Both the position numbers and the translations under genes were made by a program. This document shows positions 1-64,000 of a DNA stretch of 64,000 bases, in pieces (the stretch's first letter is position 1; the number at the start of each line of letters is the position of its first letter). The stretch covers positions 98,225 to 162,224 of the forward strand of contig CALWZG010000022.1 in the NCBI GenBank assembly GCA_944385965.1. The letters run 5' to 3'. The DNA is from an uncultured Anaerotruncus sp. (lineage in GTDB: Bacteria > Bacillota > Clostridia > Oscillospirales > Ruminococcaceae). The notes beneath the pieces are model-generated. The model was not told where the DNA came from and ran no database searches. It saw nothing but the letters and a program-made list of their open reading frames with translations.

Positions 1-434
1 CAGCGGGAAAGCAGTTCTCCAATCAGCAGGAAGAACACAATCGGAAGAATCCAGCTGACCAAAAGGCTCATAATTGGGTTGGCCTTGGTGGGAATCTCCG
101 ACTCAAATTGAATGTTCTCATCTGTCCGAAGCTGGGTCAGCAGCCGCTGGCCATCGTCCGGCCAGATACCAGTTTTATAGTAACCTTCTTTGCCATCCTC
201 ATTGGTGCCGATGAAAACAATTTGTCCTTCGGAACCTTCCAAAGCAACCTCTTTTACCTTGCCTTCATCAATCATGGTGAGAAATTGACTGTAAGGAACC
301 TGCATAACAGGCCGTTCCAACACAGAAGGGAAGAACAAGATATTTAACAGCATGATGATGATAAGGGAAACGATGTAATAATAGATTAACGGTTTTTTGG
401 GGGGAGTAGGTTTGGTGTCTTGAACTTCTTGCAT
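1..434 (-). CDS. ftsH: ATP-dependent zinc metalloprotease FtsH, N-terminal part (cut by window edge)
   Basis: Only the first 144 codons are present; the gene runs off the left edge. FtsH is a membrane-anchored AAA+ protease that degrades misfolded membrane proteins and regulators. The visible part has a short Lys/Pro-rich cytoplasmic start, a first membrane segment at about residues 17-38 (IYYYIVSLIIIMLLNILFF), the FtsH extracellular domain opening with VPYSQFLTMIDEGKV, and a second membrane segment at about 119-142 (SLLVSWILPIVFFLLIGELL). The start is the ATG at 432-434, with GGAGG at 441-446 about six bases upstream. AAA+ and zinc-protease domains would lie outside the window, so the name rests on N-terminal architecture. 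Confidence 0.85.
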   Translation of the reverse strand, partial: MQEVQDTKPTPPKKPLIYYYIVSLIIIMLLNILFFPSVLERPVMQVPYSQFLTMIDEGKVKEVALEGSEGQIVFIGTNEDGKEGYYKTGIWPDDGQRLLTQLRTDENIQFESEIPTKANPIMSLLVSWILPIVFFLLIGELLSR

Positions 435-470
435 AGAAAATCCTCCTTAATGATGTTTGAAATAGAATGG

Positions 471-1862
471 TTAAAGCTCAGAAGATGGATTGCTGTCAGA
501 CCCTTTGATAGCGGAGAGGGCTTTGCGGAATTGGAAGAAGAACAGAACAGCGGTGAAGGTAACAGCGATAATATCCGCTGTGGGCTCTGCCAAATAAACC
601 GCTAAGGTCTGGTTCTCTTTCCACAATTGGGGCATCAAGTAAATTAAGGGAATCAGCAAAATAAATTTTCTGGTAACCGCCACAATGATAGAAGCAGTGG
701 CGTTCCCAAGAGAGGTGAAGGTCATCTGACAGGCGATTTGAATTCCAAACAATCCCATAACCGCCAGATAGATGCGCAAAGCGGTTTTAGTAAATTCTAT
801 CAAAGCGGAGTCGCTGGTAAACAGAGCAGCGAAGGCTTGGGGGAATATCATAATACAGGCCCAAAGAAATACGGAATAACATAAGCTGGCCTTTAACAGA
901 AGCCAGAAGGTTGCCCTCACCCGGCTGGCGTTCTTAGCGCCGTAATTATAGCTGATAATAGGCTGGGCGCCCTGTCCCAAACCTTGGAGGGGCAGCATAG
1001 CAAACTGCATCACGCTGGTGAGAATGGTCATGGCACCTACGGCGATGTCTCCGCCATACTTTAACAGGGAAGCGTTGAAGCAGACAGAAATGACACTTTC
1101 ACTGGCCTGCATGATAAAGGTGGCCAATCCCAAAGCCAAACTGGGCAGAAGAATCTTGGCGTCCCACTTGAGGTTCTTCTTTTTAATTTTCAAAAAAGTC
1201 TTTTTCCCAAACAGGAAGCTCAATACCCAAACACAGGAAACCGCTTGGGACAAAATAGTAGCTAGGGCGGCGCCTCGCACTCCCATTCCAAACCCAAAGA
1301 TAAAGATGGGGTCCAGGATGATGTTGCATACCGCTCCAATCAATACAGACAACATGCCAACTTTGGCAAACCCCTGAGCGGTGATGAAGGCATTCATTCC
1401 CAAGGTGAGCTGGACAAACAGGGTGCCAAGGGCATAGATGTTCATATAGCTGGTGGCGTAGGTGATGGTATTTTCGCTGGCTCCAAAGGCCAGCAGCAGG
1501 TCCTCATTGAATATCAAAAGCAGACCGGTCAGTACCAGGGACACCACAATCTGAAGGGAGAAGCAGTTCCCCAAGGTTTTTTCCGCCTTTGCCTGTTCGC
1601 CCATCCCCATAAAGATAGAGGCTCTGGGAGCGCCTCCGTTGCTGATAAGCGCCGCGAAAGCGGATACAATCAGAATGAGGGGCATACATACTCCGACCCC
1701 GGTAAGGGCCAAAGCGCCCTCGCCGGGAATATGTCCAATGTAGATACGGTCAACGATATTATAAAGCATGTTGATAATCTGGGCTGCCACAGTAGGCAGG
1801 GCCAGACTTAGCAGCAGCTTTCCGATGGGCTGCGTTCCTAAGAAATCTTTATCGTCTTTCAC
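471..1862 (-). CDS. MATE family efflux transporter
   Basis: A 463-residue polytopic membrane protein of the MATE family (usual length 440-480, about 12 membrane helices), which exports drugs or metabolites in exchange for Na+ or H+. The N-terminus carries the family pattern QPIGKLLLSLALPTVAAQIIN, and the second half repeats the fold with GLGQGAQPIISYNYGAK, both typical of MATE proteins. Translation starts at GTG 1862, overlapping the marR stop in a GTGA, so the two genes are translationally coupled. The MarR partner suggests drug-inducible efflux. The substrate cannot be read from sequence. Confidence 0.9.
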   Translation of the reverse strand: MKDDKDFLGTQPIGKLLLSLALPTVAAQIINMLYNIVDRIYIGHIPGEGALALTGVGVCMPLILIVSAFAALISNGGAPRASIFMGMGEQAKAEKTLGNCFSLQIVVSLVLTGLLLIFNEDLLLAFGASENTITYATSYMNIYALGTLFVQLTLGMNAFITAQGFAKVGMLSVLIGAVCNIILDPIFIFGFGMGVRGAALATILSQAVSCVWVLSFLFGKKTFLKIKKKNLKWDAKILLPSLALGLATFIMQASESVISVCFNASLLKYGGDIAVGAMTILTSVMQFAMLPLQGLGQGAQPIISYNYGAKNASRVRATFWLLLKASLCYSVFLWACIMIFPQAFAALFTSDSALIEFTKTALRIYLAVMGLFGIQIACQMTFTSLGNATASIIVAVTRKFILLIPLIYLMPQLWKENQTLAVYLAEPTADIIAVTFTAVLFFFQFRKALSAIKGSDSNPSSEL

Positions 1863-2308
1863 AGGGTTCCCTCCCGTTCCGATTCAAAGGTGATATTTTT
1901 GACCAGGCGCTGATTCAAGGATTCAAACAGCTCCTGCTCCTCAGGGGTGAATCCCCGAAAAAGACGCTCCTGAAAAGACGCTCTCACCTGAAGAATATCC
2001 TCCACAATCGGTTGGGTGAGGGGAGTCAGGGAAAGATGAATTTTTCGCCGGTCCGCTTGGTCTTGGCGGCGGGTCAAAAGTCCCTTCTGTATAAGCGACT
2101 CCACCGCCTGGGACACATTTCCCTTTTGCAGCATCCTTAACTCCACAATGTCGCTGGCAGTATCCAACTGAGGATTGTGGTAGAGAAAACCGATAATATG
2201 GGTTTCTACTGGGGATAAACCATGTTTTACCCATACACTTTTCAAAGATGCGTCATATAGTTTGATAATCATACGGATGGTAGAAAGCAAGTCTGGCATT
2301 TGGGGCAT
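1859..2308 (-). CDS. MarR family transcriptional regulator
   Basis: A 149-residue winged-helix regulator of the MarR family. The HTH region is at about residues 35-85 (ETHIIGFLYHNP, then MLQKGNVSQAVESLIQKG), followed by the wing LLTRRQDQADRRKIHLSLT, where DxRxxxxxLT is the family signature. The start ATG at 2306-2308 has AGGAGG eight bases upstream. It is the first gene of an operon with the MATE exporter and its promoter overlaps an inverted repeat, so autorepression relieved by a ligand is the likely mode. The ligand is unknown. Confidence 0.92.
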   Translation of the reverse strand: MPQMPDLLSTIRMIIKLYDASLKSVWVKHGLSPVETHIIGFLYHNPQLDTASDIVELRMLQKGNVSQAVESLIQKGLLTRRQDQADRRKIHLSLTPLTQPIVEDILQVRASFQERLFRGFTPEEQELFESLNQRLVKNITFESEREGTL

Positions 2309-2326
2309 CTGTATACCTCCTTAAAA

Positions 2327-2384
2327 GTTCTAAATAGAACAGTTATCCTAAAAACTATTATAGCTGTTTTTTTACAACAGTCAA
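2327..2384 (-). promoter_or_regulatory. marR-MATE promoter with palindromic operator
   Basis: On the minus strand TTGACT (2379-2384) and TATAAT (2357-2362) are separated by 16 bases, a good sigma-A promoter. Downstream of the -10, at 2327-2340, is the inverted repeat GTTCT-N4-AGAAC, between the expected start of transcription and the marR ribosome site. Its size and position fit a MarR-dimer operator. Operator function is inferred. Confidence 0.7.
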
Positions 2385-2426
2385 TGAATGGATTGTAAAG
2401 ATTTTATTTCCCCTTTGAAACAGAAA

Positions 2427-2456
2427 ACGCCTTGGAACGCATGGAGTCCAAGGCGT
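2427..2456 (-). terminator. Terminator after DUF4363 gene
   Basis: Perfect 10-bp stem ACGCCTTGGA / TCCAAGGCGT with a 10-base loop, followed on the minus strand by TTTTC. It separates the DUF421/DUF4363 operon from the marR promoter downstream. Confidence 0.8.
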
Positions 2457-2509
2457 AAATTTTTGCTCAACAGATGGGCCTGATTTCAGAGACTGATTTA
2501 AAAAAGAGG

Positions 2510-2890
2510 TTAAAAGATATTGGTCAAAGTTGGAAATTCCGCTTCCCGTACATGGTGAAGCAGTTCCTTCAAACGGGCGGTTTGGGCGGACAGCAAAGGG
2601 TATTGCTTGTAAGCGGCCAGCGCAGGAAGCTGCGCCGCCAAACCGGTCACCTCATCTAAAGCCTCATGATGAATATATCGTTCCAAGGTGTTTTGATGGT
2701 CCTTCCATTGCTCCAAAAACTGTTGAGAAAGGTCCATAGTGCTTTCAAAATCCTGCTGCCCCACAGCGGTTTCTAATTGCTGGAGGGTGGAATTCAGTTC
2801 GTCGATGATGCTGTCCAACCGATAAAGTCCCCAGCAGCTTACCGCCAGAATGATTACAATAATTCCCAGGGCAATCCAAAAACGTTTCAT
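2510..2890 (-). CDS. DUF4363 family protein
   Basis: A 126-residue protein with one N-terminal membrane anchor (residues 4-24, FWIALGIIVIILAVSCWGLY) and an all-helical, heptad-rich remainder outside the membrane. This matches DUF4363, a family usually encoded beside a DUF421 protein in spore-forming Clostridia. Its ATG overlaps the stop of the DUF421 gene by one base (TGATG), so the two are coupled. Biochemical role is unknown; the partner and the nearby gerA operon suggest an envelope or sporulation role. Confidence 0.8.
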   Translation of the reverse strand: MKRFWIALGIIVIILAVSCWGLYRLDSIIDELNSTLQQLETAVGQQDFESTMDLSQQFLEQWKDHQNTLERYIHHEALDEVTGLAAQLPALAAYKQYPLLSAQTARLKELLHHVREAEFPTLTNIF

Positions 2891-3597
2891 CAGCCAGCCT
2901 CCTTTTGAGGCTTAGGGCTCTTTCCATCCACTGGAACCAATAAATAATTGGCCCTGCGGTCACAGGTCATAAGAAAAACGTCCTTCTGATTGACCCCTTC
3001 CTGCTGAAGCACCTTTTCCAACCATTCCGGCTTCAGATTGCAGTACCGCAAGGCGCTGTCAATGCGAATCCCATCGCTGATAAGTACCATAGGCGGCATA
3101 TCGTCAGCGGGATTGTCCGGGATTCCGGCGGTGCTTGGGGTCAAGGGGCGGGCATGAAATTTTTCATAGACACTGAGCTGACCTGTGGTTTCCACCACCG
3201 CATAGGAAACCTCCTGAATGTCAAAAATGTCCTTGCCACGCAGCTGCTCCATCAGGTCATCCACGGTAAACCGCAGCTCCTTGAGCTGTTTTTGGTCAAT
3301 TTGGCCATTCTGGATAACCACACGGGGAGAACCGCAAACGATTCTTCGGATGCCTTTCCAGCGGAGGTTCGCGGCGGAAAGAACCACATCAAAGGAAACC
3401 AGGCACAAAATGGGGATGATGCCTCCCAATAAAGGCACATTGGTATCCTCAATGGAAAGTGTGGCAATGTTGGACACCAGGATGGTCACCACCAGCTCGG
3501 AAGGCTGAAGCTGCCCCAGCTGGCGCTTTCCCATTAAGCGCAGACTGGCCACAATCAAAGCATAAATTAGCAGCACTCGAAAAAAAACAATCAGCAT
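2890..3597 (-). CDS. DUF421 (YetF/YkjA-like) membrane protein
   Basis: A 235-residue member of the DUF421 family. Three membrane segments occupy the first ~85 residues, with the hallmark RLMGKRQLGQLQPSELV after the first helix, then a soluble domain with PRVVIQNGQID and LRFTVDDLMEQLRGKDIFDI typical of YetF-like proteins. An upstream TTG extends the frame to 3621, but the ribosome site AAGGAGAT lies inside that extension and points to the ATG at 3595-3597, which I use. Several paralogues in Bacillus are expressed during sporulation; the molecular function is not established. It diverges from the gerA operon. Confidence 0.85.
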   Translation of the reverse strand: MLIVFFRVLLIYALIVASLRLMGKRQLGQLQPSELVVTILVSNIATLSIEDTNVPLLGGIIPILCLVSFDVVLSAANLRWKGIRRIVCGSPRVVIQNGQIDQKQLKELRFTVDDLMEQLRGKDIFDIQEVSYAVVETTGQLSVYEKFHARPLTPSTAGIPDNPADDMPPMVLISDGIRIDSALRYCNLKPEWLEKVLQQEGVNQKDVFLMTCDRRANYLLVPVDGKSPKPQKEAG

Positions 3598-3709
3598 AAC
3601 AGATAAATCTCCTTGTGACAATCAGTAAATCTAGTCTGTGAGATTTGGCACAGGATATTCTGGAAGGATGCCGGGTAAACTAACCCTATTTGAAAGGAAG
3701 GGAAACGCT

Positions 3710-5272
3710 GTGAAATTTTTAAAAGACCTGAAAAATAAGCTGTTGTCCCCCACAGCGGCTTACCGTCCCCCTCAGGGACAAAAGGGACTGGAAGAAAAAA
3801 AATTACAGCCGGATTTACAAACTAAGCTGGAACAGATCCGTCAGCTGTTTGGAAATTCAGGGGATTTGGTCATCCATGAGCTGGAGGCGGGCGGAGTTCC
3901 TTGCGCGGTACTGATTTGTGAGGGTGCCATTGATACCTCCACCTTCTCGGAAATTTTCGCCCGTCCTTTGACCCAGGTGCGTCTGGAGGAACAGACCCCT
4001 AACGCTTTGCTTTGCTGGGTACGCCGACACTCTCTCATGGCTCCGGACCAGAAGGAGTTCAAGACCTATGCCGAACTGTTTCGGTTTATGATGTCCGGTT
4101 TTGTGGTGCTGCTGATTGACAGTGTACCCTATGGGTTCGCCTTTGGAATCCAGGGAGCCATCGGGCGGGGGGTGGATGAGCCTCAGGGGGAAATCAATGT
4201 CCGAGGCTCACGGGAAGGCTTTATTGAACGGCTCCGGCCCAATCTGGCGCTGGTAAGACGCAGGATGAAATCCCCGGATATGGTATTTGAGTATTTGCAG
4301 GCGGGAAGCAAAAGCCGCACCGACGTGGCCCTTGTTTACATGAAGGACCGGGTTTCCTTAAAACTGCTCAATGAGGTACGTTCCCGACTGGAAGACCTGC
4401 CCTTGGATGTGGTGTTGGAAAGCGGATATTTGCAGCCTTTTCTGGATACAAAACCTTTGTCTATCTTTTCGGGGGTAGGTTTTACCGAACGGCCGGACAC
4501 CCTTTGCGCCAAGGTAGCGGAGGGTCGGGTGGGGATTTTGGTGGATGGAACTCCTTATGCTTTGGTGGTCCCTTACCTTTTTAATGAGCATTTTCAAAGC
4601 TTTGACGATTATGCCCACAGACCCTATTACGCCACCTTCATTCGATGGCTCAAATATGCAGCGTTTCTGTTTTCGGTGCTGCTGCCAGGGGCTTACGTGG
4701 GTTTGGGGACCTTTCACCCAGAGCTCCTGCCGCCCAATCTCCTGCTGAAACTGGTTTCCAGCGAGGAGGCCACCCCCTTCCCCTTGATGTTTGAGGCCCT
4801 GCTGATTTTCTTTATTTATGAAATCATGCGGGAAGCTGGACTGCGAATGCCTAAATCGGTGGGACATGCGGTCAGCATTGTAGGTGCGCTGGTCATTGGA
4901 GACGCAGCGGTCACCGCAGGCTTGGTGGGTTCTCCCATGGTGATTATTGTGGCCATCACTGCCATCAGTTCCTTTGTGGTGCCAAGCCTTTATGAGCCGG
5001 TAGCGCTGCTGCGGTTCGCGTTTATCTTGATAGGAGGAACCCTGGGCTTGTATGGGGTGGTTTTGGGGTTCTGCGTGGTGGCGGCCAATCTCTGTGCGTT
5101 GAATCCTTTGGGGATTCCAGTGGCCAGCCCCACGGGAGGCTCTCTCTATACCATGCGGGACACCATTTTCCGTTGGGGATGGAGAACCTTGGGACAGGAG
5201 GACCTGTATGTCCAAGACTTGACCGGCAGCGATTTAAAGGAGGAGAAAACGGATGGAAACCAAACAACGTAA
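3710..5272 (+). CDS. gerAA: Spore germination protein, GerA (A-subunit) family
   Basis: A 520-residue A subunit of a nutrient germinant receptor in the spore inner membrane. The N-terminal half is soluble and carries family motifs such as SVPYGFAFGIQGAIGRGVDEP and RGSREGFIERLRPNLALVRRR. The C-terminal half has several membrane helices from about residue 330 (YAAFLFSVLLPGAYVGL). An ATG gives a longer frame from 3638, but GTG 3710 has AAGGAAGGG nine bases upstream and yields the normal length. First gene of a tricistronic gerA-gerB-gerC operon, overlapping gerB by 20 bases. The germinant cannot be predicted. Confidence 0.93.
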   Translation: MKFLKDLKNKLLSPTAAYRPPQGQKGLEEKKLQPDLQTKLEQIRQLFGNSGDLVIHELEAGGVPCAVLICEGAIDTSTFSEIFARPLTQVRLEEQTPNALLCWVRRHSLMAPDQKEFKTYAELFRFMMSGFVVLLIDSVPYGFAFGIQGAIGRGVDEPQGEINVRGSREGFIERLRPNLALVRRRMKSPDMVFEYLQAGSKSRTDVALVYMKDRVSLKLLNEVRSRLEDLPLDVVLESGYLQPFLDTKPLSIFSGVGFTERPDTLCAKVAEGRVGILVDGTPYALVVPYLFNEHFQSFDDYAHRPYYATFIRWLKYAAFLFSVLLPGAYVGLGTFHPELLPPNLLLKLVSSEEATPFPLMFEALLIFFIYEIMREAGLRMPKSVGHAVSIVGALVIGDAAVTAGLVGSPMVIIVAITAISSFVVPSLYEPVALLRFAFILIGGTLGLYGVVLGFCVVAANLCALNPLGIPVASPTGGSLYTMRDTIFRWGWRTLGQEDLYVQDLTGSDLKEEKTDGNQTT

Positions 5273-6338
5273 TATCTCAGGCTTCCAGCTGGGGGCGCTG
5301 TTATTTATCAGCCGCTATTTTTCCTATATGACCTATCTCCCGCAAAATCGGACTACCCTGACAGGGCCAACCGCTTTAATGTCTGTGCTGGTGGCTGTTG
5401 CAATCCTCACAGTGGCTTTTCAGGGGTATAGAATCATGTGTAAGCGATGTGGACCTGATTTGTTTCAGGCGGCTCACCGGGTCTCGCCAGCATTTGAAAA
5501 ACTGGTGGCCGCTCTGCTGGGAATTTATGCGCTGCTTATCAGTGCTTCCTCTATGGCCCAATTCGATTTTTTTATGAGCAGCACCATTTATCAAAATATC
5601 CGTTCCTGGATTTTTGTGATACCCCTGGGGGCGGCGGTGGCTTATGCTGCGGCATTGGGACTGGAGTCCTTCGCCCGCATGGCAGTACCAGCTGCTTTTC
5701 TGGTTTTGGTTACGGTTTTGTTATTGACAGGGGCGTTGGCCAGAGAGGTGCAGCCAGCTTATTTTTATAGCCCTTTTTATGATGGATGGGGTGAAATCTG
5801 GGAAGGGGCGATTATGCTGGTGGCCCATATGGCGGAATTCTTGCCTTTGATTCTTTTATTTCCCCGCACAGGGACCCAGTCTCCCAATAAGGTTTTTACG
5901 GGATGGCTGGGATGCAGTATGGTGGTGCGGGAGTGGATGATTCTGCTGGTGATTGCCACCCTGGGGGATTATGCGGCTTTGAGAGACTTTCCATTATATG
6001 GGGCGGCTTCCCTGGCGGAAGTAGGGCCTTTTGGAGACTTGGATACCGCTCATATTGTGATATGGGTCATTGTGGGCTTTTTGCGTATCAGTGTGTATCT
6101 GTATTGTGGGGGCATCTGCCTGCGCAGGATTTTTCCTAAAGGGAAGCTGGGGCTGTTTTCCAGTTTGCTGGCAGCCGCGTCGGTGGGATTTTCCCTGTGG
6201 GCCTTCGCTTATCCCCAGTTAAGCGGGGGAGTGGATTCCACCAAAATCGCAGGTGGGTTTTTCCTGGGGGGAACGGTGCTGCTGCCGTTTATTATCGCCA
6301 TGCTGCCAAAAGCCCGACAGAAGGAGGGAGCTGTGTGA
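5253..6338 (+). CDS. gerAB: Spore germination permease, GerB (B-subunit) family
   Basis: A 361-residue, ten-helix protein of the GerAB/amino acid permease superfamily. It opens with the typical ISGFQLGALLFISRYFSYM segment. In characterised receivers the B subunit binds the germinant. AAGGAGGAG lies just ahead of the ATG at 5253, inside the end of gerA. The stop overlaps the GTG of gerC (GTGA), as is common in ger operons. Confidence 0.93.
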   Translation: METKQRNISGFQLGALLFISRYFSYMTYLPQNRTTLTGPTALMSVLVAVAILTVAFQGYRIMCKRCGPDLFQAAHRVSPAFEKLVAALLGIYALLISASSMAQFDFFMSSTIYQNIRSWIFVIPLGAAVAYAAALGLESFARMAVPAAFLVLVTVLLLTGALAREVQPAYFYSPFYDGWGEIWEGAIMLVAHMAEFLPLILLFPRTGTQSPNKVFTGWLGCSMVVREWMILLVIATLGDYAALRDFPLYGAASLAEVGPFGDLDTAHIVIWVIVGFLRISVYLYCGGICLRRIFPKGKLGLFSSLLAAASVGFSLWAFAYPQLSGGVDSTKIAGGFFLGGTVLLPFIIAMLPKARQKEGAV

Positions 6339-7549
6339 AAAAACTGATTGCTGTGCTGCTTTTGATTTTAAATTTAACCGGCTGTATGCCCAACGCCAAG
6401 CTGGGGGATCGAGATATGGTGGAAGGTATGGCGATTGATAAAAGCCCTAATGGCACCTACAAAATCACCCTGCAAATTTCCCAGCCGGAGGAGGAGGAAA
6501 AACCGGCCCAACCGGTTATTTTGCAGCAGGAAGGGCGCAGCGTGACCGAAGCCATGGCGGAAAGCAGTCTGGCCCAAGGGCGCCAGATGTTTCTGGGGAA
6601 CTGTACTTTATTAGCCATCGGGGAAGGATTGGCTGGGGAGGACTTACGCTATCTGCTGAACTTTTTTGACACCAATCACCGAGTATCTCCAAATATGACT
6701 GTGCTTCTTACAAAAGGAGAAGCGTCAGAGCTGCTCTGGCTGCGCAAGGAAATCCCTACCCTGTCGGCGGAACATGTGGCGGAAAGTGCCCAGGCGGGGC
6801 GAAAGGGAGGCTGGATGGGATACAGCCGCCTGTCAGATTTGACCTTGGACCTTAAAAACCAGAATTGCGCGTTGCTTCCCATTGTGACACTGGAGAAACC
6901 TGAGGAAGTCTCGTCCCAGGAGGAAGGGGCTGGGGAAGAAAACAGTTCCCAAAGCAGCGGTTCCTCCAGTCAGGACAGCGGTTCCAGTTCTCAGAGCAGC
7001 AGTCAGGCGTCAGAGGAAGAAAAGGTACCCCCAAAACTTCATTATATTGGAATGGGTATTTTGCAGGATGCCCAGGTGAAAGCGGTTGGGGATGCATCCG
7101 CTTCCAAAGGTTGGGCCTGGCTGACCAATTCCAAGCAGGACCGGCAGATGCATTTAGAGGACCAGACGTTAGGAAAGGTCAGCGTTTTGGCGTACAGTCA
7201 TAAAGTAAAGCTGATACCCGAACAAAAAGGGGATTTAATAGTTTTAAAAATTCAGCTGAAAGTACGTTCCAATCTGGTGGAATGGGACTTGGGCTCAGGA
7301 GAGAAGCCTGACAAAGCGGATCTGGAAACCATCAAACTGTTGGAAACCCGACAGATTGAGGAGGAGATAGGAGCGTTTATAAACGCTACCTTGCGCAAAG
7401 GATATGATCCTTTGGGGGTGGGGCTTTTGATACGGCAAAAATTTCCAGAGCTTTATCGGGCTTGGGAACCAAATTGGGGAAAAAATCTTCCAGAGATTGG
7501 ATATGACCTTCAGGTTTCCTGTGAGCTGGACCAGGATTATATCCAATAA
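6335..7549 (+). CDS. gerAC: Ger(x)C family spore germination lipoprotein
   Basis: A 404-residue C subunit of the germinant receptor. The GTG at 6335 (AAGGAGGGAG upstream) gives a lipoprotein signal ending LNLTGC with Cys17 as lipidation site. Family motifs follow: GDRDMVEGMAIDKSPNG and the central FFDTNHRVSPNMTVLLTKG. A longer in-frame ATG at 6197 lies inside gerB and would lose the signal peptide. Unusual is an acidic, Ser-rich insertion at about residues 193-230 (segments such as NSSQSSGSSSQDSGSSSQSS), splitting the N-terminal domain from the C-terminal half. The C-terminal part keeps IEEEIGAFINATLRKGYDPLG-like family sequence. Confidence 0.92.
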   Translation: MKKLIAVLLLILNLTGCMPNAKLGDRDMVEGMAIDKSPNGTYKITLQISQPEEEEKPAQPVILQQEGRSVTEAMAESSLAQGRQMFLGNCTLLAIGEGLAGEDLRYLLNFFDTNHRVSPNMTVLLTKGEASELLWLRKEIPTLSAEHVAESAQAGRKGGWMGYSRLSDLTLDLKNQNCALLPIVTLEKPEEVSSQEEGAGEENSSQSSGSSSQDSGSSSQSSSQASEEEKVPPKLHYIGMGILQDAQVKAVGDASASKGWAWLTNSKQDRQMHLEDQTLGKVSVLAYSHKVKLIPEQKGDLIVLKIQLKVRSNLVEWDLGSGEKPDKADLETIKLLETRQIEEEIGAFINATLRKGYDPLGVGLLIRQKFPELYRAWEPNWGKNLPEIGYDLQVSCELDQDYIQ

Positions 7550-7698
7550 GCAGAGAACTTTAAAAGTTTCCAGACGGGAACAAAACCCGGTTTAAAGGGA
7601 AGGGAGAGTTCTTTGCGGTTATTCCCTGCGATAAAGCGGGCCAATGGTGGAAAGGTAACAAGGCCAGCGAATTTTAAATCAACAGGGAGGAATTTCCG

Positions 7699-8916
7699 AT
7701 GAGAAAATATTACAAGAGGTTCGCCAGCGTCTTATGCCTGGCCATCTCAGCCATACAGGCGTTGGCTCTTTATACACAGGCCACCTTGCCAGACCATTAT
7801 TATGTGGCCGCGGGAGAAAACTTTTCCATACCTGGCACAATCCCTATCACCACCCAAAGCAGCGCAGGCAGCTTGCCAGCGGAAGCCTATTCCGCCGCTG
7901 GAAACAGTTATAATGTGGATTTGAAGCTTCCCGGCGGGGTGGAGGTCAAGCAGGTTCAGGTCCAGGTGGTGGACCGGGAAATGGTGGTTCCTGGAGGCAA
8001 CCCATTTGGCATCAAGATGTTTACCGAAGGGGTCATGGTGGTGGGTATGAGCGACATCGCCAGCCAGGGCAAAACCTCCAATCCCGCCAAAGAGGCAGGG
8101 ATAAAGGTGGGGGATATTATCCTCTCCATGAATGGAAGCCAAGTACTCACCAATGAGGACGTGGGGGACATTGTTTCCCACAGCAGCGGAAAGCCGGTGA
8201 AGGTCCAGCTGGAACGATCTGGAAAACCCATGACAGTTCAGGTGGAGCCTGTCCGGGATGATTCTGGTGTGTATCGAGCTGGCATCTGGGTGCGGGACAG
8301 CTCAGCGGGCATCGGTACAATGACCTACTACGACCCAGCAACAGGAGTGTTCGCCGGTTTGGGCCACGCCATCTGTGATGTGGACACAGGGGATATTATG
8401 CCCTTACATTCTGGAGAGATTGTGGGGGTAAAAATCACAGGAATTCAAAAGGGCGCCAATGGGGCCCCTGGTGAGCTGCGTGGCAGCTTTTCAGGACAGA
8501 AAACAGGGGAACTGCTCATCAATTCTCAGGTAGGTGTTTTTGGAATCGGACAAATTCCGGATTTATCCAGCCAGCCGGTGCCTCTGGCCATGAAACATGA
8601 GGTTTTAGAGGGACCCGCCTCGATTCGTTGCACCTTACAGGATGGAGAAACACGGGAATACCAAATTGAAATCGAAAAGGTGAGTATTTCAGAAAATAAT
8701 CCCACAAAAAATATGGTAATTCGGGTCACTGACCCAGCCCTTTTGGAAAAAACTGGGGGAATTGTGCAGGGTATGAGTGGGAGCCCAATCCTGCAAAATG
8801 GACGTTTGGTAGGCGCAGTAACCCACGTTTTTGTAAATGATCCGACGAGGGGATACGGTATTTTTGTCGAAAATATGGAGAGGATGTCGAAAAACGTTAT
8901 AGATACAAGTTTTTAA
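7699..8916 (+). CDS. spoIVB: SpoIVB serine peptidase (S55)
   Basis: A 405-residue signalling protease secreted from the forespore; in Bacillus it cleaves SpoIVFA and so triggers pro-sigma-K processing. An N-terminal membrane anchor (about residues 8-28) is followed by a PDZ domain at about 105-185 (KEAGIKVGDIILSMNGSQV) and the S55 peptidase domain. Probable catalytic residues are His223 (GLGHAICD) and Ser362 (GMSGSPI). The ATG has AGGGAGGAA nine bases upstream. It sits directly before spo0A, the order conserved in most spore formers. Its last codons contain the Spo0A boxes described separately. Confidence 0.95.
   Translation: MRKYYKRFASVLCLAISAIQALALYTQATLPDHYYVAAGENFSIPGTIPITTQSSAGSLPAEAYSAAGNSYNVDLKLPGGVEVKQVQVQVVDREMVVPGGNPFGIKMFTEGVMVVGMSDIASQGKTSNPAKEAGIKVGDIILSMNGSQVLTNEDVGDIVSHSSGKPVKVQLERSGKPMTVQVEPVRDDSGVYRAGIWVRDSSAGIGTMTYYDPATGVFAGLGHAICDVDTGDIMPLHSGEIVGVKITGIQKGANGAPGELRGSFSGQKTGELLINSQVGVFGIGQIPDLSSQPVPLAMKHEVLEGPASIRCTLQDGETREYQIEIEKVSISENNPTKNMVIRVTDPALLEKTGGIVQGMSGSPILQNGRLVGAVTHVFVNDPTRGYGIFVENMERMSKNVIDTSF
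8862..8891 (+). promoter_or_regulatory. Two tandem Spo0A boxes (0A boxes) upstream of spo0A
   Basis: TGTCGAA, the core of the Spo0A binding site, occurs at 8865-8871 (within TTTTGTCGAAA) and again at 8885-8891. The two copies have the same orientation and are exactly 20 bases apart, so they lie on one face of the helix. They overlap the 3' end of spoIVB, about 150-170 bases before the spo0A start. Known Spo0A dimers bind tandem boxes, so autoregulation is the natural reading. Confidence 0.75.
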
Positions 8917-8976
8917 TTGTGTAAAATTTACAAAATAAACTGTAAAAATATAAATATATTTCTGGCACAAAAAAGG

Positions 8977-9005
8977 TTGTAAAAGTGAAACAGGAGTGAT
9001 AATAT
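8977..9005 (+). promoter_or_regulatory. Probable spo0A promoter
   Basis: TTGTAA (8977-8982), 17 bases, TAATAT (9000-9005): a plausible sigma-A promoter about 35 bases ahead of the spo0A start and about 85 bases downstream of the second 0A box. No good sigma-H pattern was recognised. Confidence 0.5.
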
Positions 9006-9038
9006 AGCACTAGGGAAAAAAACGGAGGAGAAAGACAC

Positions 9039-9815
9039 ATGAAAGAAACAATAAAAGTGTTGCTTGTAGAGGGAGGCGGAGATTATTGCGGTAAATGCTC
9101 CGCCCTGCTCAAAAGCTGCGGATGTGAAGTGGTGATCGCTCCCAGAGATGGCCTGTTGGTAGAGCAGCTTATCCATGAGACCCATCCCAAAGTAGCGCTT
9201 CTGGATGCGTTCATGCCCAAGCTGGACGCTTTAGGAGTGATGAACAGCGTCCGGGAACGTCATATGCCTGATCCGCCGCAGTTTATGGTGGCGGCCACCT
9301 TCAGCAATCCTATTTTGGAGAGCGAGTTGGTGGAAGCTGGAGCTTGTTATTTCTTTTTGATGCCTTTTGAGCCTGAAATCATGGCGAAAAGAATTCTGAC
9401 CATGGCAGGAATGGGTCAGCCTCTCACCAGTGCGGAAGGCGGGAGGAACCATCCTCGTCCTGATTTGGAGCTTATGGTCACTGATATTATCCATCAAATT
9501 GGGGTTCCAGCCCATATCAAAGGGTATCATTATGTTCGGGAATCTATTATGCTGGCGGTAAAAACACCGGACATCATCAATTCTGTTACAAAAGAACTCT
9601 ATCCAACCGTAGCCAAAAAGTTTTCAACTACCCCTTCCAGGGTAGAAAGAGCCATCCGGCATGCTATTGAGGTGGCCTGGGACAGAGGGGATGTAGATAC
9701 CCTTAACAGCTATTTTGGCTATACCATTCATAACGGCCGCGGCAAGCCCACAAATTCAGAATTTGTGGCAATGATTGCGGATAAACTCAGACTTCAGTTG
9801 AAAGATGCGGGTTAA
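9039..9815 (+). CDS. spo0A: Spo0A, master regulator of sporulation, with a degenerate receiver domain
   Basis: A 258-residue response regulator that commits the cell to sporulation. The C-terminal DNA-binding domain (about 143-258) is almost canonical, including the recognition helix SRVERAIRHAIEVAW (200-214) and FGYT...KPTNSEF. In the receiver the phosphoacceptor is kept as Asp56 (VALLDAFMP), but the usual acidic pair DD near residues 10-11 is Glu11-Gly12, the active-site Thr region reads VAATFS in place of MLTAFG, and the invariant Lys of FxLKPF is Met108 (FFLMPF). Loss of Lys and of one Asp normally disables Mg2+/phosphate chemistry. SD GGAGGAG precedes the ATG. Terminator follows directly. 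Confidence 0.95.
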   Translation: MKETIKVLLVEGGGDYCGKCSALLKSCGCEVVIAPRDGLLVEQLIHETHPKVALLDAFMPKLDALGVMNSVRERHMPDPPQFMVAATFSNPILESELVEAGACYFFLMPFEPEIMAKRILTMAGMGQPLTSAEGGRNHPRPDLELMVTDIIHQIGVPAHIKGYHYVRESIMLAVKTPDIINSVTKELYPTVAKKFSTTPSRVERAIRHAIEVAWDRGDVDTLNSYFGYTIHNGRGKPTNSEFVAMIADKLRLQLKDAG

Positions 9816-9820
9816 AAAAA

Positions 9821-9846
9821 GGCGGGTGGCTGCGCCCGCCTTTTCG
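9821..9846 (+). terminator. Terminator after spo0A
   Basis: GGCGGG-TGGCTGCG-CCCGCC followed by TTTTCGTTTT; the preceding A-run makes it a textbook intrinsic terminator. Confidence 0.9.
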
Positions 9847-9892
9847 TTTTGCGTTTCGTTATCGATTGGGAATTGAGAAAGGCGGGATTGGT

Positions 9893-10072
9893 ATGGGAAA
9901 GGTCAATTGTGAGAACTGTTGCCATTACATTTATGATGAGGAGATGGACTGTTATACTTGTCTGATGAATTTGGACCAGGATGAAATGGCACGGTTTATC
10001 CAGGGAGCTTTTGATGATTGCCCTTATTTTCGTCTGGATGACGAATATGGATTGGTACGCAAGCAGAATTAA
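9893..10072 (+). CDS. Small Cys-rich protein, DUF6472-like
   Basis: A 59-residue acidic protein with four clustered cysteines (CENCCHY and MDCYTCLMNLDQDEM) and a fifth in DDCPYF, suggesting a small metal-binding fold. The end DDEYGLVRKQN is characteristic of a small family I know as DUF6472 in Clostridia. An in-frame ATG at 9866 exists, but AAAGGCGGG precedes the ATG at 9893. No function is known. It sits alone between spo0A and icd. Confidence 0.75.
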   Translation: MGKVNCENCCHYIYDEEMDCYTCLMNLDQDEMARFIQGAFDDCPYFRLDDEYGLVRKQN

Positions 10073-10110
10073 AAGGGGAAATCCTTGTCCAAGGCGAGGG
10101 AATTTTTAGA

Positions 10111-10139
10111 TTGTATCTTGAAAAAACCTGTGTTATACT
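10111..10139 (+). promoter_or_regulatory. Promoter of isocitrate dehydrogenase gene
   Basis: TTGTAT (10111-10116), 17 bases, TATACT (10134-10139), followed by the ATG at 10188. Confidence 0.6.
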
Positions 10140-10187
10140 GGAAAACGTAATCTAGGCTGCGCGACTTGGAAGAAAGGGTGAACCAAC

Positions 10188-11402
10188 ATGGAAAAAATTA
10201 AAATGACAACACCTCTGGTGGAAATGGATGGAGACGAGATGACCCGTGTCATCTGGAAGATGATTAAGGATGAGCTGCTGCTTCCCTTTGTGGAGCTGAA
10301 TACGGAATATTATGACTTGGGGCTGCCGAACCGGGATGCCACCAACGACCAGGTGACCATTGACGCCGCCAACGCCAACAAGAAATATGGCGTTTCGGTA
10401 AAATGCGCCACCATTACCCCCAACGCCCAGCGGGTGGAGGAGTATCATCTGCATGAGATGTGGAAAAGCCCCAATGGTACCATCCGGGCCATCCTGGGCG
10501 GAACCGTTTTCCGCACCCCCATCCAGATTGAGGCCATCAAACCGGTTATCCGCAACTGGAAAAAGCCCATTACCATTGCCCGTCACGCTTATGGGGACAT
10601 TTATAAGGCCACAGAAATGCGGCTCACAGGAAAGGGAAAGGCGGAGCTGGTCTTTACCGATGAGGCTGGCAAGGAAACCCGTCAGACCATCTTTGACTTT
10701 GAGGGGCCTGGAATCATCCAGGGCTGCTACAATAAAGACGATTCCATTCAGGATTTTGCCCATGCCTGTTTCCAATACGCTTTGGATTTGAAACAGGATT
10801 TGTGGTTCGCCACCAAGGACACCATCTCCAAAAAGTACGACCATACCTTCAAGGATATTTTCCAGGAGCTTTATGATACCCAGTATAAGGAAAAATTTGA
10901 GGCGGCGGGCATTGAGTATTTCTATACCCTGATTGATGACGCTGTGGCCCGTGTGGTGCGCAGCGAGGGCGGATTCGTCTGGGCCTGCAAAAACTATGAC
11001 GGTGATGTAATGAGCGACATGCTTTCCACCGCTTTTGGCTCTCTGGCCATGATGCAGAGCGTTCTGGTAAGCCCGGACGGAAACTATGAGTACGAGGCCG
11101 CTCATGGAACTGTTACCCGCCACTATTACCGCTATCTGAAAGGTGAGCAGACCTCCACCAATCCCATCGCTACCATTTTTGCCTGGAGTGGGGCGCTGCG
11201 CAAGCGGGGCGAGCTGGACGGAAATCAGCCTTTGGTGGATTTCGCCAACAAGCTGGAGGAAGCCTCCCTGCAAACCCTCAACGAAGGGGTTATGACGAAA
11301 GATCTGGTTGGCCTGTGCGAGGGCATCACCCCCAAAGCGGTGAACACCCAGGAGTTTATGGTGGAAATCCGGTCCAGACTGGAAAAACTTTTGCAAGCCT
11401 GA
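10188..11402 (+). CDS. icd: NADP-dependent isocitrate dehydrogenase (homodimeric, eukaryote-like type)
   Basis: A 404-residue enzyme converting isocitrate to 2-oxoglutarate and CO2 with NADP+, supplying 2-oxoglutarate for glutamate synthesis. Length and sequence (VEMDGDEMTRVIWKMIKDEL at the start, VKCATITPNAQRVEEY, SPNGTIRAILGGTVFR, and near the end AAHGTVTRHYYRYLKGEQTSTNPIATIFAW) match the IDH subgroup shared with eukaryotic cytosolic enzymes, not the shorter E. coli-type Icd. SD AGAAAGGGTG is present. Monocistronic, with its own promoter and terminator. No other TCA genes are in the window. Confidence 0.95.
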   Translation: MEKIKMTTPLVEMDGDEMTRVIWKMIKDELLLPFVELNTEYYDLGLPNRDATNDQVTIDAANANKKYGVSVKCATITPNAQRVEEYHLHEMWKSPNGTIRAILGGTVFRTPIQIEAIKPVIRNWKKPITIARHAYGDIYKATEMRLTGKGKAELVFTDEAGKETRQTIFDFEGPGIIQGCYNKDDSIQDFAHACFQYALDLKQDLWFATKDTISKKYDHTFKDIFQELYDTQYKEKFEAAGIEYFYTLIDDAVARVVRSEGGFVWACKNYDGDVMSDMLSTAFGSLAMMQSVLVSPDGNYEYEAAHGTVTRHYYRYLKGEQTSTNPIATIFAWSGALRKRGELDGNQPLVDFANKLEEASLQTLNEGVMTKDLVGLCEGITPKAVNTQEFMVEIRSRLEKLLQA

Positions 11403-11429
11403 TAAATAGACATCTGAAATAGATAAAAA

Positions 11430-11465
11430 GGGATCGCTTTCCAGGGAGAAGGCGATCCCTTTTTT
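11430..11465. terminator. Bidirectional terminator between icd and antiporter gene
   Basis: GGGATCGC / GCGATCCC stem with a 14-base loop, A-run before and T-run after; it serves the two convergent genes. Confidence 0.9.
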
Positions 11466-11468
11466 CGT

Positions 11469-12419
11469 TTACATCCAGCAGTAAAGATAGGCCACATAGC
11501 ATCCATAGAGTACAAGAAGAAGGCAGCCCTGCCAGCGGGAAAATTTTCGTTTTAAAACGGCGGGAATAACCGCGATGAGCATAAGTAAAAGGCAAACAGG
11601 CAAATCCAAATTGGAGGTTTGAGGGTTGACCCGAAGGGTTCCGCCGGAAATCAGGGCGCAGGAGGAGAGAATCATGGTCATGTCGATGATATTGGCCCCA
11701 AGGATATTCCCCACCGATAGGGAGGGTTCCCGCTTTACCAAAGCGGTCAAGGTGGTGATGAGTTCAGGAAGGGAGGTTCCCACCGCCACAAAGGTCAGTC
11801 CCACCAGGGCTTCCGGTACCCCGAAAGCCAAAGCCAACCGGGAGCCGTTATCTACCAGCAGATTGGCACCAATCAGGATACCTGCTAACCCCAGCCCAAA
11901 CTGAGCCAGCTTCCCTAAAAGCTCCCCTTTCCTGGCTGGGGCGGGAAGGGTATCCCGGGATTGAGCTTCTTTCATCGACCGCAGGTTCAGACGAATGAAC
12001 ACCACCAGCCAGAACATGAGGATACCGCTTTCCAAAAGGACCAGGCGACCGTCAATGATAAATGCCCCAAGAAAAGCAGTAGAAGCAATCATAACCGCTC
12101 CTTTCGACCAGAAGGAGTGGTCCTCCAACTTGGCAGGAAGGAACAGAATGGAAATGCCCATAATCAGGCCAATATTGGCGGATACCGAGCCTACCGCGTT
12201 TCCAATAGCTAAATCAACAGCCCCATCCATGGTGGCCATCATGGAGACACATAATTCCGGCAAAGTGGTAGCCAGACTGACAATGGTGGCTCCCACCACA
12301 AATTTTGGAATTCCTGTGTGCTGAGCAATCCAGCTGGCAGCGGTGACAAAGGCGTTGCCGCCCCATACCAGCGCCAAGATTCCAGCGGAGAACAGCGCCC
12401 CTATCAGCCAAAGTTCCAT
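11469..12419 (-). CDS. Calcium/sodium antiporter (CaCA family, YrbG-like)
   Basis: A 316-residue membrane protein with about ten helices and the two alpha repeats that define the Ca2+/cation antiporter family: GATIVSLATTLPELCVSMM in the first half and GLTFVAVGTSLPELITTL in the second. Both repeats end in the conserved N-rich segments (GNAVGSVSANIGLIMG and GNILGANIIDMTMIL). It probably exchanges Na+ or H+ for Ca2+ at the cytoplasmic membrane. SD AGGAGCG precedes the ATG at 12419. Transcribed alone, convergent with icd. Confidence 0.93.
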   Translation of the reverse strand: MELWLIGALFSAGILALVWGGNAFVTAASWIAQHTGIPKFVVGATIVSLATTLPELCVSMMATMDGAVDLAIGNAVGSVSANIGLIMGISILFLPAKLEDHSFWSKGAVMIASTAFLGAFIIDGRLVLLESGILMFWLVVFIRLNLRSMKEAQSRDTLPAPARKGELLGKLAQFGLGLAGILIGANLLVDNGSRLALAFGVPEALVGLTFVAVGTSLPELITTLTALVKREPSLSVGNILGANIIDMTMILSSCALISGGTLRVNPQTSNLDLPVCLLLMLIAVIPAVLKRKFSRWQGCLLLVLYGCYVAYLYCWM

Positions 12420-12505
12420 TTTTCATCGCTCCTATCCTCTCTGATACAAGTTCAGTTTATGAGAATTTTTCCTTTCTCATGCTTGAAGCTGTATAAAAAA
12501 ATCAA

Positions 12506-12552
12506 TATGTCAAGACATAAGTATGGACAATTGAAAAGGAATCGTGTATGAT
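12506..12552 (+). promoter_or_regulatory. Promoter and 14-bp palindrome ahead of PTS IIC gene
   Basis: TGGACA (12524-12529), 17 bases, TATGAT (12547-12552) forms a promoter for the IIC gene. Immediately upstream of the -35 lies the perfect palindrome TATGTCAAGACATA (12506-12519), a candidate operator for an unidentified dimeric regulator. Regulatory role is inferred. Confidence 0.55.
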
Positions 12553-12578
12553 AGAGCGAGAGAATGGAGGAATTGAAA

Positions 12579-13586
12579 ATGGAATGGATGAAAAAGATTT
12601 TTAAACGGTATTTGATTGACGCTATGAGCGCTATGGCTTTGGGACTATTTTCCTCGCTGATTATCGGGCTGGTACTGTCCCAGTTGGCCAAGCTGCCCCT
12701 TTTGGGCTTTTTGGCGCCTCTGACAGAAGTGCTGTCCTCTTCATCACCGGTGGTAGGTGCTGCTATCGGAACTGCGGTGGCCTGGGGATTGAAAGCCAAG
12801 CCCTTGGTAACCTTTTCCTGTGTGGCCTGCGGAGCGATTGGCTATGTGGCTGGAGGCCCTGTGGGGGCTTATATCGCGGCGGTGGCTGGAAGTGAGATTG
12901 GCTCACTGGTAGCTGGAAAAACAGGGGTGGATATTATTTTGACCCCCATTGTCACCATTGTCTCAGGCGGACTGGTGGGCCAGTTTGTAGGCGGCTATGT
13001 GCAGCAATTTATGAATTTACTGGGGAAAATCATCAATGAGGCTACGGTGATGTCACCCCTGCCAATGGGGATTATTATTTCAGTGGTGGTGGGATTGGCT
13101 TTGACAGCACCAATCTCTTCAGCGGCCCTATGTATTATGCTGGATTTGAGCGGGGTTGCCGCTGGAGCCGCCGCTGTTGGATGCTGTGCCCAGATGGTGG
13201 GCTTCGCTGTGGCTGGATTCCGGGATAATGGATGGGGTGGACTGGTCAGTGTGGGCCTGGGAACCCCTATGCTGCAATTCTCAAATATTATGAAAAAACC
13301 TATTTTATGGGTGGCTCCTACTTTGGCAAGCGCCATTCTTGGACCTATCTCCACCTGCCTGTTGAAGATGACCAATACCGCTGCTGGCGCAGGTATGGGA
13401 ACCAGCGGTTTGGTGGGACAATTTGGTGCCTGGGCAGCTATGAGCGATTTGGGAAGCGGTATTTTTTTGGTGGAGATTTTACTGATGCATTTTGTGCTTC
13501 CAGCGGTTTTAACCCTGTTTTTCCATGAGCTTTTCCGTAAAGCGGGATGGATTAAGGATGGCGATTTAAAAATTCAGGCAGGCTGA
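12579..13586 (+). CDS. PTS transporter subunit IIC (orphan)
   Basis: A 335-residue, very hydrophobic and Gly/Ala-rich membrane protein that reads as the stand-alone PTS_EIIC_2 type of permease (LIIGLVLSQLAKLPLLGFL near the start, GAAIGTAVAWGLKAKPLV, and PISTCLLKMTNTAAGAGMGTSGLVGQ near the end). The upstream in-frame ATG at 12564 overlaps the GGAGG site, which instead serves the ATG at 12579. No IIA, IIB or sugar enzyme gene is nearby, so neither substrate nor phosphorylation partner can be named. Non-PTS transport is possible. Confidence 0.85.
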   Translation: MEWMKKIFKRYLIDAMSAMALGLFSSLIIGLVLSQLAKLPLLGFLAPLTEVLSSSSPVVGAAIGTAVAWGLKAKPLVTFSCVACGAIGYVAGGPVGAYIAAVAGSEIGSLVAGKTGVDIILTPIVTIVSGGLVGQFVGGYVQQFMNLLGKIINEATVMSPLPMGIIISVVVGLALTAPISSAALCIMLDLSGVAAGAAAVGCCAQMVGFAVAGFRDNGWGGLVSVGLGTPMLQFSNIMKKPILWVAPTLASAILGPISTCLLKMTNTAAGAGMGTSGLVGQFGAWAAMSDLGSGIFLVEILLMHFVLPAVLTLFFHELFRKAGWIKDGDLKIQAG

Positions 13587-13632
13587 CCCTTTTCAAGCAG
13601 GAGGCATAGGATAGAGGCAGGAGGTGCCTCGT

Positions 13633-13863
13633 ATGCCTGCTGGCTCACAAAACTCAAGCAGCCCTCCGCAGCCCGTGACGCCTAAAGGCACTACGGGGCA
13701 GGGGGCTCAATTTATTTACGCCGCCGCTACGGTGGCCAACATTCTATGCGATAATCTGACAGAAACGCAAATCAATGTGTTGGCTAACTTTTTATCGGTG
13801 GTTACAAGTTGTGTTTACGCCATTTTGACAGTGGAAAATCCAGATGACATTGTGCAGGGATAG
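13633..13863 (+). CDS. Small hypothetical protein (DUF6774-like)
   Basis: A 76-residue protein with a Pro/Ser/Thr-rich, probably unstructured first third (residues 1-25) and a helical hydrophobic remainder containing NILCDNLTETQINVLANFL. The pattern of a small helix-turn-helix ending LTxxQINxLANFLxxVxxxLxxI recalls DUF6774 proteins common in Clostridia; this is recognition by eye only. An alternative GTG at 13624 lies inside the AGGAGG site, which better serves ATG 13633. The site sits in the loop of GAGGCA/TGCCTC. Function unknown. Confidence 0.7.
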   Translation: MPAGSQNSSSPPQPVTPKGTTGQGAQFIYAAATVANILCDNLTETQINVLANFLSVVTSCVYAILTVENPDDIVQG

Positions 13864-13876
13864 GGCAAAAATGACA

Positions 13877-14090
13877 TTGCTCCTTAGTATCTCTTATGGT
13901 ATAATAACCGCAGAACAAACAGCGAAGCTGTTTGCAGCCGCCCTCTGGGCGGCCCAGCACGGCGAAACGCCGTGCGCTGCGCTTGTTACACCATAGCCAA
14001 AACCGGCTGCGCTGGTTTTGCGCCGCTTTGCGGCGTACAAGCCCAAGGGCTTGCAGCTATGGTATAATAGCCGCAGAGCGGCTATTATAC
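13877..14090 (+). repeat. Array of seven small hairpins behind a promoter-like sequence
   Basis: TTGCTC (13877-13882), 17 bases and TATAAT (13900-13905) precede a chain of perfect or near-perfect hairpins, mostly with three-base loops: 13916-13934 (loop GAA), 13937-13953 (TCT), 13957-13975 (AAA), 13999-14019 (TGC), 14021-14035 (TTT), 14038-14053, and 14062-14090 (13-bp stem, loop AGA). An outer pair ACCATAGC / GCTATGGT (13990-13997 with 14056-14063) encloses three of them. The word TATGGTATAATA-CCGCAGA occurs at 13895 and again at 14058 with one mismatch. No coding potential. Could be a structured RNA or a palindromic repeat element; the 13864-14175 gap holds nothing else. Confidence 0.75.
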
Positions 14091-14175
14091 TTCCATGGCC
14101 AGGACGATTATACCTTATAGCTAGAACGATTCTGCCATTCAAACGATGTATTCAGGACAGAAAAGGATAGATAAA

Positions 14176-14634
14176 ATGGAAGTTTTAAAAGAGATTGATT
14201 TGGTGGATTGGAGCCAATATGAAACGGCTTATGGAAACGCTGCCGAACAAGAGGCGTATTGTTGTGTTCCTCGGGAGCTGAAACAGCTCTTCACAGGGGA
14301 TTTCCAGTCCAGCATGGAAGCTACCCACCGTTTATGGTGCGGCTTATGTCATCAGCATGTCTATCTGTCCTCAGCGGCGCTGCCTGCTTATCCATTTTTG
14401 CTTTATGGTTTGGAGCATTTGGAGGATAGTTTGAAGGTGGAGATTCTGGATATCCTTACAGGCTTTGCGGTTTGTACCTCAAGAGAAGATTTGGGTTGGC
14501 AGAGAACGTTAAGGTCCCATTTAATAGAGAACCTGCCCTGCTTTGAAAATTTCATTTCCCATAAAAATGAGGACATAGCGGAATTTGCACAGGATATCGT
14601 TGCATATCTGAAAAATCCAGGCGAGGAAGGGTAA
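14176..14634 (+). CDS. HEAT-repeat-like hypothetical protein
   Basis: A 152-residue acidic, helical protein. The opening EIDLVDWSQYETAYGNAAEQ and the following HRLWCGLCHQHVYLSSAALP resemble a family of HEAT-repeat proteins whose members read DWxxxExAYGxA...LWxxLxHQGxxYxxxxxAxPFL; PAYPFLLYGLEHLEDSLKVE and the final IAEFAQDIVAYL fit helical repeats. Some such proteins act as immunity or stress proteins, but no toxin gene is adjacent. The upstream ATG at 14146 lacks a ribosome site; ATG 14176 has AAGGATAG. Function unassigned. Confidence 0.65.
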   Translation: MEVLKEIDLVDWSQYETAYGNAAEQEAYCCVPRELKQLFTGDFQSSMEATHRLWCGLCHQHVYLSSAALPAYPFLLYGLEHLEDSLKVEILDILTGFAVCTSREDLGWQRTLRSHLIENLPCFENFISHKNEDIAEFAQDIVAYLKNPGEEG

Positions 14635-14744
14635 TTCCTTTCTTTCAAGAAAACAGTGTTATTTTTTAAAAATCTTTAGGCCCGGTTTGCAGTAATTTTG
14701 TATTTCCAGAACACTATAATGATGAACCGGGAATGGTGAGAAAC

Positions 14745-15278
14745 ATGGTAATTGACACAAACGCGGTCAAGCAGGCAAGGCTTGGTGATAAGGACAGTTT
14801 TGCGGAGGTCTACCGTCAGATTTCAGAAGACCTTTATAGAGTTGCGCTTTATTCGCTGGGAAACGCTCATGACGCTCAGGATGTGGTCAGCGAAACGTTC
14901 ATGGAAGCCTATAAAGGGATCAAGAACCTGCGGGATGAAAACAGTTTCCGACCTTGGATCATGCGTATCCTGTCCATTCGCTGCAAGCGAAAAATTGGAC
15001 AGTACATAACCGGCAGGAATCAGTTGGATATTGATGATTTTCTAGATTTGACGGAGGAAGGGGACGGATTGGAGGAAACCTCCAGCCGTAAGCTGGCGCT
15101 CATCCACGCACTGGAAGGCTTGACCCCTCAAGAACGGGAAATCGTGGCATTGGCTGTGGTGCAGGGGTATACGGTACGGGAAACCGCTGAAATCCTGGGC
15201 GCCCCTCAGGGGACAGTGAGTTCCAAATTGCATCGCACGCTGAAAAAGCTAAGGTCCCAACTGGAAACAGCAATTTGA
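14745..15278 (+). CDS. ECF-type RNA polymerase sigma factor
   Basis: A 177-residue sigma-70 family protein with region 2 (LYRVALYSLGNAHDAQDVVSE, ENSFRPWIMRILSIRCKRK) and region 4 (ALEGLTPQEREIVALAVVQG, then the HTH TVRETAEILGAPQGTVSSKL). Region 3 is absent, as in ECF sigmas. ATG 14745 has GGTGAG seven bases ahead; ATG 14733 in the same frame is also possible. TATAAT at 14715-14720 and a CCCGGTT...AACCGGG repeat lie just upstream. It is followed after 13 bases by a membrane protein that looks like its anti-sigma factor. Confidence 0.92.
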   Translation: MVIDTNAVKQARLGDKDSFAEVYRQISEDLYRVALYSLGNAHDAQDVVSETFMEAYKGIKNLRDENSFRPWIMRILSIRCKRKIGQYITGRNQLDIDDFLDLTEEGDGLEETSSRKLALIHALEGLTPQEREIVALAVVQGYTVRETAEILGAPQGTVSSKLHRTLKKLRSQLETAI

Positions 15279-15291
15279 TTGAAAGGAGCGA

Positions 15292-16254
15292 ATGGCGGTG
15301 AATCATCAAGAAGAATTGGAACTGCAGCAGGACTTGGAGTTTCTGCGGGGAAGATTCCAAGAGCTCAGCCAGGAAATTAAGCTTCCCCATTCGCTGGATC
15401 CCGAGGTGCTTTGTCAAAGATTGGAAAACTTGGAGCCAGAACCTGAAAAGGTGCGAAGTTTTCCCAAGTGGAAGGGCTTGTTGGGTGTGGCGGCGTGTTT
15501 CGCGTTTGTGCTGGGAGCGGTTTGGATGAATGGCGGCTTTGTAAGAGAGGCCAGTTCCGGGATGCCCGAGATGGCCTCTATGAATCTGGAATCCTCCTCT
15601 GCTATGGCCGCAGCTCAGGAGCCGAATATGAAGATGGCTCCTGCTCAGACTAATTTTGAAATGACTGCGGAAGATTCTATGGAGGAAACTGCTGAGGAAG
15701 CTGTCCAAGAGGGAGAACAGCTTCCATCCCAAATGGATAGAGGTCTTAAAAGTACACAACCGGAGCAAATAGAAAGTTACGAGCAGGCACGACAGACACT
15801 GCCTTATGGAAGCTATCTGCCGGAAGAAAGCGCTTCCTTGACTTATGAAAGCGGTTATGTCACAGAAATGAGCCAAAGCGCCCTTTATGTGGGGGAGAAT
15901 CGGGAACTGCAAGTTTCTGTCCGGCTTTATGACCCAGCCCAGGATGAACCACGTCTGGTGAATCTTGAGAAACCAGAAACCTACGATTTGAGGCTGTATA
16001 CCGTTCCATATGCCGATTCTGTTCCAGCTGAATTGGCCCAGGTGGTGGAAGCCCCAGTTTTCCAGGCGGAGGAGATAACCACCGCGGTACTGGAAGCCCG
16101 GTTGCTGCCCTCTCAAGAGTCTGGGGATGAAAAGACCAGCCAGGGAAGCTTTTCGGTGCAGTATGGGGAAACATTGGTGGACTATTATTGTGTGAATCTT
16201 TCCCCAGAGGAAATGAATCAAATTATAGTGGATACAAAAGCCGCCATCGGGTAA
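15292..16254 (+). CDS. Probable membrane anti-sigma factor
   Basis: A 320-residue protein with a helical cytoplasmic N-terminus (residues 1-58), one membrane segment (about 61-79, KGLLGVAACFAFVLGAVW) and a large outside domain that begins with a low-complexity Met/Ala/Glu-rich stretch. This layout and the position after the ECF sigma gene suggest an anti-sigma factor that holds the sigma at the membrane. No zinc-binding HxxxCxxC motif is visible, so it is not a ZAS-type protein. The extracellular sensor region is unrecognised. AAAGGAG lies upstream of both ATG 15292 and GTG 15298. Confidence 0.65.
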   Translation: MAVNHQEELELQQDLEFLRGRFQELSQEIKLPHSLDPEVLCQRLENLEPEPEKVRSFPKWKGLLGVAACFAFVLGAVWMNGGFVREASSGMPEMASMNLESSSAMAAAQEPNMKMAPAQTNFEMTAEDSMEETAEEAVQEGEQLPSQMDRGLKSTQPEQIESYEQARQTLPYGSYLPEESASLTYESGYVTEMSQSALYVGENRELQVSVRLYDPAQDEPRLVNLEKPETYDLRLYTVPYADSVPAELAQVVEAPVFQAEEITTAVLEARLLPSQESGDEKTSQGSFSVQYGETLVDYYCVNLSPEEMNQIIVDTKAAIG

Positions 16255-16270
16255 TCCCTTGGCGGCTTTT
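16237..16270 (+). terminator. Terminator overlapping end of anti-sigma gene
   Basis: AAAAGCCGCC and GGCGGCTTTT pair across a loop containing the stop codon of the preceding gene; the T-run is encoded in the 3' arm. Confidence 0.75.
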
Positions 16271-16291
16271 AGAGGTTTGAGGGGGATATGG

Positions 16292-16759
16292 ATGCGGATT
16301 TTAGTGGATGCTGACGCTTGTCCTGTCAAAAAACAAATTATTCGGGTGGCCAAACGCCACCAGATTCCCGTGATGATGCTGATTGATACCAGCCATCAGC
16401 TGGAAGATGGATATAGCCAGGTCATTGTGGTGGATAAGGCCAGAGACAGTGTGGATATCAAGCTAATCAACCTGCTTCGCAAAGAGGACCTTGTGGTGAC
16501 CCAGGATTATGGGGTAGCAGCGATGGCTTTGGGCAAGGGCGCCAAGGCCATCCACCAAAGCGGAATGGTCTATGACCAAAACAACATTGACCGGCTGCTC
16601 TTTGAGCGGCATTTAGGGGCCAAAATCCGCAGAGCAGGGGGCAAAACCGCTAATCCCAAGAAGCGAGCCCCAGCGGATGACTTGGCTTTTGAGGCTGCTC
16701 TGGAACGGTTGGTTCAGGAGGGTTTGGAGAAAGAATCCGGTTGTACCCAGCCCCTGTGA
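16292..16759 (+). CDS. yaiI: YaiI/YqxD family protein (DUF188, UPF0178)
   Basis: A 155-residue protein matching the YaiI/YqxD family: it begins ILVDADACPVKKQIIRVAKR, followed by DSVDIKLINLLRKEDLVVTQD, GYGVAAMAL-type and KRAPADD motifs. The fold is PIN/NYN-nuclease-like with conserved Asp residues, but no activity is firmly known. The ATG at 16292 has GAGGGGGAT seven bases upstream; the frame opens earlier at 16259 without a ribosome site. It lies just past the terminator of the sigma/anti-sigma operon. Confidence 0.92.
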   Translation: MRILVDADACPVKKQIIRVAKRHQIPVMMLIDTSHQLEDGYSQVIVVDKARDSVDIKLINLLRKEDLVVTQDYGVAAMALGKGAKAIHQSGMVYDQNNIDRLLFERHLGAKIRRAGGKTANPKKRAPADDLAFEAALERLVQEGLEKESGCTQPL

Positions 16760-16783
16760 TTATGATGGATAAGGAGAACGCAT

Positions 16784-17239
16784 ATGTGGAGAGCGCTTTA
16801 TAAAAGGATGACTTATGAGGATAGGTTTGACCGTAAATACGCCTGTTACTGGCGCAGAGGCGGACGAAAAATCAAGAGGTATAATCGGCGTCTGTTCCGC
16901 AGAAAATGGACAGGGCAAACAAAAAGCCTTCGGAATTTCTCCGAAGGCTTTTGTATATCAAACTTAGTCGCTGATATAAGGCAGCAGTCCCAGATGACGG
17001 GCGCGCTTGATAGCCACAGTCAGCTCACGCTGATGACGGGCGCAGGTACCAGTAACACGGCGGGGAACAATCTTGGCCCGCTCGCTCAGGTATCTTCTCA
17101 GACGAGGCACGTCCTTATAATCAATGGTCTCAACCTTATCAACACAGAAAGAGCAAACCTTTTTGCGGCCTTTTCTTCCGCCGCGAGGTCCTCTATTCTC
17201 GCTTTTCTCGAAAGCCATAACACAAACCTCCTATCGTAA
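16784..17239 (+). CDS. Doubtful small basic ORF
   Basis: AAGGAG seven bases before ATG 16784 opens a frame whose first ~45 residues are strikingly basic and aromatic ([29 protein letters not shown]) and look like a genuine small protein. It then runs without a stop through the rpsR terminator at 16922-16952 and antisense over all of rpsR, which is not credible as coding. Either the true gene has lost its stop codon, a frameshift lies near 16910, or the ORF is fortuitous. No function is suggested. Confidence 0.25.
16922..16952 (-). terminator. Terminator of rpsF-ssb-rpsR operon
   Basis: 12-bp perfect stem AAAAGCCTTCGG / CCGAAGGCTTTT with a 7-base loop; T-rich on the minus strand (TTTTTGTTTG) right after the rpsR stop. 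Confidence 0.88.
16964..17218 (-). CDS. rpsR: 30S ribosomal protein S18
   Basis: 84 residues, normal length for bS18. Family sequence is clear: [39 protein letters not shown] and [22 protein letters not shown] end ([20 protein letters not shown]). The two cysteine pairs suggest a zinc-binding S18 form (CSFC...). Last gene of rpsF-ssb-rpsR; S6 and S18 bind next to each other on the 30S platform. Confidence 0.97.
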
Positions 17240-17279
17240 TCAGTAATCCGTTCAGATGAGTGAGAAAAAGGGCTGCCGT

Positions 17280-17741
17280 TTAAAACGGCAGATCATCCGA
17301 GTCAGCAGGCATCTCCGAAAAGTCCCCCACATCGCCGCTGGAATAAGAAACAGCGGGAGAGGCGGGAGCTGGGGGCGCCTGGGTGGGCATGGGAACGCCA
17401 TAGCCAGCACTCTGTTGGCTGGCGCTTTTGCTTTCCCCAAACTGAACATTGTCCGCCACAACCTCCACAGCGGTGCGCTTATTGCCGTTTTTATCCTCAT
17501 AGTTGCGGGTTTGGATGGAGCCCTCTACAATAATCATTTTCCCCTTGGAAAAATAACGGGAAACGAACTCAGCGGACTGCCTCCAGGCAACAATGTCAAT
17601 AAAATCGGTTTGACGCTCCCGGTCTTTGGAATAATTGCGGTCCACAGCGATACGGAAGGAACACACCGAAACCCCATTGGGGGTCTGGCGCAGTTCCGGG
17701 TCCGCCACCAAGCGGCCCATCAGAATCGCCCTGTTCAACAT
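17280..17741 (-). CDS. ssb: Single-stranded DNA-binding protein
   Basis: 153-residue SSB: OB-fold at residues 1-105 starting MLNRAILMGRLVADPELRQT, with VDRNYSKDRERQTDFIDIV and IIVEGSIQTRNYEDKNG, then a flexible Gly/Pro/Ala/Ser-rich linker and the acidic tip ending DSDDLPF that recruits replication and repair partners. Located between rpsF and rpsR as in most Firmicutes. SD GGGAGGG precedes the ATG. Confidence 0.97.
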   Translation of the reverse strand: MLNRAILMGRLVADPELRQTPNGVSVCSFRIAVDRNYSKDRERQTDFIDIVAWRQSAEFVSRYFSKGKMIIVEGSIQTRNYEDKNGNKRTAVEVVADNVQFGESKSASQQSAGYGVPMPTQAPPAPASPAVSYSSGDVGDFSEMPADSDDLPF

Positions 17742-17760
17742 GGCGCTGACCCTCCCTTAA

Positions 17761-18057
17761 TTAAGCGTTTTTCGCAACGATCAGGCTGCGCAGAACGCCA
17801 TCGGTGATCTTGTAGATACGATCCAGCTCAGCAGGGAACTCAGGAGCAGAAGTAAACTCAACCACCACATAGTAACCAACAGTCTCGTCATTGATGGGGT
17901 AAGCCAGGACTCTCTGTCCCCAGGTATCCACATTATCAATGGTGCCGTTGTCAGAGATGAGCTTGTTGAATTTCTCAACCAGAGCGTTAACGCTCTCCTC
18001 ACCATTCTTCATGCTGAAAACCATGACGGTTTCATATTTGGCTTTGACCTGTGCCAT
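17761..18057 (-). CDS. rpsF: 30S ribosomal protein S6
   Basis: 98-residue bS6: YETVMVFSMKNGEESVNAL start, LAYPINDETVGYYVVVEF and LDRIYKITDGVLRSLIV near the end, all family-typical. SD AAAGGAGGTG is six bases ahead of the ATG. It is the first gene of the operon and has a leader of about 90 bases with two hairpins; S6:S18 often controls its own operon by binding the leader. Confidence 0.97.
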   Translation of the reverse strand: MAQVKAKYETVMVFSMKNGEESVNALVEKFNKLISDNGTIDNVDTWGQRVLAYPINDETVGYYVVVEFTSAPEFPAELDRIYKITDGVLRSLIVAKNA

Positions 18058-18082
18058 TTCAACACCTCCTTTTGGACTTTAG

Positions 18083-18182
18083 GCCCCCACAGCAAGGTGG
18101 GAGCAAGGATGTTTTCCGTAAGGGATGACATCATCCCCCAGGCTAACTCATAAATCATACCACAACAAAACCGGATAGTCAA
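18083..18182 (-). promoter_or_regulatory. rpsF promoter and leader hairpins
   Basis: Minus strand TTGACT (18177-18182), 17 bases, TATGAT (18154-18159): a strong sigma-A promoter. The leader then forms GGGATGA/TCATCCC (18122-18137, 2-base loop) and an 8-bp stem with six-base loop (18083-18104) just before the ribosome site. In many bacteria an S6:S18 complex binds an rpsF leader; I could not confirm the conserved CCG element here, so autogenous control is only a suggestion. Confidence 0.6.
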
Positions 18183-18301
18183 GTATTGGGGAAAGATTTT
18201 TAACCCCTGTTTTTTGCGCTTCCGGTTTGCTATAATAGCGGTAAAGGATACTTTGATAAGGAATGATAAAGACTCAGGACCCGCAGACAGGAGGAGAATG
18301 T

Positions 18302-18847
18302 ATGGAATGGCAAGGGCTGGAAGTTTTTTTAAGTCGTTGGTTTGGAGAGCAGGACGACGAAACGGAATGTATGGGCCAGCCTGGCTCCCCAACGCCAATG
18401 GATGTATGGGTACAGGAAGAAAAAAAGTGTCATACCCCAGAGGAAACAGCGGCTGTTTTTGGGGGATTGGCGGTATCTGTGGCCAAGACTCTGGGGTTTG
18501 AGCTGGATTTCTCAAAAGAGAGTGTGGCCAGTTTGGAGAAGCTGCTGGATTTTATTTATATGGACTTGAAGAAAACCTGTCTGGCCCAGCAGCAGATGGA
18601 CTGGATGATCAACTTATTCGGCTGTTATCTTGGGGAATCCATGCTGGGCAACGGTTTGAAAGAAGCTGGCTACTATTGGGCCAGACAGGAGGATGAAACC
18701 CTCTTTTTGAAAAAAGATGAAAAGAATCAGATATTTCCAATCAATAAGGTCTTTAAACAGTTGACCAATGGCCCTGAGGATGGGGTAAACTCCTTCTTCA
18801 AAATTGGGTTGATGATTGCTGAGGGGAAATTCCCTGCCTCAAAGTGA
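18302..18847 (+). CDS. Hypothetical protein
   Basis: A 181-residue soluble protein that I do not recognise. It has an acidic N-terminus, a central helical region (LEKLLDFIYMDLKKTCLAQQ, then MINLFGCYLGESMLGNGLKE) and an end FPINKVFKQLTNGPEDGVNSF. The pattern of a cap helix followed by GxYLGExxxxxG...W...VxKxLxNGxxDxVxxFF resembles small uncharacterised cytoplasmic proteins of Clostridia. AGGAGGAG precedes ATG 18302, which I prefer to the upstream ATG at 18263. It is followed after 19 bases by the NAD(P)HX repair gene, so the two may be co-transcribed. Confidence 0.7.
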   Translation: MEWQGLEVFLSRWFGEQDDETECMGQPGSPTPMDVWVQEEKKCHTPEETAAVFGGLAVSVAKTLGFELDFSKESVASLEKLLDFIYMDLKKTCLAQQQMDWMINLFGCYLGESMLGNGLKEAGYYWARQEDETLFLKKDEKNQIFPINKVFKQLTNGPEDGVNSFFKIGLMIAEGKFPASK

Positions 18848-18866
18848 CAGAAAGGTGGCGGTATCT

Positions 18867-20402
18867 ATGCGGATTGTGACAGCGGAGCAGATGAAACAGA
18901 TTGAGACAAATGCCCTGAGTTATTCCCTCAGCTATGAGCGGATGATGGAGAACGCTGGAAGCGCAGCGGCGGCGTTGATTTGTCAAGCGGGACCGGTAGA
19001 GGGCAGATGCGTGACCTTGTTCTGCGGCAAGGGCAACAATGGAGGGGATGGGTTCGTGGCGGCCCGGCGGCTAAAGGAAGCGGGTGCCGATGTGGCGGTC
19101 ATCCTTACCGATGGGATGCCCCGCACCGAACAGGCCCGGGCTATGTACGCCCTGCTTCAGCAGATGGATATGGAAATCCGGGAGTATGAGGCGGACCCCC
19201 AATTCCTCACCCAACGGCTGGCCCAGACTCAGATTCTGGTGGACGCCATCTATGGGACCGGATTCCATGGCACACTGGATGAGAAACATCAGGATATTTG
19301 CAAGCTGATGAATGGCCTGGGGGTGGACCTCTACGCTTTGGACCTTCCCAGCGGTGTGGATACGGACACAGGAGCGGCAGACCCCCACGCCATCCGGGCC
19401 ACTTTTACAGTGGTGTTTGACAGCGATAAGCCAGCCACCGTTCTGCCGGCGGCGGCCCAATACTGCGGCGAGGTGCTGCTGGCGGATATAGGGATTCCTG
19501 AGCAGGCCCACCAGGACATCCAGCAGAAATACCATCTTGTGACCGGGGAAACGGTGTTTGAGCGGCTGCGCCCCCGGCCAAGGGAAAGCCATAAGGGGGC
19601 CTTTGGAAAACTGCTGATTATCGGAGGATGCCAGCGGTTTATGGGAGCGGTTTCCTTGGCCTCTCTGGCGGCCATGCGCAGCGGGGTGGGCTATGTGACT
19701 CTGGCCTCCACCAAAGAGGTGTGCCGTACCGTGTTCCCTTTGATACCGGAAGCGGTGATGCTGCCTCTGAAGCAGACCTCAGAAGGGGCGATATCCTATG
19801 ATGCGATGGAGCCTTTAAAAGAAGCTTTGGAGCGGGCTACCGCTGTGCTGATTGGGAACGGTCTGGGAACAGGGGAGGACGCCTGCCGGATTGTTTATGA
19901 GGTGCTGCAAACCGCCCAATGCCCAGTGGTGGTGGACGCGGATGGTCTAAATGTGCTGTCCCGCCGCATAGATATACTTCAGGAGGCCAAGGCGCCTGTG
20001 GCGCTGACCCCCCATTTGATGGAGTTTTCCCGGCTGACCACCCTTCCGGTGGAGCAGCTGGCCCAGGACCCATTGAGAATGGGGCTGGCTTTCGCTGAAG
20101 AACATCAGGTCACCTTGGTTTTGAAGGGTGCGTATACCAATACCATTACCCCCCAGGGCCAGGTTTGCATCAACACAACCGGAAACGCTGGGCTTGCCAA
20201 AGCGGGCAGCGGGGATGTATTGGCTGGAATCATTGGGGCTTTGGCGGCCCAGGGGCATCCTATTCAGGATGCCTGTGCCTGCGGGGTCTGGCTCCACGGA
20301 TTGGCTGGGGATTATGCGGCTCAGGATTTGTCCCAGTACGGGATGCTTCCAAGAGATGTGATTGACGGGCTGGCAAAGGTATTTGTGGACCATGGCAGGT
20401 GA
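18867..20402 (+). CDS. nnr: Bifunctional NAD(P)H-hydrate epimerase / ADP-dependent dehydratase
   Basis: A 511-residue fusion enzyme repairing hydrated NADH and NADPH. The N-terminal epimerase domain (about 1-215) has MMENAGSAAAALI and the GKGNNGGDGFVAARRL phosphate-binding loop. The C-terminal ADP-dependent dehydratase domain (about 230-505, ribokinase-like) shows HKGAFGKLLIIGGCQRFMGA, VVVDADGLNVL, LTPHLMEFSRL and GNAGLAKAGSGDVLAGIIGA. Start ATG 18867 has AAAGGTGG; the upstream frame from 18816 lies in the previous gene. In many Clostridia this gene precedes alanine racemase and mazEF; here alr and mazE are missing. Confidence 0.95.
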   Translation: MRIVTAEQMKQIETNALSYSLSYERMMENAGSAAAALICQAGPVEGRCVTLFCGKGNNGGDGFVAARRLKEAGADVAVILTDGMPRTEQARAMYALLQQMDMEIREYEADPQFLTQRLAQTQILVDAIYGTGFHGTLDEKHQDICKLMNGLGVDLYALDLPSGVDTDTGAADPHAIRATFTVVFDSDKPATVLPAAAQYCGEVLLADIGIPEQAHQDIQQKYHLVTGETVFERLRPRPRESHKGAFGKLLIIGGCQRFMGAVSLASLAAMRSGVGYVTLASTKEVCRTVFPLIPEAVMLPLKQTSEGAISYDAMEPLKEALERATAVLIGNGLGTGEDACRIVYEVLQTAQCPVVVDADGLNVLSRRIDILQEAKAPVALTPHLMEFSRLTTLPVEQLAQDPLRMGLAFAEEHQVTLVLKGAYTNTITPQGQVCINTTGNAGLAKAGSGDVLAGIIGALAAQGHPIQDACACGVWLHGLAGDYAAQDLSQYGMLPRDVIDGLAKVFVDHGR

Positions 20403-20422
20403 CCTTTAAAGGGGTTTTGTGA

Positions 20423-20962
20423 ATGAATGCGGGCTTGTTAAAGGGGAGCGCGGCGCTGGGAATCTGTTTGCTGCTGTGGGGATGTTCCGCCCAGACTCCG
20501 GAACCTGACGGGAAGATTGTGCGGGAAAAGCTGCAAGGTGGCTACCAGACTACCACAAAGGTAAAATATCAGGAGCTGGAAGCCACCATGACCATCTATC
20601 AGCCACCTATGAACTGCGCTCAGGTGGTTTTTGACAGCCCGCCAAGCCTGCAAAACCTGAAGATGACCTTTTTTACCGACCGCACCAAGCTGGAATATGA
20701 GGGGAAGAGCTTTGAGTTTTCGGCAGGAAGCCTGCCCAGCAAAGCCGCTGCCCAGTTGGTGATTTCGGCTTTGAACGCGGTGACCCAGGACCAGGGGATT
20801 ACCGTCCGTCAGCAGGATGATAAATTAGTGATTCAGGGGGAATTGGCTGACGGAAGCTTTTCGCTGGAGGCGGATGGAAAAAGCGGGAATTTATTGACCC
20901 TTTCCATACCAGAACGGGAGCTTGAGTTGGAAATTTTGGATTTTCATATTTTGGAAGAGTAA
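20423..20962 (+). CDS. Hypothetical lipoprotein
   Basis: A 179-residue exported protein with a lipoprotein signal ending LLLWGC (Cys21). The mature part looks beta-rich and resembles LolA/LppX-like outer-surface carriers (VKYQELEATMTIYQPP, then FTDRTKLEYEGKSFEF and SLEADGKSGNLLTLSIPE). Proteins of this kind commonly sit after nnr in Clostridia. It may carry a hydrophobic ligand or probe the envelope; no function is established. Starts 20 bases after nnr. Confidence 0.72.
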   Translation: MNAGLLKGSAALGICLLLWGCSAQTPEPDGKIVREKLQGGYQTTTKVKYQELEATMTIYQPPMNCAQVVFDSPPSLQNLKMTFFTDRTKLEYEGKSFEFSAGSLPSKAAAQLVISALNAVTQDQGITVRQQDDKLVIQGELADGSFSLEADGKSGNLLTLSIPERELELEILDFHILEE

Positions 20963-20975
20963 GGAAAATATGAGC

Positions 20976-21022
20976 AAGGAGCCTCTTGCTGTGGAGTGAA
21001 CCCACGGCAAGAGGCTCCTTTG
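20976..21022 (+). terminator. Terminator after the lipoprotein gene
   Basis: AAGGAGCCTCTTGC pairs with GCAAGAGGCTCCTT across a loop that itself contains GTGG/CCAC; TTTGCG follows. Confidence 0.85.
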
Positions 21023-21317
21023 CGCCATTTTAAAAAAGAGGACATTCTCAGGTTGAAGCACTGTGAAATTCAGAAAAAAGGCATTTTGAAAAATTTCGCA
21101 GCCTTTTGGAAAGAAAATGAAAGGTTCCTGAAAATAAAAGATTGGTTTTAAGAAAGAGCGGAATAACCCCGGCTGTCAAAAAAGGACAACAGGGAATAGA
21201 ATGTTAAGAGCGCCGCCGAAAAATTTCCCGACAGGATGTTTAAAACCACTGGGCGGCGGTCACACTAAACATGCAGGACGGCGTCAAATGCGAAATGAAT
21301 ACACGGAGTGTGATAAC
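21023..21317 (+). other. Intergenic region ahead of mazF; no antitoxin gene found
   Basis: AT-rich with purine tracts, then a GC-rich part from about 21205 containing CGCCGCC and GGCGGCG (21210-21260), which could pair. The frame of mazF stays open back to 21201 but without a ribosome site. I looked for a mazE-like ORF and saw none; no clear promoter was recognised. Confidence 0.5.
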
Positions 21318-21683
21318 ATGACCGTAAAAAGAGGAGAAATCTATTATGCGGATTTAAGCCCTGTGGTGGGTTCTGAGCAAGGAGGAGTGCGTCCGGTCCT
21401 GATTGTGCAGAACGATGTGGGCAACAGACACAGTCCTACCGTAATCGCTGCCGCTATCACAAGCCAAAAAGAAAAATCCAGACTGCCTACCCATATTGAA
21501 ATCAATTCTCACAGCTGTGGGCTTTCTAAAGATTCTGTGGTTTTGCTGGAACAAATCCGCACAATTGATAAGCGCAGGCTTAAAGAACGCATGGGACGTT
21601 TAGATGAAGGGTCTATGGGTCAGATTGACCAGGCACTCTCCATCAGTTTTGGTCTGAATAACAATGGGGGCTCGGCTACATAA
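21318..21683 (+). CDS. ndoA: MazF/EndoA (NdoA) type II toxin endoribonuclease
   Basis: A 121-residue MazF-family protein: [57 protein letters not shown] and [20 protein letters not shown] are all typical of Firmicute EndoA. It cleaves single-stranded mRNA at a short motif (UACAU in Bacillus). Conserved Arg and Thr/Ser active-site positions are present (GGVRPV, AAITSQ). GGAG lies nine bases before ATG 21318. There is no mazE immediately upstream, so the toxin appears unpaired at this locus. Confidence 0.93.
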
Positions 21684-21756
21684 CCCCAAGAGATGGCATC
21701 TTGGGGTTATGACAGCCGGAATACCCGCTGACAGCCACCGGAAATATCCGGTGGCT
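21680..21756 (+). terminator. Two hairpins after mazF
   Basis: Perfect 12-bp stem ATAACCCCAAGA / TCTTGGGGTTAT at 21680-21711, and a second stem CAGCCACCGG / CCGGTGGCTG with loop AAATAT (about 21731-21756) ending GCGTTTAT. They lie between mazF and a convergent small gene and probably end both transcripts. Confidence 0.65.
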
Positions 21757-21765
21757 GCGTTTATA

Positions 21766-21960
21766 TCAGATAGAATTGTGGCTGTCAAAGGGCAAACAGC
21801 TTTGGGCTTGCTGGTGGAGCTGGTCCAGAGTACGGATGGCATCGGAATGCTGCTGGAGCATCCCTTGCACATAATCCGGCATAGAAACATAATAAGATTT
21901 CGCCAATTGATTGGTGCTGATAAGCTCATGAAGATTTTTCGCTTTTGGTTGCTTTGTCAT
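21766..21960 (-). CDS. Small protein of the YYxSxPDYVQxM type
   Basis: A 64-residue helical protein with GAGGTGAT correctly placed before its ATG. Core sequence LHELISTNQLAKSYYVSMPD followed by YVQGMLQQHSDAIRTLDQLH. This matches a small, widespread family in Clostridia of unknown role that I recognise by the pattern Y(Y/F)xxLPxYVQxxIxxxxxxIxTxxEL. It shares this core with the proteins at 22862-23041 and, more weakly, 22651-22812. Confidence 0.75.
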   Translation of the reverse strand: MTKQPKAKNLHELISTNQLAKSYYVSMPDYVQGMLQQHSDAIRTLDQLHQQAQSCLPFDSHNSI

Positions 21961-22104
21961 AAAATCACCTCATGGATAGCATCCCCCAAGACAGTGGATG
22001 AAATCCTGGGAAAAAGCTGGTTTTCCTTTATGGGATGTGGTATAATTAGGGTACATCTTTATGGCGCAAGCCAGAAAATTTGATGAAAGGCCAGGCGACC
22101 TTAT

Positions 22105-22656
22105 ATGTATGAGGAACTGAAAGAAAACGCGGTCCAAGCGGTGCGTGAGCTGTTGGAGCAAGCTAAACTGAATCCGGGAGATTTATTTGTTGTGGGGTGC
22201 TCCTCCAGTGAAATCTGCGGACATAAAATTGGCTCTGACTCCAGCCCAGAGGTAGCTCAGGCGGTTTTCAGCGGGATTTACCAGGTGCTCCGTGAAAAGG
22301 GCATCTATCTGGCCGCTCAATGCTGTGAGCATTTGAATCGGGCGTTGATTCTGGAACGGGAAGCGGCGGAAAAATTCCGTCTGGATCCGGTGAATGTAGT
22401 TCCCCAGCCCAAAGCCGGCGGCTCATTCGCCACAGCGGCCTATCAGGCGTTTGAATCCCCAGTGGCGGTGGAACGTATCCAGGCAGACGCGGGTATGGAC
22501 ATCGGGGATACATTGATAGGCATGCACCTGAAGCCGGTGGCTGTACCTGTGCGTATTCAAATCCGTAAAATTGGGGAGGCCAATTTGGTCTGCGCCCGCA
22601 CCCGCCCAAAATTTATTGGAGGGGTCCGGGCTCATTACAATGAGGATTTGCTATAA
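22105..22656 (+). CDS. ywlG: TIGR01440/YwlG family protein (UPF0340)
   Basis: A 183-residue member of the YwlG family, recognised from LLEQAKLNPGDLFVVGCSSSE, the CCEHLNRAL motif, VNVVPQPKAGGSFATAAY and the end TRPKFIGGVRAHYNE. The strongly conserved Cys/His/Glu positions (GCSSSE, CCEH) suggest an enzyme, but no reaction is established. TATAAT at 22041-22046 lies upstream. It ends head-to-head with a small minus-strand gene, the stop codons adjoining at 22651-22656. Confidence 0.92.
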   Translation: MYEELKENAVQAVRELLEQAKLNPGDLFVVGCSSSEICGHKIGSDSSPEVAQAVFSGIYQVLREKGIYLAAQCCEHLNRALILEREAAEKFRLDPVNVVPQPKAGGSFATAAYQAFESPVAVERIQADAGMDIGDTLIGMHLKPVAVPVRIQIRKIGEANLVCARTRPKFIGGVRAHYNEDLL

Positions 22657-22812
22657 GTTTTCAGCGGAATGATTTTGGCACTCTAAAAGCTCCAGAAATC
22701 GCAGCAGGCCATCCTCCGAGGAAATGGGCATATTGCTTTCCTGGATGGCCTGCTGGATTGTTAAGGGCAGTTGAGCGATTTTTTCTTCCAGCTCAGGGGA
22801 AAGCTGAGACAT
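22651..22812 (-). CDS. Small helical protein, related to the neighbouring small genes
   Basis: 53 residues, AAGGAGG nine bases before ATG 22812. Sequence LEEKIAQLPLTIQQAIQESN is similar in layout to the LPxYVQxxI core of the two other small proteins here, and SSEDGLLRFLELL continues as a second helix. Function unknown. Confidence 0.65.
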   Translation of the reverse strand: MSQLSPELEEKIAQLPLTIQQAIQESNMPISSEDGLLRFLELLECQNHSAENL

Positions 22813-22861
22813 GAATACCAGCCTCCTTAGTGTCTTTTCCCTCATTATAAAACAAAACTCT

Positions 22862-23041
22862 TTATCTGGAAAGACCGCTGAGTACCTGATCCGCCCGAAT
22901 CATCAGGGCGAGCTGGGTATTCAAACGCTTTCCCTCCCGGTGGAGAATCTGCCGCACATAGCTGGGAAGCTGCTGAAAATAGCGCTGAGCTGATGGGTTT
23001 TCCCGCAAAAGCTGTTCTAAATTTTGAAAAGAACTTTTCAT
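22862..23041 (-). CDS. Small helical protein of the YFxxLPxYVxxIL type
   Basis: 59 residues with GGAGGTGAAGG before the ATG at 23039-23041. NLEQLLRENPSAQRYFQQLP then SYVRQILHREGKRLNTQLAL aligns residue for residue with the small protein at 21766-21960 (NLHELISTNQLAKSYY, MPDYVQGML). Probably co-transcribed with 22651-22812, 49 bases downstream. Function unknown. Confidence 0.7.
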   Translation of the reverse strand: MKSSFQNLEQLLRENPSAQRYFQQLPSYVRQILHREGKRLNTQLALMIRADQVLSGLSR

Positions 23042-23147
23042 CTAATCCTTCACCTCCAGAAAAAGTGTACCCTGGATTTTTAAAGGATATACAAAAATAT
23101 CCGTTATTTAATAGGAAGAATTTTATAATTTTAACGAAAAAAATCGC

Positions 23148-23176
23148 TTGCTTTTTTAAATGAATCGTGTTATAAT
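23148..23176 (+). promoter_or_regulatory. tRNA-Pro promoter
   Basis: TTGCTT (23148-23153), 17 bases, TATAAT (23171-23176), 30 bases ahead of the tRNA. Confidence 0.75.
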
Positions 23177-23205
23177 AGCAAAGCGCTCGATTGAGTGTAT
23201 GTAAT

Positions 23206-23282
23206 CCGGATATGGCGCAGTTTGGTAGCGCGCTACCTTGGGGTGGTAGAGGCCGTGGGTTCAAGTCCCGCTATTCGGACCA
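23206..23282 (+). tRNA. tRNA-Pro (anticodon GGG)
   Basis: 77 bases with encoded CCA. Acceptor CCGGATA / TATTCGG (one G-T pair), D arm GCGC...GCGC, anticodon stem CTACC / GGTAG with loop TTGGGGT giving anticodon GGG, T arm GTGGG-TTCAAGT-CCCGC. Reads CCC and, by wobble, CCU. Confidence 0.95.
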
Positions 23283-23286
23283 AACA

Positions 23287-23323
23287 AAAAGATCGTCGAC
23301 TTTTGTTGACGATCTTTTGTTTT
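23287..23323 (+). terminator. tRNA-Pro terminator
   Basis: AAAAGATCGTC / GACGATCTTTT, 11-bp stem with 10-base loop, then GTTTTT. Confidence 0.85.
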
Positions 23324-23423
23324 TACAGCGCTTTATTGAAAATAATGTCCCTCTGGATTGACAGGTCCAGCATATATAAGCCCCAAAAGAGGAAACAATA
23401 TAAAATTGGAGGAGGTTGACGCT

Positions 23424-24065
23424 ATGCGAATTCCAAAGCATATTGGGATTATCCCAGATGGGAACAGACGTTGGGCAAAGAATGCGGGAATGGAAAAAAA
23501 GGATGGCTATGCGTATGGATTAGCCCCAGGTTTGGATTTATTGAGACTGGCCAGTCAAGCGGGTGTTCAGGAGATTACCTATTATGGGTTTACCACCGAC
23601 AATTGCGGACGCCCCGCGGAACAGGTGCAGGCTTTTTCCAAGGCTTGCGTGGAAGCGGTCAAGTTAATCGCCGCTGAGCCGGTTTCCTTGCTTGTAGTGG
23701 GAAATCAAAACACAGCGGCGTTTCCAAAGGAGCTGCTGCCCTATACCACCAGAACAGACCTGAATGGCGGTGGGATTCGTGTTAACTTCCTGGTGAATTA
23801 TGGATGGGAATGGGATTTGTCCGGCTTGGAAACCCCTGGCACCAACCGCCGGAAAATTTGTGAGCAGCTCCATTCCCATGATGTTTCCCGGGTGGATTTG
23901 GTCATCCGTTGGGGCGGCATGCGGCGGCTGTCCGGCTTTTTGCCTGTGCAGTCGGTTTACGCTGATTTCTTTGTGGTGGACCGGCTGTGGCCGGATTTCC
24001 AGCCAGAGGATTTCTTTGAAGCCCTCCAATGGTATCAAAAGCAGGATGTGACCCTGGGCGGTTAA
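23424..24065 (+). CDS. Divergent undecaprenyl diphosphate synthase (cis-prenyltransferase) family protein
   Basis: 213 residues, shorter than typical UppS (230-260). The first motif is kept: HIGIIPDGNRRWAKNAG with catalytic Asp12. TTDNCGRPAEQV replaces the usual SxENWxRPxxEV. In the diphosphate-binding region the usual RTGGExR reads RWGGMRR (162-168), losing the conserved Glu, and YAE reads YAD (180-182). WPDFQPEDFFEALQWY at the end is typical. This is probably a paralogue making another prenyl chain or a non-housekeeping version; a canonical uppS should exist elsewhere. GGAGGAGG precedes ATG 23424. Confidence 0.85.
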   Translation: MRIPKHIGIIPDGNRRWAKNAGMEKKDGYAYGLAPGLDLLRLASQAGVQEITYYGFTTDNCGRPAEQVQAFSKACVEAVKLIAAEPVSLLVVGNQNTAAFPKELLPYTTRTDLNGGGIRVNFLVNYGWEWDLSGLETPGTNRRKICEQLHSHDVSRVDLVIRWGGMRRLSGFLPVQSVYADFFVVDRLWPDFQPEDFFEALQWYQKQDVTLGG

Positions 24066-24075
24066 AACAGAATAT

Positions 24076-24110
24076 GAAAAGTGTTCCCGAAATGGGAACA
24101 CTTTTCTTTT
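24076..24110. terminator. Bidirectional terminator
   Basis: GAAAAGTGTTCCC / GGGAACACTTTTC with a five-base loop and T-runs on both strands, between two convergent genes. Confidence 0.9.
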
Positions 24111-24396
24111 AATCTGACAGGTCTGTAATCTCCTCAGAGGTGATATGCGCCCAGTCTCCATTGAGCAATTTCATCAATGCTGAGTAGGTTATTTTTTTAG
24201 GAATAACCCTGCGTCCTAAAAGACTGTCAGGGGAGTTTGGAGTAACACTGATGGTTTGATTTTTGGGGTCAAAGGTCAATCTGTGGATGTCCGTACAGAG
24301 TTCACAGCCCTCATGGCTCCTCACCGCGCTTTTCAGCTGCGCCATAAAGGCTGGGTCACGTTGGGCGATTAAAATAAAGTCAAAGGTTGTTATCAT
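24109..24396 (-). CDS. Hypothetical protein
   Basis: 95 residues, GAGGTATTTAT before the ATG at 24396. Segments FDFILIAQRDPAFMAQLKSA and IPKKITYSALMKLLNGDWAH are visible; the first part contains a Cys pair (CELC). No family recognised. Monocistronic, with a shared terminator at its end. Confidence 0.65.
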   Translation of the reverse strand: MITTFDFILIAQRDPAFMAQLKSAVRSHEGCELCTDIHRLTFDPKNQTISVTPNSPDSLLGRRVIPKKITYSALMKLLNGDWAHITSEEITDLSD

Positions 24397-24495
24397 ATAA
24401 ATACCTCAGTTTTGTGCCTGATGGAGCAGATATTAGTTTTATTTTAGCACACTCCTCCAACAAAAAATACAATCTTTTCCCCAAACATTTAAAAA

Positions 24496-24556
24496 GTGGT
24501 GGAATCCAGAGACAGAAAATCCTGACAGGATTTCCGCTGTCCCTGTTTTCCACCAC
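24496..24556 (-). terminator. Terminator of the spoVA operon
   Basis: Outer stem GTGGTGGAA / TTCCACCAC with inner AAATCCTG/CAGGATTT; on the minus strand it is followed by TTTTTAAATG, just after spoVAE. Confidence 0.75.
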
Positions 24557-24582
24557 ATGATAAATTTGGGATGAAAACCAGT

Positions 24583-24954
24583 TCAGTTTTTTTCTTTGGG
24601 CTTGAACAGAAGGGCCGCTAGGAGAGAGAAAAATAGAGCGGCCGCAATGCCGCCAGCGGCGGCGGTAAAGCCTCCGGTAAAGATACCCAGAAAACCCTGT
24701 TGGTCGATGGCATCCCGTACCCCCTTGGCCAGAAGGTTTCCAAATCCCAGCAGAGGCACCGACGCCCCAGCGCCGGCGAATTCCACCAGTTTGGGATAGA
24801 GGCCAATACCACCCAGGAAAACCCCTGTCACCACGTAACCGGTGAGAATACGGGCAGGGGTGAACTTGGTAAAATCAATGAGCAGCTGTCCAATGGCGCA
24901 GAGCAGACCGCCCACCAAAAAGGCTTTCAGAAAAGCGGGAAAAAATTCTAACAT
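24583..24954 (-). CDS. spoVAE: Stage V sporulation protein AE (SpoVAEb type)
   Basis: A 123-residue membrane protein with the family sequence FLVGGLLCAIGQLLIDFTKF, ITGYVVTGVFLGGIGLYPKL-like and GASVPLLGFGNLLAKGVRDA. SpoVA proteins form the channel in the spore inner membrane that moves Ca2+-dipicolinate. AGGAGG lies nine bases before the ATG, which overlaps the spoVAD stop by seven bases. Confidence 0.95.
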   Translation of the reverse strand: MLEFFPAFLKAFLVGGLLCAIGQLLIDFTKFTPARILTGYVVTGVFLGGIGLYPKLVEFAGAGASVPLLGFGNLLAKGVRDAIDQQGFLGIFTGGFTAAAGGIAAALFFSLLAALLFKPKEKN

Positions 24955-25982
24955 GACAGAGGACCTCCTGACTTTTCAGATGACAGATAGATTAAATGGG
25001 CGATGGAAGCGATGCTTTCCCCCTGCTGAACCACAGTGGGGCTCATTAAAGCGCCTGTGGCCATAAACAGGATGTGGCGCAGTTTCTGGGCCCGAAGCAG
25101 GGGAATGAGATGTCCGCACAGCACAGAGGCAGCGCAGCCGCAGCCGCTTCCACCAGAGTGGACATCCTGCTCCTGAGGGTTGTACAGCATCATTCCGCAG
25201 TCGGTTTGACGGTGTTCCAGATTGTAGCCCCGTTCCAACAGGAGCTGCCGCAGCAGGGTGCTGCCTACCCGTCCAAGGTCTCCAGTTACCATCAAATCGA
25301 AGTCCTCCGGTTTGGTCTGGGTGTCGTTGAAGAAATGCTCCAAGGTCATAGCGGCGGCAGGTGCCATAGCTGCCCCCATATTGTTGGCGTCGGTGACGCC
25401 CAAGTCCTCAATGGTGCCGATGGTGACCGCCCGGACGAAAGGGGACTGTTCCCCTTTGGCCAATAAAGCCGCTCCTGAAGCGGTGGCTGTCCATTGGGCA
25501 GTAGGGGGCCTTTGCCCCCCGTATTCCAAGGGGTAGCGGAATTGGCGTTCCGCTGTGCAGAAATGGGAGGAGGTACAGCAGACCCCTCTGGAGATGGCCC
25601 CCGCTTCTAAAAATACAGAGGCCACCGCCAGGCTTTCTGCCATGGTGGAACAGGCTCCAAACAAGCCCACCAAAGGAATTCCCATGCCCCGCAGTCCATA
25701 GGTAGAACTGATACATTGGTTGAGCAGGTCGCCAGCGAAGGCGCAGTCTACCGCGTCTCCCTCCAGCCCCGCCTTTTCCAGAGCTTTATGAACCGCCAGG
25801 CTCTGCATTTTGCTTTCCGCTTTTTCCCAGCTTTCCTGGCCAAAATAGCTGTCCCGCTCAATCAGGTCAAAGATATTTCCCAATGGCCCTTCCTGCTCCA
25901 TCTTTCCACCTACACAAGCGCTGGAAATGATGGAAGGTGGGTCCTCCATCCAGATGGTATACCGTCCTTTTCTCGTAGCCAC
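24948..25982 (-). CDS. spoVAD: Stage V sporulation protein AD
   Basis: A 344-residue SpoVAD, a thiolase-fold protein that binds dipicolinic acid on the inner forespore membrane. Recognised from GPLGNIFDLIERDSYFGQES, GLFGACSTMAESLAVASVFL, SSHFCTAERQFRYPLEYG and VTGDLGRVGSTLL. GTG start at 25982 with GGGGGCGG upstream. Middle gene of spoVAC-AD-AE. Confidence 0.96.
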   Translation of the reverse strand: MATRKGRYTIWMEDPPSIISSACVGGKMEQEGPLGNIFDLIERDSYFGQESWEKAESKMQSLAVHKALEKAGLEGDAVDCAFAGDLLNQCISSTYGLRGMGIPLVGLFGACSTMAESLAVASVFLEAGAISRGVCCTSSHFCTAERQFRYPLEYGGQRPPTAQWTATASGAALLAKGEQSPFVRAVTIGTIEDLGVTDANNMGAAMAPAAAMTLEHFFNDTQTKPEDFDLMVTGDLGRVGSTLLRQLLLERGYNLEHRQTDCGMMLYNPQEQDVHSGGSGCGCAASVLCGHLIPLLRAQKLRHILFMATGALMSPTVVQQGESIASIAHLIYLSSEKSGGPLSC

Positions 25983-25994
25983 AGTGCCGCCCCC

Positions 25995-26438
25995 TTATAA
26001 CTGTCCAAGCAGCCAATAGACAAATCCATATAAAATACTGGCGCTGATTCCATAAACAATCACCGGTCCGGCGATGATAAACATTTTAGCCCCAAGCCCT
26101 AGAATAAATCCTTCGGATTTAAAGTCCAGAGCCGCGGCGGACATGGAGTTGGCAAACCCAGTGATGGGGACCAGAGTACCTGCTCCGGCTACCTTGGCGA
26201 TACGGTCGTAGGTATTTAATCCGGTGAGAATAACCGCCAACAGTACCAGGGTGATGCTGGCCATCCCTGAGGCGGTCTCTTTCGGAACCCCAAGGCCCAT
26301 ATAGAGATAAATGAACGCTTGTCCTAAAACACAGATTCCCCCGCCGATGAAAAATGCCATGGAAATATTTTTGGCATGAGGGGAGGGGGGACTGGCTTCC
26401 TTTACCAATTGACTATAAGTTTGAGGTGTCAGTTCCAT
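25995..26438 (-). CDS. spoVAC: Stage V sporulation protein AC
   Basis: 147 residues with about four membrane helices: KNISMAFFIGGGICVLGQAF, AKVAGAGTLVPITGFANSMS and EGFILGLGAKMFIIAGPVIV are diagnostic. SpoVAC acts as a mechanosensitive DPA channel in Bacillus. ATG 26438 has AAAGGAAGG; the frame is open to 26477 but upstream starts lack a ribosome site. First gene of the spoVA operon. Confidence 0.96.
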   Translation of the reverse strand: MELTPQTYSQLVKEASPPSPHAKNISMAFFIGGGICVLGQAFIYLYMGLGVPKETASGMASITLVLLAVILTGLNTYDRIAKVAGAGTLVPITGFANSMSAAALDFKSEGFILGLGAKMFIIAGPVIVYGISASILYGFVYWLLGQL

Positions 26439-26473
26439 AAATATGGCCTTCCTTTCCCATAAGCTTTTCCTTA

Positions 26474-26502
26474 GCATATGTTTGGGCAGGATTGTTTATA
26501 CA
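26474..26502 (-). promoter_or_regulatory. Possible sigma-G promoter of spoVA operon
   Basis: Minus strand TGTATA (26497-26502), 16 bases, CATATGC (26474-26480), 36 bases before spoVAC. It partly fits the sigma-G pattern (GHATR, about 17, CATNNTA); spoVA operons are sigma-G dependent in Bacillus. Match is imperfect. Confidence 0.4.
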
Positions 26503-26669
26503 GCGTCAATTCCTGCCAATCGAGAAGACTCTTGAAGGACGCATATTGGAAAGGATAATGTCATAGAATTTGCTGTTTGGAACGATGGGAAGAAAAATTT
26601 TTTAATGGGATGGCTCAACACCCATTGCAACTGAACCGGCTTCCTGATATGATTAGAAGGAAAGCTTCA

Positions 26670-26698
26670 TTGACCGGTATTGAAATGATTGTTTAAAA
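26670..26698 (+). promoter_or_regulatory. Bactofilin gene promoter
   Basis: TTGACC (26670-26675), 17 bases, TTAAAA (26693-26698); the ATG at 26728 follows. Confidence 0.5.
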
Positions 26699-26727
26699 TT
26701 TAGTTCCAAAGAAGGGAGCAAACCATC

Positions 26728-27420
26728 ATGTTCGGAAAGAAAAAACAATCGCCCTATGAGCGTCTTACTCAGGAGACCCAGGAACCAGCTGCTTTTGAGC
26801 AGCCAGAGACTCCAGCAGCAGAGGAGCAGCCCCAAGTCCCTCAGGAGACAGAGCAAACTAAAACAGAGGAGAAGATTACCGTGCAAGATTCTGATTTGAC
26901 CACCTCCATATCAAGAAATACCGTTGTAGAGGGAAATCTGGTTTCAGAAGACAATATGGAAATCTATGGCACAGTCAATGGAAATGTGACTACATCCGCA
27001 GTGCTGAAGGTTTACGGAAAGGTCCATGGGAATATCAGCTGTAATGTTTTGATTGCCAGCATGGCTGCGATCAAAGGAAATATCCTCAGTGAGAAATCTG
27101 TGGTTATCCATGAGAATACAAAGGTTGAGGGCAACATTACATCTGGTTCCATTACCATCAGCGGACAGGTGAAGGGTGACCTGCGGGCTTCTGAGGAATT
27201 GTGCATTACCGGAACCGGAGCGGTGTGCGGAACGGTAGACAGCCCCATGTTGGAGGTTATGAAGGGTGCTGTGATGCTCTCCGAGGGAATCCAGGTAAAG
27301 CCAAAGCTGGAGGCTCATGAGGTGAAGCAAGAACCTAAACCGGAGCCCAAGCCGGAAGTTGAGGCGGAACCAGAGGTGGCTTCTGAGGAAGACGCTGAGC
27401 AGGCCCAGGCAGAGAAATAA
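26728..27420 (+). CDS. Bactofilin (polymer-forming cytoskeletal protein)
   Basis: A 230-residue protein with a disordered Pro/Glu/Gln-rich N-terminus (1-50), a central right-handed beta-helix of the DUF583/bactofilin type (about 55-185) seen as regular repeats such as NTVVEGNLVSEDNMEIYGTV, LKVYGKVHGNISC and ITISGQVKGDLRASEELCI, and an acidic Lys/Pro/Glu-rich tail. Bactofilins polymerise without nucleotide and scaffold envelope or spore-coat processes. It lies beside, but diverges from, the spoVA operon. AAGGGAG precedes the ATG. Confidence 0.92.
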   Translation: MFGKKKQSPYERLTQETQEPAAFEQPETPAAEEQPQVPQETEQTKTEEKITVQDSDLTTSISRNTVVEGNLVSEDNMEIYGTVNGNVTTSAVLKVYGKVHGNISCNVLIASMAAIKGNILSEKSVVIHENTKVEGNITSGSITISGQVKGDLRASEELCITGTGAVCGTVDSPMLEVMKGAVMLSEGIQVKPKLEAHEVKQEPKPEPKPEVEAEPEVASEEDAEQAQAEK

Positions 27421-27439
27421 GATTTTTACAGGAAAAAGC

Positions 27440-27501
27440 TTATCGCCGCTGTGGCGGCGATAGAAACAAAAGGGCAAACCAATTTGGTTTGCCCTTTTGT
27501 T
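27440..27501 (+). terminator. Hairpin and terminator after bactofilin
   Basis: TATCGCCGC / GCGGCGATA (27440-27461), then AAAAGGGCAAACC / GGTTTGCCCTTTT (27468-27498) with TTTTGTTTT; the second also serves the convergent glnN transcript. Confidence 0.88.
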
Positions 27502-27513
27502 TTGAAGGAGAAA

Positions 27514-29589
27514 TCAGATATAGAAAAGAAGATCGCTGTAACTGGGCATAGGCCAATATTCCCGTGCCACACATAATTCCAGCTGATCCGCTACCGAACG
27601 GGCCGCTTCCATAGCGGGCAGAACGGTGTGGTTATAGTAGCGGGCAGCCTCTAAGCTTTCCTCGGGAAGGGAAGAAAGGGTGGTTTCCAGCTGTTCTGCT
27701 TTTTCGTAAAGCTGGTTTGTGAGCTGAGAAACCTTTTCAACCAGCTTGGTTTCCGCCTCCACCGGCAAATGGAGGGGACTCTTGATGGCGATACCATCGG
27801 CCAGGGTTTTGGAATAAGCCAGGCAGGCGGGAAGGATGGACTTTCTCAGCAGGTCAAGGCTGGTGAGAGCCTCAATGTGGATGGTTTTGTTGTATTCGGC
27901 CAGGACGATTTCCTGACGGGAACGCATTTCACTTTCCGAATAAACCCCATGACGGGCGAACAACTGAAGGTTCTTTTCATCGGTGTAATGGGGGATGGCG
28001 TCAGGGGTGGAGCGCAGGTTCAGCAGTCCACGTTTTTCCGCCTCAGCGGGCCATTCTGCTCCATACCCATTGCCATTGAACAGAATCTTTTGATGTGCTT
28101 TGATTTCCCGGCGTACCAAAGTGTTTAAAGCATCCTGGAAATCAGAGGCGGATTCCAGCTCATCAGCGAAAAGCCGCAGTTCTTCCGCCACAGCGGTGTT
28201 CAGCATGATGTTGACACAGGCGATATTGAGGGAAGACCCTGGCATACGGAACTCAAATTTGTTTCCAGTGAAGGCGAAAGGCGAGGTACGGTTGCGGTCG
28301 GAGTTGTCTCTGGGAATGTTGGGGATGGCCAGAACGCCTGTATCCATCTCACCCAAGGCGGCGTTTTGCAGAGGGACACCATTGACCAAGGCGTCTACCA
28401 CAGCCTGTAATTCATCACCAATATACATGGACACAATGGCCGGAGGAGCCTCATTGGCGCCTAGACGGTGGTCGTTGCCAGCGGTAGCCACAGAGATGCG
28501 GAGCAGGTCCTGATACTCGTCTACCGCTTTGATGACAGCGGTGAGGAACAGCAGAAACTGGGCATTGGAAGCAGGGGTTTTGCCAGGCTCCAAAAGATTT
28601 TCTCCAGTGTCGGTGGAAATGGACCAGTTGTTGTGTTTACCAGACCCGTTGACCCCCTCAAAAGGCTTCTCATGGAGCAGGCATACAAATCCGTGTTTTT
28701 GAGCCACCTTTTTCATCACTTCCATGGTCAGCTGGTTGTGGTCAGCCGCAATGTTGGTGGTGGAGAAGATCGGGGCCAGCTCATGCTGACAGGGGGCTAC
28801 CTCATTATGCTCGGTCTTGGCGTAGATACCCAGCTTCCAAAGCTCTTCATCCAGTTCCTCCATGAACGCCTTCACACGAGGCCGAATAGAGCCAAAATAG
28901 TGGTCCTCCAGCTCCTGCCCTTTGGGAGAACGGGCACCAAACAGGGTGCGCCCTGTCAGAATCAAATCTGGACGTTTGGCGTAGTCCTCCCGGTTGATTA
29001 AGAAATACTCCTGTTCCGGGCCAACTGTGGTGGTAACGCGCTGGACTTCCTTGCCAAATAATTTCAGGACCCGGACCGCTTGCTTGCTGATAGCATCCAT
29101 GCTGCGCAGCAAGGGAGTTTTTTTATCCAGTACTTCTCCTGTGTAGGAGCAGAAGGCGGTAGGAATACATAAGGTGTTGTCCTTGATGAAAGCGTCAGAG
29201 GTGGGGTCCCAGGCGGTATACCCCCTGGCCTCGAAGGTGGCTCGCAGGCCGCCGGAAGGGAAACTGGAAGCGTCCGGCTCCCCCTTAATCAGCTCTTTCC
29301 CGGAAAAATCCATAATCACCCGTCCGTCCGCAGAAGGGGAGATAAAGGAATCGTGTTTCTCAGCGGTGATACCGGTCATAGGCTGGAACCAATGTGTATA
29401 ATGGGTGGCGCCATTGCTGACCGCCCAATCTTTCATAGCCGCCGCTACAATATTGGCCACAGCGGGGTCTAAGGCGGCACCGGTTTCCCGGGTTTTCTTC
29501 AAAGCCTTAAAAACATCTTTGGGGAGCCGCTCCTTCATAACAGCTTCGTTAAACACCATACTGCCAAATAACTCAGGAACTTTTTTCAT
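27514..29589 (-). CDS. glnN: Type III glutamine synthetase
   Basis: A 691-residue GSIII, which joins glutamate and ammonia with ATP to make glutamine. It starts [20 protein letters not shown] and keeps the GSIII signatures [43 protein letters not shown] (with [15 protein letters not shown]), [13 protein letters not shown] and [21 protein letters not shown] 29589 is used; the frame stays open to 29661 but that part overlaps the leader hairpin. AAAGGAG is 11-12 bases upstream. Transcribed divergently from dapL-asnB with an intrinsic terminator in its own leader. Confidence 0.96.
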
Positions 29590-29617
29590 GCTATGGGACA
29601 CTCCTTTCAATCTCAAA

Positions 29618-29714
29618 ACACAAAACAAAAAGGGCGCTGGGGAGCCCTCTCCATGCTCCACAGCGCCCTTGCTGTTTTCGCCCTAAGTATAAGCCTTGAA
29701 TTTTGGTTTTGCAA
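29618..29714 (-). promoter_or_regulatory. glnN promoter and leader attenuator
   Basis: Minus strand TTGCAA (29709-29714), 17 bases, TATACT (29686-29691), so RNA should begin near 29679. Within a few bases it forms a small hairpin ACAGC-AAGGGC-GCTGT (29660-29675) whose loop and 3' arm overlap the left arm of a strong terminator: AAGGGCGCTG / CAGCGCCCTT (29670-29630) followed by TTTTTGTTTTGTG, still 29 bases before the glnN ATG. The two folds exclude each other, as in a transcription attenuator. The six-base loop has A1 and G4, like ANTAR-protein targets, but no second hairpin is seen. Confidence 0.75.
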
Positions 29715-29788
29715 CCCCTTTTTTTAAATTTGATGGTTTTTCACGTTTTTTGAAAAGGATGGGGAACTGTTTTTGGAAGAAAAATGAT

Positions 29789-29881
29789 TTGAAAAATCTT
29801 GTGTCAGGGGGTATAATAAGCACATTGATGAAACGGACAATGGCGTCCGCGAAGTGATTTGCGCTTCGCGGGCGCTTTTTT
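29789..29881 (+). promoter_or_regulatory. dapL-asnB promoter followed by a leader terminator
   Basis: TTGAAA (29789-29794), 17 bases, TATAAT (29812-29817). About 20 bases into the transcript lies GCGTCCGCGAAG / CTTCGCGGGCGC (29843-29854 with 29864-29875, 12 bp) and TTTTTT, a strong terminator 36 bases before the dapL ATG. Either dapL-asnB is controlled by premature termination or the promoter makes a ~60-base RNA. No room for a classic lysine aptamer or T-box. Confidence 0.7.
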
Positions 29882-29917
29882 GTTTGTTTGGATTTCCGCA
29901 GGGAAAGAGGGAGTGTC

Positions 29918-31117
29918 ATGTGGCTGAATACGCATTATCAAGCGCTGAATGAGCAATATTTATTTTCTCAAATCGCCCGCAGGGTAGGGCAATATAAGGA
30001 ACAAAATCCATCCGCCCGGGTTATCAGCTTGGGAATCGGGGATGTAACCAGACCGTTGGTTCCGGCGGTGGTGGAAGCCCTGAACCGAGGGGTGGAGGAA
30101 ATGTCCAAGGCTGAAACCTTCCATGGATACGGACCGGAACAGGGATACCCTTTTTTACGGGAGGCCATCGTGGAATATTACGAAAGACGAGGGGTTGCTT
30201 TGGACCTGGATGAGGTGTTTGTATCAGATGGGGCCAAGTCCGATTTAGGCAATATCCTGGATTTGTTCCATCAGGAGAATATCGCCTTGATTCCAGACCC
30301 GGTCTATCCCGTTTATGTGGACACCAACCTGATGGCGGGGAGAACTATCCACTATATCAAGGCTGTCAAAGAAAATGACTTTCTGCCCCTCCCTGACTGG
30401 GATGTCAGCTGTGATTTGGTGTATCTGTGTTCCCCTAATAATCCCACAGGGGCCGCTTACAGCAAAAGCGCCCTGACAGAATGGGTACGCTATACCATCG
30501 AAAAAGGGGCGGTCCTTTTATACGACGCCGCCTATGAAAGCTTTATCCAGGAGGATGGGGTTCCTCATTCCATTTATGAGATACCAGAGGCCAATACCTG
30601 CGCCATAGAGTTCTGTTCCTTTTCCAAGATGGCGGGCTTTACCGGACTGAGGTGCAGCTGGACGGTGGTTCCCAAAGGACTGCGTTTTGGCGGTATGGGC
30701 TTGAACAGCATGTGGCTGCGGCGTCAAACCACCAAATTCAATGGGGTGCCCTATATTGTGCAGAGGGCGGCTCAGGCGGTTTTTTCCCCGGAAGGTTTGG
30801 AGCAGGTTGAAGCTACATTATCCTACTACCGTGAGAATGCGGCGACCATCCAACAGGCGTTGGAACAGGCTGGGATTTACTATACCGGAGGAAAAAACAG
30901 CCCCTACATCTGGATGGAATGTCCTGGGGCAATGGATTCCTGGCAATTCTTCCAGCAGCTTTTGGAGCAAGCCCAGGTGGTTGGAACACCAGGAGCCGGC
31001 TTTGGGGAGAATGGAAAGGGCTTTTTCAGGCTGACCGCTTTTGGAAGCCATGAGGATACAAAAGAAGCGGCTGAGCGGCTGGAGAAATTACTGCTCCAGT
31101 GGAAGGAGAGAGGATAA
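29918..31117 (+). CDS. dapL: LL-diaminopimelate aminotransferase
   Basis: A 399-residue PLP-dependent enzyme converting tetrahydrodipicolinate directly to LL-diaminopimelate, for lysine and peptidoglycan. It has the DapL hallmarks LFSQIARRVGQYKEQNP, ISLGIGDVTRPLVPAVVEAL, HGYGPEQGYPFLREAI, FVSDGAKSDLGNI, the PLP-Lys in EFCSFSKMAGFTGLRC and FNGVPYIVQRAAQAVF. GGGAG precedes ATG 29918. asnB follows after two bases, so both Asp-family genes share a transcript. Confidence 0.95.
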   Translation: MWLNTHYQALNEQYLFSQIARRVGQYKEQNPSARVISLGIGDVTRPLVPAVVEALNRGVEEMSKAETFHGYGPEQGYPFLREAIVEYYERRGVALDLDEVFVSDGAKSDLGNILDLFHQENIALIPDPVYPVYVDTNLMAGRTIHYIKAVKENDFLPLPDWDVSCDLVYLCSPNNPTGAAYSKSALTEWVRYTIEKGAVLLYDAAYESFIQEDGVPHSIYEIPEANTCAIEFCSFSKMAGFTGLRCSWTVVPKGLRFGGMGLNSMWLRRQTTKFNGVPYIVQRAAQAVFSPEGLEQVEATLSYYRENAATIQQALEQAGIYYTGGKNSPYIWMECPGAMDSWQFFQQLLEQAQVVGTPGAGFGENGKGFFRLTAFGSHEDTKEAAERLEKLLLQWKERG

Positions 31118-31119
31118 CA

Positions 31120-32703
31120 ATGTGTACAGTTTTGGGGTATTTTGGGGCGGATATGCCCCAGGAAGTATTTGAGGGGTATCTGCGTCGGACAGAAAGTCGA
31201 GGCCCTGACGCTTCCCAGGTAGTCAGACTGCCGGGAGGCGGCTTGCTGGGCTTTCAGCGGCTGGCGATTATGGGGGTTTCCCCGGAAGGAATGCAGCCTT
31301 TTCGGATGGGAAACCGGTGGGCGGTCTGCAATGGAGAAATTTATGAGTTTCGCCCCATTCGGGAAGCACTTCAGCGCAAAGGGTTCCAGTTCCAAAGCGG
31401 CTCCGATTGTGAGATTCTTTTGCCGTTGTTTCAGGAGCAGGGGGTGGAGCTGTTCAAAAAGCTGGACGCCGAATTCGCCTGCATCCTTTATGATGGGGAT
31501 ACAGGAAGCGTCATAGCTGCCCGTGACCCCATTGGCATCCGTCCTTTGTTTTATGGATACAGCGAAAGCGGCGGCATCGCTTTTGCCAGCGAGGCCAAAA
31601 GCTTGGTGGGGTGGGTGAAGGAAATCAAACCTTTCCCGCCAGGATGTTATTACCAGGATGGAAAGTTTGTCCAATACCGGGATATTGGAGCGGTAGAGCA
31701 GGTCTGTCAGGATGATGAGACCACCATCTGCCAAAACATCCGTGAAAAGCTTATTGCTGGGGTTCGCAAGCGTCTGGACTCGGATACGCCGGTGGGATTC
31801 CTTCTGTCTGGGGGATTGGACAGCTCCCTGGTGTGCGCCATTGCCGCCAAACAGCTGAACCGACCCATTCGGACCTTTGCCATTGGTATGGAGGAGGACG
31901 CCATTGATTTGAAATATGCCCGACAGGTGGCGGATTATCTGGGTACTCAGCATACAGAGATTTATATGACCCCTCAGCAGGTAGTGGACCATTTGGAGGA
32001 GGTTATCTCCAACCTTGGAACCTACGACATCACCACTATACGGGCCAGCATGGGCATGTACCTGCTCTGCAAGGCCATCCACGAAACCACCGATATTCGG
32101 GTGCTGCTGACCGGAGAGGTTTCCGATGAGCTGTTCGGATATAAATATACCGATTTCGCTCCCAGCGCGGAGGCCTTCCAGCAGGAAAGCCAGAAACGAA
32201 TGCGGGAACTGTACGCCTATGATGTGCTGCGGGCTGACCGGTGCATTGCGGATAACAGCTTGGAAGCCAGAGTTCCCTTCGGGGATTTGGATTTCGTCCA
32301 ATATGTTATGTCCATCGACCCGGAAAAGAAGCGCAACCATTATAACAAAGGAAAATACCTGCTGCGGAAAGCCTTCGAGGGAGATTGGCTGCCAGAGAAC
32401 ATCCTTTGGAGAGAAAAGGCAGCTTTTAGCGATGCGGTAGGCCACAGCATGGTGGATGACTTGAAAGCTTATGCGGAGACCCGTTACCCTGGGGACGACT
32501 GGAAAGCCCGCTGTGCCCAGTACACACCGGTATCTCCTTTTACCAAGGAATCCTTGCTGTACAGGGAGCTGTTCGAGATCTATTATCCAGGCCAGGGCGA
32601 TATGATTCCTGACTTCTGGATGCCCAACAAAAGCTGGGAAGGCTGCGACGTGCAGGACCCTTCCGCTCGGGTTCTGTCCAACTATGGAGCCAGCGGAAAC
32701 TAA
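31120..32703 (+). CDS. asnB: Asparagine synthase B (glutamine-hydrolysing)
   Basis: 527 residues. Cys2 is the glutaminase nucleophile (MCTVLGYFG); the N-terminal Ntn domain has SRGPDASQV, GFQRLAIMG and CNGEIYEF. The C-terminal synthetase domain has the ATP pyrophosphatase loop FLLSGGLDSSLVCAIAA, LLTGEVSDELFGYKY and a LEARVPFGDLDFVQY segment. It makes asparagine from aspartate, ATP and glutamine. Close in length to E. coli AsnB (554). Second gene of dapL-asnB, opposite glnN: the block links ammonia assimilation with Asp-derived products. Confidence 0.95.
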   Translation: MCTVLGYFGADMPQEVFEGYLRRTESRGPDASQVVRLPGGGLLGFQRLAIMGVSPEGMQPFRMGNRWAVCNGEIYEFRPIREALQRKGFQFQSGSDCEILLPLFQEQGVELFKKLDAEFACILYDGDTGSVIAARDPIGIRPLFYGYSESGGIAFASEAKSLVGWVKEIKPFPPGCYYQDGKFVQYRDIGAVEQVCQDDETTICQNIREKLIAGVRKRLDSDTPVGFLLSGGLDSSLVCAIAAKQLNRPIRTFAIGMEEDAIDLKYARQVADYLGTQHTEIYMTPQQVVDHLEEVISNLGTYDITTIRASMGMYLLCKAIHETTDIRVLLTGEVSDELFGYKYTDFAPSAEAFQQESQKRMRELYAYDVLRADRCIADNSLEARVPFGDLDFVQYVMSIDPEKKRNHYNKGKYLLRKAFEGDWLPENILWREKAAFSDAVGHSMVDDLKAYAETRYPGDDWKARCAQYTPVSPFTKESLLYRELFEIYYPGQGDMIPDFWMPNKSWEGCDVQDPSARVLSNYGASGN

Positions 32704-32716
32704 CTATAAAACAAAC

Positions 32717-32753
32717 AAAGACCGCCATGGGATTGGATTCCCAGGCGGTCTTT
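32717..32753. terminator. Bidirectional terminator between asnB and aroC
   Basis: AAAGACCGCC / GGCGGTCTTT with an inner TGGGA/TCCCA; T-rich on both sides. Confidence 0.88.
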
Positions 32754-32763
32754 GTCTGTTTGT

Positions 32764-33849
32764 CTACATGCCCTGGGACAGAAAAGCGTCCGCCAGGGCC
32801 AAGGCGGCAGCGGCTTCCACCACAGGAACCGCTCTCGCCACAATACAGGGGTCATGCCGGCCACGGATGTTCACCGAGCCTTGGGTCATAGCTTTGAAAT
32901 CCACTGTCTGTTGGGTTTGGGAGATAGACGGAGTGGGCTTGAAGGCCACCCGCAGCAGAATCGGCAGTCCGTTAGAGATGCCTCCCAAAATCCCTCCTGC
33001 GTGGTTGGTTTCGGCGGAAACCTTACCATCCCGAATACAGAAGGGGTCATTGTTCTGACTGCCCAATAAATCTGCGGCGGCGAATCCGTCCCCAAATTCC
33101 AAGCCTTTCACGGCGGGAATTCCGAAGATTAAAGAGGCCAGCCCATTTTCCAGACCGTCGAACATGGGAGAGCCAATCCCGGCGGGCATCCCAATTACCC
33201 CACATTCCACAATCCCCCCCACCGAATCCTGGGCGAGACGGGCCTTTTCAACGGCCGCCCTCATCTGCTCCCCAGCGGCATCATCCAATACAGGGAAGTC
33301 CTTTTCACCAGGGGACAGAAGGGTTTGGGCATCCAGGGACAGAGTGGGGTAGGGCTGGTCGGGAATCCCGGCAGCCCGAAAAATATGGGCCCCTACCAAG
33401 ACCCCTTTCTGGGCCAGCAGCTGTTTGGCCACCGCCCCGGCGAAACAGAGAGGAGCGGTGAGGCGACCAGAGAAATGTCCGCCTCCCCGGATGTCGTTGA
33501 ACCCATGATACCGGACGAACCCTGTATAATCCGCATGGCCTGGCCGGGCGATGGAAGCGAACTGGCTGTAATCGCTGGAATGGGTGTCACTGTTCTGGAT
33601 GAGGGCGGTTAACGGGGTGCCTGTGGTGTATCCGTTCCAGAAACCGGACAAAATTTCAGGCAGGTCTTTTTCCTTGCGGGGGGTGCTGGTTTTATCCCGT
33701 CCAGGAGCCCGCCGCCTCATAAAGGTGTTGATTTGTTCCAAATCCAGGGCCAGACCAGCCGGAACCCCATCCAGAACCACACCAATGCCTGGGCCGTGGC
33801 TTTCCCCAAAAATAGAAATTTTCAAAGCGTTTCCCCAGCTAGATGACAT
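32764..33849 (-). CDS. aroC: Chorismate synthase
   Basis: 361 residues. Converts EPSP to chorismate using reduced FMN. Signatures seen: FGESHGPGIGVVLDGVPAGL, RRRAPGRDKTSTPRKE, RPGHADYTGFVRYHGFNDIR-type and GGGHFSGRLTAPL, and VKGLEFGDGFAAADLLGSQN. AGGAGG is eight bases ahead of ATG 33849; a GTG at 33855 in frame lies too close to it. Last gene of tyrA-aroB-aroA-aroC, overlapping the end of aroA by 11 bases. Confidence 0.96.
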   Translation of the reverse strand: MSSSWGNALKISIFGESHGPGIGVVLDGVPAGLALDLEQINTFMRRRAPGRDKTSTPRKEKDLPEILSGFWNGYTTGTPLTALIQNSDTHSSDYSQFASIARPGHADYTGFVRYHGFNDIRGGGHFSGRLTAPLCFAGAVAKQLLAQKGVLVGAHIFRAAGIPDQPYPTLSLDAQTLLSPGEKDFPVLDDAAGEQMRAAVEKARLAQDSVGGIVECGVIGMPAGIGSPMFDGLENGLASLIFGIPAVKGLEFGDGFAAADLLGSQNNDPFCIRDGKVSAETNHAGGILGGISNGLPILLRVAFKPTPSISQTQQTVDFKAMTQGSVNIRGRHDPCIVARAVPVVEAAAALALADAFLSQGM

Positions 33850-35161
33850 GGGCACAACCTCCTAATGACTGAAATTCCTCGAAGAAGTTGGGGTAGGATT
33901 TCTTCACCGCTTCCGCCCCCAGGATTTGGACCGGCTGGCGGCATCCTGTAGCGGCGATGGCGGCCGCCATCACAATCCGATGGTCATTGGCTCCATCCAC
34001 CCGGCCTCCCACCAGCCCGCCACCGTGAATCACCAGTCGGTCGGGGAACTCCTCCACATGGCCGCCTAAGCCTTCCAGCAAGGCTCGGACGGTGGCCAGC
34101 CGGTCGCTTTCCTTGATGCGCAGCCTGGCAGCATTATAAATTTCGGTATCCCCCTCAGCGAAGGCGGCGGTCACCGCCAGAATGGGAATTAAATCGGGAA
34201 TGGGTCCGGCGTCAATACGGATTCCATGGAGCGGGGCGGACTGGCAGGAAACACATCCTGCCTCTTCCTGAATAGAAGCCCCCATCTCCCTTAACAGGGA
34301 AACAATGGCTTTGTCCCCTTGGGCCGACTCAGGACGTAGCCCATGGACCTGAACCGCCCCGGAAATGGCTCCGGCGCAGAGCCAGAAGGCGGCGTTGGAA
34401 TAATCCCCTTCCACCACCTTGTCCCCATTTTTGTAGCCGGCCAGCTGAGGATTTTTCCAAGCCCCAGCGGCGGCGAACTCTCTCAGGGAGCCGGTGAGCC
34501 GGTACCGCTGGCCGCCGGGAATATCCCAGCCGTTTTCCACTGTCTGAATCTGGATGCCCGATTTTTCCAGAGCGTCCAGGGTCAAATCTACATAGCCCGC
34601 CGACTGCAAAGGACTGGACAGCCGCAGCTGGCTGTCCTCCTGAGCCAAAGGCAGAGCCATTAAAAGCCCGGAGATAAACTGGGAGCTAATATTTCCGGGC
34701 AGCAGATAGCTGCCTCCGGTCAAACGGCCTGAGATGGAGAAGGGCATGGAATCCCCTGAAAAAGAGATTCCATGGGTGGACATCTGCTGGGTCAGAACAT
34801 CTATGGGGCGTTCAGGCAGTCTGCCATGTCCCGTGAAGGTCCCGGGAATCCCCAGAGCGGCCGCCACAGGAAGCAGAAAACGAAGAGTAGAGCCGCTTTC
34901 CCCGCAGTCCAGGGTCACCGGCTGGGAAGCCCAGTTCCCCTGATGAAACTGGACCGAAGCCCCCTCCTGGGTGAAATCGCTGCCCATAGCCTTCAAAACC
35001 CCCAAGGTGGCGTCCATATCCTGGGAACCGGAAATGGGAAAGACACGGCATCCCTTTCCGGTCAGCGCCCCACAGATGAGAGCCCGGTGGGCAGCAGATT
35101 TGCTGGGGGGAGCTGTCACTGAACCGGAAAGGCCTGCCGGCTGAACAAGCATATCAGACAT
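33839..35161 (-). CDS. aroA: 3-phosphoshikimate 1-carboxyvinyltransferase (EPSP synthase)
   Basis: 440 residues. Transfers enolpyruvyl from PEP to shikimate-3-phosphate. Family motifs: TAPPSKSAAHRALICGAL, CGESGSTLRFLLPVAAALG, GRLPERPIDVL, SSQFISGLLMALPL, DLIPILAVTAAFAEG, RLRIKESDRLATV and DGANDHRIVMAAAIAA. The frame is open back to 35368, but that part lies within aroB; ATG 35161 with GGAGGGACG overlaps the aroB end by eight bases. Confidence 0.96.
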   Translation of the reverse strand: MSDMLVQPAGLSGSVTAPPSKSAAHRALICGALTGKGCRVFPISGSQDMDATLGVLKAMGSDFTQEGASVQFHQGNWASQPVTLDCGESGSTLRFLLPVAAALGIPGTFTGHGRLPERPIDVLTQQMSTHGISFSGDSMPFSISGRLTGGSYLLPGNISSQFISGLLMALPLAQEDSQLRLSSPLQSAGYVDLTLDALEKSGIQIQTVENGWDIPGGQRYRLTGSLREFAAAGAWKNPQLAGYKNGDKVVEGDYSNAAFWLCAGAISGAVQVHGLRPESAQGDKAIVSLLREMGASIQEEAGCVSCQSAPLHGIRIDAGPIPDLIPILAVTAAFAEGDTEIYNAARLRIKESDRLATVRALLEGLGGHVEEFPDRLVIHGGGLVGGRVDGANDHRIVMAAAIAATGCRQPVQILGAEAVKKSYPNFFEEFQSLGGCAHVI

Positions 35162-36215
35162 GGCGTCCCTCCATAAAATCCAAGAGTTTGTCCGATTCCA
35201 CCGTGTACAGCTTGGCTTTGCCCGGCTCTTCCAGCACCACCAGGGAAATTTTGGAGCCTTTGCGCTTCTTGTCCCCCTGGGCATGGCGGCAGAGTACCTC
35301 CATAGGAATCTCTGTGTGGGTGGGCAGGTTGTACTTTTCACAGCAGGAGGTAATCCGTTCCAGCACACCCTTGGGGGTCAGCCCGGCCCGCTCCGCCGCC
35401 TGGCCGATTAAGGCCATACCGATGGAAACCCCTTTGCCGTGGGTGATGGTAAAGTTGGTCTCCCGCTCTACCGAGTGGCCCAGAGTATGGCCAAAGTTCA
35501 GCCACTGCCGGACCCCATGGTCCCGCTCATCCGCTTCCACCACCTGGCGCTTCAGGTCGATGCACCGCCAGATGACCTCCAGCAGTTCCTCCTTCAGACG
35601 CCCCTCCTCTAAAATCTCAAATAGCTGGGCATCCATGATGGCCCCGTCCTTAATGGCCTCAGCAATGCCATCGGCGTAGATGTCAGGAGTCAGGGTGTCC
35701 AGGGTTTGGGGGTCACAAACCACAAGAACAGGTTGCCAGAAGGCGCCAATGAGATTTTTCCCGAAAGGGGCGTCCACCCCAGTTTTGCCTCCCACTGAGG
35801 AATCAATCATGGACAGAAAGGTGGTGGGGATTTGGATAAACTCTATTCCTCTCAGCCAGGTGGCAGCGGTAAAACCGGCTAAATCCCCTACCACCCCGCC
35901 TCCCAAGGCGATGATGACATCGCTGCGGGTGATGGCGTTCTCCGATAAAAACCCGTAGGCCTGTTCCACCGTAGCCAGATTTTTAGAAGCCTCCCCGTTG
36001 GGGAAAACAAATTTGCAGGTTTGGTATCCCGCCTGTTCCAGCTGGCTTTCCAAGGCGGGGGCGTAAAGGGCGTCTACCCGGTCATCGGTGATGATGGCCA
36101 GCTTGGGCTTGCGCTGCCCGTAGACCTCCTCCAGAAAAGAAACAAATTGCCCCAGAGCGCCCTCCTGAATCTTTACCTCATAAGGCCGCCCGGTTTTTAC
36201 AGATACCGTTCTCAT
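35154..36215 (-). CDS. aroB: 3-dehydroquinate synthase
   Basis: 353 residues. NAD- and metal-dependent conversion of DAHP to 3-dehydroquinate. Signatures: IALGGGVVGDLAGFTAATWL, IQIPTTFLSMIDSSVGGKTG, KNLIGAFWQPVLVVCDPQTL, and the metal-binding LNFGHTLGHSVER. AAGGAGGAATT lies before the ATG, which overlaps the tyrA stop (ATGA). No other early shikimate genes (DAHP synthase, aroD, aroE, aroK) are in the window. Confidence 0.96.
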   Translation of the reverse strand: MRTVSVKTGRPYEVKIQEGALGQFVSFLEEVYGQRKPKLAIITDDRVDALYAPALESQLEQAGYQTCKFVFPNGEASKNLATVEQAYGFLSENAITRSDVIIALGGGVVGDLAGFTAATWLRGIEFIQIPTTFLSMIDSSVGGKTGVDAPFGKNLIGAFWQPVLVVCDPQTLDTLTPDIYADGIAEAIKDGAIMDAQLFEILEEGRLKEELLEVIWRCIDLKRQVVEADERDHGVRQWLNFGHTLGHSVERETNFTITHGKGVSIGMALIGQAAERAGLTPKGVLERITSCCEKYNLPTHTEIPMEVLCRHAQGDKKRKGSKISLVVLEEPGKAKLYTVESDKLLDFMEGRHV

Positions 36216-37069
36216 TGGTCCAATTCCTCCTTAATGCGGCGCCCCTCATCCAACAGCTGATACAGACGCTCTCCGTCGTGGTTGGCGATAGCCTCCCGAT
36301 ACTCGTCCAGATGGACGATGATTTCATCAATCTCATCAATCAGGTCGTCCTGATTTTCCAAAAACAGCTCGGTCCACATTTGGGGATTCAGCTTGGCCAC
36401 ACGGGTCAAATCCTTATAGCTGCCCGCGGAAAAACCAGCGTGTTTTTGGGCCCGGGGGCTTTTTATGTATGCGCTGGACACAATATGAGCCAGCTGGGAG
36501 GTAAAGGCAATCATACTGTCATGGTCAGCGGCGGTGGTGCGGGTGATACGTCCGAAGCCAATCTGTAAGAACAAATTCTCCATAAAAGTCAGAGCGTCCT
36601 TGGGGGTGCGCTCGTCCGGGGTTACAATCATGCTGGCTTTTTGGAACAGGTCCGGGTTGGAATCGGCAAATCCCCAGCACTCTTTGCCAGCCATGGGATG
36701 TCCACCAATGAAGGTAACCCCTGCCTCCCCGCAAAGGTCTGTCAGCTGGTCTACCAGGTACCGCTTTACCCCGCACAAATCCATCAGAATGGTGCCTTTT
36801 TGAAAATAAACAAGGTTTTCTTTTACAAAGTTCACCGTCTGCTGGGGATACATGGCGGTGAGAATGACCTGACAGCTGCCCAGCTCCTGGGGCGGAACAA
36901 GCCGGTCCACCGCTCCTTGCTCCACCGCCATTTGAGCGGTCTGGGAATCAATATCCCAGCCATAAATTTGATAGGTGGTGTATTTTTGCAGCGCCTTGGC
37001 CATAGAGCCGCCAATCAGCCCAAGTCCCACCACACCAACGGATAATCCCTGAGATTCATTTATTTCCAT
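36212..37069 (-). CDS. tyrA: Prephenate dehydrogenase
   Basis: 285 residues. NAD(P)-dependent oxidative decarboxylation of prephenate to 4-hydroxyphenylpyruvate for tyrosine. N-terminal Rossmann motif VGVVGLGLIGGSMAKAL, then TFIGGHPMAGKECWG and AFTSQLAHIVSSAYIKSPRA, the family's active-site His segment. No ACT domain is present at the C-terminus, so feedback control by tyrosine through that domain is not expected. First gene of the aro operon; GAGGGG before the ATG. Confidence 0.94.
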   Translation of the reverse strand: MEINESQGLSVGVVGLGLIGGSMAKALQKYTTYQIYGWDIDSQTAQMAVEQGAVDRLVPPQELGSCQVILTAMYPQQTVNFVKENLVYFQKGTILMDLCGVKRYLVDQLTDLCGEAGVTFIGGHPMAGKECWGFADSNPDLFQKASMIVTPDERTPKDALTFMENLFLQIGFGRITRTTAADHDSMIAFTSQLAHIVSSAYIKSPRAQKHAGFSAGSYKDLTRVAKLNPQMWTELFLENQDDLIDEIDEIIVHLDEYREAIANHDGERLYQLLDEGRRIKEELDQ

Positions 37070-37128
37070 AGGTTTCCCCTCCTAGATTCCGTCAAATTTC
37101 AATTGGCTCTTTAAAGAAGTACAGCTTT

Positions 37129-37157
37129 AGTATAGCAAATTTAGGGAGAAAAGAAAA
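37129..37157 (-). promoter_or_regulatory. aro operon promoter
   Basis: Minus strand TTTTCT (37152-37157), 17 bases, TATACT (37129-37134). The ~55-base leader to tyrA shows no T-box or terminator. Confidence 0.45.
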
Positions 37158-37218
37158 GCGGGATTTTATGACGCAAATAAGGTATTGACCTTAAAGTGGA
37201 TATTTTTTGGAAAGGGGA

Positions 37219-37247
37219 TTGCATATCATCAGAAAAAGGGGTACAAT
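37219..37247 (+). promoter_or_regulatory. trxB promoter
   Basis: TTGCAT (37219-37224), 17 bases, TACAAT (37242-37247). Confidence 0.6.
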
Positions 37248-37290
37248 AAAACTACTAAATTTGTATAAATTTCGGAAGGGGGAAATAGGA

Positions 37291-38217
37291 ATGAAGCAAT
37301 ACGAGGTCATTATTATTGGCGGCGGTCCAGCGGGATTGACAGCCGCCATTTATCTGGAGCGGGCAGGCCATCCCTGCTTGGTGCTGGAAGAATATGTGTG
37401 CGGAGGCCAGATGGTGAATACACCAGAGGTAGAAAATTATCCAGCTCTCAGCAAAATCAGCGGTGCTGAGCTGAGTTCCAGTCTGTATAATCAGGCGGTG
37501 GAGCAGGGGGCCACAGTGGAGTTTGATGGGGTGGTGTCTGCGGACCTGGAAGGGCCGGAGAAGAAGGTTACCACCTTGGGCGGTATGACCTACACAGCCA
37601 AAGCGGTCATCATCGCCAACGGTGCCAAACGCAGGAAAATGGGAATTCCTGGAGAAGAACAGCTGACTGGAAAGGGTGTGGCCTACTGCGCCACCTGTGA
37701 CGGAGGCTTTTACCGGGGCCAGAAGGTGGTAGTGGTAGGCGGAGGAAATACCGCTTTGGAGGATGCTCTTTATCTGAGCAATATTTGTGAGGAAGTGCAT
37801 CTCATCCACCGCAGGGATGAATTCAGGGCCGCCAAGGTTTTGGTGGATGCCCTTGGAGACAGGGAAAACCTGAAGATTCACTATTTCACTGTTCCCCATG
37901 AGGTGCTGGCCGGTGAGGACGGAAAGGTTCGGGGACTGGCTGTGAAAAATGTGCAGACCGAGGAGATTTCTGAAATCCCCGCCAGAGCGGTTTTTGTGGC
38001 CATCGGATTGGAGCCGGACAATCAAAGATTCGCCGAGCAGGTTCAGCTGGACCAGGCGGGCTATATTCTGGCAGGAGAGGACTGTCACACCAATTTGGCA
38101 GGGGTGTTCGCCGCTGGGGATACCCGCACCAAGACTTTGAGACAGATTGTAACCGCCGCAGGAGATGGAGCGGTAGCGGCTGCGGAAGCGGGCAATTATT
38201 TAGCCTCCTGCCGCTGA
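37291..38217 (+). CDS. trxB: Thioredoxin-disulfide reductase
   Basis: 308-residue FAD/NAD(P)H flavoprotein of the low-Mr TrxR family. FAD site IIIGGGPAGLTAAIYLERAG, redox-active Cys133-Ala-Thr-Cys136 (VAYCATCDGGF), NADPH site VVVVGGGNTALEDALYL with HRRDEFRA (NADPH type), and the C-terminal LAGVFAAGDTRTKTLRQIVTA. AAGGGGG precedes ATG 37291; the frame opens earlier (37207) without a ribosome site. No thioredoxin gene is adjacent. Confidence 0.96.
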   Translation: MKQYEVIIIGGGPAGLTAAIYLERAGHPCLVLEEYVCGGQMVNTPEVENYPALSKISGAELSSSLYNQAVEQGATVEFDGVVSADLEGPEKKVTTLGGMTYTAKAVIIANGAKRRKMGIPGEEQLTGKGVAYCATCDGGFYRGQKVVVVGGGNTALEDALYLSNICEEVHLIHRRDEFRAAKVLVDALGDRENLKIHYFTVPHEVLAGEDGKVRGLAVKNVQTEEISEIPARAVFVAIGLEPDNQRFAEQVQLDQAGYILAGEDCHTNLAGVFAAGDTRTKTLRQIVTAAGDGAVAAAEAGNYLASCR

Positions 38218-38235
38218 TTCATGTATGAAATGATA

Positions 38236-38281
38236 CGCCATACACATAGACTGAACCGAGGTGAAGTCTCTATGTATGGCG
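38236..38281 (+). promoter_or_regulatory. Hairpin enclosing the ribosome site of the deacetylase gene
   Basis: CGCCATAC (38236-38243) pairs perfectly with GTATGGCG (38274-38281), and AGACT with AGTCT above a small internal loop. The 12-base loop holds GAGGTGA, and the ATG (38272-38274) is in the 3' arm, so the fold would hinder translation starts. A purely structural observation. Confidence 0.45.
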
Positions 38282-39021
38282 TATTTCGATTGCAGAAATT
38301 GGTTTTGGGTGGTGGCTGTATTGGGTTGGCGCTGCTGATTTTTCTGGGGGTAGGAAGAAGCCTGCTTACGTCTGCCAAGCCCAGGGAGCTGCCCATCTAT
38401 TCGGTGGAACGGGAAGAAAAGCTGGCAGCGCTGGGCATCAACTGCGCTTGGGATGATAGTGATATTGATGTCATTCTGTCTCTTTTAGAGGAACGACAGG
38501 TAAAGGCCACCTTTTTTCTGGTGGGGGATTGGTGCAGAAAGTATCCCGAAGCTGCCCAAAAGCTGGCCCAGGCTGGACATGAGCTAGGCAGTCATTCAGA
38601 TACCCACCCAGATATGACCAAGCTTTCTCAGGAAGAAATACAGGCCCAACTGGAGCGTTCCAGAGAAACGATTCAGGAGGTGACTGGGCAAACAGTGCGG
38701 CTGTTTCGTCCACCCTCCGGCGCCTATAACGATTTGGTGGTGTCCACCGCCAGAATCCTTGGGTGGGAGGTGATTCAATGGTCTAATGACAGCCTGGACT
38801 GGAAGACACCTCCTGTGGAAAGTATGGTGGAACGGGTCTGCCGGAAGGCCGCACCCGGAGATATTTTGTTATGGCATGCGGGACGGAAAAATACCCCAGC
38901 CGCTTTAGCCCAGGTGCTGGATCAGATGATGGGGCAAGGGTACCAGTTTGTAACCGTGGGAGAGCTGATTTATCCCCAGCCTTATACCATTGACCACACG
39001 GGTCGTCAGAAAGGGGCCTGA
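38272..39021 (+). CDS. Polysaccharide deacetylase family protein (PdaB/YlxY-like)
   Basis: 249 residues: one N-terminal membrane anchor (about 10-30, LVLGGGCIGLALLIFLGVG) and a NodB homology domain. The first motif reads NCAWDDSDIDVILSLLEE, the variant found in sporulation-linked PdaB/YlxY proteins (DAAWGxxxT...), and the metal motif HSxxH is HSDTH. RPPSGAYND and WSNDSLDWK are further family motifs. It probably deacetylates peptidoglycan or a related polymer outside the cell. GAGGTGA precedes ATG 38272, 55 bases after trxB. Confidence 0.9.
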   Translation: MYGVFRLQKLVLGGGCIGLALLIFLGVGRSLLTSAKPRELPIYSVEREEKLAALGINCAWDDSDIDVILSLLEERQVKATFFLVGDWCRKYPEAAQKLAQAGHELGSHSDTHPDMTKLSQEEIQAQLERSRETIQEVTGQTVRLFRPPSGAYNDLVVSTARILGWEVIQWSNDSLDWKTPPVESMVERVCRKAAPGDILLWHAGRKNTPAALAQVLDQMMGQGYQFVTVGELIYPQPYTIDHTGRQKGA

Positions 39022-39031
39022 ACGTGAAAAA

Positions 39032-39092
39032 AGCCCTCTTTCATCCTTCCCCCGCATAACCAACCCATGGGGGAATTTATGAAAGAAGGGCT
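39032..39092 (-). terminator. Terminator between deacetylase and lipoprotein genes
   Basis: Long imperfect stem AGCCCT-TTTCAT-TTCCCCC with GGGGGAA-ATGAAA-AGGGCT; followed on the minus strand by TTTTTTC. Serves both convergent genes. Confidence 0.75.
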
Positions 39093-39990
39093 AAGCCGCC
39101 AGCGAGACACCGGTTACAGATAGACCGTTGAGCCGGTCAGGAGTCTTTTGCAGTGTGAAGGAGTATTGAGGAAGCTCGGTTAAATGGGCGTTCACATAAT
39201 CTCGTACCTGATAAATGGGAGCCCCGTCCTCACTGTTCCACGAACCGTCTAGTGTCCCCCAGGAGTCGTAACAGTCCCAATAAGCCATGATAACCACATC
39301 CGCCTGGTAGCCGTTAGGAACTTCTGTTACGGAGACAAGTACAGGGTAGTCGGTGGATAGAGATAAAGCGTAATGGTCCAAATAATAGATGTCCAACTCT
39401 GGATGGTAAAGCATGGTGAGACCATTGGCAGCTGGAAGCTGGTAATCTTCCCCAAATAACGCTTTGGCGGTTTTCCGAACATCATCTCCATAGGAGATAA
39501 GGCTGATGCGATGCCCCTGCTTGAGCTGTTCCTGATAAAAGGATTTTACCGGATCAGAGGAAGGAGCGGTATAGAAATCCGCGTTGTAAAGATCCACATG
39601 AGGCGCTTGGGAAGCGGCGATTTCCACCAATAAAGAGGGATCAGCCTGCTGAATATCCTCAAATGGCTGGTCAAAGATAATGGAATTGTTATAATCCCGA
39701 TAGGCGTAGATAGCGGCGGTGATGGTATAAGATTCAGGGTGGTCACAAAGAAATTGAGCGCCAATATCTTTAAAATTTTGAATTTCTCCAAGCCGTGAGG
39801 TCAAATTTTCCAAAGGAAGTTCTTCTGTGGGAGGAGAGGTGTTTAAGGAAACTGTTTCCAGAGGAACAGAACTTACACTGCTGGCGGACAGGGTGATCTG
39901 CCCAGCCGGAGCGCACCCGGCAATTAGAAAAACAGCGCTGAGGATACAAATGATTTTTGTATGTTTGGAAAATGCGGTTTTTCTTACCAT
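39091..39990 (-). CDS. Hypothetical lipoprotein
   Basis: 299 residues. Lipoprotein signal ending VFLIAGC (Cys26), a Ser/Thr/Pro-rich linker, then a folded domain with no recognised family. Visible segments are YTITAAIYAYRDYNNSIIF and VEVPNGYQADVVIMAYWDCY-like (TEVPNGYQADVVIMAYWDCY), Tyr- and Asp-rich. Similar secreted domains of unknown role occur in gut Clostridia. GGAGCG before the ATG. Monocistronic. Confidence 0.7.
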   Translation of the reverse strand: MVRKTAFSKHTKIICILSAVFLIAGCAPAGQITLSASSVSSVPLETVSLNTSPPTEELPLENLTSRLGEIQNFKDIGAQFLCDHPESYTITAAIYAYRDYNNSIIFDQPFEDIQQADPSLLVEIAASQAPHVDLYNADFYTAPSSDPVKSFYQEQLKQGHRISLISYGDDVRKTAKALFGEDYQLPAANGLTMLYHPELDIYYLDHYALSLSTDYPVLVSVTEVPNGYQADVVIMAYWDCYDSWGTLDGSWNSEDGAPIYQVRDYVNAHLTELPQYSFTLQKTPDRLNGLSVTGVSLAA

Positions 39991-40153
39991 ACAAGACGCT
40001 CCTTCAGAATTAGGATAGATAATGATTTAATTATAGCTATTTTCCCATGAGAATCAATTGTGAGTTTGCGACTATTTTTAGAACAATTTATGAAATCACG
40101 AAAAGTCTTTTCTTTCAGGAATAATAGGCGGAAAGCATCGCATACTAGAATCG

Positions 40154-40171
40154 GCGTAAGACTTCTTACGC
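40154..40171 (+). other. Small hairpin ahead of DUF1540 gene
   Basis: GCGTAAG-ACTT-CTTACGC, 7-bp stem, 38 bases before the start of the DUF1540 gene. Purpose unknown. Confidence 0.4.
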
Positions 40172-40208
40172 TCTAGCGCAACGCAAAAAGTGAAAGGAAG
40201 GATAAAAA

Positions 40209-40382
40209 ATGGATTCTTGTAAGGCAAATCACAGCATTGAATGTACTGTCCAGCAGTGCGCCAACCACTGTAAAACTTCCAACTACTGTTCTCTGAACTG
40301 TGTGCGGATTGGTACTCACGAGGGAAATCCTACTATGGACCAGTGCACCGACTGTAAGTCCTTCGTTCAGAAAACCATGTAA
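40209..40382 (+). CDS. DUF1540 family Cys-rich small protein
   Basis: 57 residues with eight cysteines spaced as in DUF1540 metal-binding-like domains: ANHSIECTVQQCANHC, NYCSLNCVRIGTH and DQCTDCKSF. DUF1540 proteins are common in spore-forming Clostridia; zinc binding is assumed, role unknown. AAAGGAAGG is placed properly before the ATG. Two hairpins follow. Confidence 0.85.
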   Translation: MDSCKANHSIECTVQQCANHCKTSNYCSLNCVRIGTHEGNPTMDQCTDCKSFVQKTM

Positions 40383-40456
40383 AGTTCAATTGCTCTGAAC
40401 TTTTAACCCAGAAACAGGATACTGAAAAGGATGTGGTTTACGCCATGTCCTTTTTG
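40381..40456 (+). terminator. Hairpin and terminator after DUF1540 gene
   Basis: AAAGTTCA / TGAACTTT (40381-40403) directly at the stop codon, then AAAAGGATGTGG / CCATGTCCTTTT (40425-40454, two G-T pairs) with TTTTTG. Confidence 0.7.
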
Positions 40457-40526
40457 TTTATGACGAAATGTCAGCATCCGGCGCCAGGGGAAAATTACTA
40501 AAAATTTCTTTTTTTCAAAAAAGGGG

Positions 40527-40555
40527 TTTACAAATAGATTTTATTATGCTATAAT
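40527..40555 (+). promoter_or_regulatory. tRNA-Val promoter
   Basis: TTTACA (40527-40532), 17 bases, TATAAT (40550-40555). Confidence 0.75.
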
Positions 40556-40569
40556 CAATACTGTCGTTT

Positions 40570-40646
40570 GGGAGTATAGCTCAGCTGGTTAGAGTGCCTG
40601 CATCACACGCAGGAAGTCGCGGGTTCGAGTCCCTCTATTCCCACCA
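40570..40646 (+). tRNA. tRNA-Val (anticodon CAC)
   Basis: 77 bases with encoded CCA. Acceptor GGGAGTA / TATTCCC (one G-T pair), anticodon stem CCTGC / GCAGG with loop ATCACAC giving CAC, T loop TTCGAGT. Reads GUG. Confidence 0.93.
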
Positions 40647-40649
40647 AAT

Positions 40650-40678
40650 AAAAAAGGTGCCTGTTAGGCACCTTTTTT
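40650..40678. terminator. Terminator of tRNA-Val and of the convergent gene
   Basis: AAAAAAGGTGCC-TGTTA-GGCACCTTTTTT, 12-bp stem. Confidence 0.92.
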
Positions 40679-40696
40679 ATTTTTTTGATAAAAGAA

Positions 40697-41200
40697 TCAA
40701 TCTTCTGTAAACAAATAAGGAACCCCTGGCCAGGTTAACTCAGGCATCTTTTCCACCTGATTCAAGTAGATATAGATGGTCTGATCGCCTCCCCAGTAGC
40801 CGGATTCAGGCATACAGGTGCATACCGTCATCTCATAATATCCATCAGCCATGGGAAGAATTTGGTTTTCAGGAAAATCAGTAGACCATTTGGTCAGCCA
40901 AAAGAGGTCACAAAACTGTATGGAGCCGCCTTGGACATCTAATCCCAAGCGGATAGACACAGGATATTTTTCCAAAATTTCATTGGAAGGATACCCCGAG
41001 ACAAAATAAAGTTCAAAGTCACCTCCGCTTCCTGTACAAAAACCTGTAATATCTCCTTTTTTAATATGGGCGGCGATTTGCTCAGGCCGCATAAACTCAG
41101 CATCCAAGAAATCAGTTTCAGGAGCCACATATTCCATGGCTTTAGCTGAAAATAATACGATTCCCATTCCATCAATGCTCAGACGTGTATGATAGTTCAA
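40697..41200 (-). CDS. Hypothetical protein
   Basis: 167 residues, not recognised. It looks like a single soluble beta-rich domain: SIDGMGIVLFSAKAMEYVAP, then PSNEILEKYPVSIRLGLDVQ and a C-terminal GYYEMTVCTCMPESGYWGGD, IYIYLNQVEKMPEL. The layout resembles small immunity-like cytoplasmic proteins. TTG start at 41200 with GGAGG seven bases upstream. Third gene of a run (YwqG-like, GNAT, this). Confidence 0.65.
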   Translation of the reverse strand: MNYHTRLSIDGMGIVLFSAKAMEYVAPETDFLDAEFMRPEQIAAHIKKGDITGFCTGSGGDFELYFVSGYPSNEILEKYPVSIRLGLDVQGGSIQFCDLFWLTKWSTDFPENQILPMADGYYEMTVCTCMPESGYWGGDQTIYIYLNQVEKMPELTWPGVPYLFTED

Positions 41201-41224
41201 ATGAAATCCTCCATTCTGTTTTTA

Positions 41225-41668
41225 TCAAAGGGGATGTTGCAGATAAACCATATCCACCAATTGACGACCACCCTCAAAGATAGGGTGGTCGTAGTATTTG
41301 AGGAAAAAATCTTTCGACCGCGCATAGAAAACAAATCCCAAGCTTTCATAAAAGGATAGGGTAAGAGGGGTGTCTCCGGTACCAACCAGCAATGTTCCTT
41401 TTCCCTGATACTGGTTCAGCAGGTGTTCCACCAGCATACGCCCTAAGCCTTGGCGTTGGCGTTCCGGCGCCACAGCCAGGGCTTTCAGTTCCATAGTATT
41501 CGCCCATTCTCCTTGGATTACCACATACAATCCAACAGGGTCAGGGTCATATAGAACCCATAAGTCTCCCTGTTCCAGATAGCGGTCTATCATGGATTCC
41601 TGTTCATCCGCCAACAGCAATAAGGGGAGGAAGGTTTTCTTATTCTCGCGAATTTGCCGAATCTCCAA
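41225..41668 (-). CDS. GNAT family N-acetyltransferase
   Basis: 147 residues with the GNAT acetyl-CoA loop in VAPERQRQGLGRMLVEHLL and the closing LSFYESLGFVFYARSKDFFL. Motif A and B are complete. Substrate unknown. TTG start at 41668 with GGAGG nine bases ahead. Confidence 0.88.
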   Translation of the reverse strand: MEIRQIRENKKTFLPLLLLADEQESMIDRYLEQGDLWVLYDPDPVGLYVVIQGEWANTMELKALAVAPERQRQGLGRMLVEHLLNQYQGKGTLLVGTGDTPLTLSFYESLGFVFYARSKDFFLKYYDHPIFEGGRQLVDMVYLQHPL

Positions 41669-41683
41669 AAGATGATTCCTCCT

Positions 41684-42409
41684 TCAGCAGCATTGCCACT
41701 CGTATTCCGCCTTGGAGAAATCCAAAGCCTTCAAATCCTCCTTGGAGATAAAGAAATTGCAGTTGCCAGCGTCTCCAAACATGATGCCGCAGGTATCGTC
41801 TATATCCAATTGCAGCAGCAGTACATCACATGTCCCATCATCATAGTAGGCAGGCGCATTTTGAACAAAATTAGGATATCCGCCCACCCGGCAGCCTTCG
41901 GCGTAACAGAAATTAAAAAGCTCCTCCTGTTCAGGAAGGTCATCGGGAAATTGCTGGATAAAACGGTCACATTCAGCGGTAATGGGCATCTCACGAGGGG
42001 AAAATTTGATTTTTCCAGGCTGGGAGAAGGGGGCGAAATCCATATAGTCCTCCTCATAAGGATTTTCCAAAACCAAATTTTCCTTGCGCCATTTCTTATA
42101 ATAACGCAGGGTGTAGTCCCCATCCAGTCCTAAAAGGTCATCATTGGCGATGAAAAACTGCAAAATGCCTTCTGTGGGGAAATCGGGAAGGGGAGGCATT
42201 TCCGAAAAATTGATTTGGGCCAAGAAAATCATCGGCTGCTCATTTGTGTCAAGAGGATAGTCTTTCAGGTCCTCCAGATAAGGGCATCCGCCCAATTTGC
42301 TTTCCCAAGGAAGAGTGTCCTGGATTTCAAAAGAAATCTCGTTGCAAGGCAGACGGGTGGACTGCAAAAAAGACGCATATTTTTTGAGTGTCTCAGGGAT
42401 TTGAAGCAT
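41684..42409 (-). CDS. YwqG family protein (DUF1963)
   Basis: 241 residues matching DUF1963: ESKLGGCPYLEDLKDYPLDT, PMIFLAQINFSEMPPLPDFP, GILQFFIANDDLLGLD, and near the end GGYPNFVQ...LLLQLDID and IMFGDAGNCNFFISKEDL. The function of YwqG is unknown. AAAGGAG with eight-base spacing points to ATG 42409, not the GTG at 42415. Confidence 0.9.
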   Translation of the reverse strand: MLQIPETLKKYASFLQSTRLPCNEISFEIQDTLPWESKLGGCPYLEDLKDYPLDTNEQPMIFLAQINFSEMPPLPDFPTEGILQFFIANDDLLGLDGDYTLRYYKKWRKENLVLENPYEEDYMDFAPFSQPGKIKFSPREMPITAECDRFIQQFPDDLPEQEELFNFCYAEGCRVGGYPNFVQNAPAYYDDGTCDVLLLQLDIDDTCGIMFGDAGNCNFFISKEDLKALDFSKAEYEWQCC

Positions 42410-42430
42410 ATACACGACTCCTTTCTTGTT

Positions 42431-43363
42431 CTAGAGTGTCCAGAGAGCGTTGGCGATGGACAAGGTGACAGGAAGGGTTACAATAGACAAAAGGGTGGAC
42501 AACACCACACATTTGGAGGGGAACAGGTAATCTCCTCCAAACATCTGGGCGAACATGGGAATCCCCATGCTGCAAGGAGAGGCGAATCCAATCATCAAGG
42601 CCATTTTAACGGCCAGGTCTACCGGAGCCAAGGTCAGCAGCCCCAAGATAATCACTGGGATAATCAGCAGGCGGAAGGACAGCGCCACATAAATTCGCCG
42701 GTCCTCCAGGCAGCTTTTAAAATTGGTCTGCGCGATATAACTTCCAAGAATCAACATGCCAAGAGGGGTATTCATACTGCCGATGGCGTTGACAGCGTCA
42801 AAAAGCAAAGGCGGCAGTTTAACCGGAGAGAGAAAGAGCGCTACGCCCAGATAAAAGCAGATGGTACCAGGGTTCAGGAGGGTCTTTTTGATAGAGATGT
42901 AGCGGGAATCCTGGGTAATGGTCAGCACACCATAAGTCCATTGCAGAATAGAGATAATCACCATAAGGCTGGAACCTAAGAATACCCCAGTGGAGCCAAC
43001 CAAGGCTGTCAGCAAAGGAATCCCGATCGCCCCGCAGTTGGTGAATATCACACAGAGGGATTGGGCCTGAGCGTCTGGAAATCTCTTTTTAGGGAATAAG
43101 AGCTTTGTTCCAATAATCAGAAGGGCACTGAAAGCCGCAGCTAAAATAAAGGATTCCAATAAAGCCACACCAGTTTCCGGGTCGAAAGGTCTTTGGTAAG
43201 AGGCAAAGATGGCGGCGGGAGTGGTAATGCTCAGCAAAAAGTTGGATAGTTTTTTTGTAAAGGCCTCATCAATCATCCCCCGGCGGAATAGAAGGATGCC
43301 CAGCAGCATCTCCAAAAACATAAGCGCCACCTGGTATCCCGCAATTAACATATAAGCGAGCAA
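42431..43363 (-). CDS. AEC family transporter (auxin efflux carrier type)
   Basis: 310 residues, about ten membrane helices, of the AEC family: LGILLFRRGMIDEAFTKKLS, NFLLSITTPAAIFASYQRPF, FTNCGAIGIPLLTALVG and GFASPCSMGIPMFAQMFGGD. Such carriers move organic acids such as malate or related anions. TTG start at 43363 with GGAGGG. It lies just past the terminator of the transketolase operon on the same strand and may handle a related carboxylate, but it is separately transcribed. Confidence 0.9.
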   Translation of the reverse strand: MLAYMLIAGYQVALMFLEMLLGILLFRRGMIDEAFTKKLSNFLLSITTPAAIFASYQRPFDPETGVALLESFILAAAFSALLIIGTKLLFPKKRFPDAQAQSLCVIFTNCGAIGIPLLTALVGSTGVFLGSSLMVIISILQWTYGVLTITQDSRYISIKKTLLNPGTICFYLGVALFLSPVKLPPLLFDAVNAIGSMNTPLGMLILGSYIAQTNFKSCLEDRRIYVALSFRLLIIPVIILGLLTLAPVDLAVKMALMIGFASPCSMGIPMFAQMFGGDYLFPSKCVVLSTLLSIVTLPVTLSIANALWTL

Positions 43364-43394
43364 ACAAAGCCCTCCATTTCGCTTTTAAATGGTA

Positions 43395-43432
43395 AAAAAA
43401 CGGGGTATGTGCAAGCCATACCCACGTTTTTT
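43395..43432 (-). terminator. Terminator of the transketolase operon
   Basis: AAAAAACG-GGGTATG with CATACCC-A-CGTTTTTT, loop TGCAAGC; T7 on the minus strand. Confidence 0.88.
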
Positions 43433-43448
43433 CGTTTAAGAACAAAAC

Positions 43449-44387
43449 TTATTTCTTCTTCGCCAGAACCTCTTTGGCCTTAGCGGCGATGGCTTTGCCA
43501 TCCATCTTGTATTTGCTCAGCAGCTCCTCGTAGTCACCGGACTCACCGAATCCATCTGTGCCGATGAAGCCCATAGGAACAGGACACTCCTCAACAATAA
43601 CCTCGGAAACAGCGCTGCCCAAACCGCCATAGATGCTGTGCTCCTCAGCGGTGACGATGGCGCCGGTCTCCTGAGCGCATTTTACAATCAGCTCACGGTC
43701 GATGGGTTTGATGGTGTGAATATCAACCACACGAGCCTTGATACCATCAGCTTCCAGCAGTTTGGCCGCTTCCAGGGACTTCTGAACCATGTAGCCGGTG
43801 GCGACGATGGTGATGTCATTGCCCTGGGTGAGGGTCACGCCCTTGCCTACCTGGAAATCATAGCTGTCATCGAAGATGACCTCAGCGGGAGCGCGGCTCA
43901 GCCGCAGATAAACAGGGCCATCAATCTGAGCGGCAGCGAAAACAGCTTTCTCAGTTTCCACAGCGTCGCAAACAGAGATGAGGGTCATGTTGGGCAGGGA
44001 GCGGATGAAAGCCATATCGCTCATAGCGTTGTGGCTGGCGCCATCGTAGCTGTCGGACATACCGCAATAAGTACCGCAGAGCTTTACATTCAGGTTGTCA
44101 TAGCAGATGAGGCTATTGATGGGGTCGCCGCCGCGGCCAGCCAGGAATACCGAGAAGGTATTGCAGAAGGGAATCAGTCCGGTGGTGGCGAAACCAGCGG
44201 ACATAGCCACCATATCCAGCTCGGAAATACCAACGTTGAAATAACGCTCAGGGAATTCCTTGCCGAACAGGCCGCTCTTGGTGGAGGAGCCCACATCCGC
44301 TTCCAGCACCACTACTTTATCGTTTACTGCGCCAAGTTTTTTCAGGGCGGCGCCAAAAGCGTCCCTGATCGCGATTTTCTGTGCCAT
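43449..44387 (-). CDS. Transketolase, C-terminal subunit
   Basis: 312 residues covering the pyrimidine-binding and C-terminal domains of transketolase (as in split DXS-like enzymes): IRDAFGAALKKLGAVNDKVV, LEADVGSSTKSGLFGKEFPE, RYFNVGISELDMVAMSAGFA, YCGMSDSYDGASHNAMSDMA and VTAEEHSIYGGLGSAVSEV. With the N-terminal subunit it forms a TPP enzyme that moves two-carbon ketol units. Its ATG overlaps the stop of the partner by one base. Substrate is likely not the housekeeping one. Confidence 0.93.
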   Translation of the reverse strand: MAQKIAIRDAFGAALKKLGAVNDKVVVLEADVGSSTKSGLFGKEFPERYFNVGISELDMVAMSAGFATTGLIPFCNTFSVFLAGRGGDPINSLICYDNLNVKLCGTYCGMSDSYDGASHNAMSDMAFIRSLPNMTLISVCDAVETEKAVFAAAQIDGPVYLRLSRAPAEVIFDDSYDFQVGKGVTLTQGNDITIVATGYMVQKSLEAAKLLEADGIKARVVDIHTIKPIDRELIVKCAQETGAIVTAEEHSIYGGLGSAVSEVIVEECPVPMGFIGTDGFGESGDYEELLSKYKMDGKAIAAKAKEVLAKKK

Positions 44388-45220
44388 TACGCGTTCCCTC
44401 CCAGTTCCTTCATTGCGTTCGCATAGTTCTCATCGTTAATTGGAGCGCCGTGCCAGGTGTTTTTGCCCTCCATGAAGGAGATGCCTTTGCCCTTGACGGT
44501 TTCGCAAATGATGATGGTGGGCTGTCCCTTATGGGCTTTGGCCGCGTCTACAGCGTCAGAGAAGGCCGCCACATCATGTCCATCACACTCGATTACATTC
44601 CAGCCGAAGGCTTTCCACTTGGCGGAGATGTCTCCCATAGGCATAATCTCATCGTTGGTGCCGTCCAGCTGTACATGGTTGTGGTCCAGGATGGCTACCA
44701 GGTTATCCACTTTAAACTTCACAGCGGTCATAGCGGCCTCCCAGATGCCGCCTTCCTGAATCTCACCATCACCCATCAGTACATAGGTGGTGTAGTCATA
44801 GCCGTTGAGCTTGGCGCCCAAAGCGATACCGTTACCAGCGGAGAGACCCAGACCCAGAGGACCAGTGGAAACCTCTACGCCAGGAGTTTTGTGGGCGCAG
44901 GGATGGCCCTGAAGATCACTGTTAATCTGACGCAGGGTTTTCATATCCTCCACAGGGAAGAAGCCCTTATGAGCCAGGTTCAGGTACAGCATAGGAGCGG
45001 CATGTCCCTTGGAAAGCACCAGACGGTCGCGGTCAGGAGCCTTGGGGTTCTTGGGGTCAATATGCATTTTCTCAAAATACAAAGCGGTCAGGATTTCGCA
45101 GCAGGACAGGGAACCACCGGGATGGCCTGTCTGGATGCTGTGCAGCAATTCGATCAGCTCAACGCGGAATTGGTGACAGAGCTGATCCAATTCCTGTTTG
45201 CGCTCTTTGGTCATTGGCAT
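44387..45220 (-). CDS. Transketolase, N-terminal (TPP-binding) subunit
   Basis: 277 residues, the TPP-binding half: HPGGSLSCCEILTALYFEKM, LSKGHAAPMLYLNLAHKG, GSLGQGL-type segment STGPLGLGLSAGNGIALGAK, and the TPP motif MGDGEIQEGGIWEAAM...DHNHVQLDG. GAGGAGG precedes the ATG. Third gene of isomerase-racemase-tktN-tktC. Split transketolases of this kind often belong to dedicated sugar or sugar-acid pathways. Confidence 0.93.
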   Translation of the reverse strand: MPMTKERKQELDQLCHQFRVELIELLHSIQTGHPGGSLSCCEILTALYFEKMHIDPKNPKAPDRDRLVLSKGHAAPMLYLNLAHKGFFPVEDMKTLRQINSDLQGHPCAHKTPGVEVSTGPLGLGLSAGNGIALGAKLNGYDYTTYVLMGDGEIQEGGIWEAAMTAVKFKVDNLVAILDHNHVQLDGTNDEIMPMGDISAKWKAFGWNVIECDGHDVAAFSDAVDAAKAHKGQPTIIICETVKGKGISFMEGKNTWHGAPINDENYANAMKELGGNA

Positions 45221-45242
45221 GGATAATTCCTCCTCTTATTGG

Positions 45243-45917
45243 TTACATCTTGGAAGATTCCAAGATGGTTTTTACCTGTTGGATACACAGTTTGGGGCTG
45301 GAGAACACAGGGCGTCCAGTCTGAGCGGCTACCGGCTCCTCCATATGGGCCATGGAAGCTTGGGCCAGGACAATTACATCCACATCGTGGAGCTGGCTGG
45401 CCATCTCCAGCACCAGCTGGTCATGGCGGGCCTTATCCCCAGCCTTCAAAGCACGGATAGCGTCCTCGTTGTGAACTACCTCAATCTCCACTTCCCGTCC
45501 AGCCTTTTGAGCCTCCTCCATCAGCTTGAACTTGGAAGGCTCAAGGGTGCTTTTGGCGGTTACCAAAAGCCCGATTTTCCGTCCTGAGGTTACCGCTTTC
45601 TGGGCCATAGCCTCATCGATGGAAACAATCCGGGTGGGGATAAAGGGGCGGATTTCCGCCACAGTGGGGGACAGGGTGGAGCAGGTTACCACAATCAGGT
45701 CAGCTCCAGTCATATAAGCAGCCTGCAAATCATTATACAGGCGGGCCTTGTTGTTGGTGGAAAAAACACCGGTATCAGCGGGGTCATCCGCCAGGAAATC
45801 ATCCATCAGGTTGTGCAGCTTCAGTTCCCCAACAGAGTCTCCCAGAGCTTCCCGGAGCTGGCCGGGAAAGGTGTCATAAACGCTTTTTACGGTATGTACC
45901 AAAGCGACTCGTTTCAT
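45243..45917 (-). CDS. Aspartate/glutamate racemase family protein
   Basis: 224 residues with the two active-site Cys/Ser regions of the Asp/Glu racemase superfamily: LIVVTCSTLSPTV (Cys) and, in the second half, DVIVLAQASMAHM where the second catalytic Cys is replaced by Ala/Ser. The starting sequence MKRVALVHTVKSVYDTF is typical of a subgroup beside carbohydrate genes. With only one Cys it may be a decarboxylase, isomerase or binding protein and not an amino-acid racemase. AGGAGG before the ATG. Confidence 0.85.
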   Translation of the reverse strand: MKRVALVHTVKSVYDTFPGQLREALGDSVGELKLHNLMDDFLADDPADTGVFSTNNKARLYNDLQAAYMTGADLIVVTCSTLSPTVAEIRPFIPTRIVSIDEAMAQKAVTSGRKIGLLVTAKSTLEPSKFKLMEEAQKAGREVEIEVVHNEDAIRALKAGDKARHDQLVLEMASQLHDVDVIVLAQASMAHMEEPVAAQTGRPVFSSPKLCIQQVKTILESSKM

Positions 45918-45942
45918 GGGTTGTCCCTCCTGTCAAAAGGGC

Positions 45943-46773
45943 TCAGCGGCCGTAAACTTTGTGGAAGATGGGAGCCAGATGCTCAATAGCGCCCTTGGCG
46001 GCCTCCTCCTGGTTGGGAATCTGGAAGATTTCGGTGCAGAAAGCCCCATCGTATCCAACCTCTTTAAAGGTAGAGATTATCTTCTCAAAATCGAGGCCGC
46101 AATGCCCAGGATAACGGCGGTTGTTGTCGGCCAGGTGAACATGAATATTATAGGAGGCGTAGTCCCGAATGGTTTTGTAAAGATCAGGCTCCTCAATATT
46201 CAGGTGGAAAATATCCATCATCAGTTTGAAGTTGTCACGATCCACATCGTCCACCATTTTGGCAGCTTCGGGAATGGTGTTGATGAAGTTGGTCTGCATA
46301 ATGGTGACAGACTCCAAGGCAATCATCACGTTTTTAGGCTTGGCGTAATCACTGATTTTGCGGAAAGCGTCTACCGCCCAAGCATAGGTCTGCTCTTTGG
46401 GAACATCGTCATAATACTGTCCGCGGACGCGGCCAATGTTGATGTTGGCGCCCAGATAGCTGGCGAAATCGATGATTTCATAGACCCGCTCTACCGCCTG
46501 ACGCCGACGGTCAGGATCTCTGTCAGCAAAAGAAAGGCCCAACTGGCCATAAATTTCACCAGTGCAGACCAACACGACGGACAGGCCATTCTTTTCGGCG
46601 GTTTCCTTGACCTGAGCCCAATCCAGTTTACTCGGATTGAGGGTCATCAGCTCCACGCCATCATAGCCAAGTTTCCCTAAATCACCAAAGCTTTTTTCCA
46701 AGCTTCCCTGGTAAGCGGTGACAGAAGGCGCAATTGCCACATCCGGGGTGGCGACTTGATAACAAAGTTTCAT
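45943..46773 (-). CDS. Sugar phosphate isomerase/epimerase (TIM barrel), first copy
   Basis: 276-residue AP_endonuc_2-type TIM barrel: FGDLGKLGYDGVELMTLNPS, CTGEIYGQLGLSFADRDPDR, VMIALESVTIMQTNFINTIP, FKLMMDIFHLNIEEPDL (metal-site Asp and His) and GYDGAFCTEIFQIP. Related enzymes are Hyi, OtnI, tagatose/xylulose epimerases. AAGGAGCG before the ATG. First gene of the operon, with its own promoter. Confidence 0.88.
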   Translation of the reverse strand: MKLCYQVATPDVAIAPSVTAYQGSLEKSFGDLGKLGYDGVELMTLNPSKLDWAQVKETAEKNGLSVVLVCTGEIYGQLGLSFADRDPDRRRQAVERVYEIIDFASYLGANINIGRVRGQYYDDVPKEQTYAWAVDAFRKISDYAKPKNVMIALESVTIMQTNFINTIPEAAKMVDDVDRDNFKLMMDIFHLNIEEPDLYKTIRDYASYNIHVHLADNNRRYPGHCGLDFEKIISTFKEVGYDGAFCTEIFQIPNQEEAAKGAIEHLAPIFHKVYGR

Positions 46774-46901
46774 ACCCTTGACGCTCCTTATATGTATTCC
46801 TAAATCCGGCCAAAGCCGGTGGTGGACGATATGAGAAATTCTTTATATGAAACAGAGGCAAAACAAGTAAAAAAGCCTTCACACTGAGATTTGTCCTCAT
46901 T

Positions 46902-46930
46902 ATTATAGCACGGGACAACCGATTTGTGAA
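46902..46930 (-). promoter_or_regulatory. Promoter of the isomerase-racemase-transketolase operon
   Basis: Minus strand TTCACA (46925-46930), 17 bases, TATAAT (46902-46907). The ~120-base leader contains CCGGC-TTTG-GCCGG (near 46812-46825). Confidence 0.6.
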
Positions 46931-47002
46931 CTGAAAAATGCCTATTCTCAGTGGTTTTTTTGACAGAAAATTATCAAATAATCAGAAAAAAATTAAACAG
47001 AT

Positions 47003-47947
47003 TTACGCATTATCACGTTCAAACTGAGCGAAAGCGCGTTCAAAAGCAGCCAAAGCTTTCTCGTAGCAAAGCTGGGCAGTAGTCCTCATGGAAGCTCCGG
47101 GATAAGGCTGCACCTCAAAGGAAATCAATGCGCGGGAAGTGTTGGGCGTGGAAGGAATATACCCTGATTTCAGCAGCTGCAGGAAGTGATAGGTCAAGGC
47201 GTCTAAATCAAAGCACCCTCCCTGAACCCCCAGAGGCGGATGAGTATGTCCATAAAAGGCGTTGGCGGGATCTAAAACAGCATCCCCCATATGAACATGA
47301 GCCAAATCTTTCGACACATGGGCCAGGGCACTGTCAAAGTCCTCCTCCATCAGGGGAAGGTGGGCAATATCCAGCATGGTGTGGGCGTTTGCGCATCCAG
47401 CGGCCCGAGCTTTTTCCACAAGGCTGGCACATTCCCAGGTAGGTCCCAATACTAGGCGTTTAAACCGATGGCGCTCGATGGGTTCCACCACTACCAGAAT
47501 CCCTTGTTCCTGAGCGTACAGGGAACTGGCGATAAAGAACTCCTCAAAGTATTTCATGGTATCTTCGTGGTGTTCAGGCCGGTCCATGCAGCCAGTGATT
47601 ACAATGAGGGGCGCTTGTGCCTGGGCGGCGTAATCAATATGCCGCTTCATCAACTCCAAAGCGCTGGCCCGCTGCTTGGGGTCAGGGCTTCCGGAATCTC
47701 CGGGGCCGGCCACCTGAAAAATACCAGGAGTATTGTAATGCAGAGTTTTACCGGCATCTCTCATTTTTTGTATCTCTAATTGACGCAAAGAATTGTCATC
47801 CGGCAGGAAGGTTTCCAGAGTTTCAAATTCAGGGTAAGCGCAGCAGGCGTCCACCGCGCACAAATGCTCCAGATGATTGTCAAAAGAGGCCGACCGAAGC
47901 ATAGAAGGGCTGATGCCTAATTTAATATGTTGATTCAGAATGGCCAT
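47003..47947 (-). CDS. Sugar phosphate isomerase/epimerase (TIM barrel), second copy
   Basis: 314-residue TIM-barrel protein of the same superfamily: QGILVVVEPIERHRFKRLVL, AHTMLDIAHLPLMEEDFD and AHVHMGDAVLDPANAFYGHT supply the metal ligands. It differs clearly from the copy at 45943, so a separate substrate or step is likely. AAAGGAG points to ATG 47947; the ATG at 47965 overlaps that site. Its start lies within the end of the gntR gene, so the two are co-transcribed. Confidence 0.87.
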   Translation of the reverse strand: MAILNQHIKLGISPSMLRSASFDNHLEHLCAVDACCAYPEFETLETFLPDDNSLRQLEIQKMRDAGKTLHYNTPGIFQVAGPGDSGSPDPKQRASALELMKRHIDYAAQAQAPLIVITGCMDRPEHHEDTMKYFEEFFIASSLYAQEQGILVVVEPIERHRFKRLVLGPTWECASLVEKARAAGCANAHTMLDIAHLPLMEEDFDSALAHVSKDLAHVHMGDAVLDPANAFYGHTHPPLGVQGGCFDLDALTYHFLQLLKSGYIPSTPNTSRALISFEVQPYPGASMRTTAQLCYEKALAAFERAFAQFERDNA

Positions 47948-48704
47948 GGCGAGGGCTCCTTTCATCAGATGTTTTTGAAACGCATTGCTCAGGGGAAAGA
48001 GCCAGATGGTTATGAACGGAATCCGCTACCGCTTCCCGAGCGGTGGTCAGGTCATTATGCAGCAGGGCATCCACAATTCGCTGGTGGGAAAGATAGCTGA
48101 CATGTCCATTTGACAGGCCCAGATCATATAAGACCCTTAATTTGTCCCGAAAGAACCCCATAACATGCTGATAAGTGACGATCAGCAGAGGATTTTTGCA
48201 GCATTCTCCCAAAAGCTGATGGAACTCCAAATCCAGCTGAAGCATTTCTTCATGATTTCCCTGGACGTCCAGCCTGTCTTTGATCTGCTGATTCTTCTGA
48301 TGAAGCCGCAAAAGATCCTCATGGGAAGCATTTTTAAAAATCAGCTCCACAATGGCCTGCTCCAAAGCCATACGGTAATCCGCCAGATCCCGGCCTGTCC
48401 ATTGACAGGAATCCAAGTCATTTTGAAAAGAGCTGGAAGGGGAGGCGGTTGGGGACTGCTGTTCTTTTGGAGGATGGGTCACATAGGTTCCGCTTCCGCG
48501 GCGAATCTCCACCAGGCCTTGGGAAGAAAGCAGCCGCATAGCTTCCCGAATAGGGGTGCGGCTGACACCTACCATTTGAGAGATTTGGGGTTCAGATGGG
48601 AGACGGTCCCCTGGACGGTAAGTACCCGAAGCGATCCACTGTAAAATCTGTTCAGAAACACGGTCTGTGGCGGATCCTTTCTTAAAATGATAATTATGAT
48701 CCAA
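47922..48704 (-). CDS. GntR family regulator, FCD type, first copy
   Basis: 260 residues: winged HTH at about 12-80 (YRPGDRLPSEPQISQMVGVS, TPIREAMRLLSSQGLVEIRR) and a helical FCD ligand-binding domain at about 105-235 with the metal-binding Asp/His residues (LDLEFHQLLGECC, SYLSHQRIVDALL). Such regulators respond to sugar acids or carboxylates. TTG start at 48704 with AGGAGAGGA. Promoter carries an inverted repeat; it diverges from the tctCBA genes. Confidence 0.92.
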   Translation of the reverse strand: MDHNYHFKKGSATDRVSEQILQWIASGTYRPGDRLPSEPQISQMVGVSRTPIREAMRLLSSQGLVEIRRGSGTYVTHPPKEQQSPTASPSSSFQNDLDSCQWTGRDLADYRMALEQAIVELIFKNASHEDLLRLHQKNQQIKDRLDVQGNHEEMLQLDLEFHQLLGECCKNPLLIVTYQHVMGFFRDKLRVLYDLGLSNGHVSYLSHQRIVDALLHNDLTTAREAVADSVHNHLALSPEQCVSKTSDERSPRHGHSESTY

Positions 48705-48888
48705 ATAAGTCCTCTCCTATTCATAATCCAACGGTTGATTTATTGGCAGGGTTCCGAATGCGTCCGGTTCATTCAATAGAAGATAAGGTCAGGATAAAAA
48801 ATCAATATGATTTGTGTAAAGGTATGATGAATTTTGCAGAAGAAAAAAGAAAACTGCAAATTCCCAGAAGAACAGACGATTCGATCTT

Positions 48889-48924
48889 TGTATTCATTAT
48901 ACACTTTGGTTGCGCAAAAAGCAA
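48889..48924 (-). promoter_or_regulatory. gntR promoter with overlapping inverted repeat
   Basis: Minus strand TTGCTT (48919-48924), 17 bases, TATAAT (48896-48901). The repeat TGTAT-TCATT-ATACA (48889-48903) covers the -10 and probable start, a good place for an autoregulatory operator. Its half TGAATACAA reappears in the tctC promoter. Confidence 0.6.
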
Positions 48925-49007
48925 TCATTTTAGAGCAATTGATGTAAGATAATCAAAAACTGCGTTATTACATAAAAAAATCATGAAATATTTGTGAATA
49001 AAGCGCA

Positions 49008-49036
49008 TTTACATGTTACTTGTTTTTGAATACAAT
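49008..49036 (+). promoter_or_regulatory. tctC promoter
   Basis: TTTACA (49008-49013), 17 bases, TACAAT (49031-49036), with TGAATACAA across the -10. A long leader follows; TGATGAAC (49049-49056) and GTTCATCA (49114-49121) could pair. The 48705-49174 gap holds no credible gene. Confidence 0.6.
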
Positions 49037-49174
49037 ATAAACATCCGATGATGAACCGAAAAATACAGGACATGTTTACCTAACGATATGAGGTGTCTAA
49101 CATTGTTTTAAAAGTTCATCAGGTGAGACAGATACTTTTTTGTAGAAGTATAGCAAAAAGTAATGGAGGATGAA

Positions 49175-50272
49175 ATGATGAAAAACGTCAAGAAAATCAT
49201 CGCCCTGCTGGCTGCGGTAGCAATGGCTACAACCGGGCTCGCTGGCTGTGGTTCCAGTGCGGAAAGCTCCAGTGAGGCCGCTCCGGCTTCCAGTGAGGCT
49301 GCTTCTTCCGCCGCTTCTGAGCAGGCAACTTCTCAGGAAGCTTCCAGTGAGGCTGCTGATGGGGAATTGGTGCCTGGTACTGTAAAATATCCTGTGAAAC
49401 AGCTGACCATTACCTGTCCTCCCGCTGCTGGCGGTGGAACAGATCTGCTGATTCGGGCGATGACCGCGTCCATGTCCGAGTATTTAGGGGTTCCCGTAAT
49501 TGTGCAGAATAAGCCAGGCGCTGGTATGGCGATTGGATTTTCCGCTGGTATGAAAGAGAAGCCCGATGGAAGTTCCATTACCGCTGCTGTGGCTGAGATG
49601 CTGGCAGTTCCCTATGTTTCTCAGGTGGACTTCACTTATAAGGATTTCACCCCCATTTGCAACTTTAACTCTTGTTATGGTTCTTTGGCGGTGGCCGCGG
49701 ACGCTCCCTACAATACTGTTGAGGAGTTCGTTGCTTATGCGAAAGAGCATCCCGGCGAGATTCGCTTCAGCAACTCTGGTGTAGGCGGCAACTGGCATGT
49801 TTTGGCGGCGGCCTTCGCGGATGCCGCGGGCATTGAGGTTACCCATGTTCCCTTCGATGGCGGCGGGCCTGCGGCCAACGCTTTGGCTGGCGGAAACGTG
49901 GAAGCCTGTGAGGTTAGCCCTCAGGAGCTGGATGTTCATGTGAAGTCCGGCAAGGTTAAACTGCTGTGCACCTTCTCTCCTGAGCGTCTGCCTGAGCTGC
50001 CTGATCTGCCCACCGGCACTGAGCTGGGTTATGACACCATTCTGACCATCTTCCGTGGCTTCGTTGGTCCTAAGGATATGGACCCCGAGGTGGTTAAGAT
50101 GATTCAGGACGCTACCCAATACGCTTTGAATGACCCTGAGGTAACTTCCTTCATGGAGACCCAGCATTACACCAAGAACTATATGAACGCTGAGGAATTC
50201 TATGCTATGTTGGAGCGGGAAGATGCCATTTACGCTGATCAAGCGGTGAAATTAGGCTTGACCAAATCCTGA
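49175..50272 (+). CDS. tctC: Tripartite tricarboxylate transporter substrate-binding protein (TctC/Bug family)
   Basis: 365 residues. Lipoprotein signal ending TTGLAGC, a long Ser/Ala/Glu linker (about 27-65), then the Bug-type solute-binding fold: LTITCPPAAGGGTDLLIRAM, VIVQNKPGAGMAIGFSAG, TYKDFTPICNFNSCYGSLAV, IRFSNSGVGGNWHVLAAAFA and THVPFDGGGPAANALAGGNV. It captures a carboxylate outside the membrane for TctAB. GGAGG precedes the ATGATG at 49175. Confidence 0.95.
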   Translation: MMKNVKKIIALLAAVAMATTGLAGCGSSAESSSEAAPASSEAASSAASEQATSQEASSEAADGELVPGTVKYPVKQLTITCPPAAGGGTDLLIRAMTASMSEYLGVPVIVQNKPGAGMAIGFSAGMKEKPDGSSITAAVAEMLAVPYVSQVDFTYKDFTPICNFNSCYGSLAVAADAPYNTVEEFVAYAKEHPGEIRFSNSGVGGNWHVLAAAFADAAGIEVTHVPFDGGGPAANALAGGNVEACEVSPQELDVHVKSGKVKLLCTFSPERLPELPDLPTGTELGYDTILTIFRGFVGPKDMDPEVVKMIQDATQYALNDPEVTSFMETQHYTKNYMNAEEFYAMLEREDAIYADQAVKLGLTKS

Positions 50273-50305
50273 AAAAGGGAAAAGTATCGTTAGGTAGGTA
50301 GGGGA

Positions 50306-50342
50306 GGGGAAAGGCCGGAGGACCTTTCCCCTTCAATTTTTT
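50306..50342 (+). terminator. Partial terminator between tctC and tctB
   Basis: GGGGAAAGG-CCGGAGGA-CCTTTCCCC then TTCAATTTTTT. Likely lowers tctBA relative to the binding protein, a common arrangement. Confidence 0.75.
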
Positions 50343-50361
50343 CAGAAAGGAGCATGCCCTG

Positions 50362-50820
50362 GTGAGAAAAATCAGTATTATTACCTCGGGTATTTTTATC
50401 GCAATCAGCGTGTTTATTATTCTTATGGCCCGCACCTTCCCGGAAGGTTCCAACGGGGTGGTAGGACCAGGCTTTTTCCCAATTATTTTGGCGTGTATTG
50501 TCATTCTGCTTTCTTGTATTCAAATCTATAACTCTACCGTTCGGCCTTCCCAGGAGGAACGTGAGAACAAGGTGAATCTGCTGTCCAACCAAAGTATCCG
50601 TGTCTGGATTTCCATGGGGATTACGGTTGCATACTTCGTTTTGATGTATCTGGTTGGCTTTATGATTTCCACCCCCATTTTTCTGTTTGTGGCCCTGTTG
50701 TATTTCAAGGTGAAAAGCTGGCCGGTGCGTATTCTGGTGCCCATTCTCACCACCGCTGCGGTCTATGTGATTTTCACGGTTTTGCTTTATGTGCAGTTGC
50801 CCGCCGGGGAACTATTTTAA
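50362..50820 (+). CDS. tctB: Tripartite tricarboxylate transporter small membrane subunit
   Basis: 152 residues with four membrane helices, typical TctB: IITSGIFIAISVFIILMART, FPEGSNGVVGPGFFPIILAC and FVLMYLVGFMISTPIFLFVA. GTG start at 50362 with AAAGGAG. Sits between tctC and tctA. Confidence 0.9.
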   Translation: MRKISIITSGIFIAISVFIILMARTFPEGSNGVVGPGFFPIILACIVILLSCIQIYNSTVRPSQEERENKVNLLSNQSIRVWISMGITVAYFVLMYLVGFMISTPIFLFVALLYFKVKSWPVRILVPILTTAAVYVIFTVLLYVQLPAGELF

Positions 50821-50838
50821 GAGGAGGGCGTGTAGAGA

Positions 50839-52326
50839 ATGCTGCTTGATATTTTAATGAATGTTTTCCGCCCCGCAATGCTGCTTTCCATTTTAGGCGG
50901 TGTGGCAATGGGAATCTCCATTGGCGCTATGCCAGGCTTAACCTCCACAATGGGAGTTGCCTTGTTGATGCCTATGACCTTTGCCATGGACCCGGATGTG
51001 GGTATGATGGTTTTGATTGGCTTATTCTGCGGCGCTATTTATGGCGGTTCCATCACCGCGATTTTGATTAACACCCCAGGTACCCCTTCCGCCGCCGCGA
51101 CGGTTTTGGATGGATATAAATTTACCATGCGGGGTGAAGCGGGCCGCGCTCTTGGAATTTCAACGGTTTCTTCCTTTGGCGGAGGTATTATCAGCGGAAT
51201 CTTCCTGATTTTTATTGCTCCGATTTTGGCGGAAATCGCTTTGAAGTTCTCCGCTCCGGAAACCTTTGCCTTGGCCTTCTTCGGCATCAGCATCATTGCC
51301 AGTATCTCTGGTAATTCCTTGATTAAAGGTCTGATGTCTGGAACTTTAGGATTGATTCTGGCTCTGATTGGTATGGATAACATTACCGGATATTCCCGGT
51401 TTACCTTTGGTTCCACCTTCCTGATGGCTGGCTTGTCCTTTATTCCTGTCTTGGTAGGACTGTTCGCCATGAGCCAGTGCTTCCTGAGCATCGAGGAGAT
51501 TTACGAGCGGCGGGTTATGGACAATACCACCAAACGCTCTATTCCCACCTTACAGGATTTGAAGACCATTTTTCCCACCATTCTCCGGGCAGGTATTACA
51601 GGAACCTTTATTGGAGCCATTCCTGGAGCGGGCGGTGATATCAGCGCGTTTGTTTCCTATGATATGGAGAAGCGGGTATCCAAACACCCAGAGAAATTTG
51701 GTACCGGTATTCCTGAGGGAATCGCCGCGCCGGAGGCTTCCAACAATGGTACCACAGGAGGCGCTTTGATTCCCCTGCTGACCTTGGGTATCCCTGGAGA
51801 CGCCAACACCGCTGTTATGCTGGGTGCTTTGATGGTTCATAACCTGACCCCCGGTCCTCAGCTGTTTGTAGACCAGGCTGAAACAGTTTATACTCTGTTC
51901 GCCGGTTTTATGCTGGCCAACGTATTCATGCTGATTTTGGGTCTGTCCGGACTGAGAGCCTTCGTAAAGATTGTTTCCATTCCCCGGCAGGTTTTGGTAC
52001 CGGTGATTATGGTGCTTTGCACCGTAGGCTCCTATGCTATTAACAATAACTTCAATGATGTAATTGTTATGCTGATTGCGGGCGTGATTGGATATTTCCT
52101 CACAAAGGGCGGCTTCCCATTGTCTCCCATTGTTTTGGCGTTGATTTTGGGACCCATGGCGGAAGGCAACTTCCGTCGGAGCTTGGTTATGTCCAACGGC
52201 AGTTATGCCATTTTCCTGGAGCGTCCCATCGCTCTGGCGTTTATCGTAATCGCGGTAATCTCCTTGTTCCTTCCCATTATCAAAAAGGGTATCAAGGTAC
52301 AGAAGGAATCCAAAGCCAGCGCGTAA
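50839..52326 (+). CDS. tctA: Tripartite tricarboxylate transporter large permease
   Basis: 495 residues, about 12 helices: GGVAMGISIGAMPGLTSTMG, IYGGSITAILINTPGTPSAA, AGITGTFIGAIPGAGGDISA, SNNGTTGGALIPLLTLGIPG are the TctA signatures. With TctB and TctC it imports a carboxylate driven by the ion gradient. Substrate unknown; the neighbouring enzymes point to a sugar acid or hydroxy acid. Confidence 0.95.
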   Translation: MLLDILMNVFRPAMLLSILGGVAMGISIGAMPGLTSTMGVALLMPMTFAMDPDVGMMVLIGLFCGAIYGGSITAILINTPGTPSAAATVLDGYKFTMRGEAGRALGISTVSSFGGGIISGIFLIFIAPILAEIALKFSAPETFALAFFGISIIASISGNSLIKGLMSGTLGLILALIGMDNITGYSRFTFGSTFLMAGLSFIPVLVGLFAMSQCFLSIEEIYERRVMDNTTKRSIPTLQDLKTIFPTILRAGITGTFIGAIPGAGGDISAFVSYDMEKRVSKHPEKFGTGIPEGIAAPEASNNGTTGGALIPLLTLGIPGDANTAVMLGALMVHNLTPGPQLFVDQAETVYTLFAGFMLANVFMLILGLSGLRAFVKIVSIPRQVLVPVIMVLCTVGSYAINNNFNDVIVMLIAGVIGYFLTKGGFPLSPIVLALILGPMAEGNFRRSLVMSNGSYAIFLERPIALAFIVIAVISLFLPIIKKGIKVQKESKASA

Positions 52327-52343
52327 TTTTTCTGAAAATGTGG

Positions 52344-52375
52344 CAAATCCGCAAGGAAAACTCCTTGCGGATTTG
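52344..52375 (+). terminator. Strong hairpin after tctA
   Basis: 14-bp perfect stem CAAATCCGCAAGGA / TCCTTGCGGATTTG with four-base loop; weak T-run, so perhaps a processing or stabilising element as well as a terminator. Confidence 0.65.
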
Positions 52376-52447
52376 TTGCAACAGGAGTTATGATAGAGGA
52401 AAAGACTTGTGTATGGGCTGGACTGAAGAAAATTAAGGAGATTTGCC

Positions 52448-53155
52448 ATGAAGGGGCCAACAACCGATTTAAAGAAACAAATGGGAAAAACCGCTGTGGA
52501 ACAGGTAATCGAGCAGGTGAGGACTTGGGTGAATGAGGGGACTTATCCCCCAGGAAGCCGCCTTCCATCAGAAGCGGAGCTTATGGAGCAGGTGGGAGTG
52601 GGCCGAAGCTCGGTACGGGAAGCTATGAAGATTCTCTCAGCGATGGGAGCCGTTGAGATCAAACGAGGAAATGGGACCTTCATTGCCCAGGAACAAACCC
52701 TTTTCCCAAAGAACTGCGGAATGACAGGGCTGCCCAAGCCCACCAGCTTTCGGGAGCTGGTGGATGCCCGGGACGCTTTGGAGCGGGCTATTCTTGGATT
52801 GGCTATCCGGGCCGCTAAGCCGGAGAGTATCCGGCGTTTGGAGGAATGTAACCGAAAAACCCTGCAAGCCTATGAGAATCATCAGGATATACAGACCATG
52901 ATTGATTTGGAGATTGAGTTCCATCATCAATTAGGCTGCTGTTCAGAAAACGCTCTGCTTGCCCATTTATACGACCACATTTTGGCTATGTCTCTTCCTT
53001 ATATTTCTGACAATTTTCATAACACGGATGCTCAGGGATATGTTGCCTATTTTATTCATCAGCGTATGGTGGATGCTATGCGGTTCCGGGACCAGGAAAT
53101 GGCCCAAAGGGTGGTCACCGAGGCCACCGCTGAATTCGCGAAAAATAATTGTTGA
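52448..53155 (+). CDS. GntR family regulator, FCD type, second copy
   Basis: 235 residues: HTH (YPPGSRLPSEAELMEQVGVG, SSVREAMKILSAMGAVEIKR) and FCD domain (FRELVDARDALERAILGLAI, MIDLEIEFHHQLGCCSENAL, YFIHQRMVDAMRFRD). Distinct from the gntR at 47922. GGAGATTTG before the ATG. It precedes the dehydrogenase gene by 14 bases, so both are probably one transcript. Confidence 0.92.
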   Translation: MKGPTTDLKKQMGKTAVEQVIEQVRTWVNEGTYPPGSRLPSEAELMEQVGVGRSSVREAMKILSAMGAVEIKRGNGTFIAQEQTLFPKNCGMTGLPKPTSFRELVDARDALERAILGLAIRAAKPESIRRLEECNRKTLQAYENHQDIQTMIDLEIEFHHQLGCCSENALLAHLYDHILAMSLPYISDNFHNTDAQGYVAYFIHQRMVDAMRFRDQEMAQRVVTEATAEFAKNNC

Positions 53156-53169
53156 AAGGACTGAACCGG

Positions 53170-54150
53170 ATGAAAAAAATTGTATTGAGCCATAATATGC
53201 CCCTAAACGGATTTGAGGATTATTTGCAGGGTCTGGAGGTTGTATGTCCCAAAGAGCCTCTGGCCAAGTTTACCAGAGAGGAAGCGGAGGAAGCCATCAA
53301 GGAAGCCAGTGTATTCATCTGTATTGCTGATTTTGTCTGTGATAAAGCGCTGATGGAACTGGCCCCTAACCTGGAGATCGTGGGCAATTTAGGCTCCGGC
53401 TTTAATAATGTGGATGTGGACTACGCCACTCAAAGAGGGATTTATGTTTTGAATACCCCTACTCAGGTAATGGAACCCACCTCCGAGATGACCATTGCTT
53501 TGATGCTGAGCGTCTGCCGCAGCGTGGTACGCTATGACCGGGATCTGCGCAGGGAGAAGGTATGCACCCCTACCTTGCTGTTCTACCGGGACATGATGGT
53601 TTACGGAAAGACCTTGGGTATCCTTGGATTTGGACGGATTGGAAAAAGTGTGGCCCGCAAAGCGGTAGGATTGGGAATGAATGTGATTTATTACGATCCT
53701 TACCGTGCTTCTCCTGAGGAGGAGGAAGCTTTGCACGCCACCTACATGCCCATTGAGCAGGTACTGGCCAACTGCGATGTACTGACCCTGCATATGCCCT
53801 ATGTTCCAGAGTATCACCACTTTATGAACGACCAGCGGTTTGCCCTGATGAAGGATACCGCCTATCTGGTAAATGCCTCCCGTGGTCCTATCGTGGAGGA
53901 AAAGGCTCTGATTAAAGCTCTGAAAACCGGAAAAATCCGGGGAGCGGCTCTTGATGTCCATGAGTTTGAGCCTAATATTTCTCAGGAAATTATTGACTTG
54001 GAAAATATTGTAATCACACCCCATTGCTGCACCAACATCGCGGAAATCCGCTTGAATATGCTGGGAGAGCTGATGCAGGGAATGGCGGCTCTGCTGGATG
54101 GCAAGGTCCCTCATAATGTCGTCAATAAAAGCTTGTGTGCCTCTAAATAA
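53170..54150 (+). CDS. D-isomer-specific 2-hydroxyacid dehydrogenase
   Basis: 326 residues. NAD-binding LGILGFGRIGKSVARKAVG with the Asp after the second strand (IYYDPYRA), catalytic Arg (LVNASRGPIVEE), Glu (LDVHEFEPN) and His (ITPHCCTN). It reduces a 2-keto acid or oxidises a D-2-hydroxy acid, for example glyoxylate/hydroxypyruvate or a larger sugar acid. AAAGGA lies nine bases before ATG 53170; the frame opens at 53149 inside gntR. Last gene of the catabolic locus. Confidence 0.93.
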   Translation: MKKIVLSHNMPLNGFEDYLQGLEVVCPKEPLAKFTREEAEEAIKEASVFICIADFVCDKALMELAPNLEIVGNLGSGFNNVDVDYATQRGIYVLNTPTQVMEPTSEMTIALMLSVCRSVVRYDRDLRREKVCTPTLLFYRDMMVYGKTLGILGFGRIGKSVARKAVGLGMNVIYYDPYRASPEEEEALHATYMPIEQVLANCDVLTLHMPYVPEYHHFMNDQRFALMKDTAYLVNASRGPIVEEKALIKALKTGKIRGAALDVHEFEPNISQEIIDLENIVITPHCCTNIAEIRLNMLGELMQGMAALLDGKVPHNVVNKSLCASK

Positions 54151-54169
54151 CAGTCAAAAGTGGGGATAT

Positions 54170-54211
54170 AACAGCCGGAGAATGGTTTTCTCCGGCTGTT
54201 GTGCTTTTTCA
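54170..54211 (+). terminator. Terminator of the catabolic locus
   Basis: AACAGCCGGAGAA / TTCTCCGGCTGTT, then GTGCTTTTTC. Confidence 0.88.
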
Positions 54212-54250
54212 CAAAGATTTGACCAGTTGGGTAAAATCTCCAAAATTTAA

Positions 54251-54279
54251 TTGACTTTACCAATCAAAAAATGTTAAAT
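54251..54279 (+). promoter_or_regulatory. Promoter of surface protein gene
   Basis: TTGACT (54251-54256), 17 bases, TTAAAT (54274-54279), 39 bases before the ATG. Confidence 0.5.
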
Positions 54280-54317
54280 TATAAGTATCTATAAAATGAA
54301 TTAGGGGGTTAAGGCTG

Positions 54318-55523
54318 ATGAAGGGTTTGTTGGCAGGCTTTTTGACAGTCATTTTGGTGGTATGCATGTGCCCCATCACAGCTTGCGCCATCAGTGAGGT
54401 TCAGCTTCCAATGACGGGAGTGGTATATGATGAGGATGAGGATGATGTCAGCTCGGATTTCTCCATTGTGGATGGCCGGGTGACCGCTGATCCGGTGCGT
54501 CCGGGGAAAACCTATTATTTTGAGATTAAGGACAGTGGAACGGTTACCTTTGGAAGCTACAACCCAATTCCGGTTACCTATCTGTTTGAGACCAATGATT
54601 TCAGCTTCAAGCTGGACAGGGACGAAGGCAGCAAATATTTGGATACGGTCAAATATGTGGAGCGAAACATTTCCGGCGGCCGCAGGCCTTATATTCAGGT
54701 GGATATAGAAGAAAGCAGCCGACTTTTGGATGACGATAAGCTTTCCTTTGATGTTTTCTTTAAAGCTAAGCGTTCGGGAAGCGGATGGAATTCCGGTGAC
54801 ATCGCCAATGTGCGGTTTGAACTGTGGCTGCAAAATGATCAGGAAACCACCGACGCCTACATTGATACAGGGGATGGGGTGGTATTCAACCCGGATTCCA
54901 ACGAGGATAACCTGATTACTTGGGGATGGAATGAGGATATCGCGTCCCTGGAGTTTGAGGCGGACAGTGATGCTGACAAATTCTACGCCAAACTTTCCAC
55001 AAAAGCCATTCGGGATGTTTGGGAAAATTATGGGGACCCAGTGGATGCGGAATTGTATTTCCGAAGTTTCGTAGGAAATCCCCAGATAGATTCTACCTCC
55101 AGGGCTACATTAACCTTATACGATCCCTTTTATGAGGACGGAAGATGGCGTTCTATAAGCCCTTATGACTGCTATATTTATGTATACAGCGGAGGTGAGC
55201 TGGTGGATGTAACCGACCGCTTCCAATATGTGGATGGTTATAACACCGACGCTGGGCTGCCTGGATGGCAGGCACGGGTCAGAGCTTTGGGGACTTATGT
55301 GATTTCAGACACAGAGCTGCTGTACCAGGAGGATGTCTGGATTGATGCTTCCTCCTCCGCCTCTGAACCGGAAGCCATATGCCCGCCCAATCCTACACCT
55401 ACCCCTCCTTCTTATCCCACAACACCAGCCCCCACCGGCTCAAAAGATTTTGTGGCAGCAGCTGTAGGAGCGGCGGTACTCTCTCTGGGTGTATTTCTGA
55501 AGCTTAGAAAACGGGTAAAATAA
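54318..55523 (+). CDS. Secreted surface protein with sortase-like C-terminus
   Basis: 401 residues. N-terminal signal peptide (about 1-26, LAGFLTVILVVCMCPITACA), an acidic beta-rich extracellular region with Asp/Glu-rich and aromatic stretches (DEDEDDVSSDFSIVDGRV, TYYFEIKDSGTVTFGSY) and no recognised enzyme domain, then a Pro/Thr spacer. The end reads PAPTGSKDF, a hydrophobic stretch VAAAVGAAVLSLGVFL and RKRVK, the order of a cell-wall sorting signal with an atypical PTG motif. Likely anchored or membrane-held at the surface. AGGGGG precedes the ATG. Confidence 0.75.
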   Translation: MKGLLAGFLTVILVVCMCPITACAISEVQLPMTGVVYDEDEDDVSSDFSIVDGRVTADPVRPGKTYYFEIKDSGTVTFGSYNPIPVTYLFETNDFSFKLDRDEGSKYLDTVKYVERNISGGRRPYIQVDIEESSRLLDDDKLSFDVFFKAKRSGSGWNSGDIANVRFELWLQNDQETTDAYIDTGDGVVFNPDSNEDNLITWGWNEDIASLEFEADSDADKFYAKLSTKAIRDVWENYGDPVDAELYFRSFVGNPQIDSTSRATLTLYDPFYEDGRWRSISPYDCYIYVYSGGELVDVTDRFQYVDGYNTDAGLPGWQARVRALGTYVISDTELLYQEDVWIDASSSASEPEAICPPNPTPTPPSYPTTPAPTGSKDFVAAAVGAAVLSLGVFLKLRKRVK

Positions 55524-55540
55524 AAAGGTAAAATAGTGTC

Positions 55541-55630
55541 AGGCCTGACGATTGCCATTCCGCTGCGTCAGGCCTGCTTTTTAAAACATAGTGACAAAAA
55601 GGGTATGGCCAACAGGCCATACCCTTTTTC
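55541..55630. terminator. Two terminators between surface protein and RND genes
   Basis: AGGCCTGACG / CGTCAGGCCT then GCTTTTTA (55541-55583), and AAAAAGGGTATGGCC / GGCCATACCCTTTTT (55596-55629), the latter T-rich on both strands. Confidence 0.88.
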
Positions 55631-55665
55631 ATTTCGTTTTAAATCTTCCCAAGCCTGAAAAACTC

Positions 55666-58600
55666 TTACTCAGGAAGCTGGGAGCTGTCCATCAATTCAG
55701 GGAGGATGGTGTCATTTGCAGGAGGCTGGGGAGGAGGTCCTTGCTGGTTGCGCTTTTTGCCCTCAAAAATGGTGTAGAAGGTGGGCAGAAGCAGAAGGGA
55801 CAACAGAGTGGATGCGCAAAGTCCTCCAATAATCACCAAGGCCATACCCTGCATCATTTCGGCGCCAGAGCCTATACCAACGGCCATAGGAACCATAGAC
55901 AGAACCGTTGTCAGGGTTGTCATAAGAATTGGCCGCAGTCGGGTCCGTCCAGCGTTGATTAAAGCGGTACGCATATCCATGCTGGCCCGATATTGGTTGG
56001 CTGTGTCTACAAACAGAATTCCGTTGTTTACAACCGTTCCTACCAAAGTCAGGAAGCCCATCAGAGCGGTCATGCTCAGGGTGCTGTTGGTCAGCCACAG
56101 CAAGCCGAAAGAACCAATGAGGCTGAAAGGTACGCACAGCATAACCATAGTAGAGAACTTGGGAGACTCAAACTGCATAGCCATCACCATAAAGACCAGC
56201 AAAATAGCGATGATAATGGCGGTGGCCAGGGAGGTGAATTCCTCCATCATCTGTTCCGTATTGGCGCCCTGAGCCAAAGTGACACCATCAGGAAGGTCAA
56301 GGGTGGCCAAGCCGGCGTAGATAGACTTTTGAGCATCAAACTTAGCGGCTTCCGTAGGCTGTCCGCTGACCGTAACCAGATACTGATTATTTTTGCGGGT
56401 GATGCTCTGAGGACTGTCTGAAAATTCGATGGTGGCCATATCCAACAGGGGAACCTGCTGTCCGGAAGTGTTCATCAGTACCAAACCAGACAGATCAGTA
56501 ACCGTTTCATAACGGTCCTGAGGATATTCCACCATAACAGAATATTCCTGTCCCTGTTGATTCATAGTGAAAGCTTCCTTTCCGCTGAGGGTCATGTTCA
56601 CAGCGGAAGCAATTTGGATGGGTTGGAATCCTTTGGCGGCGGCCTTGATGGGGTCTATCTGTACTTTGGCCTGAGGGCTTCCCTTAGAAACGCTGGAGGT
56701 AACCCGGATGATGCCATCGGTTTGATACATCAAGTCCTCCACCAAGGCGGAAGCTTCCTTCAACACCTCAAAATCGTTGCCTTGCAGATTTACCTCAATC
56801 TCGCCGCTGCTGCTCATAGAGCCCATGCTGCTGGAAGTGGAGGTAATCTGAACCTCACAGTCCAACAGGTCGGCGCAAGCTTTTTGCCACTGTTCCACTA
56901 CTTCCTTGGTTTCCATCTCACGGTCACCTTTCAGGTAAGCGTTGATGGAAGCGGAACCGGAACCAGAGGACATCATACTGGAACCAACCGTGAGGTAATA
57001 CCGTTCCACATCCGGGTGAATTTTCACCATTTCCTCCAGCTCTGTTACGATTTCATTTACCCGCTCGGTCTGAAGTCCGGGACGTGTTTCCACACTGATG
57101 GAGATATTTCCCTCATCGATCTGAGGCATCAGCTCCATATTTAACCGGGTGGCTGAAAAGATTCCGCCCACCAAAAGTACCAAGGATACCACAGTGACCA
57201 GTATCCGATGGGGAAGCATGGAAGCGATGATTTCTCCATAAGCGATTTCCATGCTGTGCAGGAATTTAGAGATAGGGGTATTTCGTTTTTCCTGGGGCTT
57301 AAAGATGGAGAAGAACAATGGCACCAAGGTCAGAGCGCAGATGAGGGAGGCGGTGAGGGAGAAGATGATGGTAAAGCCTAATTGTTTGAACAATTGTCCA
57401 GACAGGCCCTGCATCAAGCTGATGGGCAGGAATACTACCACCGTGGTGATGGTGGAGGCTACAATGGAAGCGGCCACAAATCCAGCACCCTCCATGGCAC
57501 ATTTCTTATAATCCTGTTTGGCGCCTACGCTGCGGCGGAAACAGCTCTCAATGACTACGATGGAGCTGTCTACCATCATACCGACGCCGATGACCATACC
57601 ACCCAAGGAGACAAGGTTCAGGGAGAAGCCCATCAGGCGCATCAGAATCACTGTGGCCAACAGGGAGATGGGCATGGAGCTTCCTACAATCAGAGAAGCC
57701 TTGAAATCTCCAAAGAAGAGGAACAGTACCAGCATGGACAAAATGATACCCAGAATCAAGGTGCTGAATACACTTTTTACAGAGTCTACAATGGTATCAC
57801 TGGTATCATAAACCACATCTAATTTTACACCCATGTCCTGTGCGTTAATTTTGTCCACCTCACGGATGACCGACTTAGCCACATCCAGGGTAGAAGCGCT
57901 CTGACGTTTTTGAATCGTCATCATTACATTGGTGTTTCCATTATAACGGCTGATGGATTCGGCGTCTTTTTTGGTTTGAAAAACTTTTGCCACATCTGAC
58001 AGATGAATCACATCACCGCTGCGCAGGGTGATTGGCACATTCATCAGTGCCTCCACCGAGCGGTATTCCACACCCGCCCGTACAGCCAAATTCTGACTGC
58101 CCATATCGGTGTCACCACCTGGGATGGAGAAATCAGCGCTGCCAATAATGCTGACCAAAGAGGACATATCCAATCCGTACTGCCGCATCCGGTCTTCCAT
58201 CAGCTGAACGCTGATATAGCTTTCCTGGCCACCCATAGTTTCCACGCTGGCCACTCCGCCTAGTTTTTCCAACTCAGGCTGAATTTCCTCCGTGACGGTA
58301 TACAGAAGGTCCAGGTCACCGGTTTGCTGGGCGGAAAGAACGATTACCGGCATGGCGTCCATACTCATTTCCATAATTACTGGATCTTGCGCATCGTCTG
58401 GAAGAGTAGCTTTCGCCAAATTCAGTTTTTCCTGAAGGTCAATATGGGCTACATCAATATCCGTTCCATACTCCAATTCCAGGATGACAATGGATACATT
58501 CTCTTGGGAAATGGACTGGAGATTTTTCAGACCGTTCAATGTGGAAACCTGATCCTCGATTTTTTTGCTGACCAAATCTTCCACATCCTCAGGACTGGCT

Positions 58601-58758
58601 CCAGGATAAACGGTCATGGTCAGCAGAACAGGCACTTCAATATCAGGAGTCAGCTCCAAAGGGGCGGTAAAAATGGACATAATGCCGAACACAATCAGAG
58701 CGAAGATAATAATGATACAAGAAACAGGCCGTTTTAAGGCAAGCTTTGTCAAACTCAT
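55666..58758 (-). CDS. RND family efflux transporter permease
   Basis: 1030 residues, standard RND length with two halves of six helices and large loops. Family motifs: LALKRPVSCIIIIFALIVFG at the start, ASPEDVEDLVSKKIEDQVS, MVIGVGMMVDSSIVVIE (helix 4 Asp site), and the second-half VGTVVNNGILFVDTANQYR and TTVLSMVPMAVGIGSGAEM. It exports drugs, lipids or metabolites using the proton gradient. Co-transcribed with an adaptor protein 18 bases upstream. No outer-membrane TolC gene, as expected in a monoderm (compare SwrC). Confidence 0.94.
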   Translation of the reverse strand: MSLTKLALKRPVSCIIIIFALIVFGIMSIFTAPLELTPDIEVPVLLTMTVYPGASPEDVEDLVSKKIEDQVSTLNGLKNLQSISQENVSIVILELEYGTDIDVAHIDLQEKLNLAKATLPDDAQDPVIMEMSMDAMPVIVLSAQQTGDLDLLYTVTEEIQPELEKLGGVASVETMGGQESYISVQLMEDRMRQYGLDMSSLVSIIGSADFSIPGGDTDMGSQNLAVRAGVEYRSVEALMNVPITLRSGDVIHLSDVAKVFQTKKDAESISRYNGNTNVMMTIQKRQSASTLDVAKSVIREVDKINAQDMGVKLDVVYDTSDTIVDSVKSVFSTLILGIILSMLVLFLFFGDFKASLIVGSSMPISLLATVILMRLMGFSLNLVSLGGMVIGVGMMVDSSIVVIESCFRRSVGAKQDYKKCAMEGAGFVAASIVASTITTVVVFLPISLMQGLSGQLFKQLGFTIIFSLTASLICALTLVPLFFSIFKPQEKRNTPISKFLHSMEIAYGEIIASMLPHRILVTVVSLVLLVGGIFSATRLNMELMPQIDEGNISISVETRPGLQTERVNEIVTELEEMVKIHPDVERYYLTVGSSMMSSGSGSASINAYLKGDREMETKEVVEQWQKACADLLDCEVQITSTSSSMGSMSSSGEIEVNLQGNDFEVLKEASALVEDLMYQTDGIIRVTSSVSKGSPQAKVQIDPIKAAAKGFQPIQIASAVNMTLSGKEAFTMNQQGQEYSVMVEYPQDRYETVTDLSGLVLMNTSGQQVPLLDMATIEFSDSPQSITRKNNQYLVTVSGQPTEAAKFDAQKSIYAGLATLDLPDGVTLAQGANTEQMMEEFTSLATAIIIAILLVFMVMAMQFESPKFSTMVMLCVPFSLIGSFGLLWLTNSTLSMTALMGFLTLVGTVVNNGILFVDTANQYRASMDMRTALINAGRTRLRPILMTTLTTVLSMVPMAVGIGSGAEMMQGMALVIIGGLCASTLLSLLLLPTFYTIFEGKKRNQQGPPPQPPANDTILPELMDSSQLPE

Positions 58759-58776
58759 ATTCTGATGCTCCCTTCA

Positions 58777-60357
58777 TTAAGCCTGTTGGGAAGTAGTGTC
58801 CTCCTCTTGGCTGGAGGACGGGTCTGAAGTGGAATCAGAATCCGATGAACTCTGGGAGGATGAAGCTTCCTCAGGCTCAGCGGTTTGAGAAGTCTCAGAA
58901 GAATTCTCGGCAGAGGACTGGCTGGCAAGCACCACATCAGCCCCATCCAAAAGACGTGGATGCCAAGTGGTGATAACCTGGTCCTCTGGGGATAAGCCAG
59001 AAACCACAGCGATTTCATCTGTGCCAGTGACACCAGTTTCAATCTCTGTCTTTACAGCTTTTCCATCTTTATAAACATAAACATAAGGGGTTTCCTGGTC
59101 ATAATAGACACAATCAATGGGAATAAGCAGGCTATCATTGGATTTTTGGGTAGCCGCTGTAATCTTTACAGAAGAACCAGTATGTAGAGTAGCTTGGGAA
59201 GAATCCACAGTAGCTTTTACGCTGAACAGACCGCTTTGAGGGTCCACAGCGGTGGAAATTTCGGTGATGGTGCCATTGATGGTCTGGCTGCCGTTTTCCA
59301 CAACCACAGGGTCTCCAACCTCCATATTGGAAACCACCGACTCGGAGACCGCGAACCGAACGGTCATGAGGCTTTTATTGGAAACAACATAGGCGGGAGA
59401 GGAAACATTGGAGGGGTTGTTATCGGTGACATTTTTCTGTTCAATCACACCATCAATGGGGGAGTAAACCTTTGTATAACCCAACTGCTGCTCCTGAGCC
59501 CGCAAGGAAGCCTCAATGCTGCGCAGACCAGCGTCGACCGTCTGCTGCGTTTCCTCGGTAGTACCATTTTTAAAGATTTCTAAATTGTAAAGAGCGTTCT
59601 CGTAGGCTTCCTGGGCTTGCTGATATTGGAGACGCAGGCTCCGGTGTTCAGCGTCATCATCTGCTTCCTGCTCGTTGTAAGTGGAGCGGGCGGCCAAGTA
59701 TGCTTCCTCAGCCGCTATCAATTCCTCGGAAAGTTTTTTATATTCAGGGTCCTCCTTGTAATTAGGGTCATCCTTTGGGAAGTTGTTGACCTTTTCCTCA
59801 GCGGCTTTGTAGGCATCGTATTTCCGGTCAGCCTCCCGCTTGAGCAGCAGGATTACATCCTCATCTCCATCGTTCTGCTGATCGTTGTAATCATCCAGCG
59901 CGTTGCGGGCTTTCTGCATGGCCAGCTGGGCATTGGTAACCGCCATCTCCATAGCCGCGGTATTGCTGTCCCAGCCAGCGCCGAATGTCTGATCCAATTG
60001 CAGCTTTTGGGACTCCAATTGGGCGGCAGTGGCGTCATATTGAAGCTGAATGTCGGTAGGGTCAATCTCATAGAGTAAATCCCCCTTGCGCACCTGGTCC
60101 CCAACTTCAAAATGGGTCCGCAGCACAGTGCCAGAAACCTTGGGATAAACTTGTACACTTTCGTCAGGCTGAATGGTGCCAATAAAAGAGGACATTTGCT
60201 CCAAGGAACCCTGCTCGGGAACCTGAGCCATTACATTGATGTCCGCCAAAGGCGCGCTGGCTGCTTGAGAGGGTTCTTTCATGCGAGAACCAATCCCAAT
60301 GGCCGCCAAACCAGCCACAACCACACAACTACTGATTACCAGTACACGCTTTTTCAA
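58777..60357 (-). CDS. RND efflux adaptor (membrane fusion protein)
   Basis: 526 residues. N-terminal membrane anchor (LVISSCVVVAGLAAIGIG), biotinyl-lipoyl half-motifs SVQVYPKVSGTVLRTHFEVG and YTKVYSPIDGVIEQKNV, a long coiled coil between (about 110-285), and beta-barrel region with VNSA-type NGSQTINGTITEIS. The tail (about 475-526) is a Ser/Glu/Gln-rich low-complexity stretch not usual for the family. First gene of the pump operon, diverging from the response regulator. Confidence 0.92.
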   Translation of the reverse strand: MKKRVLVISSCVVVAGLAAIGIGSRMKEPSQAASAPLADINVMAQVPEQGSLEQMSSFIGTIQPDESVQVYPKVSGTVLRTHFEVGDQVRKGDLLYEIDPTDIQLQYDATAAQLESQKLQLDQTFGAGWDSNTAAMEMAVTNAQLAMQKARNALDDYNDQQNDGDEDVILLLKREADRKYDAYKAAEEKVNNFPKDDPNYKEDPEYKKLSEELIAAEEAYLAARSTYNEQEADDDAEHRSLRLQYQQAQEAYENALYNLEIFKNGTTEETQQTVDAGLRSIEASLRAQEQQLGYTKVYSPIDGVIEQKNVTDNNPSNVSSPAYVVSNKSLMTVRFAVSESVVSNMEVGDPVVVENGSQTINGTITEISTAVDPQSGLFSVKATVDSSQATLHTGSSVKITAATQKSNDSLLIPIDCVYYDQETPYVYVYKDGKAVKTEIETGVTGTDEIAVVSGLSPEDQVITTWHPRLLDGADVVLASQSSAENSSETSQTAEPEEASSSQSSSDSDSTSDPSSSQEEDTTSQQA

Positions 60358-60439
60358 GATACCAAACCTCCTAATTGGTTAAAAATCTATCAGTTTATAC
60401 AATCACACGATGTTAAGTTTATCCAAGTTATATGAACCT

Positions 60440-60480
60440 AATGTATACTACGATGATATTAATGTGAATAATTTGTGAAT
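60440..60480 (-). promoter_or_regulatory. Pump promoter overlapping tandem TGTGAAT repeats
   Basis: Minus strand TTCACA (60463-60468), 17 bases, TACATT (60440-60445). TGTGAAT occurs on the plus strand at 60463-60469 and 60474-60480, period 11. Such direct repeats are typical sites of OmpR-type regulators, and the divergent gene encodes one. Confidence 0.55.
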
Positions 60481-60520
60481 TAAATACGAATAACTGATGT
60501 ATTTGAAATGAAGAAAGACC

Positions 60521-60549
60521 TTTTCAAACATCCTCAAATTTGATAAGAT
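60521..60549 (+). promoter_or_regulatory. Promoter of the two-component system
   Basis: TTTTCA (60521-60526), 17 bases, TAAGAT (60544-60549), 25 bases before the response regulator ATG. Confidence 0.5.
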
Positions 60550-60573
60550 AGAGAACGGAAAGAAGGGACAGCT

Positions 60574-61257
60574 ATGGCGACCATTTTGATTGTGGATGAC
60601 AACACCAAAATCCGTAAGTTAATTGATATATATTTGCGTCGGGAGGGGTTTACCACCATACAGGCGGAGAATGGAGCGCAGGTGATGCCCATTCTGGACG
60701 CTCATGTGGTGGACTTAATTATAGCGGATATTATGATGCCTGAAATGGATGGATATACCCTATTGCAGACTTTGAGAGAAAACAAAATTGAAACCCCTGT
60801 GCTGATTGCCACAGCAAAAACTCAGTTCACTGATAAAAAGCGGGGCTTCAGTCTGGGAGCCGATGATTATATGACCAAACCGCTGGATTTGGAGGAGATG
60901 GTGCTGCGGGTGCGGGCTCTCCTGCGCCGCAGTCGTATTTACAGTGAAAACCAGATTGTGTTGGGACGCATCACCTTGGATTACCAAAGCCTGGAGGTGC
61001 GTACTCCATCTGAGGTTGTGGTGCTTCCGCAAAAGGAGTTTTACCTTTTGTACAAGCTTTTTTCTTATCCAAACCGCATTTTTACCAGACAAGAACTGAT
61101 GGATGATATCTGGGGACTGGACACCGAAACCAATCCCAGAACGGTGGATGTGCATATTAAACGCTTACGGGAGCGATTTGAGGGAATTCCAGAACTGGAA
61201 ATCCAAACCATTCGAGGACTGGGCTACAAAGGGGTACAGCCTTCAGGAAGAGAGTGA
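60574..61257 (+). CDS. OmpR-type response regulator
   Basis: 227 residues. Receiver 1-120 with the acidic pair Asp9-Asp10 (ILIVDDN), phosphoacceptor Asp52 (IIADIMMPEMDG), Thr in LIATAKT and Lys in DYMTKPLDLEE; winged-helix DNA-binding domain 130-225 (VLPQKEFYLLYKLFSYPNRI, NPRTVDVHIKRLRERF, ETIRGLGYK-type end TIRGLGYKGVQP). GAAGGGAC before the ATG. Diverges from the RND pump, which it probably controls. The sensor kinase follows after seven bases. Confidence 0.95.
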   Translation: MATILIVDDNTKIRKLIDIYLRREGFTTIQAENGAQVMPILDAHVVDLIIADIMMPEMDGYTLLQTLRENKIETPVLIATAKTQFTDKKRGFSLGADDYMTKPLDLEEMVLRVRALLRRSRIYSENQIVLGRITLDYQSLEVRTPSEVVVLPQKEFYLLYKLFSYPNRIFTRQELMDDIWGLDTETNPRTVDVHIKRLRERFEGIPELEIQTIRGLGYKGVQPSGRE

Positions 61258-61264
61258 GCGCTTT

Positions 61265-62551
61265 ATGAAACGGATTTGGCATCGTGTGGCGGCGGTGATT
61301 TTGTTTATTATTCTAATCACCGCCGCCATCCCTTATTTATGGTTTAACCATATCTCAAGACAGGGGCTTTACCAGGATACTAAAAAGAAGATTCAAAATA
61401 GTATCACCCAGATGGCGGATTATTTGGTAGCCAGTGGAGATTCTTTGGAAGTTTTAGAAAAAATTTATGATGACCCATCTTTGCAGGTTCGCATATTGGA
61501 GTCTTTGAAAACGCTGGAATTGGATGAATCCCAAGAACAACGCCTGAAAAAGGAAGGCTCTCTGTTCATTTTAAAAAGGGATGCGGCATCCCTAGAATAT
61601 TGTGTGGTGGTAATTGATTACCATGGACAATATTTAATGTGGAAATTTAATATTTCATCAACCTTTGGACCGATTCATCAAGCGGCTGTGATGTCTTTGA
61701 TTACCTCACTTGTTTTGGGTTCAATTATTGCGGTATTTGCCAGCTTTCGATTGAGCAAACCTATTCAGGAGCTGGACGCGGCGACCCAAAAGGTGGCTGC
61801 TGGAGATTTTACCATTTGTCTGCCGGAACGGGGGAAGGATGAGGTAGCTTCCTTAGTGCGCAGCTTTAATATTATGATTAAGGAATTGAGAAGCGTGGAG
61901 CTGCTGCGCAGTGATTTTGTGTCGGATATTTCCCATGAGTTCAAAATCCCTTTGACTGCCATCGAGGGATACGCCAAACTTTTGGAGCAGGAGTCTGACC
62001 CCCAGGAGCGAGCAGAATATATTCAAATTATTAACCAAGAGGCCCATCGCCTTTCCACTCTGGCTGAGAATATTCTCTTTCTCAACCGCATTGAAAAAGG
62101 GAATATCTCAGCGAAAAAAACACTGGTGCGTGTGGATGAGCAAATTCGCTGGGCCTTGACCCTATATGAGCAAAAGTGGAGCCAAAAAGAGATTGCTCTG
62201 GAGTTGGAGCTGGAGGAAGTATCCTTTTTAGGTTATGAAGCTATGCTTTCCCAAGTCTGGACCAATCTGATTGATAACGCCATTAAATTTTCCTCGGAAA
62301 AAGGCCGCATTTTTCTTTGCCTGAGCAGACAACAGGAAGGATTTCGGTTTACCATCAGAGATGAAGGATGTGGGATTCCTCCGGAAAAGCAGTCCCATAT
62401 TTTTGATAAGTTCTACCAGGCCGACCAATCCAGAGGCGGGGAAGGCAATGGACTGGGGCTGGCGATTGTGAAAAAGCTGGTGGAACTGCATCATGGAAAA
62501 ATTCAAGTGGAGAGTTCGTCGGAAGGCTCTACATTTACAGTTATTATGTAA
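61265..62551 (+). CDS. Sensor histidine kinase
   Basis: 428 residues. Membrane helix 1 (about 7-27), a ~110-residue outside sensor region, helix 2 (about 139-160), HAMP (to ~215), dimerisation/phosphoacceptor domain with His224 (SDISHEFKIPLTAIEGYAKL) and HATPase_c: N box LIDNAIKFSS, G1 DEGCGIP, F KFYQAD, G2 GGEGNGLGLAIVKKL. ATG 61265 is preceded by GGAAGAGAG; the longer frame from 61103 lies within the regulator gene. Signal unknown, probably envelope or drug stress. Confidence 0.94.
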   Translation: MKRIWHRVAAVILFIILITAAIPYLWFNHISRQGLYQDTKKKIQNSITQMADYLVASGDSLEVLEKIYDDPSLQVRILESLKTLELDESQEQRLKKEGSLFILKRDAASLEYCVVVIDYHGQYLMWKFNISSTFGPIHQAAVMSLITSLVLGSIIAVFASFRLSKPIQELDAATQKVAAGDFTICLPERGKDEVASLVRSFNIMIKELRSVELLRSDFVSDISHEFKIPLTAIEGYAKLLEQESDPQERAEYIQIINQEAHRLSTLAENILFLNRIEKGNISAKKTLVRVDEQIRWALTLYEQKWSQKEIALELELEEVSFLGYEAMLSQVWTNLIDNAIKFSSEKGRIFLCLSRQQEGFRFTIRDEGCGIPPEKQSHIFDKFYQADQSRGGEGNGLGLAIVKKLVELHHGKIQVESSSEGSTFTVIM

Positions 62552-62698
62552 TATCGGCGTGCTATGGAACAGGAGGGGCAAATTTCAAAGTTTATAGGAA
62601 GAAAATAAAAGAAATCTCATATTTGGATGTAAAAATCAAAGAAAAAATCCGTTAAATTTATATAAAGAAGAATTTTGTGGACTTACGAGAATTTACGC

Positions 62699-62860
62699 TT
62701 GCAATTTGATGTTTTTGTGGTACAATAAAATAGATAAAATTCTGAATGTTTTTAGGGGGTGTAGTTGGTGAATCCTGACCCAGGAAGTTATCCCAGTAAA
62801 AAGAAAATAGGGGCAGGGGCTACACCTTTATGATAGGCTACCCCTGCTGAAAGGGGTTTT
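62699..62860 (+). promoter_or_regulatory. corA promoter and riboswitch-like leader
   Basis: TTGCAA (62699-62704), 16 bases, TACAAT (62721-62726). The ~130-base leader can form GGTGTAG (62758-62764) with CTACACC (62820-62826), enclosing the hairpin TCCTG-ACC-CAGGA (62773-62785). Alternatively GCAGGGG (62813-62819) pairs with CCCCTGC (62841-62847), and that CCCC can instead pair with the ribosome site AAAGGGG (62850-62856). Three mutually exclusive or nested helices ending at the ribosome site are the layout of a translational riboswitch. I do not recognise the class; it is not a clear M-box. The 62552-62863 gap holds nothing else. Confidence 0.6.
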
Positions 62861-62863
62861 ACA

Positions 62864-63805
62864 ATGCTGCGTTTTTACAAGACCGTAGACAACCGCGTCC
62901 TGCGGATTGACAGACCGGAGGCGGGATGCTGGATTTCGGTGGTGGCCCCCACCGAGGCGGAGGTAGCGTATCTGACCAAAGATTTGGGCGTTTTGCCGGA
63001 TTTTGTACGGGCCGCTTTGGATGAGGAGGAAAGCTCCCGTATTGAGAGCGATGAGGGACAGACCCTGGTGATTGTGGACTATCCCTCAGCGGAAGAACAG
63101 GCGGATGAGAATAAAACCATCCTGTATACCACCCTTCCTATGGGCATTATCATCACTGAGGAGTATGTGCTGACCGTCTGCCTGGAGGAAAATCTCACCA
63201 TCTGCGATTTGGCGGAAGGCCGGGTGCGAGGGCTGCAAACCTCCATGAAAACCAGATTCCTGCTGATGACCCTGCTGCGAATTGCCCAGCGCTTTTTGAT
63301 TTACCTGAAACAAATTGATAAGATTTCCTCTTCCACCGAGCAAAGACTCCATCAGTCCATGAAAAATAAAGAGCTGATTCAGCTTCTGGGCTTGGAAAAG
63401 TCGCTGGTGTTCTTCTCCACATCTCTGAAATCTGACGAGATTACCCTGGAAAAGATTCTCCGGGGACGTATCATCAAGCTATACGAGGAAGATGAGGATT
63501 TGTTGGAAGATGTGCTCATCGAGGTCAAACAGGCCATTGAGATGTGTAATATCTATTCCAGCATCCTGTCGGGAACTATGGACGCCTTCGCGTCAGTAAT
63601 TTCCAATAACCTAAACATTGTGATGAAGGTGCTGACCTGTATTACAATCGTGATGGCGATTCCCAATATGGTGTTCAGCTTTTATGGCATGAATACCTGG
63701 AATGGGTTCCTTCCTATGGCTACCTGGTGGTTCCCTCTGGTGATTTCCGCTATCCTGTGCCTGATTGTCTCCCTGATTTTGATGAAAAAGGATATGTTCC
63801 ATTAA
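62864..63805 (+). CDS. corA: CorA family divalent cation (Mg2+/Co2+) transporter
   Basis: 313 residues. Large cytoplasmic N-terminal domain, then two C-terminal membrane helices with the signature YGMN (274-277) between them and a Lys-rich tail KKDMF. FVRAALDEEESSRIESDEG and FLIYLKQIDKISSSTEQRL are family-like. Forms a pentameric channel for Mg2+ or related ions. AAAGGGG precedes the ATG and may be masked by the leader fold. Confidence 0.92.
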   Translation: MLRFYKTVDNRVLRIDRPEAGCWISVVAPTEAEVAYLTKDLGVLPDFVRAALDEEESSRIESDEGQTLVIVDYPSAEEQADENKTILYTTLPMGIIITEEYVLTVCLEENLTICDLAEGRVRGLQTSMKTRFLLMTLLRIAQRFLIYLKQIDKISSSTEQRLHQSMKNKELIQLLGLEKSLVFFSTSLKSDEITLEKILRGRIIKLYEEDEDLLEDVLIEVKQAIEMCNIYSSILSGTMDAFASVISNNLNIVMKVLTCITIVMAIPNMVFSFYGMNTWNGFLPMATWWFPLVISAILCLIVSLILMKKDMFH

Positions 63806-63823
63806 TATGACGCCTAACAAAAA

Positions 63824-63915
63824 ACAGCTTCCTCGGGGCCTTATCGATAGGTACGAAATCTGACCCATCGGCTCCGGGGCGCTAGGAGGCGGACAGCCAT
63901 GGCTGTCCGCCTTTT
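63824..63915 (+). promoter_or_regulatory. Structured element ending in an intrinsic terminator
   Basis: After corA, CTTCCT (63829-63834) can pair with AGGAGG (63884-63889) around a GC-rich segment with a CCTTATCGATAGG hairpin (63839-63851) and repeated CGGGGC / CCGGGGCG. It leads straight into the 24-base perfect palindrome GGCGGACAGCC-AT-GGCTGTCCGCC (63888-63911) plus TTTTCC. It could be just the corA terminator or the leader of a gene beyond the window; I cannot assign a known RNA class. The last 85 bases hold no visible feature. Confidence 0.5.
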
Positions 63916-64000
63916 CCGTTATGCGGGGATATCCTTCGGTTGGCCGGTATTGGACTCCGCCTGGTGAAGTTGGGATGCGGGTAAGGCGGGCTTTGCTTCA

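Follow-up and report, generated by a model that had tools for sequence, protein, structure and literature searches.

In endospore formers, phosphorylation of Spo0A is the common entry to sporulation, and the regulation of sporulation is uncharacterised in dozens of families, as stated in a 2024 review of clostridial sporulation kinases (PMC11210211). Canonical Spo0A (TIGR02875) has a receiver, represented by structures 1qmp, 1dz3 and 5wq0, and a DNA-binding domain, represented by 1lq1 and 1fc3. Receiver folds that lack the catalytic set are found in the atypical response regulators ChxR, HP1043, BldM and WhiI (PMC12632262), of which BldM and WhiI are developmental regulators in Streptomyces and in this sense comparable to Spo0A. 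None of the four is a Spo0A, and Spo0A does not occur in that 2025 review of pseudo-receivers. On the kinase side, DivL of Caulobacter (4q20) has Tyr at the site of the phosphorylated His and binds phosphorylated DivK (PMC4211667). Titles and abstracts of the open literature yielded no description of degenerate Spo0A receivers; subscription papers were mostly uncovered by this search and an earlier notice is possible.

The Spo0A considered here is encoded in the window, a stretch of 64,000 nucleotides from an uncultured Anaerotruncus sp. It resembles canonical Spo0A in its domain order, its DNA-binding domain, the predicted fold of its receiver, its spoIVB neighbour and the 0A-box-like sites upstream. 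Unlike canonical Spo0A, it is without the second acidic residue, the Thr/Ser and the Lys of the receiver, and its activation by phosphorylation is doubtful. It shares with the atypical response regulators a receiver fold that has lost the catalytic set, but in Spo0A the change comes in grades across the order, and most members of the genus retain Asp56. As Asp56 is retained in the window, the protein is not an aspartate-less receiver (ALR).

The Spo0A receiver and its active site

The open reading frame at 9039..9815 (+) encodes a protein of 258 amino acids that matches Spo0A (NCBIfam TIGR02875) over residues 5-255 with 250.6 bits, above the equivalog cut-off of 200. The initial annotation described a near-canonical DNA-binding domain, and the Spo0A_C domain (9477..9788, +) is indeed intact, matching PF08769 with 155.9 bits across all positions of the profile (1-104 of 104) and structures 1lq1 and 1fc3. 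The receiver (9054..9398, +) scores 28.4 bits against Pfam Response_reg (PF00072) in a single-protein search and 30.3 bits in a whole-genome search, for a cut-off of 30.2. Structure prediction with AlphaFold2 gives an intact (beta-alpha)5 fold for the receiver, and its structural matches include the Spo0A receivers 1qmp and 5wq0.

Within this fold the active site is that of a pseudo-receiver. Compared with the canonical set of an acidic pair, Asp, Thr/Ser and Lys, the sequence and alignment read Glu-Gly, Asp, Ala and Met. Glu11 (codon GAG, 9069-9071) and Gly12 (GGA, 9072-9074) replace the acidic pair (9069..9074, +), Ala86 (GCC, 9294..9296, +) replaces Thr/Ser, and Met108 (ATG, 9360..9362, +) replaces Lys, while the phosphorylation site Asp56 (GAT, 9204..9206, +) is kept. 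Glu at the first acidic position is a conservative change, shared by 8 of the genome's 18 canonical receivers, so the residues lost are three of five: the second acidic residue, Thr/Ser and Lys. Codon reading and alignment thus bear out the loss of three of five active-site features, with Asp56 retained, that had been proposed from the DNA sequence. The other 19 receivers of this genome served as a control, and 18 of them carry the complete set. Set against 0 canonical Spo0As in the 11 genomes of the genus, this is more than chance would give. The one exception is a further degenerate receiver (L124, G000:C55:80810-81121), which has Ser, Asp, Asn, Val and Lys at these positions and falls under the Pfam cut-off.

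The initial annotation would have been undermined by a second canonical spo0A or by sequencing errors at the active-site codons. The 2.34-Mb assembly (95.8% complete) contains a single Spo0A_C match, that of the window, and a second canonical spo0A is absent from it. A protein of 98% identity (P0001) has the same five residues, and Lys is missing in all 11 genomes of the genus, which together rule out sequencing error as the cause of the degenerate pocket. Extra Spo0A_C matches occur in four genus genomes; their open frames of 86-184 amino acids are too short for a receiver together with Spo0A_C and are therefore not second canonical Spo0As. These short Spo0A_C-like proteins, without room for a receiver, are found in G005, G006, G008 and G009 (L135-L144), with up to four per genome.

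Decay of spo0A into a pseudogene was also considered, by estimating dN/dS in six pairs; receiver dS was not estimable in three of these. The receiver gave values of 0.022 (L133/L134) and 0.035 (L129/L131) in close pairs, and 0.087 in L128/L133, a pair whose DNA-binding part was left out owing to a faulty boundary. Purifying selection acts on the gene in these comparisons of close relatives, and receiver dN/dS of 0.02-0.04 in two close pairs, together with the intact predicted fold, rules out decay. The degenerate Spo0A receiver in the window is a confirmed observation.

Gene neighbourhood and spore genes

Three germination genes and spoIVB precede spo0A on the same strand. The first is a gerA-type spore germination gene (3638..5272, +; PF03323, 506.3 bits), followed by a spore germination permease gene (5253..6338, +; PF03845, 51.3 bits) and a gerAC-type spore germination gene (6197..7549, +; PF25198, 97.3 bits; PF05504, 60.5 bits), whose true start is probably further in. 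The sporulation signalling protease gene spoIVB (7699..8916, +) scores 403.2 bits against TIGR02860, for a cut-off of 305, and carries a Peptidase_S55 match. Directly 3' of spo0A lies a gene for a small, cysteine-rich DUF6472 protein (9866-10072). Elsewhere in the genomes of the genus, spoIVA exceeds its curated cut-off in 11 of 11 and is split in four (G005, G007, G009, G010) into a main and a C-terminal part, with the break near residues 399-409; in G010 there is just a short end piece. In G005 about 5 kb of a single contig separates the two parts; this could be a skin-like insertion removed during sporulation.

The region upstream of spo0A was scanned for TGNCGAA, which we take to be the 0A-box motif. 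Two sites reading TGTCGAA are present in the window, at 8865..8871 (+) and 20 bp further on at 8885..8891 (+), both within the 3' end of spoIVB. Within 300 bp upstream of spo0A, the genus has 13 such sites, whereas a pair of equally long control windows has 1 and 2; the order has 102, compared with 38 and 22. In the order, at least one upstream site is present for 57 of 92 degenerate and 20 of 35 canonical Spo0As, so that the lineages are alike in this respect. Part of the enrichment may be a coding signal, because 12 of the 13 genus sites, and both in the window, lie inside an open frame extending from upstream (spoIVB in the window, and probably spoIVB in the genus at large). The sites would fit a Spo0A that continues to bind its own boxes and may have its amount set by feedback.

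Conservation in the genus, order and class

The genus set comprises 11 genomes, including that of the window, each with one full-length Spo0A. Lys is replaced in every one of them (8 Met, 2 Leu, 1 Gln). Asp56 persists in 8 and is Glu in 3. Canonical receivers number 0 of 11, counting L132 (G007), where the acidic pair reads LVENG and is probably misaligned by one residue and Lys is absent either way. A similar pattern is seen in the 46 nearest proteins, which have lost Lys in all cases and the second acidic residue in 45 of the 45 that are readable, and have kept Asp56 in 45 of 46. Loss of Thr/Ser is rare, because position 86 is Ser in 41 of these proteins and Ala in 3.

The genus belongs to an order that we take to be Oscillospirales. 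For the order, 109 of the 181 genomes outside that of the window with a Spo0A_C match were compared, the genus left out; the 30 best-scoring were chosen first, the remainder being mostly single representatives of their genera, and each genome contributed one Spo0A. For the class, 69 of 93 matching genomes outside the order were compared, a set without the weakest matches. Of the 109 order Spo0As, 79 are non-canonical and 30 carry the full set of acidic pair, Asp, Ser/Thr and Lys. Of the 69 in the class outside the order, 61 are canonical and 8 are not. One truncated row in each set (L204, L341) counts as non-canonical. A strict Asp-Asp pair is present in 16 of the 109 order Spo0As. Lys is lost in 20 and Asp56 in 33 of these, whereas in the class outside the order Lys is kept in 68 and Asp56 in 65 of 69. 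Among 20 further order genomes beyond the 109, picked partly for the kinase comparison below, 6 have a canonical Spo0A.

A FastTree phylogeny of 189 rows, built without the five catalytic columns, indicates at least 8 changes for Lys, at least 22 for Asp56 and at least 22 for the second acidic position, with 66 of its 186 inner branches weak. The counts leave out rows gapped at the five sites, 80 named loci and near-copies above 92% identity. The genus of the window is near the extreme of an order-wide trend of receiver degeneration.

Clostridium sporosphaeroides DSM 1294 is listed as endospore-forming in Table 2 of PMC4148971. Its Spo0A (L016) has Asn, Asp, Asp, Ser and Ile at the five sites, and Lys is kept in 0 of the 120 nearest matches listed for it. 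Judged from these residues, this strain appears to be the best link from a Lys-less Spo0A to a sporulating organism.

Kinase-like candidate partners

The initial annotation suggested a search for orphan kinases. The genome has 23 HATPase_c matches, and the coordinates place a response regulator no more than about 4 kb from 14 of them; of the nine others, two were examined, both kinase-like, and seven were judged by size only. The two are an apparently orphan kinase with an intact HisKA domain (on contig C36) and a protein without a HisKA match (on contig C3). The C3 gene lies outside the window (G000:C3, about 62411-63577, - strand; L091:1387-2553), is divergent from gapdh, and encodes a protein with a HATPase_c match of 74.8 bits. 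This protein can be termed a pseudo-histidine kinase, as a kinase fold is predicted, the ATP-binding boxes are kept and the phosphorylated His is replaced. Its predicted fold combines a helical DHp-like part with an ATPase domain and matches HK853, DivL and KinB.

Orthologs are present in nine of ten other genus genomes, the exception being G003, which is 78% complete, and in other families. The gene adjoins gapdh divergently in all 15 loci compared. The H-box of the family is recognisable with its His replaced (FGNQYRAPLT, FDSRYRMELS), where ordinary kinases in the same alignment read SHELRTPL or SHDLRTP; for some highly diverged members the alignment of the H-box is uncertain. Across 18 rows there is no variation in the Asn of the N-box or in the G1 and G2 glycines. 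The predicted DHp-CA fold, the replaced His and the kept ATP-binding boxes are shared with DivL (PMC4211667), but the replacements are Asn, Ser, Lys, Asp and others, unlike the Tyr of DivL. A survey of gapdh loci placed a gene of this type in many of the order's families. Beyond the order, the first kinase profile matched 0 of 30 loci; a wider second profile found none in the five class gapdh loci that it covered, and very diverged members could be missed. The distance from this gene to spoIVA is about 7 kb in G002 (C5), about 15 kb in G001 (C1), about 17 kb in G004 (C7) and 57 kb in G005.

A link between the His of this protein and the state of Spo0A was examined across genomes. Family f18 is the only one in which His is kept at the H-box, in all six members found, and Spo0A is canonical in the five whose Spo0A is known. 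A canonical Spo0A accompanies a His-less protein in 3 of 38 genomes (G107, G190, G017), and the G190 locus shows no gapdh. The association of His with canonical Spo0A gives a Fisher p of 6e-5, with the f18 rows forming one clade; phylogenetically independent pairs amount to one, which is not significant. Three genomes with a strongly degenerate Spo0A (G033, G178, G142) have no such gene beside gapdh. Among congeners without Spo0A, presence or absence of the gene speaks for the link in two (G104, G036) and against it in two (G094, G156), the others being uninformative. The gapdh-divergent protein is thus best described as a candidate Spo0A partner, no more. A broader proposal, that across the order the kinase has lost its His and Spo0A its pocket, and that the resulting pseudo-kinase and pseudo-receiver would signal by binding alone, is unlikely on present comparisons.

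Possible modes of activation

The initial annotation asked whether the degeneration is shared by relatives, in which case sporulation would be switched without a normal phosphorelay. Relatives do share it, in all 11 genomes of the genus and, in milder form, in 79 of 109 Spo0As of the order, and from this spread an unusual activation of Spo0A is likely. The further step to a bypassed phosphorelay holds less well: the retention of Asp56 in the genus, and in 45 of the 46 nearest proteins, is the strongest argument against a complete loss of phosphorylation. The order-wide trend and the His-less kinase-like family extend what had been a single odd protein. The safest reading is that the pseudo-receiver Spo0A is a working transcription factor whose input has moved away from the standard chemistry. 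We favour, as probable rather than secure, the more specific reading that it controls sporulation without normal metal-dependent Asp phosphorylation, through its amount and non-covalent contacts of the receiver. The receiver would still fold and would contact itself or a partner, for which the His-less orphan kinase-like protein divergent from gapdh is a candidate; the activity of Spo0A would be set by its own amount, with positive feedback through 0A boxes, and these contacts would act together with that amount.

Retention of Asp56 suits a Spo0A that is still phosphorylated there at a slower rate, with a dedicated kinase or an altered pocket compensating for the missing residues. Phosphorylation can survive substitutions at DD, T or K, and a pseudo-receiver that keeps Asp may work like an ordinary receiver, only more weakly (PMC12632262 section 20); the apparently orphan HisKA kinase on C36 also speaks for this reading. 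We consider slow phosphorylation rather unlikely, given that the nearest proteins have all lost Lys together with the second acidic residue, with Thr/Ser also lost in this species, and that Asp56 itself is Glu in three genus genomes and is lost in 33 of 109 Spo0As elsewhere in the order. The two conserved cysteines in helix 1, of which Cys20 is present in all 11 genus rows and Cys17 in 8, could instead make the receiver a thiol or metal switch, and redox-controlled pseudo-receivers do exist (PMC12632262 section 20). Cys17 is also shared by 29 of the 69 class Spo0As, most of them canonical, and Cys20 by 36 of the 129 order rows; being this common, the cysteines are not tied to degeneration, the thiol switch is rejected as a feature specific to degenerate Spo0As, and such a mechanism is very improbable.

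It is also conceivable that control of sporulation has been lost, Spo0A being kept as a constitutive regulator of other genes as spore genes disappear. The absence of any Spo0A_C match in 15 of 197 order genomes, the broad change of the receiver across the order and the split spoIVA in four genus genomes point in this direction. Such a loss is nonetheless improbable: spoIVA reaches its cut-off throughout the genus, spoIVB and the three germination genes adjoin spo0A, the gene is under purifying selection, and a listed endospore former has a Lys-less Spo0A.

Implications for sporulation

Spores have been shown for Ruminococcus bromii (PMC5814915), and surveys have taken a spo0A gene to indicate sporulation (PMC8340488; PMC11536998). 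Surveys of this kind miss changes in the input domain of Spo0A. Natural variants in the order range by degrees from canonical to strongly degenerate, and Anaerotruncus colihominis and Clostridium sporosphaeroides are among its cultured members. A clade that keeps its spore genes while its switch is without catalytic residues would break the rule of a common entry to sporulation, and would make it testable how the programme starts without ordinary phosphotransfer.
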